The notes beneath the pieces were generated by a model, which was not told the origin of the DNA, did no database searches, and saw only the letters and a list, made by a program, of their open reading frames with translations. Both the position numbers and the translations under genes were made by a program. Below, piece after piece: positions 1 to 64,000 of a DNA stretch of 64,000 bases. Numbering within the stretch: position 1 is the stretch's first letter; each line of letters begins with the position of its first letter. Source of the stretch: Oscillatoriaceae cyanobacterium Prado104 (GTDB lineage Bacteria > Cyanobacteriota > Cyanobacteriia > Cyanobacteriales > Microcoleaceae); assembly GCA_025454405.1 (NCBI GenBank), contig JALOON010000023.1:62001-126000 (forward strand), given 5' to 3'.

Positions 1-696
1 GCAGTCGGCATTAAAAGCAGCTTTCAAACAGCGAATCGCAATCGGACTTTTGTCTAAAATTTCCGAAGCCCATTGAATGCCTTCGGCTTCTAATTGTTCG
101 ACGGGCACGACGCAGTTGACTAAGCCCATTTCTAAGGCTTGCTGCGCGGTATACTGGCGGCATAAAAACCAAATTTCCCTGGCTTTTTTCTGACCGACAA
201 TGCGGGCGAGATAGCTAGCCCCGAAACCGCCGTCAAAACTGCCAACTTTCGGGCCAGTTTGACCGAAAATAGCATTGTCAGCAGCGATTGTCAAATCACA
301 AATTAGGTGCAACACGTGACCGCCTCCGATAGCATAACCTGCTACCAGAGCGATCGCGACTTTGGGCATCGATCGAATCATTTTTTGCAAGTCGAGGACG
401 TTCAAGCGGGGGACGCCGCCATCATCTACATATCCGGCCGTACCGCGAACGCTTTGATCGCCGCCGGCACAAAAGGCGTATTTGCCATCGGTGTGCGGCC
501 CGGCACCGGTGAGGAGGACAACGCCAATTTTGGTATCTTCGCGGGCGTCAGCAAAAGCATCGCAGAGTTCAAAGACGGTTTTGGGGCGAAAGGCGTTGCG
601 CTTGTGGGGGCGATTGATGGTAATTTTGGCGATGCCGCCGGTTTTGTGGTAGAGGATGTCTTCGTAGGTTTTGGCGGTTTGCCATTGAGTTTCCAT
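1..696 (-). CDS. menB: 1,4-dihydroxy-2-naphthoyl-CoA synthase MenB (3' end cut by window edge)
   Basis: MenB closes the second ring of the naphthoquinone head group (o-succinylbenzoyl-CoA to dihydroxynaphthoyl-CoA) in phylloquinone/menaquinone synthesis. In cyanobacteria this supplies the secondary acceptor of photosystem I. The minus-strand frame starts at the ATG at 696 ([14 protein letters not shown]) and runs 232 codons without a stop to the window edge, so roughly the last 45 residues of a 275-280 aa protein are missing. Crotonase-fold features are visible: NRPHKRNAF near the N-terminus, [10 protein letters not shown], and the oxyanion-hole stretch [20 protein letters not shown]. The next segment, [20 protein letters not shown], is typical of MenB rather than other enoyl-CoA hydratases. 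No strong ribosome binding site is visible. Identification is by family resemblance and is confident. Confidence 0.93.
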
Positions 697-803
697 AATC
701 GGGCGATTGGAGATTTTAAATTTGAGCCGATTTTCAATTTTACAGGAGTTGCGCAAGATGTTACATCTAATATTTTCTCATGTATTGAATCGGGAAAATC
801 AAT

Positions 804-834
804 ATTCATCCCCACCTAAAATGTGGGTATGAAT
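804..834. repeat. Strong hairpin, possible IS605-type end or REP
   Basis: The arms ATTCATCCCCAC and GTGGGTATGAAT pair around a short A/T loop with one C-T mismatch. Such hairpins occur at IS200/IS605 ends, and a tnpB remnant lies about 330 bp to the right. It could equally be an isolated REP-like palindrome upstream of menB. I see no convincing gene in 697-1160. Confidence 0.4.
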
Positions 835-1159
835 GCAAAAATTTCTAGGCGGGGACTTCTTGCGACATTTCTGTTAAATTTGGAGTATTGCGCCCGACGG
901 GCAAAGAAGCTGCTAAAGGCTGTGCGGGTAAACTTAGCTAGGTTTTCAACCCTCCCCGCAGGTAACTCTACGCAATACACAGCAAGTTTTTTCGGTTGAA
1001 TGCTCGCTCGATCGGCACTTTTGCGTAACATGAGGTACACTTGAGGATTGGTATTGGTAATTGGTAATAACTTGACCAAAAATAATGGGATACCAGCCCC
1101 TTCTTCAGCGGACGGCTTTATGTTATTATTGTATTTGATACCACCCACCAAGCGGCTCG

Positions 1160-1738
1160 AACGTGTTTGTTTGCGAGTTGAAGGTCAATCCACAACCACA
1201 ACAAAAAATCGCCATTAATGAAGCAATTAGGACATCTCAATTTGTCCGCAATAAAGTGCTTCGTTACTGGATGGATAACTGTGGCATTGGTAAGACAGAA
1301 ATGTTTAGATACAACACGTTGCTCAGGAAAAAATTTAAGTTGGTAGCAGATTTCAATTTTCATGCCTGTCAAACTGCTGTTGAAAGGGTTCTGAGAGCGG
1401 TTAAGCGTTTTTACGATAACTGTAAAAAGCAGATTCCGGGCAAGAAAGGGTATCCCAAGTTAAAGAAAAATACTCGTTCTGTTGAAGATAAAGTGGTGAA
1501 AAGGTGCAGAAGTCTCTATCAACCAGGACTCATATTTGTCCTCATTGTGGTTTTGTTGAAGATAGGGAAATCAATGCTGCAATTAACATTTTGCAAAAAG
1601 GTCTCAGTACGGTGGGGTACACCGTATCTTATAAGCTTGGGGAGTTCGATCCTCGCTTCTTTGTTGGAGCAATCCTGCGGGGTTACGATTTGACGCTCGA
1701 TCCAAGAATCCCCGCCGTAGAACGGCGGTGGAGTGTCA
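1160..1738 (+). mobile_element. Decayed IS200/IS605-family (tnpB-only) element
   Basis: The element spans the tnpB remnant and ends at a right-end-like hairpin near 1711-1732, where CCGCCGTAGAACGGCGG is followed by TGGAGTGTCAA. That layout (fold-back plus a tetranucleotide near TCAA) is usual at the right end of IS605-type elements and would lie in the omega-RNA 3' region. The left end is not securely placed; the stretch from about 1080 may belong to it. No tnpA is present. It sits immediately upstream of trhO. Confidence 0.65.
1163..1700 (+). pseudogene. tnpB (IS200/IS605 OrfB) remnant, internally deleted and frameshifted
   Basis: TnpB is the RNA-guided nuclease of IS605-type elements. The frame opening at GTG 1163 reads as a TnpB N-terminus (NEAIRTSQFVRNKVLRYW, then RVLRAVKRFYDNCKKQ and GKKGYPKLKKNTRS). 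After about 1485 the text jumps straight to the C-terminus, which continues in a different frame: STRTHICPHCGFVEDREINA, the zinc ribbon with the RuvC-III aspartate region. The central RuvC-I/II part, roughly 200-250 residues, is missing, so no active nuclease can be made. The C-terminal frame has no stop and reads on into trhO. Frame change plus deletion support calling it a pseudogene. Confidence 0.85.
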
Positions 1739-1764
1739 ACGCACTTACTTGTGAATCGCTATAT

Positions 1765-2718
1765 ATGACTTATTTCTTAACCGCTGCATTCTATAAATTC
1801 GTGGAATTGCCTGATTTTGCTGACCTCAAAGCTCCACTATTTGCCTGTGCCAACGAAAACCAGGTGAAGGGTACTATCTTGCTAGCAAAAGAAGGCATCA
1901 ACGCTACTATTTCCGGCCCGCCTGACGGCGTGCGCGCCCTGCTGGAATTCTTGCGCAGCGATCCGCGTTTTGCCGACTTAACGCACAAGGAATCTTGCTC
2001 GGAAAAATTGCCGTTTTACCGCCTGAAAGTACGTTTGAAACGCGAAATTGTCACGATGGGAATACCGGATATTAATCCCAGTCTCAGTGCTGGTAAATAT
2101 GTCAAGCCTGAAGACTGGAACAAGTTGCTTGACGATCCTGATGTTGTTGTGGTTGACGCGCGCAACGATTATGAGGTATCTATGGGTACTTTTAAAGGTG
2201 CGATCGATCCTAAGACAAAAAGTTTTTCTGAGTTACCTGAATGGATGCTGCGGGAAGCTGCTTTGCGCGATAAACCCAAGGTGGCAATGTTTTGTACGGG
2301 CGGCATTCGGTGCGAGAAATCTACTGCTTTTTTGCGCGATCGGGGTTTTGATGAAGTTTACCACCTCGAAGGCGGAATTTTAAAGTATTTGGAAACGATA
2401 CCGGAGGCAGAAAGCCGCTGGAAAGGTGAATGTTTTGTGTTTGACGAGCGAGTTTCTGTCGGCCACGGTTTAAAGTCAGGAACCTACGAACTTTGTCGCG
2501 CTTGCAGGCATCCAATTAGTCAAGAAGATATGGCTTCTGAATTGTTTGTACGGGGCGTGAGTTGTCCTAAGTGCCACGGCACGAAAAGCGAAGTAAAAAA
2601 ACAAGCTTTGTTGGAACGGCAACATCAAATTGAGTTGGCGAAGAGTCGCAACCAAATACATATCGGCGCGCGCTACGATGCTGCAGAAAAAAAAGCACAA
2701 TCTGATGCTGCAGACTAA
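1765..2718 (+). CDS. trhO: Rhodanese-type tRNA uridine(34) hydroxylase TrhO
   Basis: TrhO (YceA family) hydroxylates U34 of certain tRNAs in an O2-dependent reaction on the way to 5-carboxymethoxyuridine. I start it at ATG 1765 (MTYFLTAAFYKF), giving 317 aa, normal for the family. Visible features are the N-terminal UPF0176 domain (VKGTILLAKEGINATISG), a rhodanese domain with active-site loop FCTGGIRCEK (Cys177), and a C-terminal Cys pair set (CRACRHP, CPKCHG). The open frame extends upstream without a stop into the tnpB zinc ribbon, so an automatic caller could produce a 404 aa fusion. The family match begins only at 1765, so I regard the extension as non-genic. The IS remnant lies where the promoter would be expected. 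Confidence 0.92.
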   Translation: MTYFLTAAFYKFVELPDFADLKAPLFACANENQVKGTILLAKEGINATISGPPDGVRALLEFLRSDPRFADLTHKESCSEKLPFYRLKVRLKREIVTMGIPDINPSLSAGKYVKPEDWNKLLDDPDVVVVDARNDYEVSMGTFKGAIDPKTKSFSELPEWMLREAALRDKPKVAMFCTGGIRCEKSTAFLRDRGFDEVYHLEGGILKYLETIPEAESRWKGECFVFDERVSVGHGLKSGTYELCRACRHPISQEDMASELFVRGVSCPKCHGTKSEVKKQALLERQHQIELAKSRNQIHIGARYDAAEKKAQSDAAD

Positions 2719-2734
2719 TCATAAACTGGTTGGG

Positions 2735-2955
2735 AAAATTCGAGGCAGAGCCTCTGGATCTGCATTACCAGGCAGAGCCTGGTAACGAGTAAAAACGAGT
2801 AAAATTCGAGGCAGAGCCTCTGGATCTGCATTACCAGGCAGAGCCTGGTAACGAGTAAAAACGAGTAAAAAACGAGTAAAAAACTGGTTCAAAACTGGTT
2901 CCCAGGCTGTGCCTGGGAACCCAGATCTAGAGGCTCTGCCTCGCGAGGTTTAGAA
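2735..2955. repeat. Clustered short palindromes, including a 66-bp direct repeat
   Basis: Two copies of a 66-bp unit start at 2735 and 2801. Each carries two small palindromes: GAGGCAGAGCCTC, and a CCAGGCAGAGCCTGG type. A third, diverged set follows in opposite sense (CCCAGGCTGTGCCTGGG, then AGAGGCTCTGCCT). The same palindrome types recur at 25905-25950, so this is a dispersed family rather than a terminator of trhO alone. Confidence 0.8.
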
Positions 2956-2971
2956 AATTTTGAGTTTTTAA

Positions 2972-3679
2972 ATGATGTCCGATTGTCTTCCAGCAACCTA
3001 CCCGATTTTATATTCTTTCCGCCGCTGTCCTTATGCAATGCGGGCGCGATTGGCCCTGGCAATTAGCAATCGATCGTGCGAATTGCGGGAAGTTGTTTTG
3101 CGAGACAAACCGCCAGAAATGCTGGCAGTATCTCCGAAAGGTACAGTCCCAGTATTGATAGATGCTGGCGGGCAAGTTATCGATGAAAGTATCGATATTA
3201 TGCTGTGGGCTTTGCAACAAAATGATCCGGAACAATGGCTGACACCCGATCGAGCTTCTGTTGCAGAAATGCTAGAATTAATCGCACAATTTGATGGTAA
3301 ATTTAAATACCATCTCGATCGCTACAAATATCCCGATCGCTATGCAGGTGTTGATGCTAAATTGCAGCGAGATGAAGGTTCTGTATATTTGGAAAAACTC
3401 AACGCACAGTTATGCGCGACAATAAGCGCAACAAAATATTTATATGGTAACAATACATCATTAGCCGATATGGCGATCGCGCCTTTTGTCCGTCAATTCG
3501 CCCAAACAGATCGAACTTGGTTCAACGAACAGCCTTGGCCGCAATTACAAGCTTGGTTGGCGCAGTTTGCAGGCTCTGCAATTTATCAACGCATTATGTA
3601 CAAATATCCAAAATGGGAATCTGGCAATCCAGGCGTGATGTTTCCGCCGCAATCGGGAAGCGATATTGAGGTAATCTAG
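2972..3679 (+). CDS. Glutathione S-transferase-like protein
   Basis: The 235 aa product has a thioredoxin-fold GST N-terminal domain (ILYSFRRCPYAMRARLAL, with Cys19 in a CPYA motif like glutaredoxin and omega/beta-class GSTs). The SPKGTVPVLI loop with its cis-proline and VIDESIDIMLWAL follow. The rest is a helical GST C-terminal domain (LADMAIAPFVRQFAQTD). This predicts glutathione-dependent thiol transfer or conjugation in the cytoplasm; the substrate cannot be read from sequence. Two ATGs (2972, 2975) adjoin and no strong Shine-Dalgarno is seen. It stands alone between repeat-rich spacers. Confidence 0.82.
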   Translation: MMSDCLPATYPILYSFRRCPYAMRARLALAISNRSCELREVVLRDKPPEMLAVSPKGTVPVLIDAGGQVIDESIDIMLWALQQNDPEQWLTPDRASVAEMLELIAQFDGKFKYHLDRYKYPDRYAGVDAKLQRDEGSVYLEKLNAQLCATISATKYLYGNNTSLADMAIAPFVRQFAQTDRTWFNEQPWPQLQAWLAQFAGSAIYQRIMYKYPKWESGNPGVMFPPQSGSDIEVI

Positions 3680-4102
3680 TAATTCTTGTCAGGCAAACTT
3701 ATTACCAGAGTGGCGATCGAAGACGATCGCGCTATATAATTCCAATGTCGATCGCACTAATTACTCAAATCGCGATCGGGGACGGTGGCACTATATAATT
3801 CCGATGCCATCAGATTTGATGATATAAATTTATCTGAAATTCAAGGTAAAATGCAAGGGACTAAAAAGCTGAGACACGATAATTCTTCACATATCATAAC
3901 AACTGACAAGTGTCAACTCTCCTAGGTCAACTATCAATTGACAATTGACAACTATCAACTATCAATCTTCCTTCTTCCTTCTTCCCTCTTCCCTCTTCCC
4001 TCTTCCTCCTTCCCTCTTCCTTCTTGCGTTGCGGTAACACATCGATATTTCATCCGTGTATCCGTGCGCTCCGTGTAGTGCCTTCCTTCTTCCTTCAAAA
4101 TT
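3680..4102. other. Intergenic spacer, repeat-rich, no gene seen
   Basis: The spacer holds two related copies of a GATCG-rich segment ending in CTATATAATTCC (about 3712-3750 and 3775-3805), CAACTATCAATTGACAATTG-type repeats, and a pyrimidine run made of CTTCCTT/CCCTCTT units (3966-4025). The short minus-strand frame through the pyrimidine run encodes only low-complexity EEGRGK residues and is not supported. TATATAAT-like boxes could act as promoters for the helicase downstream, but this is speculative. Confidence 0.6.
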
Positions 4103-7100
4103 ATGATTGATATTGGTTCTTTAGTTCGATCGCCCAAAAACGATTTGGGAGTCGGCAAAGTAGTAGAAATATCCCGCACCGATGCGGTAATCGAGTATTT
4201 TTGTTCGGTAAAACAGCGCATCCGCAAAACTTTACCCTTAGGCGCTCTGCAGGAAGCCAGACTCCAACGGCAAACTAGATGCTACCTCTGGTTTCCCAAA
4301 CTGCAACGGTGGATCGTCGGTCGAGTTTTTGACTGGGATGAAGATACTTTATACTACGAAATTGACTTGCCTGAAAGTCAAACTGTACAAGTACGCGAAA
4401 AAGATATTTACGTTCGCTGCAATATTCCAATTCCCGATCCGATCGAAATTTTAGCAGTCAAAGGTCAAGAAACTCCTTATTTTCACGACCGGCGGCTGGC
4501 TTTCGTGCAATCCGCGATCGAACAACGAGCATTCAGTCGCGGCACGATCGGTTTGATTTCTGCTAATATTGACCTTTACCCGCACCAAGTTGCAGCGATC
4601 CGCCGCGTTCTAAAAGACCCGATCCAACGCTATTTATTGGCAGATGAACCGGGACTCGGAAAAACAGTAGAAGCCGGAACTATTCTCCGCCAATTTCTAT
4701 TAGATGAAACCGAGGGACGCGCAGCGGTAATAGTTCCCAAATACCTGCTAGAACAGTGGCGTCAGGAATTGCAAAGCAAATTCAATTTGTCTCAATTTGG
4801 GGACAGAGTGCAGCTTGTTTCTCTGAACGACATCAATCAAATCAGCCGCAATGCTAACGTAGATTTGACAATTATCGATGAAGCGCACCGCGTCGCGGCG
4901 ATGGTGAATTCGAGCGATCGAACCCAACAACAATGCTTTGAAGTCTGCCACAGTCTCGCCCGCAGAAGCAAGAATTTATTGCTGCTATCTGCCGTACCAG
5001 TTGCCGGAAATGAGGAAAATTTTCTAACAATCCTGCACTTGTTAGAACCTAAAACTTACCAACTTGACAGCATTGAAAGTTTGAAAAAACAAGTGCAAAA
5101 ATGTCAGGATATCGGACGCGAAATGGTCGATTTTAGAGAAAGTTCTCAGTCCGATGTTTTGCAAGCCAAACTCGATCGACTCCGCAAAATTTTGGCTGGT
5201 GATAGTGGTTTTACGCAGTTGGCGGATCAGTTAGAAAGTTGTTTGGCTAGTAAAGAAAATAGCAAGTGCGATCGACTTGTCAGCGCTATTCGCACTCGCG
5301 TTAGCGATACCTACCGCTTGCATCCCCGCATTCTCCGCAACCGCCGCAATGCAGTAGAAGATGTCATTTTCGATCGCGATACCGTTCCTAAAATTGAGTA
5401 CGATTTGAATGACGAACAATGGTTGGAAATTCACAGCCTGCTAGATAATTGGCGCAATGCCGCTCCTAAATCGATCGCGTATCAAAGAATTTTCCTGCTG
5501 TTTTTCATCGCTGGCGGTACTTGGCTGAATCTTTGGGAACGAGCAATCAAAGCTCGCTTGCTGGGAAAATCGACTGCGGAAATCGATCGAGAATTTGGCA
5601 AAGAGGACGCAGCAATTTTGACCGAAACGGAACAGTTTTCCGGGGAAAGAGAACTGCTGAAAAACTTGCTGCAAACCCTCCAAAAGCCTCAGGAAGGGCT
5701 CGATCGCATTAGTTTGTTGAGAATTGCCATTATCCAATTTGTGGCTGTTGCGTTGAAAATTCCGCCCCAATATCGCGGCAACCCTCGCGAATTGCTGGCG
5801 AAAATTCAAGAGAGAATTAAAAGACAAATTACGGGCGATCGGTTTCCCAAAATTGTCATCTTTACCAGTTTTACAGTAACTTGTCAAGAAATTGCTGACA
5901 GTTTGGCAAAAATCTTTGGGAAAAAAGCAGTAGCCAGCCATCAAAGAGGCAAATCAGGAGATGATGCGGCGGCCAATTTGAAGCGGTTTAAGCACGAACC
6001 TAATTGCTTTATTTTAGTATGCGATCGCTCCGCAGAAACCGGCTTAAACTTGCAATTTACCGACTGGTTAATTCATTTCGATCTACCTTGGTTTCCCGAT
6101 CGATTGGAGCAAAGATTGGGCAGGGTCGATCGCATTGGTAGCAAAATGGGCGTGCAATTTACGTTGTTTGCCGGCCCCGATATGCCCGACAGTCTTTACG
6201 AAGCTTGGTTTAAAGTTTTAAAAGATGGGTTTGGCATTTTCCAGAAATCTATTGCCAGCCTGCAAGTTTATGTCGCCCAAAAACTTCTCCAACTAGAAGA
6301 ACTACTGTTTGTCGGAGGAGCAACAGCGGTGTTGAGCGAAATTGCCTCGATTAAAAAGGAACTCGAACAAGAGCAAATTAAAATAGACGCACAGTACGCA
6401 CTAGATGAAATCGATTTGGTTGGTGACAGCGCATCCGAGTATTTTTCAGCCCTCGAAAATGGCGATGCCCGCCATCAAGAAATGCAGCGGGCGGCCGAAG
6501 GTTGGATCTGTCAAGCCTTGAATTTCAAACGGATCGAACATCCAAACGAATCCGGTTTGCTGCGCTATCAACCCAGTCAAAAAACCTTGATTGCTTCGGG
6601 CGATTTGACAGCTAAATTCATCCCTCATTTTCAGCGTTACGGTACTTACAACCGCCGCATTGCCAACCAACACAGAGACGTGAATATTTATCGTATTGGT
6701 GAGGGTTCGATCGATGCTTTTAATGCTTATATGCGTTGGGACGAGCGGGGTCAAGCCTTTGCCATGTGGCGTCACGAGGAAAGTTGGGATGCAGCAGAAG
6801 GCAAAGAGTGGTTTGGCTTGCAATTTAATTATTCGATCGAAACCGATTTGCAGCCCGCAGAGCAAGTTTTGCAGCAACAACATATCGAGAATTACAACTT
6901 AAAAACTTTGCGACGGCGGACAGATGCTTTGTTTCCTCCCAAATTGGAAATGGTGTTTGCAGAAGCCAGCAGCAAGCAGGTTTCTTTGGTTGAGAATGCG
7001 GAAATTCTGAAGATTTTGCAGCGCCCTTATCGGGGGAAAGGCGGACCGAATCGGGATTACAATTTGTCGAAAAATCGGATGTCGGTTATTGACAACTTTA

Positions 7101-7438
7101 TCCCACCGCAAGAATGGGATGCTTTCTGTCAAAAAGGGCGGCAGATATCTGAGGAATTGTTGCGGGCAAAAGCAGAGTTTAAGGAAAGGTGCGATCGAGC
7201 TGCTGAAAGCGCTAAAATGCAGCTCAAAGATCGGGTCGATCGATGGCAATTGCGATTGCAGCGGCTGCCAGCACCGGAACAGCTTTCGGAATCGGTATTG
7301 GCGCAAGAAATCGTTACGGAGGGTGCGTTAATTGAAGCAATTGTAGCGGGAATTCGCCAGCCGCGCATCGGTTTGGAATCGGTGGGGTTTATCATTATTT
7401 CCGGTCGCCCTCCTGCCAAATCGGAGGATGACGAATGA
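4103..7438 (+). CDS. DpdE-like SNF2/DEAH helicase (orphan)
   Basis: This 1111 aa protein is an SF2 helicase/translocase. After an N-terminal beta-rich region (about 1-110) comes FFHDxR-like text (PYFHDRRLAFVQSAIEQRA, ~130-150). Then come Walker A ADEPGLGKTVEAG (~179-191), IIDEAHR (DEAH box, ~256), and the C-terminal helicase lobe with VIFTSFTVTCQEIADSL (~585) and RLEQRLGRVDRIG (~667, motif VI). About 400 further residues, partly coiled-coil, follow. N-terminal architecture and wording resemble DpdE, the helicase of the Dpd 7-deazaguanine DNA-modification/restriction cluster; a HepA/RapA-type SNF2 protein is the alternative. No dpdA, B, C or other Dpd genes are adjacent. HIP1-like GCGATCGC-type codons run through it, as in its neighbours, so it does not look recently acquired. 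Confidence 0.75.
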   Translation: MIDIGSLVRSPKNDLGVGKVVEISRTDAVIEYFCSVKQRIRKTLPLGALQEARLQRQTRCYLWFPKLQRWIVGRVFDWDEDTLYYEIDLPESQTVQVREKDIYVRCNIPIPDPIEILAVKGQETPYFHDRRLAFVQSAIEQRAFSRGTIGLISANIDLYPHQVAAIRRVLKDPIQRYLLADEPGLGKTVEAGTILRQFLLDETEGRAAVIVPKYLLEQWRQELQSKFNLSQFGDRVQLVSLNDINQISRNANVDLTIIDEAHRVAAMVNSSDRTQQQCFEVCHSLARRSKNLLLLSAVPVAGNEENFLTILHLLEPKTYQLDSIESLKKQVQKCQDIGREMVDFRESSQSDVLQAKLDRLRKILAGDSGFTQLADQLESCLASKENSKCDRLVSAIRTRVSDTYRLHPRILRNRRNAVEDVIFDRDTVPKIEYDLNDEQWLEIHSLLDNWRNAAPKSIAYQRIFLLFFIAGGTWLNLWERAIKARLLGKSTAEIDREFGKEDAAILTETEQFSGERELLKNLLQTLQKPQEGLDRISLLRIAIIQFVAVALKIPPQYRGNPRELLAKIQERIKRQITGDRFPKIVIFTSFTVTCQEIADSLAKIFGKKAVASHQRGKSGDDAAANLKRFKHEPNCFILVCDRSAETGLNLQFTDWLIHFDLPWFPDRLEQRLGRVDRIGSKMGVQFTLFAGPDMPDSLYEAWFKVLKDGFGIFQKSIASLQVYVAQKLLQLEELLFVGGATAVLSEIASIKKELEQEQIKIDAQYALDEIDLVGDSASEYFSALENGDARHQEMQRAAEGWICQALNFKRIEHPNESGLLRYQPSQKTLIASGDLTAKFIPHFQRYGTYNRRIANQHRDVNIYRIGEGSIDAFNAYMRWDERGQAFAMWRHEESWDAAEGKEWFGLQFNYSIETDLQPAEQVLQQQHIENYNLKTLRRRTDALFPPKLEMVFAEASSKQVSLVENAEILKILQRPYRGKGGPNRDYNLSKNRMSVIDNFIPPQEWDAFCQKGRQISEELLRAKAEFKERCDRAAESAKMQLKDRVDRWQLRLQRLPAPEQLSESVLAQEIVTEGALIEAIVAGIRQPRIGLESVGFIIISGRPPAKSEDDE

Positions 7439-7470
7439 TATCGCGTGCGATCGATTGCCAGTAATAAAAA

Positions 7471-7610
7471 CGGTTCGTAGTGAGGACTTTAGTCCTCAGA
7501 AGATTGCAGACAAAAACGGTTCGTAGTGAGGACTTTAGTCCTCAGAAGATTGCAATCAAAACAGTTCGTAGTGAGGACTTTAGTCTGCAGGATATTGCGG
7601 AAGGGAACCC
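7471..7610 (+). repeat. Three tandem copies of a ~46-bp unit
   Basis: Copies begin at 7471, 7517 and 7562. Each has GTAGTGAGGACTTTAGTCCT, where AGGACTTTAGTCCT is itself a palindrome. The third copy has diverged (TTTAGTCTGCAGG). They lie directly downstream of the helicase gene and could fold as consecutive hairpins. Confidence 0.85.
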
Positions 7611-7678
7611 ACACTACGAACCAATATTATTGCTATCAATTGACCGGAGACCGTATTACTCTAAAATCGCATCCTCTT

Positions 7679-7712
7679 AAAGCCGTCCTAGAAGGACGGG
7701 GCTTTAAACCCA
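7679..7712. repeat. Hairpin AAAGCCGTCC...GGACGGGGCTTT
   Basis: The arms AAAGCCGTCC and GGACGGGGCTTT flank TAGAA. The hairpin resembles fold-backs at ends of IS200/IS605-type elements, but no transposase coding is seen here. It may also help end transcription of the upstream helicase before gatA. Confidence 0.45.
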
Positions 7713-7789
7713 AATTTTTGGTAAGTTAGGTGCAATTGACAGCTATATTGGCTAAGGGGCTGTTAAGTAGAAACGATAAAGGTACGAGC

Positions 7790-9250
7790 ATGGCATCCAT
7801 CCGCGAGTTGCACCGACAACTGGTCAATAAAGAACGCTCTGCTGTAGAGATTGCTCAAGAAGCATTAAACCGCATTACCCAGCTAGAGCCGAAGTTGAAA
7901 AGCTTTCTGTGCGTAACGGCAGACAGGGCATTGGCGCAGGCCCGCAAAGTGGATGCCCAAATCGCAGCAGGCGAGGAAATCGGAATGTTGGCCGGCATTC
8001 CGATCGCCGTGAAAGATAATATGTGTACCGAGGGCATTCCCACCACCTGCGGGTCTCGGATTTTAGAGAATTTTGTGCCTCCCTACGATGCCACGGTTGT
8101 CTCGAAACTTGTAGCAGCCGGTGCTGTCATCGTCGGTAAGGCAAATATGGACGAGTTTGCCATGGGGAGTTCGACGGAAACTTCCGCTTACCAAATTACG
8201 GCGAATCCTTGGGATTTGCAGCGCGTGCCCGGAGGATCTTCCGGGGGGTCGGCGGCTGCGGTGGCCGGTGAGGAATGCACGGTGAGTTTGGGTTCGGATA
8301 CGGGAGGTTCGATCCGCCAACCTGCTTCTTTTTGCGGTTTGGTGGGCCTGAAACCGACTTACGGGCTGGTTTCTCGCTACGGTTTGGTGGCTTACGCTTC
8401 TTCGCTGGATCAAATCGGACCCTTCGGCAGGACTGTTGAAGATGCGGCGATTTTGTTGGGGACGATCGCGGGTTACGATCCGAAGGATTCGACAAGTCTC
8501 AAGATTAAAATTCCCGATTACGCTCAAAGTTTGAGACCCAGTTTGCGGCCGAGGGGTCAAATTAGAATTGGGGTAATTAAAGAAACTTTTGGGGTGGGAT
8601 TGGATTCGTCGGTGAAGGAAGCTGTTACAAAAGCGATCGAACAATTCCAATTATTGGGAGCAGAAATTCAAGTGATTTCTTGTCCCCGATTCCGCTACGG
8701 TTTGCCGACTTATTACATTATTGCTCCTTCAGAAGCTTCGGCAAATTTGGCAAGATACGATGGCGTAAAATACGGTTTTCGATCGCCCGATCCCGACAAT
8801 CTTTTGGATATGTATGCCAAAACCAGATCTCAAGGGTTCGGTACTGAAGTTAAGCGCAGAATTGCGATCGGCACTTACGCCTTGTCTGCCGGATATTACG
8901 ACGCTTATTATCTCAAAGCTCAAAAAGTTCGGACTTTAATTAAAGAAGACTTTGAAAGAGCTTTTGCTCAAGTTGATGTTTTGGTCTGTCCTACTGCCCC
9001 AACTACGGCCTTTAAAGCTGGCGAAAAGTTTGACGATCCCCTAAGCATGTATTTGTCCGATTTGATGACAATTCCGGTGAATTTAGCTGGCTTGCCAGCT
9101 TTGAATTTACCCTGCGGCTTTGATGAAAACGGACTGCCGGTGGGCATACAGCTAATCGGTAAGGTTTTGCAGGAATCTCGGCTGTTTGAAGTAGCGCATG
9201 CTTACGAACAGTCTACTCCGTGGCACCTGCGCCGCCCGCAGTTGTATTAA
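7790..9250 (+). CDS. gatA: Aspartyl/glutamyl-tRNA amidotransferase subunit A
   Basis: GatA hydrolyses glutamine and passes ammonia to GatB, which amidates Glu-tRNA(Gln) and Asp-tRNA(Asn); cyanobacteria need this because they lack GlnRS. The chosen ATG at 7790 ([11 protein letters not shown]) gives 486 aa, the normal length; an in-frame upstream start at 7730 would add 20 unlike residues. The Ser-cisSer-Lys triad is visible: Lys75 in AVKDNM, Ser150 in PGGSSGGS and Ser174 in [11 protein letters not shown]. The gene is monocistronic here; gatB and gatC are not in the window. Confidence 0.97.
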
Positions 9251-9374
9251 TTTGGGAAATTTTGCGGAATGCAGCGGCACGCGCTAGTAATCGATCGAGG
9301 CTAATTATGTAAATTCATAATTGGTCTCTGTTTTGTGAAGGTTCTTCAATTACCCGCGCGCTGTTCTCTTGTTT

Positions 9375-10364
9375 ATGAAAGAATTGCTAATATTTTTTTT
9401 GTGCAAACCGCTAATGGCTGTTGGCGCTGCTGTGGCGGTTGCTTATGCTGTTGGTTGTTGGTTTTTGTTTGCAACCCAAAGCAAGTTTATCTTTTTTCCG
9501 ACGCGGGCGATCGAAACTACGCCAGACGCTGCGCAGTTGAAATATCAGGATGTTTGGCTGCCCGCAGCAACTGAAACGGGCGTGCGGGAATACGTACACG
9601 GGTGGTGGATTCCCGCACCGGATGCACCCCCCAACCCCGGAAGAGAAGCCAGAGAGTCTGTTTCGGTTCCCCATAAAGGGGGGTTAGAAGGGGTAGTTTT
9701 GTACCTGCACGGTAACGGTTTGAATATCGGGGCAAATGTCGAACATGCCAATCGATTTCACCAGCTAGGTTTGTCGGTGTTTCTGATAGATTATCGGGGT
9801 TACGGACAAAGTAAAGGGAATTTTCCGAGCGAATCTCAGGTTTATGAGGATGCGAAACTTGCTTGGGATTATTTAGTAAAAGAACGGGGAATTAACCCGC
9901 AAGAAATTTATATTTACGGTCATTCTTTGGGAGGGGCGATCGCGATCGATCTCGCGGTAAGGCATCCAGAGGCGGGGGCTTTAATTGTGGAAGGTTCTTT
10001 TACTTCGACGCGGAAAATGGTGGATTTTCAAAAAGGTTTGTTTTGGATGTTTCCGATCGACTTTTTGTTAACGCAGAGATTTGATTCGATTTCTAAGGTC
10101 TATCGACTGCAAATGCCGGTGCTGTTTGTTCACGGTACTGCTGATACTGTAGTTCCGGTGGAAATGGGCCGCCAATTATTCGATCGGGCTCCCGAACCAA
10201 AACATTTATATATAGTTCAAGATGGCGGTCACAATAATTTGGCGCAGTTTGCCGGAACTCAATACTTGCAAAAACTGTACCATTTTTTGGAACAGGCAAG
10301 CGAAAGAAGAAGGAAGAAGGAAGAAGGAAGAAGGAAGAAGGAAGAACAGCTTACTGATTTGTAG
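9375..10364 (+). CDS. Membrane-anchored alpha/beta hydrolase (COG1073-like)
   Basis: An N-terminal hydrophobic anchor (about residues 3-35) precedes an alpha/beta hydrolase fold. Visible parts are VLYLHGNG (oxyanion turn), DYRGYGQSKG, nucleophile elbow YGHSLGG (Ser near 183), VHGTADTVVP (acid) and DGGHNN (His). The reaction is likely ester or peptide hydrolysis outside the cytoplasmic face; the substrate is unknown. ATG 9375 is chosen over TTG 9369. There are two oddities. Residues about 80-105 (PPNPGREARESVSVPHKGG) are encoded by a dispersed G/C-rich repeat. The last ~18 residues (RRKKEEGRRKKEE) come from a GAAGGAAGAAG repeat that the frame has run into. Similar hydrolases normally lack both. 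Confidence 0.85.
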   Translation: MKELLIFFLCKPLMAVGAAVAVAYAVGCWFLFATQSKFIFFPTRAIETTPDAAQLKYQDVWLPAATETGVREYVHGWWIPAPDAPPNPGREARESVSVPHKGGLEGVVLYLHGNGLNIGANVEHANRFHQLGLSVFLIDYRGYGQSKGNFPSESQVYEDAKLAWDYLVKERGINPQEIYIYGHSLGGAIAIDLAVRHPEAGALIVEGSFTSTRKMVDFQKGLFWMFPIDFLLTQRFDSISKVYRLQMPVLFVHGTADTVVPVEMGRQLFDRAPEPKHLYIVQDGGHNNLAQFAGTQYLQKLYHFLEQASERRRKKEEGRRKKEEQLTDL

Positions 10365-10661
10365 CGTAAGGTGCGCACTGCGCACCCTGGGAATTGCTGG
10401 TACATTCAGACCAAAGAAACCGGGTTTTTATGAGCTTTAAAGTCGCTGCTACGGTATTGTCGTAAAAACCCGATTTCTGCCTCTTCAACAGTCAATCGAA
10501 TGCGCAATCGATCGCGAGCATCGCGCAATCGATCGCGAGCGGGGACGCTCGCACTGTCAAGCGGTCAACTATCGGGAGTTGTGAGTTGTGAGTTTTGAAT
10601 TAAGAAATGTCTTTAACTCAAAACTCAAAATTTAAAACTCAAAACTTTTCTTAACTCTCAA
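10365..10661. other. Intergenic repeats, no gene
   Basis: This spacer contains a GGTGCGCACTGCGCACC palindrome (about 10371-10387), an AAACCGGGTTTTT...AAAACCCG inverted pair (10420-10475), a duplicated GCAATCGATCGCGAGC motif (10504-10540) and GAGTTTTGA/CTCAAAACT inverted runs (10575-10645). I see no coding sequence. Confidence 0.7.
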
Positions 10662-11402
10662 CTAAAAAACTTCCAACCAGAGAGGATTGGTATAGAAAGG
10701 ATAGCAGTAATTGCAGTAATTGTTCGCCACCACCGGCGGTTCTCCCTTAGCGGGACAGCCTTGCCGGGAGGTTTTGCCGTTGGGCATCCGGACGCCGCAG
10801 AGATTGGCATCTTTAAGATTAGTTTTTTTCAATCTCGCATCCCTCAAATTTGCTCCCCTCAAATCTGCGCCGGCGAGATTGGCGTTGGAAAAATCGGCTT
10901 CTTGCAGGTTCGCACCCCGGAGATTGGCACCGGTTAAATCAGCCTCTCTGAAGTCGATGCGATTCAATATGGCGGCGCTTAAATCAGCACATTTTAATTT
11001 AGCAAGTTGCATAGTGGCGTCTCGCCCGGTACTTTCGCTGAGGTTAGCACCTTCGAGATTGACACCCCTGAGGTCTGCTCTGGTTATATCGGCGTTGCTG
11101 AGGTCGGCGCTGGTTAAAAAGGAATTTCTGAGGTTGGCGTTGTTTAAGTCGGCGGCTTTGAGATCTGCTGCGGTCAAATCGGCGTCAACTAGGTCTGCGC
11201 GACTGAGGGTGGCACCGCTCAAAGAAGCCCCAAACAGGTCTGCACGGCTCAAGGAAGCGCCAAACAAATCGCATCCCGGACATCCCCTGGTTTCTAAGAG
11301 TTGTCTGAGCAGAGAGCGATTTTGGGCTTGTAGGGGAAGTGCTGCTAGAAATGGTAACAGGGCGATCGCGGTGGCTAGAACTGTAAATCTGATTTTGGTC
11401 AT
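10662..11402 (-). CDS. Exported pentapeptide-repeat protein
   Basis: The 246 aa product starts MTKIRFTVLATAIALLPF at 11402, a clear Sec signal peptide ending near LPLQAQ. About 30 A(D/N)LxX pentapeptides follow (ADLFGASLSGATLSRADL, ADLSNADITRADLRGVNL), predicting a right-handed beta-helix. A short tail with Cys (CNYCYPFY) ends the protein. Location is probably periplasm or thylakoid lumen. Pentapeptide proteins are abundant in cyanobacteria and most have no known role. A longer start at 11417 would put five residues ahead of the signal peptide. The opposite strand also has a long open frame, but it is a by-product of the repeat. Confidence 0.9.
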   Translation of the reverse strand: MTKIRFTVLATAIALLPFLAALPLQAQNRSLLRQLLETRGCPGCDLFGASLSRADLFGASLSGATLSRADLVDADLTAADLKAADLNNANLRNSFLTSADLSNADITRADLRGVNLEGANLSESTGRDATMQLAKLKCADLSAAILNRIDFREADLTGANLRGANLQEADFSNANLAGADLRGANLRDARLKKTNLKDANLCGVRMPNGKTSRQGCPAKGEPPVVANNYCNYCYPFYTNPLWLEVF

Positions 11403-11904
11403 AAGGGCACATCCCATAGCATTTTATTTTGATACTAACTATTTAGCTGCACTTGGCTGCACAGCGCAAATTGAGCCAGCTTAACCCATTGAGCCTGCCA
11501 AATATGATGAGCCTGCGGATATTACTTACGTTTCCCAGAAGGCAAAGCCTGCATTGGGGCTGGTTGGCAACTGATGACAGCAGCCCCTGCTGGCGGGGCA
11601 GGAACTCATCTGGAGCAATTGGGATGCCCCGGCAAATTGTGGCTGGCAATAGCCGATAAGTATTTTTACTCTGTTCAATTTTGCACGAATACAAAAGGGG
11701 TCGGCCTGCGTAGATCTCTCATTTACCTAAGCCAATTGGCTTAGGTAATTTAGACATATTGCGGATGTCCGGGCTTTTGCAGAAAAGATAGCATTTGGTC
11801 AAGTCGCCGAAATAATACCTAACTAACTAAGTATAAAAAAGTACAGGGTGTTGGCGGTGGCTTAGAAAATAGGGTACAGCTCACACTCGCAGGAGAACAA
11901 ACAA
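11403..11904. other. Intergenic region, no convincing gene
   Basis: The stretch between the two genes (502 bp) shows no frame with recognisable content. It carries one perfect 26-bp palindrome (listed separately) and an AGGAGAAC Shine-Dalgarno-like site at about 11890 for the next gene. Confidence 0.5.
11723..11748. promoter_or_regulatory. Perfect 26-bp palindrome, candidate operator
   Basis: TTACCTAAGCCAA is followed directly by its reverse complement TTGGCTTAGGTAA, with no loop. It lies about 155 bp before the ATPase-like gene. A dyad of this size without spacer is more like a protein-binding site than a terminator, and there is no T-run. Confidence 0.35.
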
Positions 11905-12555
11905 ATGTTAACTAGCATCGATGAACTCGCAGAAGGCGGCAGAGGAGTCAAACTTATGTGGCAGATTGCAGACGAACTAAGTTACACCCGGACGGCAGAC
12001 GGTCGGAATTGTTTGTTCGTAAGTAAAAATTATGAATCAGAATCTTTAGCCCCAGGGCAAAATATTAAACAAGCTAGCGCTCTCAATGAATTAATGAAGG
12101 TGTTAAATAGGTGGGACTGGCTGGATGAAACAGAACAGCAAGAAGAGTTGGAGGAAAATCCGGTTGAGACAATCAGCCTGGAAGTCAATACGGATGTGAC
12201 AGTTCTAACTGAAGTTTTGCAGTGGTTCGATAGCTTGGAGTATTTATTAATTCCCCTTGAAGATTGGTTGGCATGCAAACTAGCTTTGGCTGAAGGTTTT
12301 ACGAATGCTGTTCGCCACGCTCACAAATACCTGCCTAGCGAAACACCTATTCAACTAGAAGTTCTAGTATTTGAGGGTCATTTAGAAATCAGAATTTGGG
12401 ATTGCGGCAAGCCTTTCGACCTTCAGGCTAAGCTTAATGAAGTTCTGGCTGCCGAACGCAAAAAATATGAAGTTCTTGAAGATTTAAGCGATGCAATTTT
12501 ATTGCAGCAATTGCCAAAAGTTGTCAGCGAGCCTTGCCTCCTAATTGCTGGGTAA
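11905..12555 (+). CDS. Circularly permuted RsbW-type ATP-binding protein
   Basis: The 216 aa protein carries pieces of a HATPase_c_2 (anti-sigma/serine-kinase-like) domain in swapped order. Residues ~9-38 (EGGRGVKLMWQIADELSYTR, then GRNCLFVSKNY) are the G2-box and C-terminal strand that normally end the family. Residues ~93-185 then give the usual N-terminal two thirds, with the N box ALAEGFTNAVRHAHK and the G1 box IWDCGKPFD. Nothing resembling a second G2 box follows. The start is well supported by AGGAGAAC about 8 bp before ATG 11905, so the order is not a start-choice artefact. Either the protein is a genuine permutation or it is the junction left when tandem copies recombined. ATP binding is plausible if the halves fold together; function is otherwise unknown. 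Confidence 0.7.
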   Translation: MLTSIDELAEGGRGVKLMWQIADELSYTRTADGRNCLFVSKNYESESLAPGQNIKQASALNELMKVLNRWDWLDETEQQEELEENPVETISLEVNTDVTVLTEVLQWFDSLEYLLIPLEDWLACKLALAEGFTNAVRHAHKYLPSETPIQLEVLVFEGHLEIRIWDCGKPFDLQAKLNEVLAAERKKYEVLEDLSDAILLQQLPKVVSEPCLLIAG

Positions 12556-13057
12556 GAGGGTAAAATGCATAATTAGCTAGCATAATTAACTGGCACAATC
12601 GACTAAGATTTCTAGTTGAAATGCGATCGAGCTAAAAAACGGTGTTTGGGGCAAAAATTACGGGTTGTTTCGCAAATTAGCGAGTTGTCTGGACATTAAT
12701 GTCAAATAATGTCAAAATTTCAATTAACTGACTGGCACAGTTCAAATTTGCCAGAACAAAACGGTGTTAGGAAGTTATGGGTTGTGTTGGCAGAAGGGCG
12801 GTATTAAATACTGTCCCTACCTGCAATTTTGGTTGCAAGCTGCCGGACTTGGGTGAGTCTGGAAGCAGTTCGATCGAAACGGGTGCATCTGTTCTATTTT
12901 GGATTTTGGATTTTAGATTTTAGATTTTTTGAAATTTAAGATTTGAAATTTGAGATGGGAAATTTGAGATTTTGTCGGCGCGACAGTGGGTTGAGTTTTG
13001 AGTTGTCTGAGTTTATTATTGTATTAGCTAGGGAAAACGATCGGAGCGATCGCGATT
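12556..13057. other. Intergenic region, A/T-rich, no gene
   Basis: No open frame of recognisable content is present. The stretch 12895-12975 consists of repeated GATTTTGGATTTTAGATTTT/GAAATTTGAGA units, a low-complexity family seen elsewhere in the window. Confidence 0.55.
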
Positions 13058-13522
13058 TCACTCCAGCTTAATTAAATCGCTGACATCATTGTTGCGCTTC
13101 AAAAGTTTTTTGTATTTAATAATGTCGTCTAACGGCTGAACAAACACATCTAAACCTAAAAAATTTAGTTTGCGGGCTTTAGATAAATCTGTGTCCAGTT
13201 TCAGCCGGATGCCGTCGCTAAAAATAAAAGCATCTTCGACTTGATTGATTTCAACTTCTATATCGTTGATGCGGAGTGCCAAAAACATTAAATCGAATTC
13301 TTCGTCAACAAATCTCGAAAGAGGGCGGACGGTGTATGCTCTAAATAAGTCTGCTACTTCAGCGATGCGTGTTTGAGGTACTTCGATATCGATGTCGTGC
13401 AGGGGCCATGTCGAACCGTAGATATTGCCGGCTAAGCCTCCCGTAATTTGATAGGGAATTTGGTGCTTGTCGAAGGTTAAAACCAGCAGTTTTAAGGTTT
13501 TCAGATGGTTGGTGGATATCAT
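13058..13522 (-). CDS. Nucleotidyltransferase-fold protein (MNT/AbiEii-like)
   Basis: The 154 aa product begins MISTNHLKTLKLLV. The segment YQITGGLAGNIYGSTWPLHDIDIEV has the GG...(D)xD pattern of nucleotidyltransferase-fold proteins that recognise or modify small molecules or RNA, with WPLHDIDIEV supplying the acidic pair. A later acidic strand (DIEVEINQV) could give the third carboxylate. Length and layout resemble stand-alone minimal nucleotidyltransferases sometimes found as AbiEii-type toxins, but no antitoxin partner is adjacent. A larger nucleotidyltransferase lies 160 bp upstream on the same strand. Confidence 0.65.
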   Translation of the reverse strand: MISTNHLKTLKLLVLTFDKHQIPYQITGGLAGNIYGSTWPLHDIDIEVPQTRIAEVADLFRAYTVRPLSRFVDEEFDLMFLALRINDIEVEINQVEDAFIFSDGIRLKLDTDLSKARKLNFLGLDVFVQPLDDIIKYKKLLKRNNDVSDLIKLE

Positions 13523-13524
13523 GT

Positions 13525-13683
13525 ACAGTTGACAGTTGACAGTTGACAGTTGACAGTTTAGAAGGCAGAAACCGGGTTTTTACGACTATACTGTGTCGAG
13601 GCTTTATATTGCATAAAAACCCGGTTTCTTTGGTTTGAATGTACCAGTAAATCGTAGCAATGCACAGTTGACAGTTGACAATT
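13525..13683. repeat. Spacer made of ACAGTTGACAGTTG tract and AAACCGGG inverted pair
   Basis: Positions 13525-13558 are tandem ACAGTTG units. Then GAAACCGGGTTTTT and AAAACCCGGTTTCTTTGG form an inverted pair around a 40-bp centre (13568-13635), and ACAGTTGAC units resume at 13662-13680. Both families recur across the window. Confidence 0.8.
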
Positions 13684-14589
13684 TCATCTTGATGTAAAAT
13701 TTGCATCGAGTTCGAGTTCGATCGCACTTTCAGCATCCGATTTTAAGACAATTAAATTTTCCTCAACTAACAATTCATCCAGGCTGTCAATTAGCTCGTC
13801 TGTAGCTGCTAAAATTTGTCTGTTTTCCCCCAATAAAGAAACGCAATTAGTAACGCTATCGATTTGTCGATCGAAATATTTTGGCAACTTTGAACACAAA
13901 CTTTTTGCCAGTTCTACCAACCGCTTTTCACCCGGATGGGGGATGCAGTTAAGGGCAAAAATAATGTCGAAATAACTGCCCAATAATGCTGCGGTTCTGT
14001 GAACGATACTGATGCTATCTTGGCGGGAAACAGCGGATGCTAGCTGGTGGTGAAATGACGAAATATTGTCGCGCAAAATCGGATGGTTTTTGGCAATTAT
14101 AGCTTGGCGGAGCGCTTCTGGATAAGGTTTATCGACCGTTTCTTGCAGTTTTTGAAACCAGCCGCTGCCATCGTACAGCACTTCTGAAGTTAGCACGTTC
14201 CACCAAAAACAAGTGGAATAACCTACTGATGCTTGATGTTCTAAAAGCAGTCGATCGATCTGTTCTTCGATCCATTCTGGTGTACGGTACATGATATCTA
14301 CACCGCATCCAGTTGCGCGATCGATTAACTCATCTCCCGGTTCCCAAAATTGATTGTTGATTTCATAGCGATCGGACAATTCTATTGCTATTTTTTCTCG
14401 GATGTCTGGATGAATTTCTCGATCGGCATACAAGTAAATATCGAAATCAGACAGTTCGTCAGCAGGTCTAATCGTGCGCGAACCTGCTAAGACAACCGCT
14501 GTTACTTGAGGCCAAACGCTAAATTTTTCGGCAATTAGTTTAGGCAATTCAGGGATTTCTAAGTTGGTGATTTTATAGTTGTGCAGCAT
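13684..14589 (-). CDS. DUF4037-type nucleotidyltransferase
   Basis: The 301 aa protein has an N-terminal nucleotidyltransferase domain with the motif VVLAGSRTIRPADELSDFDI (GS then DxD), followed by a third acidic position near GVDIMYRT. The C-terminal half is helical and matches the layout of DUF4037 proteins (NHPILRDNISSFHHQLASAV). Such proteins may transfer a nucleotide to a small molecule, as aminoglycoside-modifying relatives do. The start at 14589 follows a spacer with no clear Shine-Dalgarno. It may be co-transcribed with the smaller nucleotidyltransferase-like gene downstream, but repeats separate them. Confidence 0.75.
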   Translation of the reverse strand: MLHNYKITNLEIPELPKLIAEKFSVWPQVTAVVLAGSRTIRPADELSDFDIYLYADREIHPDIREKIAIELSDRYEINNQFWEPGDELIDRATGCGVDIMYRTPEWIEEQIDRLLLEHQASVGYSTCFWWNVLTSEVLYDGSGWFQKLQETVDKPYPEALRQAIIAKNHPILRDNISSFHHQLASAVSRQDSISIVHRTAALLGSYFDIIFALNCIPHPGEKRLVELAKSLCSKLPKYFDRQIDSVTNCVSLLGENRQILAATDELIDSLDELLVEENLIVLKSDAESAIELELDANFTSR

Positions 14590-14599
14590 TTCATTGTCC

Positions 14600-14706
14600 G
14601 GTTTGTTGTGTAAACTATAGCCGCCGCCTTGGCACTTAAGACATCAATAACCTCATGAATAGATTTTAGACCCCGCACTCCATAAACTGTTTGATTTCGA
14701 GCCGTA
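14600..14706 (-). pseudogene. Short coding remnant, possibly YifB/ComM N-terminal domain
   Basis: In one minus-strand frame the DNA reads QTVYGVRGLKSIHEVIDVL, which resembles the VYGxxxLxEVxxFL segment of Mg-chelatase-like YifB/ComM proteins. There is no start codon or continuing domain, and it is bounded by ACTGTCAA repeats. A related SIHEVI text occurs on the plus strand near 24530. It may be a fragment or chance resemblance. Confidence 0.3.
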
Positions 14707-14709
14707 ACT

Positions 14710-15131
14710 GTTAACTGTATGCTGTCAACTGTATGCTGTCAACTGTCAACAGCTATAAGTGCGATCGAAACATAAAACTTATGATAATTCATAATTTTTA
14801 ACCGGGAGATTGTTGGTGGCGATGCAACCTACGTCAACTGTCAACCCTTCGGCATCAGGGCAAGCTGTCAACTGTCAACTGTCAACTGTCAACTGTTTGC
14901 GGTGTCTCACCCCCCAATCCCAAGCAGCCAAAGGATGCTAGCGCTGTTTGTAAAATTTGTTTGCCTATTTTCGGCTTGAGTAGTGTAGGATTGAAAATCT
15001 AACCGGACTTGCGTCAAAATAGGCTGGAAACGCTACTCATAGCGGTAAGGTGCGCGTTGCGTGCCCTACATATCCCTACATATAGGGCGCGCGCGTTCGG
15101 GAATGCCTCAAACACAACATTTTCAATAACT
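14710..15131. other. Repeat-rich leader region before dnaE-N
   Basis: This region contains several AACTGTCAACTGTCAACTG tracts (14725-14750, 14870-14898) and a variant GGTGCGCGTTGCGTGCCC palindrome at about 15049-15066. The open frame upstream of the dnaE start is an in-frame read through this palindrome ([11 protein letters not shown]) and is not part of DnaE. Confidence 0.65.
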
Positions 15132-17795
15132 ATGTCTTTCGTTGGATTGCACATTCACAGCGATTACAGCCTGCTAGATGGCGCGTCTCAGTTGCAGCAA
15201 CTAGCTGAAAGGGCCGTAGAATTGGGAATGCCCGCGATCGCCCTTACGGATCACGGTGTCATGTACGGGGCGATCGAACTGATCAAGGTTTGCCGAAATA
15301 AAAATATCAAGCCAATTATCGGCAATGAAATGTATGTTGTTAACGGCGATATTGAGGTCAAAGTTAGAGGTAGAAAAAAATACCATCAAGTTGTTTTAGC
15401 CAAAAATACTCAAGGTTATAAAAACCTCGTCAAGCTGACAACAATTTCCCATCTCAAGGGAATGCCGGAAAAAGGAATTTTTGCCCGTCCCTGCATCAAT
15501 AAAGATTTGCTCGAACAATACTCGGAAGGCTTGATTGTTACCAGCGCTTGTTTGGGTGGCGAAGTTCCGCAAATGATTTTGCAGGGGAAGTTAGATAGCG
15601 CCCGCGAGGTTGCTCAATGGTATCAAAGAGTATTTAAAGAAGATTATTATTTAGAAATTCAAGACCACGGTTCTCCAGAAGATAGAATTGTGAATCTGGA
15701 AATTGTGAAAATTGCGCGGGAACTGAACATTAAAATCGTTGCGACGAACGATTCTCACTACATTTCTTGCAACGATGTGGAAGCGCACGATGCTTTGCTG
15801 TGCATCAATACTAACAAATTAATTGAAGAAGAAAAGCGGATGCGCTACAGCGGCACCGAGTATTTGAAATCCGCAGCAGAGATGGCGCAACTGTTTCGCG
15901 ACCATTTGGATGATGCCATAATTAAAGAGGCGATCGAGAATACTTTAGAAGTTGCAAATAAAGTCAAATCCTACGATTTAACCGGCGAAGCGCGGATTCC
16001 GACGATCCCGATTCCCCCAGAACATACAGCAGATACTTATGTAGAAGAAAAATCCTGGGAAGGACTTTTAGAACGCCTGAGAGTTAGAAATCGCAATGAA
16101 ATTCCCCCCGTTTACAAACAAAGGCTGGAATACGAACTCAAAATCATCCAGCAAATGGGTTTTTCGGAATATTTTTTAGTAGTTTGGGATTACATCAAAT
16201 ACGCCAGAGACAATAACATTCCCGTCGGGCCGGGGCGCGGATCTGCCGCCGGTTCTCTCGTGGCTTACGTGCTGAAAATTACCAATATTGACCCCGTACA
16301 TCACGGATTGCTGTTCGAGAGATTTCTCAATCCCGAACGCAAATCCATGCCGGATATTGACAGCGATTTCTGCATCGAAAGGCGCGACGACATGATTAAA
16401 TACGTGACGGAAAAGTACGGCGAAGAACGAGTCGCGCAAATTATTACATTTAACAGGATGACATCAAAAGCTGTTTTGAAAGATGTTGCCCGAGTTTTAG
16501 GAATTCCTTACAAACAAGCCGATGAAATGGCAAAATTAATTCCCGTTTCGCGCGGCAAACCGGAAAAACTTAAGGTGATGATTTCCGACGAAACACCGGC
16601 ACTGGATTTTAAAACAGCTTATGAAGAGAAAGTTTGCACCAACGAAGAAACTGGAAAAGCAGTTTCTGTCAAACAGTGGATTGACATGGCGATGCGCATT
16701 GAAGGAACTAACAAAACCTTTGGCGTTCATGCTGCGGGAGTGGTGATTTCTTCGATTCCGCTAGACGAGATCGTGCCGCTGCAAAAGAATAATGAAGGTG
16801 CGGTAATCACTCAGTATTTCATGGAAGATTTAGAATTTTTGGGCTTGCTGAAAATGGATTTTCTGGGGCTGAAAAATTTAACAACGCTTCAGAAAACTGT
16901 TGATTTTGTTAAGGAAAGTCAAAATTTGACGATCGACCCCGAAAGCCTTCCTGCTGATATAGAAAGAAGAGCTCAAGAGACTTTTTCCAGGCTAAAAAAG
17001 CTGCCCGGTGATGTAGCAAAAACTTACCAACTGTTAGAAAGAGGAGATTTAGAAGGAATTTTTCAGTTAGAATCTTCGGGGATGTTGGATGTAGTAAAGA
17101 AAATCAAACCTTCTTGTTTGGATGATATTTCTTCGATTTTAGCGCTGTACCGTCCCGGCCCGTTGGATGCTGGTTTGATCCCGCAATTTATCGATCGCAA
17201 GCACGGCAGAGAGGTAGTTAAATACGACCACCCGCTGTTAGAACCGATTTTAAAAGAGACTTACGGAACGCTGTGTTTTCAAGAGCAAATCATGCGGATG
17301 GCTCAAGATTTGGCGGGGTATTCTTTAGGTCAAGCTGACTTGCTGCGCCGCGCGATGGGCAAGAAGAAAGCGGAGGAAATGCAGAAGCAAAAGGAAACAT
17401 TTATCGACGGTGCAACTAAGAATGGTGTTGCTCAAAGAATAGCCGAAGAATTGTTCGGACAGATGCTACAATTCGCGGAATATTGTTTGAGTTATGACAC
17501 GGAAATTTTAACTGTGGAATACGGATCGATCGCGATCGGCAAAATAGTTGAGGAAGCAATAGAATGTATGGTTTATAGTGTCGATCGTAACGGTTATATT
17601 TATACACAACCGATCGCGCAGTGGCACGATCGAGGCGAACAGGAGGTTTTTGAGTATTCTTTGGATGATGGTTCGATAATTAGGGCTACTAAAGACCACA
17701 AATTTATGACTGATGGAGGTCAAATGTTGCCTATTGACGAAATATTTGAAAGAGGATTAGAATTAACACAAATTAACTCTATATTGAATTTATAA
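15132..17795 (+). CDS. dnaE: DNA polymerase III alpha subunit, N-terminal part fused to split-intein N half
   Basis: This is the replicative polymerase catalytic subunit up to the conserved intein site. The start [20 protein letters not shown] at 15132 opens the PHP domain. The polymerase core is recognisable by [18 protein letters not shown] and the catalytic MPDIDSDFC. The last extein residues are [11 protein letters not shown], after which the text becomes intein ([14 protein letters not shown]...). Total 887 aa, of which the last 103 are intein. Splicing with the product of the following gene is needed to make a full DnaE. The upstream in-frame extension to 15009 derives from repeat DNA. 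The stop at 17793-17795 follows the normal length of a DnaE-N intein half (102-103 aa in well-known homologues). Confidence 0.96.
17484..17792 (+). other. Split intein, N-terminal half (IntN, 103 aa)
   Basis: Cys1 begins [14 protein letters not shown] and block B contains [10 protein letters not shown] (the TxxH-type motif). The half ends after [12 protein letters not shown] and a short tail. It closely resembles the fast DnaE split intein of Nostoc, including [19 protein letters not shown]. All residues expected for trans-splicing chemistry are visible. No homing endonuclease domain is present. Confidence 0.95.
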
Positions 17796-17918
17796 ATCGG
17801 CGGTTGAAACCGCGTTTGCACATACAAAGTCCGCCTGCGCGGACTAAGAAATAAAGCAGATATGAACGTAAGGTGCGCACTGCGCACCCTACAGATAGAT
17901 AGAGTAGAGGTAACAAAC
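17796..17918. repeat. 123-bp spacer between intein halves, made of palindromic repeats
   Basis: It consists of CGGCGGTTGAAACCGCGTTT, a GTCCGCCTGCGCGGAC palindrome (17831-17846), a GGTGCGCACTGCGCACC palindrome (17873-17889), then a GTAGAGG Shine-Dalgarno-like site 8 bp before ATG 17919. The upstream in-frame ATG at 17862 would translate the repeat (RCALRT) and is rejected as start. Confidence 0.9.
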
Positions 17919-18026
17919 ATGGTTAAAATTATCAGTCGCAAATCTGTAGGAACTCAAAAAGTCTATGACATTGGTGTGGAACGCGACCATAACTTTATCC
18001 TAAACAATGGTTTTGTGGCATCTAAC
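17919..18026 (+). other. Split intein, C-terminal half (IntC, 36 aa)
   Basis: It begins MVKIISRKSVGTQKVYDIG and holds ERDHNFIL (block F) and GFVASN with the terminal Asn (block G). Cys+1 of CFN follows at 18027. Length and motif match other cyanobacterial DnaE IntC sequences. Confidence 0.95.
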
Positions 18027-19874
18027 TGCTTCAATAAATCCCATTCAATGGCCTATGCCTATGTCACCTATCAAACTGCATATTTAAAAGCAAATTATCC
18101 TGTAGAATACATGGCCGCGCTGCTGACTGCTAATAGCGGCGATCAGGATAAAGTGCAGAAATACATCGCAAATTGCCTGAAGCTAGGTATCGAAGTAGAT
18201 CCGCCAGATGTTAATAGTTCGGACGTGAATTTTACACCGCTACCGAGAAAGGGGACTCGTCGGGCTAAGGATAAAATTATGTTCGGACTTTCCGCTATTA
18301 AAAATATCGGAGAAGGCGCAATTGAAAATATTTTGACGGCGCGGAAAGAAGGCGGGGAATTTAAATCGCTGGCAGATTTGTGCGATCGCGTCAGCCTGAA
18401 TGCTGTTAATAAACGTGCGTTAGAAGCTTTAATTAACTGCGGTGCTTTGGATAAAATTGATAAGAATCGCAATCAATTAATGCACGACTTGGAAGGAGTC
18501 ATGAAATGGGCAGCCGATCGCAAAAAAGATCGAGATAGCGGTCAAGGTAGCCTGTTCGATCTGTTGGGAATGGCGAGTCTGGATAACTCCGCAAATACTT
18601 TTGATTCTGTCCCAAAATCCAAGCCTGTCAGCGATTACCCTACGGCACAAAAATTGCAATTTGAAAAAGAATTGCTGGGTTTTTACGTCTCGGAACATCC
18701 GTTAAAAACTTTGGTGCAAACGAATCAAGATAAAGATGTTGTAACTATTGGAGAATTAGGAGAGAAGAAGGGTAAAGTATCGATTATTATTACGATCGCA
18801 TCGATTAAACCTGTAGTGACAAAGAAAGATAGCAGGCGGATGGCGATCTTGCAAATAGAAGATTTGACTGGGAAATGCGAAGCTGTCGTGTTTCCCGATA
18901 CTTTCGAGAAAATTGGTGCTTTAATAGTTGATAATGCTATTTTGTTAGTAGCAGGCAAAATCGACAAGCGCGAAGACCAAATTCAAATAATTGTCGAGGA
19001 TGCAAAGCCGCTGCAAGCGGAACCACTGGCAGGAGAAACTGATACAGAAACGCTGGAAGAGGAAGGCAATGATTTCAGCAATCCGTTCGATATTCTACCA
19101 GGAGAAACCGAGATCGAGACGCCGGAAAATGCAGTAAATGGTTTCGATCGACCGATGGATATCCCGCAAGCAACAACAGCAGAAATCAAGAACGAAACAC
19201 CGCCAGCAATAGAGAATAGTCGCGATCGAAATGTTGATATTCCACAATCAAGAACAGCGGAAATCAAGAACGGAACGCCGCCAGCAGTAGAGAATAACCG
19301 CGATCGAACTGTTGATATTCCACAATCAAAAACAGCGGAAATTAAGAACGAAACGCCGCCAGTAGTAGAGAATAGCCGCGATCGATCGATCGATATTTCG
19401 CAAGCAAGAAAAGCAGAGATCGAGAATGCAACACCGGAACAGCAAGTTAATGTTGTCAAGCCAACAAAACCGCCGAGACTCTTGCAGGTTGTAATTGTTA
19501 AGTTTACACCAGAGCAGGTAAAAAATTCTGAAAGAATCAACGACTTAAAATCTCTCCTGCAGGAATTTTCTTCCGGGGGAAAAGATACTGGCGTATTGGT
19601 AGGGGGAATAGTCTTCGGTAAATATTCCTGTCAGCCCTTCTGGATGGGGCGTAATTTGTGGGCGGTAGATGGTGCGAAAATTTACAGTCGCCTCAGGTCT
19701 GCTCATTTTGATGCTTGCATCTATACTGTAACTAATAATGACAGTATTTTGGCAATTGAGAAAATGCGAGAGCAACTGAAGTTGCATGCTTGGGCTAATA
19801 GTTTGTTGGAGGCCGATCGCGCTAAACTGGATCGGTATTGGCATTATCTTGACCTGTTAGAGCCACCTTGGTAA
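17919..19874 (+). CDS. dnaE: Split-intein C half fused to DNA polymerase III alpha subunit C-terminal part
   Basis: The 651 aa product begins with the C half of the split intein (36 aa ending GFVASN) followed by Cys+1 and the C-extein CFNKSHSMAYAYVTYQTAYL. Downstream are the helix-hairpin region (MFGLSAIKNIGEGAI), the beta-clamp and OB-fold region (MAILQIEDLTGKCEAVVFP) and the tail. Between the OB fold and the C-terminal domain lies a low-complexity acidic linker holding four 26-residue repeats, which is unusual for DnaE. The gene follows dnaE-N by 123 bp on the same strand, so both could be one transcript. Confidence 0.96.
   Translation: MVKIISRKSVGTQKVYDIGVERDHNFILNNGFVASNCFNKSHSMAYAYVTYQTAYLKANYPVEYMAALLTANSGDQDKVQKYIANCLKLGIEVDPPDVNSSDVNFTPLPRKGTRRAKDKIMFGLSAIKNIGEGAIENILTARKEGGEFKSLADLCDRVSLNAVNKRALEALINCGALDKIDKNRNQLMHDLEGVMKWAADRKKDRDSGQGSLFDLLGMASLDNSANTFDSVPKSKPVSDYPTAQKLQFEKELLGFYVSEHPLKTLVQTNQDKDVVTIGELGEKKGKVSIIITIASIKPVVTKKDSRRMAILQIEDLTGKCEAVVFPDTFEKIGALIVDNAILLVAGKIDKREDQIQIIVEDAKPLQAEPLAGETDTETLEEEGNDFSNPFDILPGETEIETPENAVNGFDRPMDIPQATTAEIKNETPPAIENSRDRNVDIPQSRTAEIKNGTPPAVENNRDRTVDIPQSKTAEIKNETPPVVENSRDRSIDISQARKAEIENATPEQQVNVVKPTKPPRLLQVVIVKFTPEQVKNSERINDLKSLLQEFSSGGKDTGVLVGGIVFGKYSCQPFWMGRNLWAVDGAKIYSRLRSAHFDACIYTVTNNDSILAIEKMREQLKLHAWANSLLEADRAKLDRYWHYLDLLEPPW
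19155..19440 (+). repeat. Four tandem 78-bp repeats inside dnaE-C
   Basis: Units start at 19155, 19233, 19311 and 19389 (last partial). Each codes for a 26-residue motif of the type VDIPQSxTAEIKN followed by TPPAxEN and RDR, the RDR being read from a GCGATCG (HIP1-like) core. The constant 78-bp spacing keeps frame. Confidence 0.92.
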
Positions 19875-19909
19875 ATTTTGGTAAATTTTGGTAGATTGGG
19901 GTTTACCGT

Positions 19910-19976
19910 GGGGTGGGGCGGGTTTACGAGATTGTCGATTTTAGACAATTATTGTTGGCGAACCCGCCCCTACATT
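19910..19976. repeat. Dispersed GCGGGTTT...AACCCGCCCCTAC element
   Basis: A GGGGCGGGTTTACGAGATTG arm and a GGCGAACCCGCCCCTAC arm surround an A/T-rich centre with a small TTGTCGATTTTAGACAAT hairpin. Members of this family also occur at about 54245-54305, 62690-62745 and 62815-62880. The rest of 19875-20164 shows no gene. Confidence 0.8.
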
Positions 19977-20164
19977 AATTAGGTTTATTAGCCCGCTCAA
20001 TCAGATTTATCACTTGGCAATTGAAAGCGCTTTATTTGACATGAAACTCGACCGACGATCCGGCAAGTCAATTCGAGTACCAGGTCAAACTATACAAACA
20101 AAACCTGCCCTTCAAGGGTTTAGGAAATATAAGGGGACAGGAAACCGGGATTTTAGTATAAATT

Positions 20165-22267
20165 TCAAACAGAAACCTGCCAAATGCAAATTTCCCCGCC
20201 ATCTCTACCTGTTGCTAAAGTTTGACTGTCAGGGCTAAAAGCTACAGGATTGCACCCAGCAAGAGAGCACAATAATTCTCCTGTTTGGATGTGCCAAAGT
20301 TTTACAGTACCGTCCCGACTGCCGCTAGCAATAGTTGCGCGATCGAAACTAATTGCTACTGAAATCACAGCCTCAGAATGCCCGATAAAAGTATGAATTA
20401 CTTCTCCCGTTTCCGCGTTCCACAATTTAACTGTAGAGTCGGCACTGCCGCTGACGATTGTTTTGCCATCTTGACTGAATTCGACGCTGCAAACGCTGTC
20501 TGAATGCCCGCTAAGAGTGCGAATGCAATCCTGAATGCCGATGCGCCAAATCTTGATAGTTCGATCGGCACTGCCGCTAGCAAATATCGTGCTTTGAGGG
20601 CGAAAACTTACAGATAAAACTTTGCCCGAATGGCCGGCAAGTTTTTGCACTAATTGCCCGTTGCGCTGGTTCCAAATTTTAATTGTTTTGTCACCGCTAG
20701 CGCTGGCGATTGCCCCTCCATCGCAGCTAAAAGCTACCGAATGCACGGAACCGTAGCGGTGACTGTAAGGCGAACCAAAATCGCTGTAAAATTCGCGAAT
20801 CATCTCTCTTTTATCTAGCTTCCATTCGATGATTTTGCGATCGAGGCTGCCGCTAACTAACATTCTGCCGTCGGGGCTGATAGCAACAGCATTAACGGGC
20901 GCTGAATGACCGAAATAGGTATGAATTAATTCGCCTGTTTGTAAGTGCCACAGTTTAATTGTTTTGTCGTTGCTGGCGGTAACGAGGATGTTGCCTTGAG
21001 GGCTAATTGCAACGCCGTTAACTGTAGCATGGCATTGCAGGACGCGCGCTAGCTGCCATTTTTGAAAACTTAAATTAGGTACGTTTGCGGGAGAAATATT
21101 GTTGGTTTGCGGAAATTCGATCGCGCTTGCCTGGTTTGAATGCGAATTATTTGTTGCTGTATTGGGCAAGGAGTGGTAAGATATTTGAGAGCGGGGATAT
21201 TGCCCGAATTCTACCAATTGTTGCAGGACGATCGCTGCCGATTGGAAGCGCTCTTTTACGGAATCTTTGAGCAAATTGTTTAAAATTAATTCTAATGTTT
21301 GACTGACAGCAATGCCTTTTTTTGATAGGTGCGAGATCCACATCCATTCACCTTCGATCGGATCGAATAAATCGCTAAGTTCGGCACCAGTTAACAAGTG
21401 AATGCAAGTCACGCCCAAACTGTAAAGGTCGCTCGCCGGATAAGCTTTACCGCCTCGAATTTGTTCGATCGGCGCATAACCGGCAGTCCCAGTTATCGTA
21501 CCAGTTTTCTGCTCGAAAAAGCCGTTAATTTGCTTGGCAACTCCAAAATCCACCAATACAAATTGCCCGCCTCTCTCCCTCTTTTGTAAACTCGCAGATC
21601 CAGCAATCTTAGTCTTTTTTTGATGTAGGGGCCCTGTCCCCGTGCCCGCCCCGGTTGGGAGGGATCTGCCCGGTAAATCACCCGAAGATTGATAAACATT
21701 AACCCCCCGTTGATGTAGAGGCCCTGCCCCCGTGCCCGCCACATTTGGAGAAGTTCTGCGCAGAATATTCTCAGGCTTAACATCCCGGTGAATCACCTGC
21801 TGTTCGTGAACAAACTGCAAAACAGGCAACAAATTTACCAACAATTCCCAAATCTGTTCCTCGCTAAAAGATCCGTGCTGCTGCAACTCCTGCAACAAAT
21901 TATTTCCCTCAATTAACTCTTCCACGAGATAGAGATGTTTGTCTTGCTCGAAAGAAGCTAACAAAGTAGGAATTTGCGGGTGCTGTCCCAAATCGCAAAG
22001 CCGTTGAGCTTCCTGTTTAAACAGTGCAGTTGCCTTTTTTAATTCCGCTATTCCTGTCACTTGTGGCAAAAATTGTTTGATAGCGCAGCGAGTTTGTAAC
22101 CTATCTTCATCGACAGCCAAAAAAGTTCTGCCAAAGGTTCCTGCACCGATGAGTTGAATGGGGCGGTAGCGATTTTTGAGCAGCAGTTTTGAGCCGCAAG
22201 CCAGACAAAATATTGTTGAGTCAGGATTTTGCGGCTTTTGGCAGTGGGGATTGAGGCAATAGCTCAT
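20165..22267 (-). CDS. Serine/threonine protein kinase with C-terminal WD40 propeller
   Basis: The 700 aa protein starts MSYCLNPHCQKPQNPD at 22267, giving an N-terminal zinc ribbon (CLNPHC...CLACGSKL). A Hanks-type kinase domain follows: GAGTFGRTF (glycine loop), CAIKQF (VAIK Lys), HRDVKPENIL (catalytic loop), LVDFGVAK (DFG), GTAGYAPIEQ. Seven WD40 repeats follow from about residue 400 (SPQGNILVTASNDKTIKLW onward). Cyanobacteria have many such cytoplasmic kinases, with unknown substrates. An oddity is that about 60 residues between the catalytic loop and DFG (containing GTGAGPLHQ and GTGTGPLHQ) are encoded by a dispersed G/C-rich repeat. The kinase core is otherwise complete, so the insert may be tolerated as a loop. 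Confidence 0.93.
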   Translation of the reverse strand: MSYCLNPHCQKPQNPDSTIFCLACGSKLLLKNRYRPIQLIGAGTFGRTFLAVDEDRLQTRCAIKQFLPQVTGIAELKKATALFKQEAQRLCDLGQHPQIPTLLASFEQDKHLYLVEELIEGNNLLQELQQHGSFSEEQIWELLVNLLPVLQFVHEQQVIHRDVKPENILRRTSPNVAGTGAGPLHQRGVNVYQSSGDLPGRSLPTGAGTGTGPLHQKKTKIAGSASLQKRERGGQFVLVDFGVAKQINGFFEQKTGTITGTAGYAPIEQIRGGKAYPASDLYSLGVTCIHLLTGAELSDLFDPIEGEWMWISHLSKKGIAVSQTLELILNNLLKDSVKERFQSAAIVLQQLVEFGQYPRSQISYHSLPNTATNNSHSNQASAIEFPQTNNISPANVPNLSFQKWQLARVLQCHATVNGVAISPQGNILVTASNDKTIKLWHLQTGELIHTYFGHSAPVNAVAISPDGRMLVSGSLDRKIIEWKLDKREMIREFYSDFGSPYSHRYGSVHSVAFSCDGGAIASASGDKTIKIWNQRNGQLVQKLAGHSGKVLSVSFRPQSTIFASGSADRTIKIWRIGIQDCIRTLSGHSDSVCSVEFSQDGKTIVSGSADSTVKLWNAETGEVIHTFIGHSEAVISVAISFDRATIASGSRDGTVKLWHIQTGELLCSLAGCNPVAFSPDSQTLATGRDGGEICIWQVSV
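21565..21765. repeat. Dispersed repeats inserted in frame in the kinase gene
   Basis: Two copies of a GGGGCCCTGTCCCCGTGCCC-type unit (about 21622-21652; variant at 21711-21740) lie inside the kinase coding strand. The same unit occurs between genes at 24448-24478. No stop or frame change is produced. Confidence 0.8.
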
Positions 22268-22427
22268 TTTGGGAACCCGCAACTCGATTTCTATCTATTG
22301 TAATGCTTTCTTGAATTTTCATTGCATTCGATCGCCCCCTGGTGGATGCCTTCCTATCGCTGTGTCAGCAGCACGAATATCGATCGCTCTTTCTCTATTT
22401 AAGACTAATGCTGTAAGTTTATCTAAT

Positions 22428-22742
22428 TTAAGAAAAGATTGCGGACAGTCCGATTAACAAAACTGAGATAATCGTCGATATAGCAGGAATCGGAAAAGGA
22501 AGGGGTTGCTTGTATTCATCTGGCAATTCTTTAACAGGAATTGTGGATGCGCTGAGAGTATAGAATCCGCAAAGCTTTGCCTTTCCTGGTTCCAAAATCA
22601 TCAAAAAAGTTCTAGAAAAACCAGCATCATCAGCCGCTTCCACCAGATTTTTCAGATAGTTATTAATTTCCTCATCCCTACAATCAAAGTCCTCTCTTTG
22701 TAGAGTGGGAAAATTTTTTAAGCTGCAAAATCTCCATCCCAC
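22428..22742 (-). CDS. Truncated GNAT N-acetyltransferase-like protein
   Basis: The 104 aa frame matches the first half of TacT-like GNAT toxins: FDCRDEEINNYLKN, then FSRTFLMILEPGKAKLCGFY and TLSASTIPVKELPDE. In relatives this is followed by PxPAxLLGRLAVD and the acetyl-CoA binding motif. Here the text ends PFPIPAISTIISVLLIGLSA and stops, so the cofactor site is missing. It is probably a disrupted gene with no acetyltransferase activity. It overlaps the end of the upstream small gene by 25 bp. The normal TacA-type (DUF1778) antitoxin is not adjacent. Confidence 0.6.
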   Translation of the reverse strand: MGWRFCSLKNFPTLQREDFDCRDEEINNYLKNLVEAADDAGFSRTFLMILEPGKAKLCGFYTLSASTIPVKELPDEYKQPLPFPIPAISTIISVLLIGLSAIFS

Positions 22743-22987
22743 GGTTCGCTCCTGTCATACTTATCTTTAAATTCGGCAACGGTTAACTTAAGTTCTTCTG
22801 ATGCTGGTGGCGGATTATCCCATAAATTTTTTGAACTTGCACTTGGTTTTTGGGCTGTTGGTGGTGCAAGTTGAGAATGTTGCCGAAAACCTAAACCTTC
22901 TGGCAACAACTGGTACTCGCGCTGTAAAATTAAAAAGATTAGCACGAGCTGTAAAATAATTACGATCGTTAACAGCAAAAGTTCCAT
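22718..22987 (-). CDS. Small single-pass membrane protein, unknown
   Basis: The 89 aa product has one N-terminal membrane segment (ELLLLTIVIILQLVLIFLIL) and a soluble tail rich in Pro/Ser, ending TVAEFKDKYDRSEPWDGDFA. I do not recognise the family. It is transcribed just ahead of, and overlapping, the truncated GNAT gene, which may point to a former two-gene unit. Confidence 0.5.
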   Translation of the reverse strand: MELLLLTIVIILQLVLIFLILQREYQLLPEGLGFRQHSQLAPPTAQKPSASSKNLWDNPPPASEELKLTVAEFKDKYDRSEPWDGDFAA

Positions 22988-23195
22988 ATCTTAACAAAAT
23001 TTACTACTTATTAAGTCCGCAAAATACTCTTGGTGCCTGTTTCGGTCAACTCAATTCTGTATTCCGAAGCCGTCATGCACTAATTATACTGCTATTTTGC
23101 ATGGAGTATGCTACATTCCCTAGTGTGACATCCGATCGCACTAGATAAAAGTCTAAAGAAATTAGATCGATCGCACTTGCATCAAATTCCTAAAT

Positions 23196-23495
23196 CTATT
23201 CCGGCGATGATGCCTTAATTTTCATTATCGCTTCTCTAAATCCTAAAACTACTAAGATATTGGCGATCGTCAAAAACACTTCCGCAGCCCCGTGCAGCCA
23301 ATCGATATTAGCTAAGGATTCATTATAGGCAACTTTTGCATAAATTCCCGCCGGAATAGTTACCGCAACAAAAACTAGAGTACCGTAAAATCCAATCAAT
23401 GCCAAACGCGGTGTTTTGCCCGATTTAGTCAAAAACCACAGAAATCCCAAGTAGGGAAATAAGGATAAAGCAAATAGAGTTTCTTTAGAAATCAT
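23196..23495 (-). CDS. DUF3593 membrane protein
   Basis: The 99 aa protein has three hydrophobic segments (LFALSLFPYLGFLWFLTKSG, FYGTLVFVAVTIPAG, AAEVFLTIANILVVLGF). The N-terminus and KTPRLALIGFYGTL text match DUF3593, conserved in cyanobacteria and plant plastids. Its function is unknown. It belongs to a same-strand group with the LprI-like and DUF2499 genes; DUF2499 and DUF3593 genes are often neighbours, suggesting a joint thylakoid or envelope role. Confidence 0.8.
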   Translation of the reverse strand: MISKETLFALSLFPYLGFLWFLTKSGKTPRLALIGFYGTLVFVAVTIPAGIYAKVAYNESLANIDWLHGAAEVFLTIANILVVLGFREAIMKIKASSPE

Positions 23496-23617
23496 TGGGA
23501 ATGGGGAATTGGTAATTGGGAATTGGTAACTGGGAATTGGGCATTTGTGTCAACTGACAACATTTCGACCAGCTCAATGCAAGCTTTCAACTGTCAACTG
23601 CGATAAATATCGAACTT

Positions 23618-24037
23618 TTACAAACTTGCTCGTTCCAAATAACCCTCCAAATCTTTAATTCGGTTTTTCGTCACTTCAGCTAGGCAAGAATTGTAGACAA
23701 AAGTAGTCGCACTACCGCCATCAAATTGCCCTGCTGCATACTCGCAAGTTGCATCTCTAAAATTTACCCAAGAAAGCTGTGCTTTATTCAATCTCTGCTT
23801 TTGTTGGCTGCTAATTTTGGGCAGAAGTTGCTGGTATAGTTGATTCAACTTTGTGTCTGCCGCTTGTAAATCTTGACTGGAGCATACATTCAAATCTGCC
23901 GTGGTTTTAGCATTTTTGCAGTTAGGTTGTTGGGCGATTTGTACGGTAATCTTGCTAGCCGTGCTGGGTAACAAAAATCCGGCTGCCAACAAAAGCAAAA
24001 TCGCCGCCGGTGTTGCCCAAAAAGTACCATTTTTCAT
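23618..24037 (-). CDS. LprI-like (DUF1311) secreted protein
   Basis: I start this 139 aa protein at ATG 24037 (MKNGTFWATPAAILLLLAAG), which gives a signal peptide or anchor; the longer in-frame start at 24190 would overlap the DUF2499 coding region. The mature part has CKNAKTTADLNVCSSQDLQA, AQLSWVNFRDATCEYAAG and a final conserved Cys (YNSCLAEVTKNRIKDLEGYL). This four-Cys helical pattern is that of the lysozyme-inhibitor LprI/DUF1311 family. It is a periplasmic protein, role here unproven. Confidence 0.82.
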   Translation of the reverse strand: MKNGTFWATPAAILLLLAAGFLLPSTASKITVQIAQQPNCKNAKTTADLNVCSSQDLQAADTKLNQLYQQLLPKISSQQKQRLNKAQLSWVNFRDATCEYAAGQFDGGSATTFVYNSCLAEVTKNRIKDLEGYLERASL

Positions 24038-24084
24038 GAATTTATTTTTCAGGGCTGTATCTGTAACTATCAAAACGATACCAA

Positions 24085-24393
24085 TTAATTTTCTAGCGTC
24101 GATCGAGCCGATCGCCAAATCCACCAACCCGCCGCGCACAGAGTAAAATTGCCTGCGAGAGTCATTGCCGCTTGCAGCGTAACCAGCCATTCTAAAGCTA
24201 AGGAGTTGTCAAAATAGTGCCACGTACAGGCACACATCGCGCTGACGAGGGCGGGCAACATCGCGAAGGAAAGCGCCCGCCAAGCCCGATTTTGACTGAC
24301 TTCGCTGTAAATCCAAATTAACCAAATGGCGGCAATCCACTCGATGACGCTAGAGATGTGAATAATCCAGGTGGGAATTGACAAAGCGTGCAT
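24085..24393 (-). CDS. DUF2499 membrane protein
   Basis: The 102 aa protein starts MHALSIPTWIIHISSVIEWI and has three predicted membrane segments with conserved Trp/His (CTWHYFDNSLALEWLVTLQA). This matches DUF2499, found in cyanobacteria and plastids, function unknown. It is the first gene of the minus-strand group DUF2499 / LprI-like / DUF3593. Confidence 0.85.
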   Translation of the reverse strand: MHALSIPTWIIHISSVIEWIAAIWLIWIYSEVSQNRAWRALSFAMLPALVSAMCACTWHYFDNSLALEWLVTLQAAMTLAGNFTLCAAGWWIWRSARSTLEN

Positions 24394-24661
24394 TTTTTGT
24401 ATGGTAAAGAGGCAATTGACAATTGACAGTTGACAGTTGACAGTTGGTAGTAGGGGCCCTGCCCCCGCGCCCGCCCCGAATTGACGGTTGGCAGTTGACA
24501 GTTACACCGTTTATGGTATCAGGCTGGTGGCTCTATTCATGAGGTTATTTGTGTCATGCGCGATCGGGCAGTTGCTGTATTTTATTATTTAAAAAAGAAT
24601 CATTTGGGAACAACAATTCGGTATTGTAATAGTTATATTCGATCGTAAACAAAGAGTAGAA
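24394..24661. other. Intergenic spacer with repeats
   Basis: Contains TTGACAGTTGACAGTTG tracts (24415-24445), a GTAGGGGCCCTGCCCCCG repeat copy (24448-24478) and a GGTAATTGTAATAG-like A/T-rich promoter zone before csaB. No gene is seen. Confidence 0.6.
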
Positions 24662-25699
24662 ATGCGAGCAATTTTGTGCGGCTATTACGGTAAAGGCAAC
24701 GGCGGCGACGAGGCGCTGCTAGCATCCCTATTGCAAATGTTACCAGATGGCGCGGTGCCGATCGTCCTGTCTGGCAATCCTGCGGAAACCAGCAAACAGT
24801 ACGGGGTAGCCGCGCGCGATCGCATGAATGCCTTTAGTGTACTGCAAACACTGCGCACCGCCGATGCCTTCATTTGGGGCGGCGGCAGTTTAATTCAAGA
24901 CACTACTAGCATTGTCAGCCCATTTTATTATGCCGGTTTGATGGGATTAGCGCAACAGATGGGCTTGAAAACTATTGCTTGGGCTCAGGGAATCGGCCCT
25001 TTAAAACGAGAGATTACCCGTAAATTATCCCAGCGCTGTTTTGCTAACTGTACCGGAGTTAGCGTGCGCGATAAAGGTTCGGCTACCCTGCTTGCTGATT
25101 GGCAAATTCCCTTTACTTTGGCCCCCGATCCCGTGTGGGCTTTGGAAAATTCCCCTGTCGCCGGTTTGTGGGATTTACCGGCCCCGAGAGTTGCTGTTTG
25201 CTTGCGATCGCACCCTACCTTAACGCCCGCCCGTTTGTCAAACCTAACTCAAGCTTTAGTTGACTTTCAAAAAGCCACGCGCACCTTAATTTTACTGTTA
25301 CCTTTCCAAGCATCTCAAGACTTAGCAATTGCCCAACATTTACACGAAGCCTTGCCCAAAAGGAGCCGCATTCTCACTTTAACAGACCCGCGCAAATTGA
25401 AAGGAGTATTTCGGGGAGTTGAAATGGCGATCGGGATGAGATTGCACAGTTTAATTATGGCAGCAGCCGAAGAATGCCGCTGTTTTGCCCTCAGCTACGA
25501 TCCGAAAGTTACTCAATTAATGGCAGAGTTAGAAATGCCAGGATACTTATTATCAGAATTGCCAGAAGATCCGTATTCAATCAGCAAAACCTGGATCGAA
25601 CACTACGCTAACGGCGATGCATTATCGTCAGATAGGATAAAATTTATGAAAGAGCGATCGCTCTTTCATCAGGAAGTATTGCGCGCCGCCCTCAGTTAA
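24662..25699 (+). CDS. csaB: Polysaccharide pyruvyl transferase CsaB
   Basis: CsaB adds ketal-linked pyruvate from PEP to a cell-wall polysaccharide; in bacteria with SLH-domain proteins this creates their anchoring site. The 345 aa protein starts MRAILCGYYGKGNGGDEALL, the typical nucleotide-sugar-like N-terminal loop, and carries FIWGGGSLIQDTTS, AWAQGIGPL and GMRLHSLIMAA, all family signatures. Length is normal. It is monocistronic and its start is preceded by AGAGTAGAA. Confidence 0.92.
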   Translation: MRAILCGYYGKGNGGDEALLASLLQMLPDGAVPIVLSGNPAETSKQYGVAARDRMNAFSVLQTLRTADAFIWGGGSLIQDTTSIVSPFYYAGLMGLAQQMGLKTIAWAQGIGPLKREITRKLSQRCFANCTGVSVRDKGSATLLADWQIPFTLAPDPVWALENSPVAGLWDLPAPRVAVCLRSHPTLTPARLSNLTQALVDFQKATRTLILLLPFQASQDLAIAQHLHEALPKRSRILTLTDPRKLKGVFRGVEMAIGMRLHSLIMAAAEECRCFALSYDPKVTQLMAELEMPGYLLSELPEDPYSISKTWIEHYANGDALSSDRIKFMKERSLFHQEVLRAALS

Positions 25700-26048
25700 C
25701 AGTTGATAGTTGACAGTTAAGAAAAGTTTTGAGTTTTAAATTTTGAGTTTTGAGTTAAAGATATTTCTTAATTCAAAACTCAAAACTCAAAACTCCCGAT
25801 AGTTGACAGTTGACCGCTTGACAGTTGACGATCTAGAATCTTCAATCCTCCAATCTAAAATCTAAAATCTAAAATCGATGGTATCCTTACTATTGTTTGC
25901 TGGTTCCCAGGCATAGCCTGGGAACCCATATCTAGAGGCTCTGCCTCGTCTGAGCGATCCCCACCTTTACCATTATAAAAATTTAAAAAAAACTGCATTC
26001 ATCAGCGGTTCAAAACTCAATTTACTACTTACTAAGAGGTAAAATATC
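25700..26048. other. Intergenic repeats before the Uma2 genes
   Basis: Holds GTTGACAGTT tracts, GAGTTTTGAGTT/AACTCAAAACTC inverted runs (25725-25795), TCTAAAATC units (25850-25875) and the CCCAGGCATAGCCTGGG plus AGAGGCTCTGCCTCG palindromes (25905-25950) shared with 2735-2955. An AAGAGGTAAAATATC leader precedes the first Uma2 gene, repeated before the second. Confidence 0.75.
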
Positions 26049-26897
26049 ATGACAGCCAGTACAGTCAAAATAACACCCGAATTAAAAATTTCCTGGGAAA
26101 AGTTGCCCGACGATTTCATTTTAGAAGAGGAACCAGTGGAAAATATCGACCAGCCCTTGCTAGCTGCAGCCTTGCGGGAAATTTTAGAAATTGCAGGGCT
26201 AATTGTCGGAGGAATATTAATTGCTCCCAATATGGGCATCTGCGCGACATTAGACGAACAGCTTGTTATTAAAGCCCCGGATTGGTTTTACGCCCGCAAC
26301 GTACAAGCCCTGCCGAATAACGAAGTTCGCCGCAGTTACACTCCCAACTTAGAAGGAGAAATACCCGATATAGTCATGGAGTTTATCTCAGCAACTCTCA
26401 ACGACGAATATTCGGAAAGACCAAATTATCCCCCCGGAAAATACTTGTTTTACGAGCAAATATTGCGAGTACCGATCTATGCGATTTTTAGACCGAAGAC
26501 AGGAGTGCTAGAAATATATCATTTGAATTCATCAGGAAAATATCAACGAGAGCAAAGCGATGCCAACGGTCGTTATTGGATTGCAGGAGTTGGGTTATTT
26601 CTAGGTGTTTGGTACGGAACAAAAGCCGAAAGAACAGGTTATTGGTTGCGGTGGTGGGATGAAAGCGGACAAATGTTATTATGGGGAGCAGAGATGGTAG
26701 AAAGGGAGCGGCAAGAAAGGGAAATTGCCCAACAACAAGCCGAACTCGAACGCCAGCAACTGACGATTGCCCAACAGCAAGCCGATCGAGAACGGCAAGA
26801 AAGGGAAATTGCCCAACAGCAAGCCGATCGAGAACGAGAAAGATCGGCAGTATTGACCGCACAATTAAGAGCATTAGGCATTGAACCAGAAGCTTGA
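26049..26897 (+). CDS. Uma2-family (DUF820) PD-(D/E)XK nuclease-like protein, copy A
   Basis: The 282 aa protein has an Uma2-type restriction-endonuclease-like fold (LVIKAPDWFYARNV, DIVMEFIS, KYLFYEQILRVPIYAIF, ADANGRYW-type text). The C-terminus is a long charged coiled coil built from IAQQQAD(R/L)ER repeats. Uma2 proteins are greatly expanded in cyanobacteria and are suspected to be domesticated nucleases; their role is unknown. It is followed 76 bp later by a close paralogue with the same leader (ACTAAGAGGTAAAA). Confidence 0.88.
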   Translation: MTASTVKITPELKISWEKLPDDFILEEEPVENIDQPLLAAALREILEIAGLIVGGILIAPNMGICATLDEQLVIKAPDWFYARNVQALPNNEVRRSYTPNLEGEIPDIVMEFISATLNDEYSERPNYPPGKYLFYEQILRVPIYAIFRPKTGVLEIYHLNSSGKYQREQSDANGRYWIAGVGLFLGVWYGTKAERTGYWLRWWDESGQMLLWGAEMVERERQEREIAQQQAELERQQLTIAQQQADRERQEREIAQQQADRERERSAVLTAQLRALGIEPEA

Positions 26898-26973
26898 AAA
26901 ATAGGCGATGCTATTCGATCTAAAAAATCATTGCCAGCAGTTTCACCGCATTATTACTAAGAGGTAAAACACC

Positions 26974-27738
26974 ATGAAATCAAATCCAATGATATTCAAA
27001 ACATCTTGGGAAAAATTGCCAAAAGATTTCATTTTAGAGGAGCACCCCCTGCAAGATATCGACCAGCCTTTGCTCGCTGCTGCCTTGCGGGAAAGCTTAG
27101 AAATTGCGGGGCTAATTTTGGAAGGAACATTAGTTGCTGCTCATCTGGCGATTGGTGTAACTTTCGAGGATAAGCTAGTTATCAAAACTCCCGATTTGTT
27201 TTATGCCACCAACGTAAAACCACTGCCCGATCGAGAAATTCGTCGCAGTTATATCCCCAATCTAGAAGGAGACATCCCGGCAGTTGTCATGGAGTTTTTG
27301 CCAGCTAATCCTCCGAGTTATCAGGATGAATATTCTGCCAAACCAGATTATATCCCCGGAAAATGGCATTTTTACGAACAAATATTGCACGCTCCAACTT
27401 ACGTAATTTTTGAACCCGCGATCGGATTTTTAGAAGTATATCATTTGGATGATTCAGGCAGAGATTATAAAAGACAGCAAGCCGATGCAAATAATCGTTA
27501 TTGGATTCCGGGAGTTGGATTGTTTATAGGTGTTTGGGAAGGAACAAAAGCCGATCGAACTGGATATTGGTTGCGGTGGTGGGATGAAAGCGGAGAAATA
27601 TTATTGTGGGGAACAGAAACGATCGAAAAAGAACGGCAAGCCAAGGAAATCGCCCAACAACAAGCAGAACAAGAACGAGCGCGATCGGCCATATTAGTCG
27701 CCCAATTAAAAGCAGCAGGAATCGAACCAGAAGCCTAA
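26974..27738 (+). CDS. Uma2-family (DUF820) protein, copy B
   Basis: The 254 aa protein is a paralogue of copy A (SWEKLPKDFILEEHPLQDID against SWEKLPDDFILEEEPVENID) and shares the GYWLRWWDESG block. Its C-terminal coiled coil is shorter (AKEIAQQQAEQERARSA), differing in the number of IAQQQA units. The pair arose by tandem duplication. Function is unknown. Confidence 0.88.
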   Translation: MKSNPMIFKTSWEKLPKDFILEEHPLQDIDQPLLAAALRESLEIAGLILEGTLVAAHLAIGVTFEDKLVIKTPDLFYATNVKPLPDREIRRSYIPNLEGDIPAVVMEFLPANPPSYQDEYSAKPDYIPGKWHFYEQILHAPTYVIFEPAIGFLEVYHLDDSGRDYKRQQADANNRYWIPGVGLFIGVWEGTKADRTGYWLRWWDESGEILLWGTETIEKERQAKEIAQQQAEQERARSAILVAQLKAAGIEPEA

Positions 27739-27744
27739 TAAGAT

Positions 27745-27815
27745 AAATAGGTCGCGCAGCGCGCACCTTACATCTACTAGAATAAATAGGGTGCGCAGTG
27801 CGCACCTTACATCCA
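27745..27815. repeat. Two REP-like palindromes after the Uma2 pair
   Basis: One degenerate copy (TCGCGCAGCGCGCACC, about 27752) and one good copy (GGTGCGCAGTGCGCACC, about 27790) of the dispersed palindrome, both in similar flanks AATAAATAGG...TTACATC. Confidence 0.85.
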
Positions 27816-27921
27816 CAGATAATTATTTATCAAACAACATCCCAAAAATCAACATTTATCTGCGTTCATCTGCGTTAATCCGCCTTCATCAGCGGTTGCA
27901 AAATTACAGGAGAAATCAAAA

Positions 27922-28563
27922 TTGGCAAGAGTCAGAGTACGGGAACACGTCAACCCCCTATCAATTAGATATCAAGCATCTGCAAATCCTCCAGATTGGA
28001 CAAAAATTTATGCTGATTTAAACTTACCGCTGCATTTAGATATCGGCTGCGGCAGGGGACGGTTTTTGTGGCACATGGCGCAACTGCAAACTGACTGGAA
28101 CTTTCTCGGATTGGAAATTCGGGAACCCTTGGTAGAAGAAGCCAATGCGTGGCGCGACGAAAAAAGCTTGACAAATTTGCACTATTTATTTTGCAATGCG
28201 AATAGTTCGCTGAAACCGATTTTAAAAACTTTTCCCGCTGGTATTTTGCAGCGAGTTAGCATTCAATTTCCCGATCCGTGGTTCAAGAAAAAACATCACA
28301 AACGCCGGGTAGTGCAGCAGGAATTAGTCAGCGAATTGGCCGATTATCTGGCAATTGGCGGCGAAGTTTTCATTCAATCAGATATTGAAGAAGTAGAGAG
28401 GGAAATGTGCGATCGATTTGCATCTCATCCCAATTTCCAGCGTCAAAATAACGGCGAATGGCTGGCAGAAAATCCCCTGCCCGTTGCTACTGAAAGGGAA
28501 ATTGCAACTCTGAAACGCGACGAACCAGTTTATCGTGCATTGTTTCGCAATTTGGGAGGTTGA
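27922..28563 (+). CDS. trmB: tRNA (guanine-N7)-methyltransferase
   Basis: TrmB methylates N7 of G46 in the tRNA variable loop with S-adenosylmethionine. The 213 aa protein has the SAM site [17 protein letters not shown], the LGLEIR strand, and [16 protein letters not shown], which is diagnostic for TrmB. The start appears to be TTG at 27922, with AGGAGAAATC 10 bp upstream; no nearby ATG gives a better start. Lies between Uma2 copies B and C, separated from each by repeats. Confidence 0.95.
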
Positions 28564-28579
28564 AAACCTATTTTTATCA

Positions 28580-28800
28580 AAACTTACGCACTCCGCAAAA
28601 GAAACCCGGTTTCTTGGAGAAACCGGGTTTCTGGCCTCGCACGCGCAAGTTTTACGCACTCTGCAAAAGAAACCGGGTTTTTAGCGAGTTTGCAGGCGCG
28701 TACAAAATATTTTCGTAAAAACCCAGTTTCTGAGAACAAGTGGGTAAGTCATAAGTTTGTAGGGTGCGCAGTGCGCACCTTACGTTGATGCTTTTAGCAA
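28580..28800. repeat. Clustered inverted repeats
   Basis: Two or three AAACCCGGTTTCTTGG / CCGGGTTTCTGG pairs (28595-28740) and a GGTGCGCAGTGCGCACC palindrome (about 28763-28780). The first hairpins could end trmB transcription. Confidence 0.75.
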
Positions 28801-28812
28801 GCAAGTTTGCTA

Positions 28813-29562
28813 TCACAATTGAGGTTCAATTCCGGCCGATCGCAACTGAGCTCGCAATTGCTCTAATTCTTGTTGGGCGCGATCGGCCCTTTCAGCCCCT
28901 GCTAACAGCAAATTCCCTTCACTATCCCACCAGCGCAGCCAAGGTAATTCCATATTTTGATACCTCCCTTGCCAGATTCCCAATTCGACCCCTAACGCGG
29001 GAATTGGATAATGACCGCGATCGTTTGCAGGCACTAAATGATAGCTTTCTTCTACCAAGTGGTATACTTCAACGCTAGCTTTCCTTACTTCATAAATTCC
29101 GTAAAATGCCGGACGGATGACATTTTCATAAATCCAGAATTTCCCCGGCTTAGTTTCCTGTTGTCCCGATCGCAGCAAAGGCGTTCTATCCCGTTCTTCG
29201 GCACCGTTTCCCGATACAAATTCTAACACGATTAACGGCGCTACAAACTCTTGCCACATCACGTAAGAACGGCGCAATTGACCGTCAAGAGTTGCCGGAA
29301 CATTTGGCACGTAAAACCAGTCCGGCGATTCCGCACCCCTCTCTAGCGGGTCTGTCAATCGCCAATAAATACCGCTATCTTGACCGATACAATAATTGCC
29401 ATCTGGATGAATGTTTTGCAGAACGGGAGCAATCGAATCGGTTAACAAAATGCTTTGGGGATGTTCTTGAAAGTTTTTCACAAATGTGCCGTCCGATTCT
29501 GGTAGTTGAGTGTGGTCCGGCCAACCTGCGGGGTTGTTTTCGATATCGAGGCTGTATTTCAT
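28813..29562 (-). CDS. Uma2-family (DUF820) protein, copy C
   Basis: The 249 aa protein starts MKYSLDIENNPAGWPDHTQL at 29562; the longer start would add residues from an unrelated upstream frame. It carries PDWFYVPNVPATLDGQLRRS, LIVLEFVSGNGAEERDRTPL and GKFWIYENVIRPAFYGIYE. These are Uma2 blocks, but it is only distantly like copies A and B. The C-terminus is a short coiled coil (AQQELEQLRAQLRSAGIEPQ) ending in the same AGIEP motif. Function unknown. Confidence 0.85.
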   Translation of the reverse strand: MKYSLDIENNPAGWPDHTQLPESDGTFVKNFQEHPQSILLTDSIAPVLQNIHPDGNYCIGQDSGIYWRLTDPLERGAESPDWFYVPNVPATLDGQLRRSYVMWQEFVAPLIVLEFVSGNGAEERDRTPLLRSGQQETKPGKFWIYENVIRPAFYGIYEVRKASVEVYHLVEESYHLVPANDRGHYPIPALGVELGIWQGRYQNMELPWLRWWDSEGNLLLAGAERADRAQQELEQLRAQLRSAGIEPQL

Positions 29563-29581
29563 GGTTTTACTTTGGTGACAG

Positions 29582-29705
29582 GAACTAACGCAGAATTTCT
29601 TTAATTTTTTCCTCAAACTCCTCTTGAGTTATTTTACCATTTATCAAGTCATTGCTGAGAGATTTAATCGGATTTTCTGCTACTGTAGCTTGAGGGTCGA
29701 TCGAC
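29582..29705 (-). pseudogene. SHOCT-like C-terminal remnant
   Basis: A minus-strand frame just upstream of Uma2 copy C reads SNDLINGKITQEEFEEKIKE and then stops, which is the pattern of a SHOCT domain (short C-terminal helix pair). The frame has an upstream stop and no ATG, so it looks like the tail of a lost gene. Confidence 0.35.
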
Positions 29706-29761
29706 CCCTTATTTGCTTTAAAAAATTCCTCTCCTCTCAACTCAAAACTCAAAACTCTAAT

Positions 29762-31273
29762 TTAAACCCAAGAAGGCAGCCACATTCTAATTTTCCATTC
29801 TATCTGCGACAAAGGCAATCCCAAATAGATTGGCATCCAGAAAATAAAAGCACCCACAACTAGAAAAATAATTGTTATTCCCATACCTCGGAGTCGCTTT
29901 TGAGGGCTGTGCAACCACCTGTCAGTCCACCAAGCAAGGGCTAAAGCTGCAAACACCGAACAGCCCATATAATGGTACAAAAATATGCAGCGAGTCACCT
30001 TCACCCAAGGCAGCAAATTAGCAGCCCAATTAACTATTAAATACAATACCAGCCACATTTCAGCAGTCGGCGGAAACAAAATCGGTTTCTGTTCGATCGA
30101 CTCAACAGCAGCCACTTTTCGCGTTTCCACCCACACCCAAATCCGGTGAACTAAAATTCCGACTACTAACACTAAAGCTAAAGTTGACAGCCACCACAAA
30201 AAAGGATTTCCCATCGCGTGAACGTCAAAAATCGCCTGAGATGCACCGGGCGGTAAAGACGGCAAAACCGGATCGGGTTCTGCATTGTTGTTAGCTGTTT
30301 TGTAGAAGTAAACTATCGGGCGCAACATCAACGGCCAACCGTACCATGCAGAACAATAAGGATGCACGTCAGGGCCGCTTTTAATCCGCTGGTGATAAGT
30401 CAAAATCTCCCTTTGCATTTCCCAGAAATTGGGAGTTGGATTCATTAGCAAGTGGGGAATCCAAGAGATGCTGTAAACTACAATAGGAATCACAGCTAAA
30501 CTCAACCAAATTTGGACGAAACTGAGTTCAGTAAGTTTTTGTACCGGACTTTCGGCAGGAATTAAATCTGTATTTACCTCGCGACTTGCTGCTTCATCTC
30601 CTTTTCTCCCTTGGATGAAACGCACGGCCCAAGCGCACAGTAAAATTAGATAAGTACCGAACAAAAACCACAATCCGTTCCATTTGATAGCAGCAGAAGC
30701 ACCGAAACCCACACCCGCTAGCACCAACCACCACCAACGTTTTTTACCTTCTGCTTCGGCAGATTTTAAAATAAATAACTGTCCCAATATGCCAAACAAA
30801 ACTAAATAAATATTGTTCAGCGCGTAGCGCGATTCAACTAAAAACAAACCGTCGCAAGCGATAAATAAAGCTGCCAGAAAAGCGTAGGTGCGCCGCCGAA
30901 CTAACTGATAAGCTAAAGCCCCTACAACTAGCGGAATAAACGAACCGATGAGTGCGTTCATCCAGCGGTAATCCCAAGGAGAAAGCACGGAACCAGCCTT
31001 GCTGTTGAAGGCTGTTTTGCCGAAGGGGAGGTGTTTGCCGATCCAGATGCCGATCGCAATTATGTACTGACTTAACGGTGGGTGGGCGTTAAAAAAAGGA
31101 GTATTTGTGAGATAATTGTTGGCAAATTTGGCGTAATAAACCTCGTCAAATACTAGATCGTTAAATCGCTGCAATTCCCAAAAACGCAAAGCTAAAGATA
31201 CCAAAAGAATGCCGAGCATTCCTAGGGAAAAAACTACACTCGGTTTTTTGAATTGTTGTTTGTTGATTCTCAT
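29762..31273 (-). CDS. GT39-type protein O-mannosyltransferase / ArnT-like glycosyltransferase
   Basis: The 503 aa protein starts MRINKQQFKKPSVVFSLGM at 31273 and has about ten membrane segments. The first loop carries FDEVYYAKFANNYLTNTPFF followed by HPPLSQY, the acidic site of dolichyl-phosphate-mannose protein mannosyltransferases. SWIPHLLMNPTPNFWEMQRE and WYGWPLMLRPIVYFY are further PMT features. It probably transfers a lipid-linked sugar to proteins or lipids outside the cytoplasm. A TATAAT box lies about 80 bp upstream (near 31355), though no good -35 is evident. Confidence 0.88.
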   Translation of the reverse strand: MRINKQQFKKPSVVFSLGMLGILLVSLALRFWELQRFNDLVFDEVYYAKFANNYLTNTPFFNAHPPLSQYIIAIGIWIGKHLPFGKTAFNSKAGSVLSPWDYRWMNALIGSFIPLVVGALAYQLVRRRTYAFLAALFIACDGLFLVESRYALNNIYLVLFGILGQLFILKSAEAEGKKRWWWLVLAGVGFGASAAIKWNGLWFLFGTYLILLCAWAVRFIQGRKGDEAASREVNTDLIPAESPVQKLTELSFVQIWLSLAVIPIVVYSISWIPHLLMNPTPNFWEMQREILTYHQRIKSGPDVHPYCSAWYGWPLMLRPIVYFYKTANNNAEPDPVLPSLPPGASQAIFDVHAMGNPFLWWLSTLALVLVVGILVHRIWVWVETRKVAAVESIEQKPILFPPTAEMWLVLYLIVNWAANLLPWVKVTRCIFLYHYMGCSVFAALALAWWTDRWLHSPQKRLRGMGITIIFLVVGAFIFWMPIYLGLPLSQIEWKIRMWLPSWV

Positions 31274-31422
31274 AAAACAAAAGAAAATATAACTGCTAGA
31301 TTTCAGGACGATCGCGAATATTAAAATACTAATGTAAGGGGCACGCGAGGGAAATTATACCCGATCGAGATCCGATAGACTATGATAGCAGTCGATCGGG
31401 TCTTTTTTTTAAGCGAGTGTTT

Positions 31423-32988
31423 ATGAATACAGTTTCGGTTTGGGCAGGTTGGGGTTTAGCTGTAGGTGCGAGTATCCTGCTAGCATCTGCCGCCAGCGCA
31501 AATCCCCGATTTGAAAGTTTTAGCGATTGGTGCGCCAACAAAGAGAATTTGACCTCAGAAGCCAGACATACAGTCGAGGTGTTGCTCTCAAAAGCTAAAA
31601 CACAAGAGTGCGATCGCGCCCAAACAACTCTCACCAATCTAACACTACTTTCCCTTGAATCAGAACGAATTGTCAATCTCGAACCACTATCAGGATTGAC
31701 AAATCTGAGTTCGCTCAATCTCAATAAAAATCAAATCGTCAATCTCGAACCGCTTGCGAAATTGACTAATCTCAAACAGCTTTATTTAATTCGCAATCAA
31801 ATAGTCGATCTCAAACCTTTATCTAGATTAACCAGTCTGAACAAACTCAACCTCAGTTCCAATCAAATCGCAGATGTGCAACCGCTATCTCAACTGACTA
31901 ATCTCACTGAACTCACCCTCAATTTCAATCAAATTTCTAACCTCAAACCTTTATCGCAACTGACTGATTTAAAACGACTTTTCCTGGAATCAAATCAGAT
32001 TTCTGATGCAACACCGCTATCGGGGTTGACAAATCTAACGGGACTTTCTTTAGCATCAAATAGAATTGCAGATGTATCGCCGCTTGCGAAGCTGAATAAT
32101 TTAGAATTCCTTTATCTCGGTCAAAATCAGATAAAGGATGTGCAACCGCTATCTGGATTGAGCAATTTGATAGTGCTTTTTCTCGAATCAAATCAGGTTG
32201 TAGATGTGACACCTCTAGCCGGATTGACTAATTTGACAGCTTTAAATCTCAGTAAAAATCAAATTGCAGATGTGACAACTTTATCAGTATTGACTAAGCT
32301 GACAAATTTTGAACTCAGTGGCAATCCAATTCCAGCTAGCGAAGCAGACAAATTAATTCAAAAAAACAAAGAACGCTTAAAACAAAAAACAGATAATGCC
32401 GATAAATTGATGGAGGAAGCGAGACAGCTTTTTCGCCAGTCAACAGCAACATCTTACCGCGCAGCATTGCAAAAGTTTGATGCAGCGCGATCGCTTTACC
32501 AACAATTGGGAAATGCAGACAAAGCAGCTACCGCATTGAATGAAATGGGTTTGATGGCGAATAGACTGGGAGAAAGACAGCAAGCTTTAAACTACTACAA
32601 CGCAGCCCTTTCTCAACTTCAAAATACATTAGCCTTGCGCCCTCAAGACGCAGTTATCATTCTCAACATCGGTGCCGTTTACTATGCTTTGGGAGACAAA
32701 CAACAAGCGATCGATTATTACGATCGAGTCCTTACTTTGATTCGGGAAACACCCGATCCGATAGTAGAAGCCACCGCCCTCAACAACATCGGCTTAGCCT
32801 ACAATGAATTGGGGGAAAAACAGAAAGCAAGAGACTATTTCGATCGCGCCCTTCCCCTATTTCGCGCTGCGGGCGATCGAGCTAAAGAAGCCACCACTCT
32901 CAACAACATCGGTTTAGTTTACAACGCTCTAGGCAACAAAAAACAAGCTCTCGATTACTACGATCGCGCCTTAAAATTGAGACAATAA
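31423..32988 (+). CDS. Secreted LRR-TPR protein (N part of a split LRR-TPR-CHAT protein)
   Basis: The 521 aa ORF starts at ATG 31423 (MNTVSVWAGWGLAVGASILL), a signal peptide ending near ASAAS. About eleven internalin-type 22-residue leucine-rich repeats follow (LTNLTELTLNFNQISNLKPL), then TPRs (ATALNNIGLAYNELGEKQKA). The frame ends LKLRQ at TAA 32986 inside a TPR. The same frame continues at ATG 32989 with the rest of that TPR and a CHAT protease. It is most likely one ancestral gene of ~1140 codons broken by a single stop. The signal peptide suggests periplasmic location. LRRs could bind a ligand that controls the protease. Confidence 0.85.
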   Translation: MNTVSVWAGWGLAVGASILLASAASANPRFESFSDWCANKENLTSEARHTVEVLLSKAKTQECDRAQTTLTNLTLLSLESERIVNLEPLSGLTNLSSLNLNKNQIVNLEPLAKLTNLKQLYLIRNQIVDLKPLSRLTSLNKLNLSSNQIADVQPLSQLTNLTELTLNFNQISNLKPLSQLTDLKRLFLESNQISDATPLSGLTNLTGLSLASNRIADVSPLAKLNNLEFLYLGQNQIKDVQPLSGLSNLIVLFLESNQVVDVTPLAGLTNLTALNLSKNQIADVTTLSVLTKLTNFELSGNPIPASEADKLIQKNKERLKQKTDNADKLMEEARQLFRQSTATSYRAALQKFDAARSLYQQLGNADKAATALNEMGLMANRLGERQQALNYYNAALSQLQNTLALRPQDAVIILNIGAVYYALGDKQQAIDYYDRVLTLIRETPDPIVEATALNNIGLAYNELGEKQKARDYFDRALPLFRAAGDRAKEATTLNNIGLVYNALGNKKQALDYYDRALKLRQ

Positions 32989-34854
32989 ATGGGCGATCGG
33001 CGCGAAACAGCTCGCGAAACAGCTATCACCCTCAACAACATCGGAGTAGTCCATTTTGAGTTAGAAGAATCTCAGAAAGCTAAGGAGTATTTTAACCGAT
33101 CGCTACCTATTTTTCGGGCAGTAGGCGACTCCCCTAACGAAGCTTTTACTCTCTATCATACCGCAGTTATTGCGGGCGAATTAGGAAATTTCAGCGAAGC
33201 TCTCGATCGCATTCAAGCAGCGATCGACATCATCGAAAATTTGCGCGGCAAAATTGCCAGCGACGAGTTGCGAATTTCATATTTTGCCACAGTACAGGAC
33301 TACTACAAATTTTACATCGACCTGTTAATGCAACTGCACAAAACTAATCCTCGATCGGGGTACGATCGCCAAGCATTTGAAATTAGCGAACGTTCCCGCG
33401 GCCGCAGCCTCCTCGAACTTTTGCAAGAAGCAAATGCCGACATCCGCCAAGGAATCGCCCCGGAATTATTGCAGCAAGAACGCAATTTACAAGAGCAACT
33501 TGATGCCGCAGAAACCAAGCGCCTCGAAATTTTAAACACTCCAAATCCGCCGCGACAACAAATAGCCGAACTCGAAAAACAGCGCCAAAATCTGCTATTT
33601 CAATATCAAAATATTCAATCCCAAATTCGCGCCACCAGCCCCCGTTATGCCGCTCTCACCCAACCGCAACCCCTAAACCTCGCGCAAATTCAACAACAGA
33701 TCCTCGACGACAATACAATATTACTGCAATATGCTTTAGGAGACGATCGCAGCTATCTTTGGACAGTCGCCAAAACAAACATTACCAGTTATGAATTGCC
33801 CCCCAGCGCCGACATTGAAAAAGCCGCCCGCAATTTCCGCAATGCTGTCACCAATCCGGTTCACCGAAACATTCCCAATCGCATTGCTAAAGCTAGTAAC
33901 GAACTCAGTCAAATTATTTTGCAGCCAGCAGCATCAAAACTCGATCGCCAACGCCTGCTAATAGTTGGCGATGGCATTCTCAATTACCTGCCCTTTGCCG
34001 CCCTTTCTCTTCCCGAAACATCCGGTGAAACTCGCAATTTGCCTTTAATTTCAAAATACGAAATAGCGCTCTTGCCTTCAGCTTCTACTTTAGGAATTTT
34101 AAGACAAAACTACAATGACAGACAACCGCCAACTCGGATTTTAGCAATGCTTGCCGATCCAGTTTTTAGCGCCGACGACGAACGAGTCAAAAACAATGCT
34201 AGTGCGGTCGATCGAGCAGCAATAGAATCAGTTAATCTTGGTTTAAGCCTCTCCAGCAGCGACAGTGGCGTACAGTGGCAGCGTTTAAAATTTACCCGTC
34301 AAGAAGCCGAAGTTATCATATCATTAGTTGCGCGCAATTCTAGCACCAAAGCATTGGATTTTCAGGCCGATCGCAACGCAGCAACCAGCACCAACTTAAG
34401 CCAATATCAAATCATTCATTTTGCCACCCACGGCTTAGCAAATAGCACCAACCCCGAACTATCGGGAATCATTATGTCCTTAGTCGATGAAAACGGCAAA
34501 CCTGTAAATGGATTCCTGCGACTCACCGATATTTTCAATCTCAAACTAGCAGCAGAATTAGTAGTTTTAAGCGCCTGTCAAACAGGATTGGGTCAAAACA
34601 TTCAAGGCGAAGGAATTGTGGGATTGACGCGAGGATTCATGTATGCTGGGGCGAAGCGCGTAGTTGTGAGTTTGTGGAATGTAGACGATGAAGGCACCGC
34701 TGAATTTATGGCAAAATTCTATCAGGAAATGTTGCAAAAAAAGTTAACGCCAGCAGCAGCTTTAAGAGCAGCACAATTAGCAATGCTGCAACAAGAAAAG
34801 TGGCAATCTCCCTATTATTGGGCAGCCTTTACACTTCAGGGCGAATGGCAATAG
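32989..34854 (+). CDS. TPR-CHAT protease (C part of a split LRR-TPR-CHAT protein)
   Basis: The 621 aa ORF begins at an ATG directly after the stop of the preceding ORF, in the same frame. The N-terminus is TPR ([20 protein letters not shown]). A helical linker and the caspase-like CHAT domain follow, with catalytic His in [12 protein letters not shown] and Cys in [12 protein letters not shown], and the usual end [12 protein letters not shown]...[13 protein letters not shown]. As a stand-alone protein it has no signal peptide, so if translated separately it would stay in the cytoplasm. A 12-bp direct duplication (33001-33012, 33013-33024) encodes RETARETA just after the start. CHAT proteins are caspase-like peptidases in bacterial cell-death and defence systems. 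Confidence 0.88.
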
Positions 34855-35034
34855 ATCGATCGCCCACCAAAACAATACAACCCAAACCATAATAGATAAG
34901 ACCGCTTGCCCCAATTAAAAACCATCTCAACATCTGCGTTTATCAGCCTGAAATCTGCGGTTGCAAAAGCAGACTAAAAAGAGGTATAATAATCTCACCT
35001 ACACTGGCTAACAACCACAAAAATCACCAAAAAC

Positions 35035-35835
35035 ATGGATCGCTTGAAACTACAAAATCTACTAGAATCAATTGCTATCGGACAAACTACAGTCAATACA
35101 GCCCTAGATAAACTTCAGCATTTTGGTTTTGAACCAGTAGGAGAATTTGCCAAAATCGACCATCACCGGAGTTTAAGAAATGGCTTTCCAGAAGTGATTT
35201 GGGGAACCGGAAAAACTCCAGAACAAATCGTGCAGATTATCCAAGCTATGCAGCGAAAAAATCGGGAAATAGACCAGGATATCCCAATTATGGCAACTTT
35301 AATCGAACCTGAAGTATTTACACAATTGCAAGCACAGATTCCCGAACTTAAATACTACCAAACAGCACGCATCGGCGCGCTAGTTCCAGAAAATTTGGCA
35401 CCCAAATACCCAGGGTTAATTACTGTCATCAGCGCCGGAACAGCAGATTTACCAATTGCCGAACAAGCCGCCGTAACCGCCGAATTATCTGGTTTTAGAG
35501 TTAACCGTCTTTGGGATGTAGGAGTGGCGGGAATCCATCGCTTGTTGGACAATTTGCAGGTAATTGCCGAAGCAGATGTTTTGATTGTGGTGGCAGGAAT
35601 GGAAGGGGCTTTACCCAGCGTCGTTGGTGGTTTAGCAGATTGTCCGGTGATTGCAGTGCCTACCAGCGTTGGTTACGGTGCGAGTTTCAACGGGCTGGCG
35701 GCGCTGTTAACTATGCTAAATTCTTGTGTATCTGGCATTGGCGTAATGAATATTGATAATGGCTTTGGTGCGGCTATTTTAGCAGGGCAAATCCTCCGCA
35801 CAGCCCACAAGTTAAAGTTGACAGTTGACAGTTGA
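35035..35835 (+). CDS. larB: LarB, nickel-pincer cofactor biosynthesis (AIR-carboxylase-like)
   Basis: LarB carboxylates the pyridinium ring of NaAD and hydrolyses the phosphoanhydride, the first step to the nickel-pincer nucleotide of lactate racemase-type enzymes. The 266 aa protein has an N-terminal region (LDKLQHFGFEPVGEFAKIDH, then RNGFPEVIWGTGKTPEQI) and a PurE-like C-terminal domain (ISAGTADLPIAEQAAVTAEL, GMEGALPSVVGGLADCPVIA, VPTSVGYGASFNG). Length is normal. larC and larE are not in the window. Confidence 0.9.
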   Translation: MDRLKLQNLLESIAIGQTTVNTALDKLQHFGFEPVGEFAKIDHHRSLRNGFPEVIWGTGKTPEQIVQIIQAMQRKNREIDQDIPIMATLIEPEVFTQLQAQIPELKYYQTARIGALVPENLAPKYPGLITVISAGTADLPIAEQAAVTAELSGFRVNRLWDVGVAGIHRLLDNLQVIAEADVLIVVAGMEGALPSVVGGLADCPVIAVPTSVGYGASFNGLAALLTMLNSCVSGIGVMNIDNGFGAAILAGQILRTAHKLKLTVDS

Positions 35836-35880
35836 CAGTAGTCATTAGTCATTAGTCAGAATTCAGCATTCATTCGATCT

Positions 35881-35911
35881 AAAAAAGCGGCCCTGCTTGT
35901 CGCAGAACCGC
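35881..35911 (-). terminator. Rho-independent terminator of acsF
   Basis: Read on the minus strand, GCGGTTCTGC and GCAGGGCCGC pair around GACAA and are followed by six T. It lies 37 bp after the acsF stop codon. Confidence 0.8.
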
Positions 35912-35947
35912 ATCACAGAGGATCGAAAATCAAAAATCAATCAAAAA

Positions 35948-37024
35948 TTAACGCACTTCACCGGCAACAGAAGGCGATTCCATTGGCTTCATTAGGTACA
36001 GCTTCAACAATTGCCAGCCATTCGACAGATACAAGGGCAATTTCTGGAACAATTGCAAGAATTTCGGAGTATTAGACTCAACAATTGCTGTCAGTTGCAC
36101 GTTGTTTTTCACGCAAACATCCAGCCGTTCGTAGAACTCTGGATTGTTCACATCTAACATCACTGGGAATACGCGGCCCGCTGTTTCGTTGGTCTTTTCA
36201 ATCACTTCAATGTCGTATTCGCGAGCATCGAGTCCGAGCGATCGATAAAAACCAGCACGCTGGATATCATTGAGATACATCGTTGCAAATACCGACAGCA
36301 AGAAGAAACGGCACCACAGTCTCGCCTTCCAATCGTTCAACATTTGAGGCTGAGCTCTCATCACCGCATCGAAGAAATCGCCGTGGCGGTTCTCATCCTG
36401 GCACCAATTTTCAAAGAATCGGAAAATCGGATAAATTCTATCTTCAGGATGCGCTTCCAAGTGGCGGTAAATCGTGATGTAGCGCCAATAACCGATTTTT
36501 TCCGACAAGTAGGTGGCGTAGAAAATAAATTTCGGTTTAAAGAAAGTGTAGCTGCGGCTCTTGGTCAAGAAACCCAAATCCAGCGACAAATTAAAGTCCG
36601 ACAGCGCTTTGTTCAGGAAACCCGCGTGCCGCGCTTCGTCCCGCGACATTAGCGTGAAACACTCAGCCAGCAGCGGATTGGTGTCCTTCAGCCTGCGTCC
36701 CAATTCTTTGTAGAGCAAGAATCCAGAAAACTCAGCCGTACAGGAACGTTCCAGAAACTCGACGAACAACTTGCGCTTTTCGCCGTCGATGTGTTCCCAA
36801 GATTGCTCGAATTCAGCATCCCGCACGAAGTGGTTGCGGTTGTAGTCAACGCGGAATTCTTCGAGAATTGCTCGAAGTTCGGCTTCGTTGACCGACAGGT
36901 CCATTTTCGCCATCTCGTCGAAATCTGTCGTATAAAATCTCGGAGTGAGGATGGTTTCTTTGGCTGGGGTTTTCACTCCAGGCCGCAGTTCTTCAAAAGT
37001 GGGTTTTTTGAGGGAATCTACCAT
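35948..37024 (-). CDS. acsF: Mg-protoporphyrin IX monomethyl ester oxidative cyclase
   Basis: AcsF (ChlE/CycI) is the diiron oxygenase that forms the isocyclic ring of chlorophyll, converting Mg-protoporphyrin monomethyl ester to divinyl protochlorophyllide. The 358 aa protein starts [18 protein letters not shown] at 37024 and carries the ferritin-like diiron ligands ([36 protein letters not shown], then [15 protein letters not shown]). An IS605-type right end begins only 23 bp upstream of its start codon, so the native promoter is displaced or lies inside the remnant. A good terminator follows. Confidence 0.97.
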
Positions 37025-37046
37025 ATGTTTATTGAATTTTTGCTTT

Positions 37047-37378
37047 TTGACATACCTCCTCGTCCTAAAGTCCGAGGATTCCTTGACGCTTCAGGTGCAA
37101 CTTGCTACCTGTGATGATAGTCTTACAGTCGCTCCACGTCAGCGTTGAGAGTCAGGCGATGCCCATCCAAGACTGAGAGTATGGTATCAGAAAGCGGTGC
37201 TGGAAGCAGGGGGTTTTCGACCCTATTTTCTGATAACCCTGAGTTTCAGGTGTCGGGTACTGCGGGCGATCGATCGCTCTTGACTGTTCGGACTCTGCTG
37301 TTTGCCCTCGCAGCGTGGCATTCAGATCGAGCTGCTGTATTTTCCACGCCCTTCAGTTTACCAACCTCTGAACCGTGA
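37047..37378 (-). mobile_element. IS200/IS605-family right-end remnant with tnpB tail
   Basis: On the minus strand the segment reads VENTAARSECHAARANSRVR then TVK...PAVPDT and a stop (about 37345-37245), the usual extreme C-terminus of cyanobacterial TnpB. It continues through a spacer to the right-end hairpin CCTCGGACTTTAGGACGAGG (37057-37076) and GTATGTCAA (37047-37055). The rest of tnpB is absent. The noncoding part corresponds to an omega-RNA-like region. Confidence 0.75.
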
Positions 37379-37419
37379 ATATATATTACTAGCGTTAAGA
37401 ATTGCTACACAGAATTACT

Positions 37420-37580
37420 CAGGGGTGTGCCAGAGTGGGAGAGGGGGGAGGGGGAGAGTGGGAGAAATGGAGAATTCCCAATTCCCAATTCCCAATTCCC
37501 AACTGTCAACTGTCAACTTTTCCTTCTTCCTTCTTCCTTCTTCCTTCTTCCTTCAACTGTCAACTGTCAAAAGATATCCT
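37420..37580. repeat. Low-complexity tracts
   Basis: GTGGGAGAGGGGGGAGGGGG (about 37434-37462), CCCAATTCCCAATTCCC (37474-37500), TTCCTTCTTCCTTCTTCC (37520-37552) and CAACTGTCAACTGTCAA follow each other. They separate the IS remnant from the TM2 gene. Confidence 0.8.
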
Positions 37581-37669
37581 GAGGTCAAACCGTTCAAACA
37601 TCAAATAGAAAGTACAAAATGTATAGAGTAACTCCAATACATGGAATAACCAAGCAGGACGGGCATAAA

Positions 37670-38149
37670 ATGAGCAATTTGGGTGTTAGTTACCTTTTAT
37701 GGGCGGCTTGTTTTTTTGGCCCCTTCGGACTCCACCGCCTTTATAACGGAAAAATAGGCACGGGTTTGCTGTGGCTGTTTACTTTTGGTTTGTGCGGGTT
37801 CGGGCAACTGTTGGATTTGCTGTTGCTGCCGAACATGGTGGAGGAACACAACGCTAACCTGAGGAGCAAACTCGGGGTATCTCCGGCGGGCGTACCCCTG
37901 TATCCGATCGGCGGGGCGATTTCTGCGCCTTACATCAAGCAAACTCCCGAACAGTTGGGGGTGAAACTTTTGAAGGCAGCTTATACCAAGAACGGCAGAT
38001 TATCCGTCACTCAGGGGGTGATGGCAACGGGCGCTAGCTTTGCAGAAGTGGAAGAGGCTTTTACAGCAATGCTCAAAACCGGTTATGTCAGCATCGAGAA
38101 CGACCCCGTAACCGGCGTTGTCATGTATCATTTTCACGAACTATCTTAG
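37670..38149 (+). CDS. TM2-domain membrane protein
   Basis: I start at ATG 37670 ([19 protein letters not shown]), giving 159 aa; the in-frame ATG at 37619 lacks family support. The TM2 domain (two membrane helices with [20 protein letters not shown] and a turn) occupies about residues 5-65. A soluble C-terminal domain ([20 protein letters not shown]...) resembles a small winged-helix-like module. TM2 proteins have no settled function. Stands alone. Confidence 0.8.
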
Positions 38150-38331
38150 ATTGGGGGAGGCTGGCAGGAGGCAATCGGTGCAGGAAGTTCGATCGCGGGC
38201 TGCTGAAAATTGATGCCCGAGGGCGATCGAGAAATTTTGAAATGGGTTATGGCGGTCGATCGAGCAAGCCGTGCGAGCAAAATCGGTTAGAATATTTGTT
38301 TGTCACAAAACGCGGAAACAATTTTACTGTC

Positions 38332-38505
38332 ATGGCAGCCCCTAAGAAGAAAACCTCTAAATCTAAAAAGAATATGCGCAAAGCCACCTGGAAGCGCCAA
38401 GCAGCGACGGCAGCTCAAAAAGCCCTGTCCCTGGGCAAATCAGTTTTGACTGGACGTTCCAACAGTTTTGTGTATCCGGGCAATGAAGAAGAAGAAGAAG
38501 AATAG
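38332..38505 (+). CDS. rpmF: 50S ribosomal protein L32
   Basis: The 57 aa protein starts [20 protein letters not shown] at 38332 and continues with [20 protein letters not shown] and an acidic run of Glu at the end. This is the cyanobacterial/plastid form of L32, lacking the zinc-binding Cys pairs of some bacteria. The upstream open extension to 38242 is not part of the protein. Confidence 0.95.
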
Positions 38506-38595
38506 CGGGATTTAAAGTTAGAAATTGGCATTCCCGATCTTTTGCTTAATACTCATGCACTCGATCGCCCCAGCTTCGGACGATCGATTGATGGT

Positions 38596-38630
38596 CTTGA
38601 GAGGCCGACACTGACAGCCCGCCTCTCAAG
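38596..38630. terminator. Hairpin between convergent rpmF and queA
   Basis: CTTGAGAGGC and GCCTCTCAAG form a 10-bp stem with a 15-nt loop between two convergent genes, where a bidirectional stop is expected. No T-run follows, so it is a likely but not classical terminator. Confidence 0.5.
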
Positions 38631-38662
38631 CATTTATCGATCGCTGCACCCAACATAAATTA

Positions 38663-39805
38663 CTAGATTTTTGCCTCGGGCATAACCAGCATCGCATCGC
38701 CAAAAGAATAGAAGCGGTACTGCAATTCCATCGCCTCGCGATACAGTTCTAACATCCGCAGCCGCCCGATCGCAGCACTTACCAACATCAGCAAAGTAGA
38801 GCGCGGCAAGTGAAAATTGGTAATCATTCCGTCTACTACCCGCCACTTGTAGCCCGGATAAATAAACAGATTTGTCTGCCCGCAAAAAGGCTGCAAGGGA
38901 AAATCGCCCGCATCCGCCTGGGCCATCGCCGCCGCTCCTTCTAAAGCCCGGATGGCAGTGGAACCCACGGCAATTACCCGCCCGCCTCTAGCTTTGGTTT
39001 CGCGGATTTTTTCGACGGTGGCCTCGGTTACTTCCATCCATTCCCCGTGCATTTTGTGAGTTGTCACGTCTGCCACCTCTACCGGGCGAAACGTCCCTAC
39101 CCCGACGTGCAGGGTGATAAAAGTTGTTTCAATTCCCTGCTGGTGCAAGCGTTCAAATAACTCTTCAGTGAAGTGCAAGCCGGCCGTGGGAGCTGCAATC
39201 GCCCCCAGTTTTTCGGCGTAAATTGTCTGGTATTGTTCCGGCTCAGCTTGGGATTCGCCGATGTAGGGCGGCAGGGGTACGTGTCCGTAGGCTTCCAAGA
39301 GTGGCAGTAGGGACATCTGGGGAGGCAAGTCAAACTCGAGCAGCCGTCCCCCCGTTGCCTCATCTCTGGCTACAACCGTGGCAGCCAGCCGATCGAGTAT
39401 GCTGCCATCGGGCGCGCAGCAACAAGAAGCTGGGGGTTCGCCGCAATCGGGTTCGATCGGCTCAAACTCTATTTTCGCGCCCAATTTCAAGCGTTTTCCT
39501 GGTTTAACCAAAGCCAGCCAGCAGTTGTGCTGCTGTTCTTCCATCAACAAGATCTCCACAGCCGGGCCGTTGGGCTTGCGGCCTTTGAGCCTTGCCGGGA
39601 TGACGCGGGTGTTGTTCATTACCAACAAGTCTCCCGGTAACAGCAAATCGGCCAAATCTCGGAAGATCCGGTGTTGGTGGCTGTTGGGAGAGTCTACAAC
39701 CAGCAAGCGAGAACTGTCTCTCGGTACTGCAGGATTTTGGGCAATGCACGCGGGAGGAAGTTCGTAATTGTAGCTGTCCAAAGACAAGTCAAGTTCTTCT
39801 GTCAT
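38663..39805 (-). CDS. queA: S-adenosylmethionine:tRNA ribosyltransferase-isomerase
   Basis: QueA transfers the ribosyl part of SAM to preQ1 in tRNA to make epoxyqueuosine. The 380 aa protein starts [20 protein letters not shown] and carries [53 protein letters not shown] and [20 protein letters not shown], all family motifs. Length is slightly above the bacterial average because of an insert after [11 protein letters not shown] ([15 protein letters not shown]), common in cyanobacteria. Confidence 0.96.
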
Positions 39806-40076
39806 CGGGTCAATTCCTGTGAAATTAAATTTTTAAGACTGGGATGTCAAATACTGCCATCTGAGAGTTTGGGATCGTTTAGTATACCCAGAGTATCCAC
39901 CTCGGACTGGGGTATCTCCAGGAAAAGAAAACACGCCTTCAGGCTTCGCATTTTAGTTAAATAGGTAACAAATTGGGTAAAACCCCCCATCCAAAGTCGG
40001 GTGCTTTTCCCCTTGTAGGCGCAGGTAGTGCCCGCGAATATAGAGGTATAGCGTCTGCTTTGGTGGAAAGATAGTT

Positions 40077-40466
40077 ATGGAATACCTCTACTACATCGCA
40101 AATACTAGCCTCACTCTGAGAGTCGTGGATTACCTGCGCTCGGCTAGTCATCTTCCTTTGCAATTTATCACTGTGATCCACCAAATTGACGGTTGGGTGG
40201 TCAAGGTGAAAATGAGTCAATACTTGACTCCTAAGATGCACGGAGATTTTCGAGCTTTTATGAACGAGCTCGGGATTCCTTACGATGCTGAGATTCGGTT
40301 GCAAATGGCACTTTGGAGTTTGGAAACGGGACAGTCGCCGTTAAGCGTGATGCGCCGCTACCAGGTGGCTGTGGTTTGTCACGGAATTCCCGATCGCAAG
40401 GAAATTGAAGCGTTTCGCCAGCAATTTGTCAAGGGCTTGGGTTATTGCCCGGAAACTTTGGCTTAG
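40077..40466 (+). CDS. Conserved cyanobacterial protein of unknown function
   Basis: The 129 aa product begins MEYLYYIANTSLTLRVVDYL and has no membrane segment, signal or catalytic motif that I recognise. The C-terminal half is helical (YDAEIRLQMALWSLETGQSP, IEAFRQQFVKGLGYCPETL). Codon use is like the neighbours and a clear ATG is present. It is flanked by noncoding DNA on the left and the yraN/pentapeptide locus on the right. Confidence 0.7.
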   Translation: MEYLYYIANTSLTLRVVDYLRSASHLPLQFITVIHQIDGWVVKVKMSQYLTPKMHGDFRAFMNELGIPYDAEIRLQMALWSLETGQSPLSVMRRYQVAVVCHGIPDRKEIEAFRQQFVKGLGYCPETLA

Positions 40467-40540
40467 GCTAATTAACAATGAAAAATTATTTAATTAGCCT
40501 TGATTGGCGGCGGGGCGCTGCGATTTTTCACTTGATGTTT

Positions 40541-41140
40541 CTAACTGGTAAAAGCCGATCGAATGTATTCTTGCAGGGCGAGACAGTACCTGACTGCAAG
40601 TGCTGGTTGAGAGTTGACTGCGGTTGATGGCAATTTTGACTGAGTTTTCAACCGCAATGGTTCGCACCTGACGAGGGCAACATCAAACCGACATGGATGA
40701 TTTGCTAAATCCGGGCGATTGCTTAAAAATATTTCGGCTGTTTGCCAAAGTTTTGTTTGTTTGGCTATAGTAACAGCTAACTTTCCGCCTGCATCCCAAT
40801 TGCCCCGACTGCGAGTTTTGACCTCTACAAATGCGAGTGTTGGCAGTGGGACACGGGAACTTAATAATTGAGAATTTGCTGGGGAATTTTCTTTACCTCC
40901 TGTGATTTCGCTTGCTGCATCTGTGCCGAGGGCGATGATGTCAATTTCTCCCCAGCGGCAGTGCCACTGCCGGTGCAGGATTTCCCAACCTTGTTGCTGC
41001 AACCACTCGGCGACTAAGTTTTCTCCTAAAGTGCCGATGTCCCGCGTATTGGGGGATGTGGGGGAATTGCAGCCAGCATCGAACTGTGCGCGATCGCGCT
41101 TTCTGGTAGAATTCAATTTTGAACTTTCACGGCTTGGCAT
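40541..41140 (-). CDS. YraN/UPF0102 endonuclease-like protein
   Basis: The 199 aa protein has the UPF0102 core: [30 protein letters not shown] (catalytic-type D in GEID) and [10 protein letters not shown] (the E-x-K part of a PD-(D/E)XK fold). YraN-like proteins are suspected Holliday-junction or DNA-repair nucleases. An unusual N-terminal extension of about 38 residues precedes the core; it may be mis-started. ATG 41140 is only 10 bp from the divergent pentapeptide start, so its promoter would overlap the other gene. Confidence 0.85.
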
Positions 41141-41150
41141 TAGCTCTAAT

Positions 41151-41666
41151 ATGATGAATTCTCGAATTCGCAAACATATTTTTACTTGGTCGATCGCTCT
41201 TGTTTTTATTGTAGCAGTTGCTGCCGGGGCGATCGGGATTTATCCCTCGCCTGCTCGGGCTCTTGATTATAACAAAGAAGCTTTAGTCGGTGTAGATTTT
41301 TCCGGGCGGGTGCTTACTGGCGACAGTTTTACTAAGGCTAATCTCCGCAGCAGTAATTTTACCGATGCAGATTTGCGGGGCGTGAGTTTTTTTGCCGCCA
41401 ATATGGAAGAAGTCAATTTGTCTGGGGCTAATCTGGGCGGTGCTACTTTGGATTTGGCCCGTTTGGTGAGAGCTAATTTAACGAATGCCGTGCTTGAGGG
41501 GGCTTTTGCTTACAATACTAAGTTTGAAGGTGCTGTAATTGACGGTGCTGATTTTACCGACGTGCTGCTGCGAGATGATATGCAGGAAAAACTTTGCAAG
41601 GTGGCAAAAGGTACTAATCCGGTAACTGGCAGAAATACTCGCGATACGCTGTTTTGCGATTATTAA
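41151..41666 (+). CDS. Thylakoid-lumen-type pentapeptide-repeat protein
   Basis: Starting at ATG 41151 ([20 protein letters not shown]) the 171 aa product has a signal peptide ending near ARA and about 16 A(D/N)LxX pentapeptides ([36 protein letters not shown]). A C-terminal Cys pair follows (KLCKVAKG...TLFCDY). This is the layout of lumenal pentapeptide proteins such as the Arabidopsis TL15/TL17-type proteins. Disulfide formation in the lumen is likely. The upstream frame to 40902 overlaps yraN and is rejected. Confidence 0.88.
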
Positions 41667-41840
41667 AAACAAATTAGACCTCCCAGCACTCGATCGCGAT
41701 CGGTGGGGGAGGGCGTACTATTTGGACATGAAATTTGCAAGTTTGAAGCATAATTTTTCGCCCAAATAGTACGCTCTTACATCGGATATAAAAGCTTGAG
41801 ATTCTTTTTACCAGATGTCTGATAGGCAACAGGGCGATCG

Positions 41841-42230
41841 CTACACTGTTGCTGGCGCGTCAGGTGCTAATATTTCAGTTTTTATTTCTGTTGTTTTTGC
41901 GTGAAAGTTTTCTGCTTTGCGAACGCTAAAACTGCCGTACAAAATTGTGATTTCAAAGATGTCTGTATGAATTAAAGCGGCTTTGCGGTGCGCGTCTTCA
42001 CCCAAATGAATGCCAATTAAATCGGCTTCTAAATCGTCTACATCTTCAGGATGGAAAACTTCCCAACGGATGTTTCGGCAGTCGTGAAATACTATGGTAT
42101 AAGGCGAGCGATCGCCCGCAGGATCGTAAATACATTCAAATGAAATTTCATTGCCCCACAAAGAGACATTGACCTTTGTCACCAGGGATGTGAGTCCACC
42201 TAAATTAAGCAATTCGGAATCATCCGGCAT
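41841..42230 (-). CDS. Conserved hypothetical, tandem paralogue 2
   Basis: The 129 aa product begins MPDDSELLNLGGLTSLVTKV and contains WGNEISFECIYDPAGDRSPY and KAALIHTDIFEITILYGSFS. The gene lies 15 bp downstream of a paralogue and shares about 45 percent identity by eye. No membrane segment or catalytic motif is apparent; a beta-rich fold is likely. Function is unknown. Confidence 0.75.
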   Translation of the reverse strand: MPDDSELLNLGGLTSLVTKVNVSLWGNEISFECIYDPAGDRSPYTIVFHDCRNIRWEVFHPEDVDDLEADLIGIHLGEDAHRKAALIHTDIFEITILYGSFSVRKAENFHAKTTEIKTEILAPDAPATV

Positions 42231-42245
42231 ATTAATTCCTCATTA

Positions 42246-42641
42246 TTACAAAACTGCTTGCGGTTGGGATACCAAAACCTCTGTTGCTAAATCGGCTTTT
42301 TCAAAATTTACTTGTTCTTCCTTATGAATGCTGAAACTGCCGTACAAAATTGAAATTTCAAAAATGTCTGTGGTAATCACAGCAGGCTTGCGGTGTTCCG
42401 GTTCGCCCAAAGAAATGCCGAAAAATTCGGCTTCAATTTCGCCGACTTCTTCTTCATCGTGTACAGTCCACCCGATCTCGCGACAGTCTTTGAATGACAG
42501 CACGTAAGGCAATCTTTCTTCAGGATTGTAGACGCATTCGATCGCTACTTCGTTTCCCCAGGCAGATACTTTAACATTGGTAATTAAAGATGTCAAACCA
42601 CCCAATCCTAGCAAATTATAGTCATCCTTCCAATCGCTCAT
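42246..42641 (-). CDS. Conserved hypothetical, tandem paralogue 1
   Basis: The 131 aa product begins MSDWKDDYNLLGLGGLTSLI and contains WGNEVAIECVYNPEERLPYV and KPAVITTDIFEISILYGSFS. It is the upstream member of the pair. The central DxEAxxxGIxLGExxHRK segment is shared with the second copy. Its function is unknown. Confidence 0.75.
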   Translation of the reverse strand: MSDWKDDYNLLGLGGLTSLITNVKVSAWGNEVAIECVYNPEERLPYVLSFKDCREIGWTVHDEEEVGEIEAEFFGISLGEPEHRKPAVITTDIFEISILYGSFSIHKEEQVNFEKADLATEVLVSQPQAVL

Positions 42642-42746
42642 TTAATTTTTCTCCTGTATATCGAATCTGATGGCTGCGATCGAATATCGCTAAAAACCCG
42701 GTTTCTCAACTCAGGTGCGATCGAGACTGTCTTTTTCCCATGCAAA

Positions 42747-43197
42747 TTATTTAGGGGGTTGAGAAGGTGCGGGACTGACTATCAGCAATTGATCGCCGGA
42801 TTGACTTTGTTGGACGGCAATTACTGGCGGGCGTGCTTTCGGGTCTTTTTGTTGTTCTTGAGTTAAAGCGGGAAACAGATAAATCCAGCTACCCCTATTT
42901 AAAAGTAGCCGCCAAACTCTCGGTTGTTTGGGGTTATTTGTATCAGTATAATCTCTTTTGCTCAAATCTTCAAATAGACCCGTATCGCCGATCGCCCTAA
43001 ATCCTTTGAGGGGTACTCGATCTGTTGGATCGTCGAGTTTTCAGCCTAAAGCAATGTTGTCTTGTTTGGCGATTAAGGCAACGGCGGGTAAAGACGAATT
43101 TTCCCCGGCATCGCGTCGGGCATCGGCAATACCTTGGTGGTAAGCTGACCAAAACAAAACGAGCAATAGCCAACCGACGATGATAATTTCGTCCACG
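42747..43197 (-). pseudogene. Single-pass membrane protein gene with internal TGA
   Basis: The minus-strand frame from GTG 43197 reads VDEIIIVGWLLLVLFWSAYH (membrane segment) and continues to DNIALG. It then meets an in-frame TGA at about 43038-43040 and continues without frame change as KLDDPTDRVPLKGFRAIGDT through RVWRLLLNRGSWIYLF to the stop at 42747. A family-like reading across the stop indicates a point nonsense mutation. The product is not recognised. The gene may be cut at its 5' end near the divergent fragment at 43170. Confidence 0.55.
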
Positions 43198-43556
43198 AGC
43201 GATCGCAGCAATCTTATCGAGTTAAATCGATTGATATTAAATCGCTGCCAAGATTTGAGAAAGCAGTGTTTCCCAATAATGCGGTGGTTTATCGAACTAA
43301 TGGGGGGCAGTTTATTCGGGGCGAACTCCCCCCAGCTACAAGGACTCAAGCGCAATGGAACGGTATTCCCATCAGTGCTTTTCGTCTGATAGATGCTGTT
43401 AAAGGTCAAGCTGAGGTGAAATTGGGGCCGCCTGCGGTGAATCGGGGGCAATTGCGGGGGATTTTGGGAGTTGCAAAAGACAGGCAATTTGTGGTTGATG
43501 AAATGCAATTCGATCTGCAGAAAAAGACGATGACTATTTTAGTAACTCCGTATTGA
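43170..43556 (+). pseudogene. 5'-truncated gene fragment, unknown
   Basis: An open frame without ATG (GTG possible at 43266) reads DIKSLPRFEKAVFPNNAVVY and PPAVNRGQLRGILGVAKDR, ending TMTILVTPY. The residues after 43266 look like real protein, but no start with a ribosome binding site is evident. The region where it meets the divergent pseudogene looks rearranged. Could be a short real gene from GTG 43266 (96 aa). Confidence 0.45.
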
Positions 43557-43560
43557 TTCT

Positions 43561-43790
43561 GTCGGGGTTTAAACCTTTGCATCATCGCAAAAGTCCGTCG
43601 GGGGTTTAAACCCCCGCCTCATAGCGAAAGTCGGTTAAAAACCGACTGGCGAACCTCGGTTAAGTTATTGGTAATAGCAGTCCTCTTCAGAGGACTTTCG
43701 CTATGAGGCAGGGAATTAATTCCCTGCCGGACTGTGGCAACAGATGCAAGATATTCAGTCGCAATAAACTTATTCTCAAAGCCCGATCGC
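43561..43790. repeat. Compound palindromic repeats
   Basis: Several stems lie side by side: GGGGGTTTAAACCCCC (43598-43613), GTCGGTTAAAAACCGAC (43631-43648), GTCCTCTTCAGAGGAC (43680-43695) and GGCAGGGAATTAATTCCCTGCC (43704-43725). A CGCTATGAGGC motif appears in both orientations. No gene is seen. Confidence 0.75.
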
Positions 43791-43842
43791 TCCCACCTCG
43801 TTTATACTACAATGAAAATCCATACAATATTTACCAAAGCCG

Positions 43843-44307
43843 ATGGAAACTCTTAATATCAAAGCAGAAGCCCGCAGCTTAATTGATAAGTTGCCTGACA
43901 ACATTACCTGGTCTGACTTGATAGCTGCAATTTATGTCATGCAAACTATGAAATCTGAACCGATCCGAGTGAAAGGCATCAAGCAGGGCAAGACTGTCAA
44001 GCTGTTAGATGAGATAAATATTCCTGACGGATCTGAAATTACCATTGAGGTTCGCGAGTTGCCACAAATCAGTGGGGAAGAAAAGCTAAAAAGAATCAAA
44101 GATTTTTTAGCGTCTTTGTCAGAGGAAGATAAAGAGCAATGGAGAAAAATCGGAGAATTTCTGGAGAACGATCGCACAACCAATATAAAATCATCGTTGT
44201 TGCCTAAAAAACAGCGCCGTCCCCCGCTGTTTGGGAGCGATCGCGAGGTGATTACCATAGGTGATAACTTTGACGAACCGTTAGAAGATTTTCAGGATTA
44301 TATGTAA
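43843..44307 (+). CDS. Antitoxin-like protein of a PIN-type toxin pair
   Basis: The 154 aa protein begins METLNIKAEARSLIDKLPDN and carries ITWSDLIAAIYVMQTMKS, a motif common in small cyanobacterial antitoxins, and a middle segment VKLLDEINIPDGSEITIEVR like AbrB/DUF104-type strands. It overlaps the next gene by one base (TAATG), as in VapBC operons. It is likely to bind and neutralise the PIN nuclease and to repress its own promoter. The length is larger than usual (80-100 aa), so the C-terminal half (HR-rich LPKKQRRPPLFGSDREVITI) may be a second domain. Confidence 0.75.
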   Translation: METLNIKAEARSLIDKLPDNITWSDLIAAIYVMQTMKSEPIRVKGIKQGKTVKLLDEINIPDGSEITIEVRELPQISGEEKLKRIKDFLASLSEEDKEQWRKIGEFLENDRTTNIKSSLLPKKQRRPPLFGSDREVITIGDNFDEPLEDFQDYM

Positions 44308-44693
44308 TGAGACTTCTGTTAGATACTCATACCTTAATTTGGTTTTTTGCAGGCGATTCTCAACTTAGCAGCATTGCGCGGATTCTCATTGAGGATGAAG
44401 ATAATAATAAACTGGTCAGTGTAGCAAGTATCTGGGAAATGGCAATTAAGAACAGTAAAGGTAGTCTGACTTTTGATTTGCCTTTTCAAGCATATATTGA
44501 CCAAAAGCTTAGTTTGGAAGACTTTAATCTTCTGAATATCGATTTAGACCATCTCAATGCGATCGTGACGATGCCTTTTCATCATAAAGATCCGTTCGAT
44601 CGCTTGCTTATCGCACAAGCAATGGTGGAAAGGATACCTATATTGAGTAAAGATTCTGCGTTTGATGCCTATTCTATTAATCGAATTTGGTGA
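44307..44693 (+). CDS. PIN-domain ribonuclease toxin (VapC-like)
   Basis: The 128 aa protein begins MRLLLDTHTLIWFFAGDSQL, with the first PIN acid in LLDTH. SIWEMAIKNSKG carries the conserved Glu and HHKDPFDRLLIAQAM the later Asp residues. This is the PIN subfamily that cleaves RNA with metal ions. The stop of the antitoxin overlaps its ATG by one base (TAATG). A TPR-CHAT gene starts 12 bp after its stop, so the three may share one transcript. Confidence 0.9.
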   Translation: MRLLLDTHTLIWFFAGDSQLSSIARILIEDEDNNKLVSVASIWEMAIKNSKGSLTFDLPFQAYIDQKLSLEDFNLLNIDLDHLNAIVTMPFHHKDPFDRLLIAQAMVERIPILSKDSAFDAYSINRIW

Positions 44694-44705
44694 ATTCTAA
44701 AAAAG

Positions 44706-47700
44706 ATGAAACGAATTATCAGCAGTGTTTTGGCTTTGAGTGCGTGTCTGACTCCTTTGACTTTAGGGGCGATCGTACAACCCAGTTGGGCGCAAAGTCA
44801 AAATTCACAAAGTCAAGAAGTAGAGAGACTCGTACAGCAAGCAAAGCAACAGGAACAGCAAGGAAAACACAAACAGGCAATCGAAACATGGCAGCAGGTT
44901 TTAGCGATTGCACGACAATTGAAAGATAGACAACGTGAAGCTCTAGCACTCAATGATATTGGTTTTAACTATAACAATATTGGACAACCGCAAGAAGCAT
45001 TAAAATACTATAACCAAGCTTTACCAATTTGGCGGGAAGTGGGCGATCTCAACGCGAAAGCTATTACTTTGAATTATATTGGTGAAGTGTACAACGACAT
45101 TGGACAACCCCAAGAAGCCTTGAAATACTTTAAGCAAGCTTTCGCAATTCTGTGGGCAGTAAACTCTCAGGGGATTGAAGCTCGTACTTTGACTAATATT
45201 GGCACAGTGTATAAGAATATCTCCCAACCGCAAGAAGCATTAAAATACTATAACCAAGCTTTACCAATTTGGCAGCGAGTAGGCGATCGCAACGGGGAAG
45301 CTACTACTTTGAGTAATATTGGTGGAGTGTACCGCAGCATTGGACAACCGCAAGAAGCATTAAAATACTATAACCAAGCTTTACCAATTTGGCGGGCTGT
45401 TGGCGATCGGGCGGCGGAAGCTACTACTTTGAATAACATTGGTTTAGTGTACCACAGCATTGGACAACCGCAAGAAGCATTGAAATACTATAAACAAGTT
45501 TTACCAGTTAGCCGGGAAGTAAGCGATCGCAGGGGGGAAGCTACTACTTTGAATAATATTGGTGGAGTGTACAGCAGCATTGGACAACCGCAAGAAGCAT
45601 TGAAATACTATAACCAAGCTTTACCAATTTGGCAGGAAGTGGGCAATCGCAACGGAGAAGCTAGTACTTTGAATAATATCGGTAATGTCTACCTAATAAT
45701 TTCTCAACCACAAGAAGCATTGAAATACTTTAACCAAGCTTTACCAATTAGCCGGGAAGTGGGCGATCGCGCAGGAGAAGCTACTACTTTGAGTAATATT
45801 GGCGCAGTGTACCACAGCATTGGACAACCGCAAGAAGCATTGAAATACTATAACCAAGCTTTACCAATTAGGCGAGAAGTGGGCGATCGCACGGGAGAAG
45901 CTACTACTTTGAATAATATTGGTGCAGTGTACAACAGCATTGGACAACCACAAGAGGCATTGAAATACTATAACCAAGCTTTGCCAATTATGCGGGAAGT
46001 GGGCGATCGCACGGGAGAAGCTACTACTTTGAATAATATTGGTGCAGTGTACAACAGCATTTCCCAACCACAAGAGGCATTGAAATACTATAACCAAGCT
46101 TTGCCAATTATGCGGGAAGTGGGCAATCGCTCTGAGGAAGCTCGGACTTTGAATAATATCGGTAATGTCTACCTAATAATTTCTCAACCCCAAGAAGCAT
46201 TGAAATACTATAACCAAGCTTTACCAATTCTGCGACAAGTGGGCGATCGTGCGATGGAAGCTACTACTTTGACTAATATTGGTCAAGTGTACAACAGCAT
46301 CTCCCAACCACAAGAAGCATTGAAATACTTGAATCAAGCTTTACCAATTAAGCGGGAAGTGGGCGATCGCGCAGGAGAAGCTGCTACTTTGAATAATATT
46401 GGTGCAGCCTACAACAGCACTTCCCAACCGCAAGAAGCATTGAAATACTTTAACCAAACTTTACCAATTGTGCGGGAAGTGGGCGATCGCGCGATAGAAG
46501 CTGTTGCTTTGAATAACATTGGTGGAGTGTACAGCAGCATTGGACAACCCCAAGAAGCATTGAAATACTATAACCAAGCTTTACCAATTCTGCGACAAGT
46601 GGGCGATCGCGCAGGTGTTGCTACTACTTTGAGTAATATTGGTAAAGTCTACCGAGATACGAAGCAACCAACTCAAGCCATCACCAATTGGGAACAATCC
46701 CTCAATATTACCCTAGAAATACGGAGTGGTTTACAGCGAGAAAATCGCCAAAAGTTTTTAGAAGGTGAAAGAGGAAGCGCAGTTGCACTTGTTGATATCC
46801 TCATCGATCAAAACCAAGCCGATCGCGCTTTCCAATGGATCAACCTCGCCACCACCGCCGATCTTGCCGACTACACCCGCTTAATTGATGCCAAAGTCGC
46901 CAACCCCGAAGCACAAAAAGCCATAGACGAATGGAATCAAAAAAACCAACAACTCCAATCGATCCGCCACCAACTCGAAGACAACTTCTCAGAAAATCTC
47001 TCCCGACAAATGCGCGAATTAGAAGCAGAAGTCAACCGCCAAGCCGAACAAATTTCCCGCAGTTTTCCCGAAGTCGCCGAACTCTTTGAAACCACACCCA
47101 AAGACATCGCCCAACTGAAAGCAAGCATCGCGCCCGGAACAGTTGTCATTCAACCCGTCTTGCTGACAAATATCGAAAATGTCCCCGATACGATCGCCCT
47201 ATTTGTCTTGACAAAAGACAGTTTAAGTGTTAAAAAAATCCCCATAAATCCCGAAGAATTCGACCAACTCCTCACTCAATACCGCAAAGAAGTGCAAGAT
47301 ATTGGTGAAACTAGCTTCACCGTGACGGGTAGCAAACTCTACGAAATCTTGATTCGTCCCGTAGCAGACCAAATAAAAGCTATTTCCCCCAAACAATTGA
47401 GCATCATCGCTACGGGAAAACTGCGCTACATCCCCTTTGAAACGCTGTATGACAAACAAACAGGTGAATTCCTCATCCAGAAATATCCCGTCAACTATCT
47501 CACCCGCATTTCCACCAGGACACTTCCAGATTCAACTTTAAAAAGCGCAGTCTTAGCCTTAGGAAATCCCGTCAATCGTCCGCCCCAAAATCTACCCGGT
47601 TCCGAAGCAGAAGTGAGAACTATCGCTCAATTATTGTCAGGAAGTTCCGCTTATATTGGCAGCGACGCTACCCTCGATCGATTCAAAACCCAAGCGCCGC

Positions 47701-48128
47701 GCTTTCCCTTTTTGCACCTCGCAACTCACGGCTGTTTCCAATTGGGAGGCTGTAAAAGTTTGGGCATGGAGGAAAACACGCTGCTGTTTGCTGACACTCA
47801 ATTCAATATTCGCGATGCTGCCTTATTGGGATTGCAAAATACCAGACTCATCACTTTAAGCGCTTGTGAAACTGCCATAGAAGTGAATTCCAACGGTGAA
47901 GAAATATCGGGAATGGCTTATATATTCGAGCGTGCGGGCGCGCAAGCCGTGATGGCGAGTTTGTGGAGTGTTGATGATGCAGCTACTAAAGATTTGATGG
48001 TGCAATTTTATCAGAGTATTAATAAGGGAATGAGTAAAAATGAAGCTTTGCGGCAAGCTAAATTGAGTCAAATTAGCCGACATCCTTTTTATTGGTCGCC
48101 GTTTATTTTAATTGGCGATGCGCGGTAA
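44706..48128 (+). CDS. Secreted TPR-CHAT protease with 14 near-identical repeats
   Basis: The 1140 aa protein begins MKRIISSVLALSACLTPLTL, a signal peptide with a likely cut after QPSWA. A run of 40-residue TPRs (GQPQEALKYYNQALPIWREV) covers about residues 80-660 and is followed by a helical linker and a CHAT domain. The catalytic His is in LHLATHGCFQLGG and the Cys in ITLSACETAIEVN, and the C-terminal block HPFYWSPFILIGDAR is standard. Probably periplasmic or membrane-associated. It starts 12 bp after the PIN gene with only a weak AAAAAG ribosome site. The two-component genes downstream are convergent. Confidence 0.93.
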   Translation: MKRIISSVLALSACLTPLTLGAIVQPSWAQSQNSQSQEVERLVQQAKQQEQQGKHKQAIETWQQVLAIARQLKDRQREALALNDIGFNYNNIGQPQEALKYYNQALPIWREVGDLNAKAITLNYIGEVYNDIGQPQEALKYFKQAFAILWAVNSQGIEARTLTNIGTVYKNISQPQEALKYYNQALPIWQRVGDRNGEATTLSNIGGVYRSIGQPQEALKYYNQALPIWRAVGDRAAEATTLNNIGLVYHSIGQPQEALKYYKQVLPVSREVSDRRGEATTLNNIGGVYSSIGQPQEALKYYNQALPIWQEVGNRNGEASTLNNIGNVYLIISQPQEALKYFNQALPISREVGDRAGEATTLSNIGAVYHSIGQPQEALKYYNQALPIRREVGDRTGEATTLNNIGAVYNSIGQPQEALKYYNQALPIMREVGDRTGEATTLNNIGAVYNSISQPQEALKYYNQALPIMREVGNRSEEARTLNNIGNVYLIISQPQEALKYYNQALPILRQVGDRAMEATTLTNIGQVYNSISQPQEALKYLNQALPIKREVGDRAGEAATLNNIGAAYNSTSQPQEALKYFNQTLPIVREVGDRAIEAVALNNIGGVYSSIGQPQEALKYYNQALPILRQVGDRAGVATTLSNIGKVYRDTKQPTQAITNWEQSLNITLEIRSGLQRENRQKFLEGERGSAVALVDILIDQNQADRAFQWINLATTADLADYTRLIDAKVANPEAQKAIDEWNQKNQQLQSIRHQLEDNFSENLSRQMRELEAEVNRQAEQISRSFPEVAELFETTPKDIAQLKASIAPGTVVIQPVLLTNIENVPDTIALFVLTKDSLSVKKIPINPEEFDQLLTQYRKEVQDIGETSFTVTGSKLYEILIRPVADQIKAISPKQLSIIATGKLRYIPFETLYDKQTGEFLIQKYPVNYLTRISTRTLPDSTLKSAVLALGNPVNRPPQNLPGSEAEVRTIAQLLSGSSAYIGSDATLDRFKTQAPRFPFLHLATHGCFQLGGCKSLGMEENTLLFADTQFNIRDAALLGLQNTRLITLSACETAIEVNSNGEEISGMAYIFERAGAQAVMASLWSVDDAATKDLMVQFYQSINKGMSKNEALRQAKLSQISRHPFYWSPFILIGDAR
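44980..46680 (+). repeat. Tandem 120-bp repeat encoding TPRs
   Basis: A fixed 120-bp spacing holds from 44991 to 46551 for the motif CAAGAAGCATT(A/G)AAATACT (14 copies). Neighbouring copies are so alike at DNA level that duplication or gene conversion must be recent. Confidence 0.95.
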
Positions 48129-48131
48129 AGC

Positions 48132-48800
48132 CTATCGATCTTGGGTGGAAGCTGGTAAAGAATGCGCAAAGACAGCAGCTTGAGTTCGATCGCGTAGCTT
48201 CAGACGGCTGAGAATATTGGAGACGTGATTTTTAACCGTTTTTTCAGAAATACAGAGCATCTCTGCAATTTCACGATTGCTAGCTCCGATCGCGATCAAA
48301 CTCAAAACCTCTTGTTCGCGAGAAGTTAGCTCTTCGACAGGGTTCTTATCTCGAACTAGACCCGATCTAATCCCGAGTGAAGAATTTGAGCGCTGGGGAA
48401 ATATTTTGTCAAATAATCCCGGACTAAATTGGGTATAGCCGCGATGGGCCGATCGAATGGCTTGAGCTAATTCTTCTGATGGCGTATCTTTCAAAAGATA
48501 ACCCACTGCGCCAATTTGCATTAATTTTTCAATATATTGTTCGTCATCAAAGGTCGTGAGAATTAAAACCTTCACCTTTGGAAAGCGCTCGCAAATGATT
48601 GGTGTTGCAGTTAAGGCATCCATAATTGGCATTCGGATATCCATCAGAACTAGATCGGGTAAATATTGAGCAACTTGCTCGATCGCCTGTTGCCCATTTT
48701 CAGCTTCACCAACAATCTGTAAGTCAGGCTGCGCTTCCAACAGTCGCCGCAATCCTTGTCGAACGATCGTTTGATCTTCCACAATCAAGACACGAATCAA
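48132..48800 (-). CDS. NarL/FixJ-family response regulator
   Basis: The 222 aa product has a receiver domain (RVLIVEDQTIVRQGLRRLL; phospho-acceptor Asp54 in LVLMDIRMP) and a LuxR-type helix-turn-helix (LTSREQEVLSLIAIGASNRE, then CISEKTVKNHVSNILSRL). I choose TTG 48800, because GGAGG lies 7 bp before it and it overlaps the kinase stop by two bases within TTGA. An ATG at 48842 would add 14 unlike residues. It partners the sensor kinase immediately upstream. Confidence 0.93.
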   Translation of the reverse strand: MIRVLIVEDQTIVRQGLRRLLEAQPDLQIVGEAENGQQAIEQVAQYLPDLVLMDIRMPIMDALTATPIICERFPKVKVLILTTFDDEQYIEKLMQIGAVGYLLKDTPSEELAQAIRSAHRGYTQFSPGLFDKIFPQRSNSSLGIRSGLVRDKNPVEELTSREQEVLSLIAIGASNREIAEMLCISEKTVKNHVSNILSRLKLRDRTQAAVFAHSLPASTQDR

Positions 48801-50209
48801 ATGGAAACCTCCAACAAAGGGATACGAACAATGATGCAGCAACCGGATTGAAGCTCGAATTCAAGGGTTCCAGAAAGGCTTTCAACCCTCTCCCGCATCC
48901 CTTGCAGCCCAAAACCCGATCGGGTTTGCTGCGGATTGAATCCAATCCCATTATCCATCACTTCGAGCAATATCTGAGGGATTTCGCCATCACTGGTTTG
49001 AAGTGTCAGGTGAATTGTGACGCCATCGGCTTGACTGTGTTTTTGAATGTTGGTGAGGGCTTCTTCCAGAATCCGATAGAGGACAACTTGATAACGCCCC
49101 GGTAATGTCAGGTTCCGATCCAGATTAACCACTGGACGAATACCAGTTACCTGCATAAATTGTTGGACTAAATCGGCGATCGCTTGAGGGAGAGATTTGC
49201 CTTGCATCGGGTCAGTTCGCAGCATCCAGACTGCCTGTCGGAGTTCTCGTCGCGCTTCTTTTCCCAATCGTTGACTCTCCTCTAGAAACGATCGCGCATC
49301 ATTTTCACCATCATTTTCACCATCATTTGCGCCATCAAGAGACATCGTTGTATTTTCCAGCATGACACTTTGTGCCGTCAGTAGATGTCCTAAGGAATCA
49401 TGAATTTCGCGAGCAATGCGAGTGCGTTCTTGGAGGGTCGCTTGGTCTTCGATTTGTAAGGAATATTGATAAAGCTGTTGGTGGGCAATTGCGAGTTTTT
49501 TACGTCCTTGACGTTCGTTTACCAATGAATCCACCAAGAGCAACATAAAGAGAAGGATCAATCCAGAAGAGAGAAAAGTGTCAAGTAGAAGGGGGAATAC
49601 TGTACGTTTTGACAAGATAATGAATTGGCTCACTTGAGCCGCAGAAAGATTTAATGTCCACTGTATGCCCCCATCACCCAGAACAACCAATCCAGGAATC
49701 ATACTGAGCAAGTCTTTAATCGTTTTAGATTGAAAAGTAGTCACCCAGAACAGAAACAGAGCAAGCAAGGTTGTCACCACATAACTCAGCCAGACTAAAC
49801 TCGCAATCATCCATCGTCCGCGTCGTTCAAAAATCAAACAGCCTCGCATCACAAGGATAGTTACCAAGGGTAGTAATTCACCTACATTAATATATCCAAT
49901 TGCCCCGATCGTTAAAAAGGAGAAACTTATATAACAGAATTTACTCAAGCGATCGGTTGGCAATCTGAAACCTAACAGCCCAAAAACAGTTAGCAACCCA
50001 ATAAATCCTAGGACTTGCATGGGGTAAGATGGATTCCTTTCCGGAAAGCCTAATTCCCTTAAGGAAATCGGTTGCCCCCAAAGCGGCATTTCGATAAGCT
50101 CAGGACTGAGCAACTTAAATACAGTCATTCCCAATAAAATCCACTCCAATCTCAAGAGGAGCCGAAAGGGGTGTGGCTTGAAAGATAATGCAAATGTAGG
50201 GATTTTCAT
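48797..50209 (-). CDS. DesK/NarX-type sensor histidine kinase
   Basis: The 470 aa protein starts MKIPTFALSFKPHPFRLLLR, has about six membrane segments (roughly residues 18-235), then HisKA_3 (RTRIAREIHDSLGHLLTAQS, phosphorylated His) and an HATPase (EALTNIQKHSQADG, VMDNGIGFNPQQTRSGFGLQ, GMRERVESL). The cognate regulator follows with a 4-bp overlap. An NDGENDGEND run after TTMSLDGA is encoded by a 15-bp repeat and may vary in length. The signal sensed cannot be told from sequence. Confidence 0.93.
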   Translation of the reverse strand: MKIPTFALSFKPHPFRLLLRLEWILLGMTVFKLLSPELIEMPLWGQPISLRELGFPERNPSYPMQVLGFIGLLTVFGLLGFRLPTDRLSKFCYISFSFLTIGAIGYINVGELLPLVTILVMRGCLIFERRGRWMIASLVWLSYVVTTLLALFLFWVTTFQSKTIKDLLSMIPGLVVLGDGGIQWTLNLSAAQVSQFIILSKRTVFPLLLDTFLSSGLILLFMLLLVDSLVNERQGRKKLAIAHQQLYQYSLQIEDQATLQERTRIAREIHDSLGHLLTAQSVMLENTTMSLDGANDGENDGENDARSFLEESQRLGKEARRELRQAVWMLRTDPMQGKSLPQAIADLVQQFMQVTGIRPVVNLDRNLTLPGRYQVVLYRILEEALTNIQKHSQADGVTIHLTLQTSDGEIPQILLEVMDNGIGFNPQQTRSGFGLQGMRERVESLSGTLEFELQSGCCIIVRIPLLEVSI

Positions 50210-50504
50210 AGAGCAATTATGTGGATCGAAACTATATAGCCTTTCTCAGGTAGGTGAGGTACAAAGAAACACTCGAAAATCATGAAATTTCAAGAATAGC
50301 GATTATAACATATCGGAAGATGTACTACTTATCAATGGATAATTGTCAATTGATAATTAACAATTATTTAATTCGATCGAATACCTCTTCTTTTAAAAAA
50401 AGCCAACCCAATTAGATGCTTCAATTCTCTTCTTTCAAGGAGAGGTAAATTATCAATTGTCCATTATTAATTATCAATTGTTGAATCGGGGAATGTCCTT
50501 GTTT

Positions 50505-50642
50505 TTGTGCTTCTAGTAATTACTCCCCGCCGCGGAAAGACGGGGATTGTTAACATCATTGTTTGGGCTTCCTCTTTCTGTGACTCGGCTTACTTGAAGG
50601 AGTTTCCTCTAGCCTGTACCTCGCCTCACTGAGAAAGCTTAA
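50505..50642 (-). mobile_element. IS200/IS605-family right-end remnant
   Basis: On the minus strand, RLEETPSSKPSHRKRKPKQ and a stop (about 50625-50565) is a common extreme C-terminus of cyanobacterial TnpB. It is followed by the right-end hairpin CCCCGTCTTTCCGCGGCGGGG (50524-50546, interrupted pairing) and GGAGTAATTACTAG. No other tnpB coding is present. It lies just downstream of the cyclophilin-RTX gene end. Confidence 0.65.
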
Positions 50643-50644
50643 TC

Positions 50645-52060
50645 TTATTCGATTCTCAAAGCCGCATCGCCAGTCGGTAAATCGTCGGGACGGCGAATCC
50701 CAGGTATCCCAATTGTAAAGACTGCATTGCGCACCGATGCAACAGTAGCATTTTGCACGGTAAGACCAGATCCGGCCAAATTAATTACAGTATTGTTTCC
50801 CGATTGAATGAATTCAATGTCGGCTAAATTTCCTGTTAGGGCAATGCGATCGCCCTCTTGAGGTCGAAAATCAACTATTATCTGATTCGTCGGAAGTAGC
50901 AGAATAAAAGGCAAAGTAGCAGGATCGACTCCGATCGAAACAAAAGTATCCGCACCGCTACCTCCAGTCAAGGTATTGATGCCAGAATCTCCGAGCAAAA
51001 TATCGTTACCTTCGCCACCATTTAAGACATCATCGCCGACACCGCCGCGCAAAAAGTCATTACCGACATCGCCATTTAAAGTATCGTTGCCGAAATTTCC
51101 ACTCAGAATATCGTTGCCTGCACCGCCACTAATTAAGTCGCTACCTTTGCCACCTCTGAGATAGTCGTCGCCGCCTTCTCCGGTTATCGTATCGTTGCCT
51201 GTATCGCCATTAATTGCATCATTAGTTGGCGAACCGATGATTCGATCGTTTCCTGCCCCGCCCCGCACGCCGCCGGGATTTTGCTGGGAATCTTGAGACG
51301 TTACTTGATAGTTATCGCCACCATCAGACAATCTGAGCGATCGCAATGGTAGATCGAGAAGGTTGGTAGTATTGATGGCATTGTTGAGGAAATTAACATC
51401 TGTAATTATCCTAGAAGCCCGACTCGGAACAATGCCACTAATGACTTTGGCACTGGAAATGCGATCGCCCTGCTGCACTCGATCGACCGTATCAAAACCT
51501 TGAGTTACGTAGCCAAAAACTGCATAACTCCCATCTAAAAACGGCCAGTCACCTAAACTAAAATAAAACTGCGAAGAAGCCGTATTTAAAGCAGTAGCCC
51601 GAGCCATTGCCACGGCCCCGCGAGTGTGCCGTAACTGCGGTCTTTCGGGGACTAATTTATTGTATACCGGTTGCGCTGCTACTAGCGGTTTGATTTCCAA
51701 AGGAATCGATCGTGTTTGATTAGTATCCGGGTCAACAAAACCGCCGACTTCTAATCGATCGGCTGGAATTGAAGTATCTCTGCTGCGCGGATTTCCCCCT
51801 TGGACTACAAAGGGCTCTGGCTGGCGGACGACTCGGTGAAACATCGTCCCGTCGTAAATTCCGCGTTCGACTAAATCGACAAAATTTCCAGCAGTAATCG
51901 GGGCATTCGTACCGTCAACTTCGATGGTAACTGGTTGACCGTTTATGATTTGGATAACTGTGGCTTTGCCTTGTAATGGCAGCGGAGGCGGAACGATGCT
52001 GTTTTCGATCGTAACTGTTGGACTGTCTGTGTCAGAACTCGGATTAAATGGATCGTTCAT
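50645..52060 (-). CDS. Cyclophilin-type peptidyl-prolyl isomerase fused to RTX repeats
   Basis: The 471 aa protein starts [20 protein letters not shown] at 52060. Residues ~30-210 are a bacterial cyclophilin ([67 protein letters not shown]). After a linker there are about nine GGxGxDxL-type calcium-binding nonapeptides ([40 protein letters not shown]). No N-terminal signal peptide is seen, consistent with type I secretion by a C-terminal signal. It would fold in Ca2+ outside the cell and may catalyse prolyl isomerisation there. It lies 93 bp downstream of sppA on the same strand. Confidence 0.9.
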
Positions 52061-52153
52061 GGTAAATAGCAAAGTCTTAGAACCTTGAGTCTTGTGATGT
52101 GATGAGAAAAAATTTTTGCAGCAAATTGAGCGCGATCTAACAATTTAATAGGG

Positions 52154-53209
52154 TCAGTGTTCCAATTTTTGAGGGCAGAGGCGATTCACATTACCGTAGT
52201 AGACCATTGGCAGGCGACTGGTTACAACAGCGCAGAGATCGCGTTGTGCGGTGGCTTGCATGGCTTCTTGAGAAGGAGTAGTTTGAGCACCTAACAATCC
52301 CGCTAAAATATCTGTTCGCTGTTCGACGCGAATGAGTTGGAAATTTTTGCCGACTTGGGCGCGGTTTGCCAGATCTGCGATCGCATCTTTCTGATTTTTC
52401 GTACCGTCAATTAATTTAAATTGCTGGGCGGTTTTATTATCAAACAACAGCGCACCCATCTTGTCTCGAATCAGTTTTGGATCGATCTTACGCGCTTGTG
52501 CTACTCGATCTACGAAGTTGTTGTATTCTGCGATCGTTCCTTGGCGCAACACCCTCAATTCCTCTTCCGTGGGTTTGCGAAATGGATTGCCAATATCTTT
52601 GCTGCGCCCTGCCGAGATGATGGTTTGTTGAATGCCGTTGCGCGTGGTGATGCCGCCGCCGAGAATGCCATTATCGATCGCAGTGGGAGTGTCATAATAA
52701 ATCAACTGTGCGCCGACGACACCAATGCTACCGATTAAACTGCCCGGTGCCGCATAGACGACATCAGCACCAACCATTGACATTACACCGCCGGATGCTG
52801 ATAATCCATCGATATAAGCCACCACAGGCTTTTTCGTCGTTTCGCGGTAGCGTTTTAAGGCTTCAAAAACCGCGTTTGAGCCAACGATCGTGCCGCCCGG
52901 TGTGGACAATCGTAAAAAGACTCCTTTAATCTTGTCATCTTTGCTGGCGCGTTCTAATAATCGTTCAATTTCATAGCCATAGGCGATCGTTCCAGGAAAA
53001 CCAAATGCGTCAGAGGAAGAATTGAGAATGGGGCCGTTAATTTGAATTTCTAAGAGTCGGTTTTGGCTATCTTTTTCGCCGGAGATAAATTTATAAGTGA
53101 GTTCTGTCTCGCTTTGAATGCCGCCTGTTTGCCGTCCACAAGATAAGAAGGAAAGACCGATTAGCAATCCAACCACTCCCGCAAGCGTATATTTCAAAAA
53201 GGGTTTCAT
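52154..53209 (-). CDS. sppA: Signal peptide peptidase SppA, lipoprotein-like form
   Basis: SppA (family S49) degrades cleaved signal peptides in the membrane. I start at ATG 53209 (MKPFLKYTLAGVVGLLIGLS), preceded by AAGGAG; the upstream TTG is unlikely. A lipobox LSFLSC suggests lipidation or an anchor. The S49 core carries VFLRLSTPGGTIVGS, YIDGLSASGGVMSMVGADVV (nucleophile Ser) and AGRSKDIGNPFRKPTEEE (candidate general-base Lys). Length 351 aa is typical of the short SppA. It precedes the cyclophilin-RTX gene and may be co-transcribed with it. Confidence 0.88.
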   Translation of the reverse strand: MKPFLKYTLAGVVGLLIGLSFLSCGRQTGGIQSETELTYKFISGEKDSQNRLLEIQINGPILNSSSDAFGFPGTIAYGYEIERLLERASKDDKIKGVFLRLSTPGGTIVGSNAVFEALKRYRETTKKPVVAYIDGLSASGGVMSMVGADVVYAAPGSLIGSIGVVGAQLIYYDTPTAIDNGILGGGITTRNGIQQTIISAGRSKDIGNPFRKPTEEELRVLRQGTIAEYNNFVDRVAQARKIDPKLIRDKMGALLFDNKTAQQFKLIDGTKNQKDAIADLANRAQVGKNFQLIRVEQRTDILAGLLGAQTTPSQEAMQATAQRDLCAVVTSRLPMVYYGNVNRLCPQKLEH

Positions 53210-53317
53210 ACCGTGTTGCTCCTTCAATTAAAGAATGGCGATAGTCGAGTATTTCAATACATCAACCGTAGCTTTAAGTTATCGATCGCGCATGAGGCTA
53301 CAGACTCATTCTGCAGA

Positions 53318-53372
53318 CCTTCTAGGTCTTAAGACCTATATAAATTTTCTAGGTCTTAAGACCTAGAAGCAG
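53318..53372. repeat. Two copies of palindrome TCTAGGTCTTAAGACCTA
   Basis: Copies at about 53325-53342 and 53350-53368 are perfect palindromes around TTAA and lie about 24 bp apart. The remainder up to 53640 is low complexity (TTCTTCTTCTTC, GCGTCCTTTGCGTCTTCGCGG). Confidence 0.75.
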
Positions 53373-53641
53373 GCAAAGTTAATTAATATTTCTGGCGTTT
53401 TTACACCATTACTCCCTTCCCGCTAAAAGACTATGTACTTCTTTCTTCTTCTTCTCTTCGCGTCCTTTGCGTCTTCGCGGTTCGTTCAATACAAATTCTT
53501 CAGGTGGGAAGGGAGTAATTATCGTTTTTTTAGGGTGCATTCATACTCACATCTTGCACCAATGTCAATTGGGGGTTGTTCGTGGGGTTAGGGCGGGTTT
53601 ATTTAACTTGTCTGCTGCGTTTAAAGCTGTTGGCGAACCCT

Positions 53642-53693
53642 TTCAAGGTGGTAATCGAATATGCTTCACTCGTTATTCGATTACCACCTTGAA
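53642..53693. repeat. 18-bp hairpin with loop TATGCTTCACTCGTTA
   Basis: The arms TTCAAGGTGGTAATCGAA and TTCGATTACCACCTTGAA are perfectly complementary. The 16-nt loop is shared (14/16) with a second hairpin at 53868 whose stem sequence is different. It interrupts a dispersed GCGGGTTT/AACCC repeat. Confidence 0.9.
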
Positions 53694-53749
53694 CCCTACA
53701 GGCTTATTGGAAATGATGCAATATCACCCCCTAGCCCCCCTTAAGAAGG

Positions 53750-53947
53750 CAGGGCTGTTTCATTCTCCGGAAAACGAGGTTTCTGTAGGGGTAGTGCCCC
53801 CGTGCCTACCCCCCCCCAACCGACCATTTGCCGTCATTTCATGCATTGGGGCAGCCACGGGGGGCATTTTGACCTCCAAGTCGAATATGCTACGCTCGTT
53901 ATCCGACTTGGAGGTCAAACCCTACAAAAGAATGAAACAGCGCCCTG
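53750..53947. mobile_element. MITE-like element with 10-bp target duplication
   Basis: The ends CAGGGCTGTTTCATTCT and AGAATGAAACAGCGCCCTG are inverted repeats differing by a 2-nt insertion. Both sides are flanked by CTTAAGAAGG (53740-53749 and 53948-53957), and joining the flanks restores the common CCCCCCTTAAGAAGGGGGG repeat. The 198-bp element has no transposase. This is a clean case of insertion of a non-autonomous transposon into another repeat. Confidence 0.85.
53868..53919. repeat. Second hairpin with loop TATGCTACGCTCGTTA
   Basis: The arms TTTGACCTCCAAGTCGA and CCGACTTGGAGGTCAAA pair with one mismatch. It lies inside the MITE-like element. Confidence 0.88.
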
Positions 53948-54094
53948 CTTAAGAAGGGGGGACCGGAAGCGCTCTTAAAGTCCCCCTTTTTAAGGGGGAT
54001 TTAGGGGGATCTAACCTCTGCTATAAACGAAAGATATCAAGTTTTTTAAGCGATTGTTGATATCAATGGTGCATGAGGTAATTAATAGAAAATT

Positions 54095-54310
54095 ACTACA
54101 CCCCAGAAACCCGGTTTCTTCAAGAAACCGGGTTTCTCTGTACCTCGCATACCGCCAAAAGTAGCGGATATATTCGCGACATTGATTTGAAATAGTGTTC
54201 GATCGAGCGTTCTCGATCGGTGGATTGAGCTCGTTGGTTGGGTGGGGGCGGGTTTATTTAAACCATCAATTATTGGCAAATATTGTTGGTGAACCCGCCC
54301 CTACAAGAAT
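54095..54310. repeat. Dispersed repeats before the RHH gene
   Basis: GAAACCCGGTTTCTTCAAGA with AAACCGGGTTTCTC forms a hairpin at 54107-54137. A GGGGGCGGGTTT...AACCCGCCCCTAC element occupies 54243-54305. No gene is seen in 53210-54353. Confidence 0.8.
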
Positions 54311-54353
54311 TATTGGTAATCGATTTTTGAAAGCGCGATCGCCCTTACCATAC

Positions 54354-54539
54354 TCAACTTTTCCCCTGCTTTTCATCCGATGGCGGAGACTGTTGTTTCA
54401 TTTCCTTTTGGTGTTCCCTGGCTGCTTGTTCCAAAAGGAATGCTACCAAGCTGCTAATTGAACGGCGTTCATCATGCGCCCACTCTTCAAGGATGTCATA
54501 GATTCCATCAGCTAAATAGGTCGCTAAGCGTTTAGTCAT
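54354..54539 (-). CDS. Small ribbon-helix-helix-type protein
   Basis: The 61 aa product MTKRLATYLADGIYDILEEW then AHDERRSISSLVAFLLEQAA resembles CopG/Arc-like DNA-binding proteins: a short basic strand followed by two helices with an RSISSLVAFLLE second helix. Such proteins are usually antitoxins or repressors. No toxin gene adjoins, so it may be an orphan. Confidence 0.65.
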   Translation of the reverse strand: MTKRLATYLADGIYDILEEWAHDERRSISSLVAFLLEQAAREHQKEMKQQSPPSDEKQGKS

Positions 54540-54733
54540 CGGATCTTCGCTATTTTTTAGTTTAAGTCGATCGCTATTGTGCCGTATCTAGACCAAAATG
54601 TCTACATTGGCTCATAAAAAGCCTTGACAGAGGCTATATCAATGCTATACTTTAAATAAGTCAAAAGCCAGCCGCGAACTTTCCTAGGGCTAGCGCTGGC
54701 TTCTGGCCCCCCATTAGTAAGGAGACAATCTCT

Positions 54734-55216
54734 ATGGTAAAGCCTCAGAGCGGCGGCAGTGAGTATGCCCGCGGCTACCAACAAGCTTTGAATGACTTTG
54801 GCGTCACGCAACTGTTAACGAATATCCGCGACTACTCGGATGCGGATTTTGATGCTGCTGGCGCGCGCATCACTCAGCAAGAGCTCGAAAGCTTGGCGGT
54901 ATTTGCGATTTTGCGCGTCGGCGCGCATCTCAAGGGCAGCAAAATCGCCCGTTACCTGAACACTCTCAGAAAAGCCAATTCTCCGATTGTTGCCGATCGT
55001 CCCGCGATCGAACTCAACTCAAATCCGCGATCGAAAACACCTGAAAAATTCCCTGAGGGCGATCGCAATTCTTGGGCGATCGTGCGGATTTTACCGAACG
55101 CACAGTATTATACTGTTGCGCGTTTTTTCAACCGCCAAGATGCGGAGGATAGTTTGAGAGTTGTATCTCGATTTATTCCGGGCGGAGTGTTTGAAATAGT
55201 GTTCGATCGAGCTTAA
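54734..55216 (+). CDS. Conserved cyanobacterial protein of unknown function
   Basis: The 160 aa product MVKPQSGGSEYARGYQQALN starts after AAGGAGACAATCTCT, a good ribosome site. The N-terminal half is helical (ITQQELESLAVFAILRVGAH), followed by a charged linker. The C-terminal half (WAIVRILPNAQYYTVARFFN, DSLRVVSRFIPGGVFEIVFD) looks like a small alpha/beta fold. I do not recognise its function. It lies next to the 70-bp array. Confidence 0.75.
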   Translation: MVKPQSGGSEYARGYQQALNDFGVTQLLTNIRDYSDADFDAAGARITQQELESLAVFAILRVGAHLKGSKIARYLNTLRKANSPIVADRPAIELNSNPRSKTPEKFPEGDRNSWAIVRILPNAQYYTVARFFNRQDAEDSLRVVSRFIPGGVFEIVFDRA

Positions 55217-55331
55217 TTATTGGCAAGTTCGATTTAACTCTGAACTCTCGATCCCCCCTAGCCCCCCTTAAGAAGGGGGGGACCGGAAGTGCTTAAATTC
55301 CTACTTTTTAATGCGGGGACTAGCAGCACTC

Positions 55332-55940
55332 AAAGTCCCGCTTTTTAAGGGGATTTAGGGGGATCTAGACTTCAGTAAAAGCGAGGGACTGGCAGCGCTC
55401 AAAGTCCCCCTTCTTAAGGGGGATTTAGGGGGATCTAAACTCGGTTAAAAGCGCAGGAATAGCAGCGCTCAAAGTCCCCCTTCTTAAGGGGGATTTAGGG
55501 GGATCTAGACTTCAGTAAAAGCGAGGGACTGGCAGCGCTCAAAGTCCCCCTTTTTAAGGGGGATTTAGGGGGATCTAAACTCGGTTAAAAACGCAGGACT
55601 AGCAGCACTCAAAGTCCCCCTTCTTAAGGGGGATTTAGGGGGATCTAAACTCCGTTAAAAGCGCAGGACTGGCAGCACTCAAAGTCCCCCTTCTTAAGGG
55701 GGATTTAGGGGGATCTAGACTCCGTTAAAAGCGCAGGACTGGCAGCACTCAAAGTCCCCCTTCTTAAGGGGGATTTAGGGGGATCTAGACTCCGTTAAAA
55801 GCGAGGGACTAGCAGCACTCAAAGTCCCCCTTCTTAAGGGGGATTTAGGGGGATCTAAACTCGGTTAAAAGCGCAGGAATAGCAGCACTCAAAGTCCCCC
55901 TTCTTAAGGGGGGATTTAGGGGGTTCTAGACTTCAGTAAA
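55332..55940. repeat. 70-bp tandem repeat array, 9 copies
   Basis: The motif AAAGTCCCCCTTCTTAAGGG recurs at 55332, 55401, 55471, 55541, 55611, 55681, 55751, 55821 and 55891, a constant 70-bp period (69 for the first). Each unit contains CCCCCTTCTTAAGGGGG, an interrupted palindrome, then GATTTAGGGGGATCTA and GGTTAAAAGCG. A partial, diverged unit precedes it (55240-55320). No start codon or frame of interest is seen. Confidence 0.95.
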
Positions 55941-55992
55941 AACGATATCTCTCAAAAGTTTTAATCTAAATTTTCCACCAACAATCCCGCCC

Positions 55993-58014
55993 CTACTGGA
56001 CTTGCGAAACTGAGATTAAATCGTAAAAATTCACTTGACGAAGCCTGTCCAATTCCTCGATCCATTCTTGTTCTGCGATAAATTGTTTGTGGTATTCCTT
56101 AGCCTCTTCGGGACTGCTAGCTGCATCGACTTTTTGCCACATATTCAAGGCGAGGCGGCGGCGTTTGATGCTGAGAACTTGTTCGATACAGGCTACGGCC
56201 GATCGAATGACTAACGGCGCGCGCACTAACTCTTTTTCTGCCTTCTCACTTAAGTGAAATAAATGAGACATTCGATCGAGTTGACTGGGATATTCTAACA
56301 ACATATCCTGCAATTTTAATATTAACTCAGATGGCGCTGTTTGTAAAGAGATTTTGTGCAAAATTTCGGCATTTAAAATGTGGTGCCACAAAAATCTGTG
56401 GTGCGAAAGGCTAAATTGTACCTCTCTAGCCGCGATCGCTTCTCTAACATCTCGGCGGTATTCCGGGCTGTGCAAGTAAATTTGCAATAATTGAGCTTCG
56501 GCTTCTTCTAAAAGCGTGCGGGCTACCGCAGTAAATCCCGCTTTTAAACTTTCTTGTTTGCTAGTTCCAGATTTTCTTCTGAGTTGTTTGTTGGGCTTTA
56601 ATTTGTTTCTAATTAACACGGGCATTGTCAAATCTTCGTCTTGACTCAGCCTGGTTGCCCAATCGCTGACTACTTGATTGAGCAAGTTTTCAGACAGCAT
56701 TTTAGTCAGTCGGTAATCTCCTTTGCTGAGAAGTTCCCCGCATTTTTGCAAATAATGTGTCAGTTGATTGTCGTCAGTGATGTTGTTTAATAGTTTGACA
56801 AAGTTTTGATTGATTTGCTGGTAACTGTCGGCTCGATTTAAATCCCGATCGACCAGCATTTGTTGCAACTGCCAGTCCAGCCACAATGGAGCATTTTCCA
56901 GCAATTCTCGATAGGTTTCTGGCGAGTAAGTCTTGAGAAATTCGTCGGCATCTTTGCCTTCGGGAATGTTGAGCACTCTCAGTTGAACTTGTCCTTGATA
57001 AGCTAGTTGTTCGATTTCTCCGATCGCCCTTGCTGCTGCTTGCATTCCGGCTTTGTCTGCGTCGAAGTTGAGGATAATTTGTTTTGATTCTGTGTAACGC
57101 AATAATTGCCGCACTTGGTCTAAACTTAAGGCAGTACCGAGGGAAGCAACGGCGTTGGAAATGCCGGAGGCGTGCAGGGCGATCGCATCAAAATACCCTT
57201 CAACAACTATTGCTTTATCTTCTTTACTAATCGCATTTTTAGCTTTATCCAAAGCGAATAAAGTTTTGCCTTTATCGAACAGTTCTGTTTCCGGGGAATT
57301 GAGGTATTTCGGTTGTTCGTCGCCGAGACTTCTACCGCCGAAACCGATGACTCGTCCTTGGGTATCGCGAATGGGAATTACAATGCGATTTCGCAGGCGA
57401 TCGTAATAGCCGCTGCCTCCCGATTGTCGCGGTTTAATCAATCCTGCTTGTTCTACTAATTGGACGGGATAGTGTTTTTGTTCTATTAAATAACTGTAAA
57501 GAGTTTCCCAACCTTGGGGGGCGTAACCTAATTGAAATTGTTGGATTGTTTCTTCGCTAAGTTGTCGGGATTCCTTGAGGTAAGCTAGCGCTGTTTGTCC
57601 TTGAGATTGCCGCAAAGCGTGTTCGTAAAACGTGGCAGTTAGTGCTAAAATTTCGTAGAGTTGTTCGCGCAGGGAAATTTGGCGCTGCAATTCTTGTCGT
57701 TGTTCGGGCTCGACTGTTTGAATCGGGACTTGATAGTTTTTTGCTAAATCTAATACTACTTCGCCGAACGATCGCTTGTCTAATTCCATCAAAAATTTTA
57801 TCGCATTACCGCCCGCGCCGCAGCCGAAACAGTAGTACATTTGTTTGCCGGGGCTGACGGTAAAACTGGGAGATTTTTCGTCGTGAAAAGGACACAAGCC
57901 TACATATTCTTTGCCGCGCTTGCGCAAGACGACGCGGCCGGAAATTATATCTACTATATCGGCTCTTTGTTTGACTTCTTCGATGGTTTCTTGATGGATT
58001 CGGGGAACTTGCAT
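55993..58014 (-). CDS. dnaG: DNA primase
   Basis: DnaG makes RNA primers for replication. The 673 aa protein starts MQVPRIHQETIEEVKQRADI with CHC2 zinc finger (GLCPFHDEKSPSFTVSPGKQ, YYCFGCGAGGNA), the RNA-polymerase domain (ERLRNRIVIPIRDTQGRVIG, GGRSLGDEQPKYLNSPET), the TOPRIM (AIVVEGYFDAIALHASG, ILNFDADKAGMQAA) and a C-terminal helicase-binding domain. Length is normal. The 70-bp array ends about 50 bp beyond its 3' end. Confidence 0.97.
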   Translation of the reverse strand: MQVPRIHQETIEEVKQRADIVDIISGRVVLRKRGKEYVGLCPFHDEKSPSFTVSPGKQMYYCFGCGAGGNAIKFLMELDKRSFGEVVLDLAKNYQVPIQTVEPEQRQELQRQISLREQLYEILALTATFYEHALRQSQGQTALAYLKESRQLSEETIQQFQLGYAPQGWETLYSYLIEQKHYPVQLVEQAGLIKPRQSGGSGYYDRLRNRIVIPIRDTQGRVIGFGGRSLGDEQPKYLNSPETELFDKGKTLFALDKAKNAISKEDKAIVVEGYFDAIALHASGISNAVASLGTALSLDQVRQLLRYTESKQIILNFDADKAGMQAAARAIGEIEQLAYQGQVQLRVLNIPEGKDADEFLKTYSPETYRELLENAPLWLDWQLQQMLVDRDLNRADSYQQINQNFVKLLNNITDDNQLTHYLQKCGELLSKGDYRLTKMLSENLLNQVVSDWATRLSQDEDLTMPVLIRNKLKPNKQLRRKSGTSKQESLKAGFTAVARTLLEEAEAQLLQIYLHSPEYRRDVREAIAAREVQFSLSHHRFLWHHILNAEILHKISLQTAPSELILKLQDMLLEYPSQLDRMSHLFHLSEKAEKELVRAPLVIRSAVACIEQVLSIKRRRLALNMWQKVDAASSPEEAKEYHKQFIAEQEWIEELDRLRQVNFYDLISVSQVQ

Positions 58015-58230
58015 AAAGTTTTTGGTGGAAATTTTTGTTTGAATGAACCGCGAAGGCGCAGTAGGCGAAGCCTTCCCGTAGGGTAGAACGCGAAGGAAGA
58101 GAGGAGAAGAAGTAGTAGGTGATTTTTGGGCGGTATGGGAGGATTTTTGCTAGTTGCTTTTAAGATTATTAATAAAGCATACTCAGTTTATTGTAAAATA
58201 CTGACATCGATCGCGAGGAGCAAAAAAATA

Positions 58231-59172
58231 ATGCGGATTTTGATGATGGGCGGCACTCGGTTTATCGGGGTTTATCTGACTAAGATTTTAGCAGCACAAG
58301 GGCACGATGTGGTATTGTTCAATCGGGGGAACAAGCCGGCACCGGTGGCGGGCGTGCGGCAAATTCAGGGCGATCGCACTAATTCCGAACAGTTGAAAGA
58401 GAAGTTATCCGGTGAAGAATTTGATGCTGTTTTTGATAACAACGGTCGCGAACTCAGCGATACAAAACCTTTGGCTGAAATCTTTAAAGGGCGGGTAAAA
58501 CATTTTGTTTACATGAGTTCTGCTGGGGTTTATTTGAAGTCGGATTTAATGCCGCATATCGAAGGAGATGCTACCGATCCGAAAAGCCGGCATTTGGGCA
58601 AATTCGAGACGGAAACTTATTTAGCAGAAGCGGGTTTGCCTTGGACTTCGATTCGCCCAACTTACATTTACGGCCCGCAAAATTATAACGATTTGGAGGC
58701 TTGGTTTTTCGATCGCATCGCGCGCGATCGACCGATTCCAATTCCGGGAAATGGAATGCACTTCACGCAATTAGGTCACTGTCACGACTTAGCAAAAGCG
58801 ATGGCGGCGGTGTTGGGAAATGAAAGGGCGATCGGGCAAATTTACAATATTTCGGGCGATCGATTTGTTACTTTTGACGGCTTGGCCCGCGCCTGCATTC
58901 AAGCAGCAGGCAAGTCGCCGGATTCGATTAAAATCGTACACTACGATCCGAAGCAATTCGACTTCGGTAAAAAGAAAGCTTTCCCGATGCGAGTGCAGCA
59001 CTTTTTTGCATCGGTTAATAAAGCGATGGCAGAACTTGACTGGCAGCCGGAATTCGATTTAGTTTCCGGCTTGAAAGATTCTTTTCAGAACGATTATCTA
59101 GCTTCGGGGCGGGATAAAAAGGAGATAGATTTTTCAGTTGATGACGAGATTTTGAAAGCCGTTCAAAGTTAA
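58231..59172 (+). CDS. NAD-binding SDR-type protein, CSP41-like
   Basis: The 313 aa protein starts MRILMMGGTRFIGVYLTKIL at 58231 with GAGGAG 8-13 bp upstream. It is an extended short-chain dehydrogenase (Rossmann GGTRFIG; KHFVYMSSAGVYLKSDLMPH; IRPTYIYGPQNYNDLEAWFF). The text resembles chloroplast stem-loop RNA-binding protein CSP41b and its cyanobacterial relatives, which bind ribosomal or other RNA rather than reducing sugars. It diverges from dnaG. The upstream frame to 58126 is rejected. Confidence 0.9.
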   Translation: MRILMMGGTRFIGVYLTKILAAQGHDVVLFNRGNKPAPVAGVRQIQGDRTNSEQLKEKLSGEEFDAVFDNNGRELSDTKPLAEIFKGRVKHFVYMSSAGVYLKSDLMPHIEGDATDPKSRHLGKFETETYLAEAGLPWTSIRPTYIYGPQNYNDLEAWFFDRIARDRPIPIPGNGMHFTQLGHCHDLAKAMAAVLGNERAIGQIYNISGDRFVTFDGLARACIQAAGKSPDSIKIVHYDPKQFDFGKKKAFPMRVQHFFASVNKAMAELDWQPEFDLVSGLKDSFQNDYLASGRDKKEIDFSVDDEILKAVQS

Positions 59173-59179
59173 TAAAACC

Positions 59180-59355
59180 TACGTGCGAGTTTTCAGAAAC
59201 CGGGTTTTTGCAAACATCCTCCAGATTTCCCGACAGATTAGGTAAAAACCCGGTTTCTTTGGGCTGATGCGATCGAGACTGATTAAAGTGAGGTGGTGCG
59301 CAGTGCGCACCCTACAAATTAAACTAAAGTAAGGTGCGCACTGCGCACCCCACGC
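59180..59355. repeat. Repeat cluster between CSP41-like and Rpn genes
   Basis: AAACCGGGTTTTTG...AAAAACCCGGTTTCTTTGG pair (59200-59260) and two GGTGCGCA(G/C)TGCGCACC palindromes (about 59295 and 59333). Confidence 0.85.
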
Positions 59356-59376
59356 AGCAGAAGGGAGAAAAATAAC

Positions 59377-60279
59377 ATGAGATTTATCAATCCCAAAATT
59401 GACTTTGCCTTCAAAAAAATATTTGGTTCCAGCCAAAGTACCGACATTCTGAAAAGCTTCTTGAATGCTATCCTCTATGAAGGAGAAGCGATAATTGAAA
59501 GCTTAGAAATCATCGATCCTTATCTTTCCCCTACAGTAGCGGGAATAAAAAGCAGCTACTTAGATGTTCAAGCCAGACTAAAAGATGGCACACTTGTAAT
59601 TATCGAAATGCAAGTTTTGAACGTGCGGGCATTTAGCAAACGAGTTTTGTACAACGCCGCAAAAACTTATGCACTCCAACTAACAAAGGGAGAAGATTAC
59701 CCGCAATTGCGCTCTGTAATTGCTGTGACGATCGCAGATTTTGAAATGTTTAAAGCTTCTCAAGATGTAATTTCAGATTTTGTATTCAAAGAGAGAAAAC
59801 GTTTGTTTGATTATCCTCAGAATCAAATTGAATTAGTGTTTGTAGAATTGCCAAAATTTAAGAAAGAATTGGAAGACCTGGAAAATATTACGGACAAGTG
59901 GATTTATTTTATTAAAACTACGGGCACCTTGGATGAAGTACCTGAAAAAATGGCCGCAGTTCCGGAAATTCAGAGAGCTTTTGAAATTGCCAATCGAGTT
60001 GGTCTGACACAGGAGGAATTTAACACGTTGCAGGCTCAAGAAATTTTTATTCAAGATCAGCAAGGTTCAGTGGATTTAGGTCGCGAAGAAGGGCAAAAAG
60101 CAGGGGAAATAAAGTTAATTGTGCGCCAACTAAATCGCCGTTTTGGTCAACTAAATTCCGATACTAAAGCCCGGATCGATGAATTGTCGATCGACCAATT
60201 AGATAATTTAGGAGAGGCTTTGTTGGATTTTGCCAATATAGAAGATTTGACAGCTTGGTTGCAGGCTAATTCTCAGTAA
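59377..60279 (+). CDS. Rpn-family PD-(D/E)XK nuclease / transposase-like protein
   Basis: The 300 aa protein starts MRFINPKIDFAFKKIFGSSQ, standard for the Rpn (PDDEXK_2) family. The catalytic-type strand is SYLDVQARLKDGTLVIIEMQ, with Asp and Glu-x-Gln, followed by SKRVLYNAAKTYALQLTKGE. The C-terminus is helical with a YghU-like LTAWLQAN end. Rpn proteins cut DNA and promote recombination; in cyanobacteria they are many and of unclear role, possibly mobile or defensive. Confidence 0.9.
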   Translation: MRFINPKIDFAFKKIFGSSQSTDILKSFLNAILYEGEAIIESLEIIDPYLSPTVAGIKSSYLDVQARLKDGTLVIIEMQVLNVRAFSKRVLYNAAKTYALQLTKGEDYPQLRSVIAVTIADFEMFKASQDVISDFVFKERKRLFDYPQNQIELVFVELPKFKKELEDLENITDKWIYFIKTTGTLDEVPEKMAAVPEIQRAFEIANRVGLTQEEFNTLQAQEIFIQDQQGSVDLGREEGQKAGEIKLIVRQLNRRFGQLNSDTKARIDELSIDQLDNLGEALLDFANIEDLTAWLQANSQ

Positions 60280-60571
60280 ATGAACTGGCGACTCGGACTA
60301 CCCCTCCCCAACCCTCCCCTTGCTAAGGGGAGGGAGCAAGAATATTTCTTTTTTTTGAAAAAAAGAAACAAGATTTTTGTGCTGCACGATCGATCGCAAA
60401 TTAGCTAAACTGAGTTAAGCACAAAATCTAGATAACTAAAATCTCTTCCTTCTTCCCTTTTCCTTCAGACTAATGACTAATGACTAATGACTAATGACTA
60501 ATGACAACTGTCAACTCTTCCTTCTTCCTTCTTCCTTCTTCCTTCTTCCTTCGACTTAGCAGGTAAATCTC
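60280..60571. other. Intergenic spacer, repeats only
   Basis: Contains CCCCTCCCCAACCCTCCCC/GGGGAGGG pairing (60301-60330), ACTAATGACTAATGACTAATG (60468-60505) and TTCCTTCTTCCTTCTTCCTT (60520-60550) tracts. No gene is seen. Confidence 0.6.
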
Positions 60572-62680
60572 ATGTTTGGAACAACTCTAGGCAGCCGCTA
60601 CAGTATCATCCGTCACTTGGGAGGCGGCGGATTTGCTCAAACTTATTTAGCTGAAGACAAGCAGTTACCGGGAAATCACCTCTGCGCCGTCAAGCAACTC
60701 AAACCTCAAGCAACAGACCCGGAAACTTTGCAGGTAGCGAGGCGTTTATTCGATACGGAAGCGCAAGTTTTGTACAAGTTGGGAAATCACGATCGCATTC
60801 CCCAACTTTTTGCTTATTTTGAAGAGAATCAAGAGTTTTATCTAGTTCAAGAATTTATCGAAGGTCACGATTTAAGCCAAGAAATTTCACCCGCATTTGT
60901 AGGGCCGGTGCCCCCGAACCCGCCCCCTGCCAGTTGCATGAAGGAAGATGAAGTTATTGCTATTTTGCAGGAAATTCTCGAAATTTTAGATTTTGTCCAC
61001 CAGCAAAATGTAATTCACCGCGATGTCAATCCCCGCAATATCATCCGCCGCCAAAAGGACGGAAAATTAGTTTTAATTGACTTCGGCGCAGTTAAAGAAG
61101 TTACTACAAAAATCACCAATCCTCAAGTTAAAAATAGCTTGAGCGTCAGCATCGGCACTCCCGGTTATATGCCCAGCGAACAAGCTCACGGCAATCCGAA
61201 ACTCAGCAGCGATATCTATGCTGTAGGGGCGATCGCAATTCAATTTCTCACGGGCATTGTTCCCCATCAATTACCAAAAGATCCCGATACCGAAGAAATA
61301 ATTTGGCACGACAAAACATCGGTCAGTCCCGAATTTGGTAAAGTCTTAGATAGGATGGTGCGGTACGATTTCCGGCAGCGCTATGCGAGTGCCGGCGAAG
61401 CGCTGCAAGCTATTAAAGAATTGAAAAATTCTGCGATCGGAACTGTGCCGGTATTGCCTCCCGCCCCGCCACCAAAATTGCCGAAATTGCAAATTAAATT
61501 GTATAAGAAAATAGGGGCGATCGCGGGTTTAATTGGTGTCAGCATCGCAGCATCTCTGTATGCTGTCAAAACTTTTAATTCTGCTAGCGCTACCGAACTG
61601 CACAATCGGGGAAATACTCTTTACAATTTAAACAGGTTTGAAGAAGCTCTAGCAGTGTACGATCGCGCCATCAATCTCCGCCCCGATTACGCGGAAGTTT
61701 GGCAGGAAAAAGCGAAAACTTTATACGAATTGCAAAAATATCGAGAATCGCAATCGGCTTACGACAAAGCAATAGAATTAAATCCCAACTATTTAGAAGC
61801 TTGGACGGGACGGGGTTATGCTTTGGATAAATTGCAGAAGTCTGAAGGCGCGATCGAGTCTTTTGAAAATGCTTTGAAAATTCAGCCGGAGTACGCTCTA
61901 GCATGGCAGGGCAGGGGCGACGCGCTGTTAAATTTGCAGCGGTACGAAGAGGCGATCGCATCCTACGAAAAAGCTTTACAATTTAAGCCGGATTTGGAGC
62001 GATCGTGGTACAATAGAGGACGCGCTCACCAAAAATTGAAGCAGTACGAACCAGCAGTTCAAGCTTATCAAAAAGCCGTTGAAATTAAGTTTGACAATGC
62101 TGAAGTGTGGTATAATTTAGGCAATGCTTTTTTAGAATTGAACAAAAATCAAGAGGCTTTAGAAGCCTACGAAAAAGCCGTGCGCTTTCAACCAAAAGAT
62201 TATCAATATTGGTACAGTAAAGGCATTGCTTTGTTGAAAATGCGCCGCCACGAAGAAGCTGTCGAAGCTTACGAAAAAGCTGTGAAAATCAAACCAGATT
62301 ACTATCAAGCGTGGTACAATCTAGGTTGGTCTTATCACGAATTGCGCAAGTACGAACAGGCGATCGAATGTTACAGCCGAGCTTTAGATTTAAACCCGCA
62401 AGAAGATAGAGCGTGGTACAATAGAGGCAACGCCCAGTACAATTTAAAGCGCTACGAAGATGCGATCGCTTCTTACAATGAAGCTGTTTTTGTCAATTCC
62501 GAACATTACGAAGCTTGGTACAGTCGCGGCAATGCACTGGTAGCAGTAAAGAGATATCAAGATGCGATCGACTCTTACAATAAAGCAATTCGCTACAAGC
62601 CGGATTACGGGGTGGCAATGGAGGCAAAAAAACGAACCGAAAGTTTGTTACCGCCAATTCAAACGCAGCAACAACCATAG
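60572..62680 (+). CDS. Serine/threonine kinase with membrane segment and TPR domain
   Basis: The 702 aa protein starts MFGTTLGSRYSIIRHLGGGG (glycine loop). The kinase domain has CAVKQL, VIHRDVNPRNIIRRQKDGKL, LIDFGAVKE and GTPGYMPSEQ. A membrane helix (IGAIAGLIGVSIAASLYAV) near residue 320 separates it from about ten 34-residue TPRs (YAEVWQEKAKTLYELQKYRE). The catalytic loop reads HRDVN rather than HRDVK, so activity may be altered. About 15 residues after LSQEI (AFVGPVPPNPPPAS) come from a dispersed G/C-rich repeat. Confidence 0.9.
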   Translation: MFGTTLGSRYSIIRHLGGGGFAQTYLAEDKQLPGNHLCAVKQLKPQATDPETLQVARRLFDTEAQVLYKLGNHDRIPQLFAYFEENQEFYLVQEFIEGHDLSQEISPAFVGPVPPNPPPASCMKEDEVIAILQEILEILDFVHQQNVIHRDVNPRNIIRRQKDGKLVLIDFGAVKEVTTKITNPQVKNSLSVSIGTPGYMPSEQAHGNPKLSSDIYAVGAIAIQFLTGIVPHQLPKDPDTEEIIWHDKTSVSPEFGKVLDRMVRYDFRQRYASAGEALQAIKELKNSAIGTVPVLPPAPPPKLPKLQIKLYKKIGAIAGLIGVSIAASLYAVKTFNSASATELHNRGNTLYNLNRFEEALAVYDRAINLRPDYAEVWQEKAKTLYELQKYRESQSAYDKAIELNPNYLEAWTGRGYALDKLQKSEGAIESFENALKIQPEYALAWQGRGDALLNLQRYEEAIASYEKALQFKPDLERSWYNRGRAHQKLKQYEPAVQAYQKAVEIKFDNAEVWYNLGNAFLELNKNQEALEAYEKAVRFQPKDYQYWYSKGIALLKMRRHEEAVEAYEKAVKIKPDYYQAWYNLGWSYHELRKYEQAIECYSRALDLNPQEDRAWYNRGNAQYNLKRYEDAIASYNEAVFVNSEHYEAWYSRGNALVAVKRYQDAIDSYNKAIRYKPDYGVAMEAKKRTESLLPPIQTQQQP
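60890..60942. repeat. Dispersed G/C-rich repeat inside the kinase gene
   Basis: TAGGGCCGGTGCCCCCGAAC and CCGCCCCCTGCC form the same unit type as at 21622 and 24448. It is in frame with the kinase. Confidence 0.75.
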
Positions 62681-62685
62681 AATTC

Positions 62686-62885
62686 CTGTAGGGGCGGGTT
62701 CACCGAAATATATGACACCCAACGACAGATTGTAAAAACCCGCCCACCACACCTAAATATTAATAATTGATTGAATTTAACCCTATGTCGGGATGTTATT
62801 TGGGGTTATTGGTTGGGTGGGGGCGGGTTTATCAAGATTATTTGTGGGTGACAAAATCTATCGCGAACCCGCCCCTACAGGAATT
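62686..62885. repeat. GCGGGTTT/AACCCGCCCCTAC elements
   Basis: Two elements follow the kinase: TGTAGGGGCGGGTTCACCG...AAACCCGCCC (62688-62745) and GGGGGCGGGTTTATC...CGAACCCGCCCCTACAGG (62820-62881). Confidence 0.85.
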
Positions 62886-62909
62886 ACAGTCAATTGCCCG
62901 AACACGATC

Positions 62910-63809
62910 TCACTCTTCCGGCGGATGATAGCGTTTCCACCAACAGCTACCGATAATCACCAACGCCACTACAACAATAATTTCCGTCCAAAAAAACGAC
63001 AGGAAATCGCTAGCAGTTCCCACCGGAGGCACTCCCGGCTGGGCGTTGCGAATTGTGGGAAAAGCAAACAACATTACAGCCGTCCAACTCAGCATTCCCA
63101 CTTCGGGCGTTTTGCCAGATTTCATCACTTTAATTGCTAGCAAAAGTGCCATAATTGACAGCACCCACATGATGACGATGATTGTTAAAGCAAAGAACTT
63201 TACCGGGAGCGATCGAGCCGTGCGAACATCGATATAAATAAAAATAGATGAATTCTCTTTCAGCGGTTTGTAAGTAATGTCGAAACCGGGGACATCCGCA
63301 TCAAACTGAAATTCCAGCGGCACGGGATTTAGTTGAAAGGGAGCAAATTTTTTGCCCAAAGAAGGTAAGGGGTCGATCGAAATCGCTACTTTTGCAATGT
63401 GCGCGTCAAACGGATAATTGTTGATTTTGCCCTTGACTAAATTAAACTTTAATGCAGGGACAATCATCGGTTTGCCTTCTTTAAAAGTAATCTCCGAATC
63501 CGGTACGTTAGCGCCGTTAACTGTCATTAACAAATCTTGAGCGGGATAAGTCGGCCCTTTTTTATAGATACCTTTGAGTTCAAATCGCAACCGCGTTTCT
63601 AATTGGTTTTCAACCGGATCGACGCCAATTACATTCATTTTGACCTCAACCAAGCTTTTGGGGGATGCGGCGCTGTCTGGAGGTAGATTGTAAGGCTCTT
63701 GGGCGATCGCGCTTTGGGAATAGACATATAAAGTAATTGCAAATATGACAGCGATACTGCAAATTAAAATCAGTATTTTTTTGAAATTAAACCTGTTGGC
63801 AGTTTGCAT
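62910..63809 (-). CDS. DUF4436 membrane protein
   Basis: The 299 aa protein starts MQTANRFNFKKILILICSIA with a signal/anchor helix. A periplasmic beta-rich domain (~35-205, ENQLETRLRFELKGIYKKGP, NNYPFDAHIAKVAISIDPLP) and three more membrane segments (FFALTIIVIMWVLSIMALLL, GMLSWTAVMLFAFPTI, FFWTEIIVVVALVIIGS) follow. The pattern fits DUF4436, found in cyanobacteria and actinobacteria. Function unknown. Confidence 0.87.
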   Translation of the reverse strand: MQTANRFNFKKILILICSIAVIFAITLYVYSQSAIAQEPYNLPPDSAASPKSLVEVKMNVIGVDPVENQLETRLRFELKGIYKKGPTYPAQDLLMTVNGANVPDSEITFKEGKPMIVPALKFNLVKGKINNYPFDAHIAKVAISIDPLPSLGKKFAPFQLNPVPLEFQFDADVPGFDITYKPLKENSSIFIYIDVRTARSLPVKFFALTIIVIMWVLSIMALLLAIKVMKSGKTPEVGMLSWTAVMLFAFPTIRNAQPGVPPVGTASDFLSFFWTEIIVVVALVIIGSCWWKRYHPPEE

Positions 63810-64000
63810 TGATTATGAATTTTTCAGGTTTTGAATAGTTCGAGACTTACCCAAAAAGTAACTTGACGCACTAGCTGTAGCGGTAAGATACTCGCTGCTA
63901 GCCCTGTCTGGCGGGCGCTCTACCTCAATAATATAGTTGAAATAGTTGCGGGTTTGATAGACAAATATCTGACTTGCTTTCTCGATCGCATTTTAAACCT
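63810..64000. other. Region upstream of DUF4436 gene
   Basis: One minus-strand frame stays open for about 57 codons (IFVYQTRNYFNYIIEVERPP) and stops 3 bp before the DUF4436 ATG. It has no ATG or GTG start with a ribosome site and an upstream stop, so I cannot say whether it is a remnant or chance. No other feature is seen. Confidence 0.3.

What the first reader, a model, noticed from the sequence alone, without database searches (positions are those of the whole stretch)
17484..18026. Split DnaE intein halves lie 123 bp apart on the same strand
The sequence shows DnaE-N ending in a 103-residue IntN and DnaE-C beginning with a 36-residue IntC, separated only by palindromic repeat DNA. In the best-described cyanobacteria the two halves lie far apart in the genome, and this spacing is the arrangement expected just after loss of the endonuclease domain and insertion of a stop. 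It may be an early split state, or a later return to neighbouring positions.
Basis: partly seen in the sequence, partly recalled or inferred. Interest (0 to 1): 0.85.

Follow-up and report, generated by a model that had tools for sequence, protein, structure and literature searches.

The report
Neighbouring split-intein polymerase genes, endonuclease lost
In this cyanobacterium an essential DNA-copying enzyme appears to be made as two pieces from neighbouring genes and stitched together as proteins, and relatives carry a DNA-cutting 'homing' gene between the two pieces, which suggests how such split genes arise, spread, scatter and sometimes fuse again.

Summary
Confirmed: dnaE-N ends in a 103-residue IntN (17484-17792) and dnaE-C starts with a 36-residue IntC (17919-18026), 123 bp apart on one strand, each single-copy. 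The adjacency is not peculiar to this genome. Of 29 genomes of its genus, 14 are split and adjacent, 13 intein-less, 1 fused, 1 without a match. In 10 of the 14 the spacer holds a free-standing LAGLIDADG homing endonuclease gene (HEG; 8 intact). The window has palindromic repeats there instead and no HEG anywhere. The same dnaE-N/HEG/dnaE-C cassette occurs in Planktothrix, other family genera and two distant cyanobacterial lineages. Three Planktothrix-genus genomes with far-apart halves keep the HEG's tail beside IntC, so there dispersal came after adjacency. In 103 genomes of a phylum sample all 12 neighbour pairs (<10 kb) run N-to-C on one strand, in 6 families. I read the window as a decayed descendant of a gene-splitting homing cassette that kept the original order. 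A relative's fused linker resembles the repeat-bearing spacer end, so re-fusion seems to happen too. HEG activity, co-transcription and splicing are untested; evidence for transfer is mixed; key older papers were not readable here.

The parts
15132..17795 (+). dnaE-N: DNA polymerase III alpha, N-terminal part, ending in IntN
   Evidence: NF007079 equivalog 1677.6 bits over cut-off 1525; PHP, pol3 alpha and finger domains
17484..17792 (+). IntN, 103 residues, Cys1, block B TKDH
   Evidence: 4qfq E=1.9e-49, 2keq E=4.2e-49; TIGR01445 intein_Nterm 55.9 bits over cut-off 24.5
17796..17918 (+). 123-bp spacer, place of the endonuclease gene in relatives
   Evidence: 10 of 14 split genomes of the genus have the HEG here; no HEG match in the whole genome G000
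17799..17814 (.). palindromic repeat GGCGGTTGAAACCGCG
   Evidence: one match in the window; the spacer matches that of G434 at 89.9% over 69 nt
17826..17848 (.). palindromic repeat AAAGTCCGCCTGCGCGGACTAAG
   Evidence: one match in the window; terminator-like pattern on the minus strand only
17868..17892 (.). dispersed palindrome GTAAGGTGCGCACTGCGCACCCTAC
   Evidence: 10 strand-matches at 6 places in the window, shuffled mean 0.00
17907..17910 (+). Shine-Dalgarno-like GAGG, 8 nt before the IntC start
   Evidence: read from the sequence
17919..18026 (+). IntC, 36 residues, ending in Asn before Cys+1
   Evidence: 5ol7 E=2.4e-14; TIGR01443 intein_Cterm 34.4 bits over cut-off 15.6
17919..19874 (+). 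dnaE-C: IntC plus C-terminal part of DNA polymerase III alpha
   Evidence: HHH_6 and OB-fold domains; NF005616 575.6 bits, under its cut-off of 646

Best explanation
The locus is a split DnaE intein whose halves are still side by side by descent. The two proteins are made from neighbouring, probably co-transcribed genes, associate through IntN and IntC, and splice in trans into one polymerase subunit. The pair descends from a three-gene cassette, dnaE-N / LAGLIDADG homing endonuclease / dnaE-C, still present (intact or decaying) in 10 of the 14 split genomes of the genus. In the proposed cycle the endonuclease cuts intact dnaE at the intein site, repair copies the whole cassette in, and the essential gene is thereby inserted into and split in one step. 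Once fixed, the endonuclease decays. Then the halves stay adjacent with a junk spacer (the window), scatter (three Planktothrix-genus genomes; by extension most cyanobacteria), or fuse again (best shown in G057). Shown: the arrangements, remnants, intein-less alleles and purifying selection on the endonuclease. Inferred: cutting activity, direction of gains, endonuclease loss in the window's line or its ancestors, co-transcription and splicing.
For: All 14 split genomes of the genus are adjacent on one strand, 10 with the HEG between. The HEG has PF14528 (E=1.1e-11), phrog_4645 (E=5.1e-44), a pLDDT 92.5 model matching LAGLIDADG endonucleases (2dch E=3.9e-9, TM 0.46/0.56), both motif aspartates invariant in 45 sequences and dN/dS 0.153 over 45 pairs. 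In 61 family genomes it is full-length in 13 (10 open frames), a tail in 3, and at no other site at E<=0.001. HEG tails sit beside IntC in 3 of 3 dispersed g3 genomes; deletion remnants in G014, G019, G051. 12 of 12 neighbour pairs are N-to-C on one strand, in 6 families. At least 13 intein gains or losses over 51 family genomes, 7 over 26 of the genus. The HEG tree rejects one clade for the family, p-AU 0.0009.
Against: No cutting, splicing or transcript was tested. Co-conversion around the site is weak: the present-absent divergence ratio peaks at 1.18. The intein tree alone does not reject one clade for the family (p-AU 0.166). The window's spacer has no recognisable HEG residue, so HEG loss rests on parsimony; G434 and G057 lack it too, so loss before and regain by the main clade is also possible. 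No HEG relics were found beside 40 IntC and 44 IntN ends, nearly all from other families. IntC synonymous divergence (0.465) is not low, unlike HEG and IntN. A promoter-like match (10 of 12) lies at 17734-17763 before the spacer, though the region has 12 such matches against 9.3 in shuffles. Many genomes are draft or metagenome assemblies; G054 holds both a split and an intein-less copy.
Confidence: 0.72

Rival explanations
1. The halves were once far apart and came back together in this family, and a homing endonuclease gene later landed between them.
For: Most split genomes in the phylum sample have halves far apart or on different contigs, and free-standing HEGs of this kind are common in phages.
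Against: Neighbours under 10 kb in 6 families are all N-to-C on one strand, with none in another orientation; the 3 dispersed g3 genomes keep HEG tails beside IntC; the HEG sits at corresponding junctions in Microcoleus, Planktothrix and MAG81, and with a frameshift near its end in G336.
Confidence: 0.1
2. Adjacency is ancestral and vertical, the cassette is no longer mobile, and the intein-less and fused genomes are plain losses and deletions.
For: Intein tree alone does not reject one family clade (p-AU 0.166); co-conversion is weak; an earlier study also reads patchiness as convergent loss (PMC5029880, passages seen).
Against: Exact removal of a split intein with HEG would need recombination with an intact allele (inference), and at least 7 changes occur within one genus; HEG dN/dS 0.153; HEG tree conflicts with the family.
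Confidence: 0.25
3. The contiguous mini-intein (G002, G034) is the older state in the Planktothrix genus, and HEG insertion at that point made the split, so splitting happened more than once.
For: The fused junction in G002 and G034 looks like the split one with the segment from IntN tail to IntC start codon left out, so clean insertion and clean deletion are equally possible.
Against: Fused and split inteins of that genus group together (support 98, 86), and its HEG groups with the Microcoleus HEG. In G057 the fused linker aligns with the G434 spacer end including repeat tail and ribosome-binding stretch, 0 of 2000 shuffles as good, which points to re-fusion there.
Confidence: 0.2

Closest known systems
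Cyanobacterial naturally split DnaE inteins (Ssp, Npu and others)
   Same: Same insertion site, similar IntN and IntC lengths, clear homology to solved structures.
   Different: A review places the two genes in different parts of the genome (PMC7765530, passage); here and in the genus they are neighbours, with a homing endonuclease gene between them in 10 of 14 split genomes.
Fractured genes (Dassa et al. 2009; recalled and seen only as a citation, not read)
   Same: An enzyme gene broken by a split intein with a free-standing endonuclease gene between the halves, as in the window's relatives.
   Different: As recalled, those loci come from metagenomes, mainly phage, half with a Vsr-like endonuclease; these are cyanobacterial dnaE loci with a LAGLIDADG enzyme, and intein-less, decayed, dispersed and fused alleles coexist. 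The window itself lacks the endonuclease.
Free-standing HTH-LAGLIDADG endonucleases of phages (phrog_4645; Pfam PF14528)
   Same: Same family over nearly the whole length; 24-32% identity to the 38 viral relatives aligned.
   Different: The close relatives were found only at the DnaE intein site in the genomes searched.
Contiguous inteins with a nested endonuclease domain
   Same: The endonuclease sits where nested domains do, about 35 residues from the intein's C-end (C35 site, PMC6801210, passages).
   Different: Here it is a separate reading frame with its own start and stop, in relatives only.

Membership tests
Naturally split DnaE intein | IntN with Cys1 and block B TxxH after the conserved DnaE site | tested here: met
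   Cys at 17484 and TKDH read from the sequence; 4qfq E=1.9e-49; NCBIfam intein_Nterm
Naturally split DnaE intein | IntC of about 35 residues ending in Asn, followed by Cys+1 of the C-extein | tested here: met
   ...FVASN | CFNKSHS
Naturally split DnaE intein | Two separate reading frames, single copy each | tested here: met
Naturally split DnaE intein | Protein splicing in trans | not testable with these tools
   needs protein work
Fractured gene locus | Free-standing endonuclease gene between the split-intein halves | tested here: not met
   Window: no HEG in the spacer or the genome. Relatives: met in 10 of 14 split genomes of the genus, 8 with an intact frame
Fractured gene locus | Enzyme gene broken in two by a split intein, halves adjacent | tested here: met
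LAGLIDADG homing endonuclease (relatives' spacer gene) | Two LAGLIDADG motifs with catalytic acids and the LAGLIDADG fold | tested here: met
   PF14528; D82 and D173 invariant in 45 sequences; 2dch E=3.9e-9
LAGLIDADG homing endonuclease (relatives' spacer gene) | Cuts intein-less alleles and drives homing | not tested
   only indirect: intein-less alleles coexist, dN/dS 0.153
Intron-borne or RNA element in the spacer | Known RNA family | tested here: not met
   0 Rfam matches at gathering score in the window and 7 loci

The most novel reading that the evidence does not exclude
The split DnaE intein of cyanobacteria arose and still spreads as a gene-splitting homing cassette. A free-standing endonuclease gene lies between the intein halves, so each homing event both inserts the intein and breaks an essential replication gene in two. 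Later loss of the endonuclease leads to adjacency, dispersal or natural re-fusion, and all of these states coexist within one family today.
Probability: 0.4. Interest if true: 0.9.

Novelty: new variant of a known kind. Interest (0 to 1): 0.72.

Why it matters
Split DnaE inteins are among the most used protein-splicing tools (recalled), and a review describes their origin as a break in a mini-intein, with the genes in different parts of the genome (PMC7765530, passage). This family holds possible intermediate steps side by side: intact gene, endonuclease-bearing split cassette, decayed cassette (the window), scattered halves with endonuclease remnant, and fused intein. It makes the origin and mobility of split inteins directly testable, and it questions the view of the split dnaE as an evolutionarily stable arrangement (PMC3403396, passage).

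Tried and rejected
Misassembly at the repeat: unlikely, because assemblies of relatives show the same order, including a 1-contig and a 6-contig genome. RNA element or intron in the spacer: no Rfam match. Intrinsic terminator between the halves: only a minus-strand pattern match; a promoter-like match lies just before the spacer, within what chance gives. HEG moved elsewhere in the window's genome: no match. HEG relics beside scattered halves: none in 40 IntC and 44 IntN neighbourhoods (one of the 44 is the N half of G012), while the three positive controls and G336 were found (the orientation check inside one search failed through a wrong option and was redone, 40 of 40 correct). Co-conversion as proof of homing: too weak. 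Intein tree as proof of transfer: not significant; both intein trees put G069 among Microcoleus inteins with weak support, so they are not relied on. First structure model of the HEG, pLDDT 51, not used; the second, with viral relatives, was used. Rows dropped: G043 from the HEG test; G123, G348, G025 and genomes whose only hit was another intein from the intein test; G434, G041, G033 and G433 have no or too little RpoB and are not on that tree.

Full report
What is there. The window (G000:C80:62001-126000; 8.54 Mb genome, 161 contigs) holds dnaE-N 15132-17795 and dnaE-C 17919-19874 on the + strand. dnaE-N ends in a 103-residue IntN and dnaE-C begins with a 36-residue IntC; the spacer between stop and start is 123 bp. 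Both halves match solved DnaE split inteins and the curated intein end models. Each is single-copy. Cys1, block B TKDH, the terminal Asn of IntC and Cys+1 are all present, so splicing is expected but not tested.

The genus. All 29 genomes held for the genus were searched at E<=1e-18. Fourteen are split and adjacent on one strand, one (G057) has a contiguous intein, 13 have an intact intein-less dnaE, and one (G433, 74% complete) has no match. G054 has a split copy and, on another contig, an intein-less one.

What lies between the halves. In 8 of the 14 the spacer is 773 bp, in one 747 and in one 3305. These ten encode a protein of about 259 residues with two LAGLIDADG motifs; in G043 it is interrupted by an insertion with transposase-like frames, and in G053 it has one stop, so 8 are intact. 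In the 773-bp cases its start codon lies next to the dnaE-N stop (as in TAAAATG), and its stop overlaps the IntC start (as in ATGGTTAA), so the three genes form a tight, probably translationally coupled unit. The other four genomes lack it: the window (123 bp), G434 (348), G044 (209) and G051 (320, with the last 12 residues of the endonuclease left). The window and G434 share palindromic repeats in the spacer.

The endonuclease. Pfam LAGLIDADG_3 E=1.1e-11, phrog_4645 E=5.1e-44, PDB profile match 2dch E=7.8e-6. With 45 sequences the model reaches pLDDT 92.5 and matches LAGLIDADG endonucleases, best 2dch E=3.9e-9 with TM-scores of 0.46 and 0.56. Asp82 and Asp173 of the two motifs are invariant in the 45. 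In the genus dN/dS is 0.153 (45 pairs from 10 genomes), against 0.154 for IntN, 0.066 for the N-extein and 0.024 for RpoB: purifying, but looser than the host genes. In 61 family genomes it is present at full length in 13 (10 with an open frame), as a tail remnant in 3, and nowhere else at E<=0.001. In a sample of 386 genomes of the phylum it was found in 5 (4 full, 1 remnant), always at this site. A pattern scan of the species-genome collection gave 13 loci; 12 have IntN and IntC on either side, and the thirteenth is a 25%-identity Lachnospiraceae protein. That scan is not exhaustive: G004, G006, G046 and G336 do not appear in it. With G336 from another order, 16 genomes carry it at this site. 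In G004 the contigs break at the endonuclease-IntC border, so adjacency there is inferred. In G336 the frame shifts near the end.

Direction of change. In the phylum sample 103 genomes have both matches; one is the fused G002, 42 have the halves on different contigs, and 12 have them within 10 kb. All 12 are N-to-C on one strand, in 6 families (f1 4, f2 4, f18, f19, f26, f29); none under 10 kb has another orientation, and the next nearest, 14 kb apart in f24, are C-to-N. Chance would give about one in four per independent case. Three g3 (Planktothrix) genomes with unlinked halves (G012, G023, G037) keep 30-39 residues of the endonuclease's tail directly before IntC, and G037 also a weak match to a piece of its start. 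There, dispersal followed the cassette. Elsewhere no such relics were seen: none in 40 IntC and 44 IntN neighbourhoods.

Re-fusion. G057's fused linker aligns with the end of the G434 spacer, including the tail of the palindromic repeat and the ribosome-binding stretch, and the former start codon reads ACG; 0 of 2000 shuffles score as high. The window's spacer gives 15 of 2000, G044 140, and G051 and G046 no excess. G057 is an 84%-complete genome with a frameshift further downstream, so this needs checking. Its intein groups with G000 and G434 in one tree (support 96) but is unresolved in the other, and RpoB places its genome nearer the rest of the genus than G000. G002 and G034 have intact fused frames, but for these alone an older contiguous state is not excluded.

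Mobility. On the RpoB tree presence and absence need at least 13 changes over 51 family genomes and 7 over 26 of the genus (G054 counted as present). M. vaginatus HSN003 (split) and G017 (intein-less) are identical over 54 bases around the site. The endonuclease tree groups G336 with G004 and G006 and rejects a single clade for the window's family (p-AU 0.0009, 15 rows). The intein tree shows a similar grouping (support 95), but the test on the intein does not reject a family clade (p-AU 0.166). Synonymous divergence is lower in the endonuclease (0.273) and IntN (0.300) than in rpoB (0.517, 28 pairs from 8 of the 10 genomes), but not in the short IntC (0.465); the exteins give 0.347 and 0.457. 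Co-conversion of flanks is at most slight. Together this fits occasional homing plus loss, but does not prove homing. G434 and G057 also lack the endonuclease, so loss at the base of the genus and regain in the main clade is possible.

Literature. Nine searches gave no listing, and the papers I opened at passages gave no statement, of an endonuclease gene between cyanobacterial dnaE halves. The library lacks most subscription journals, and Caspi 2003, Liu and Yang 2003, Dassa 2009 and Aranko 2014 were not held. From passages: the halves lie in different parts of the genome and split inteins come from mini-inteins (PMC7765530); the intein was most likely gained once, with convergent losses (PMC5029880); the split dnaE is an evolutionarily stable arrangement (PMC3403396); Thermosynechococcus strains have the split intein except one basal genome (PMC9403480); Desulfonema ishimotonii has two adjacent dnaE reading frames and a contiguous 415-residue DnaE intein related to cyanobacterial ones, said not to be the split-intein case (PMC6390638). 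What I know of fractured genes comes from recall and citations. So 'new' here means not found in what I could read.

Verdict. The window shows a retained neighbouring order in a late, endonuclease-less state. The larger finding is the endonuclease-bearing split cassette in its relatives and the coexistence of the stages of a possible cycle.

Noticed in passing
L071 (G043, Microcoleus vaginatus HSN003), about 5400-7910: The endonuclease gene between the dnaE halves is interrupted by about 2.5 kb with transposase-like frames.
   Followed up: partly
L150 4001-4762, L167 2077-2757 (viral contigs): Relatives of this endonuclease lie inside phage dnaE genes near codon 405, at another site and with no match to the DnaE split intein; 8 of the 80 viral loci kept (of 470 confirmed) held dnaE-like sequence.
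   Followed up: partly
L090, L092-L096, L099, L100: dnaE-N genes of other family genera carry a second, different intein upstream of the split site.
   Followed up: no
L349 759-827, read in the sense of dnaE-N, antisense match (G206): A LAGLIDADG-like motif (YYLLGFLQGDG) lies antisense some 600 bp downstream of an IntN; weak match, E=0.035.
   Followed up: no
G054 contigs C553 and C393: One metagenome genome holds both a split dnaE with endonuclease and an intein-less dnaE: mixture or two alleles.
   Followed up: no
window 19110-19440: The dnaE-C tail holds about three near-repeats of some 32 residues (TAEIKNETPP..ENSRDR..DIPQ), read by eye.
   Followed up: no
G010:C1:5080163-5083320 and 6300011-6303160: A genome of the family has two rpoB-like loci.
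   Followed up: no
L092 and L102, end of IntN: In G006 and G336 the IntN tail overlaps the endonuclease start in another frame, which may explain the variable tails of IntN; two f2 tails (G060, G123) look similar though the gene is gone.
   Followed up: partly
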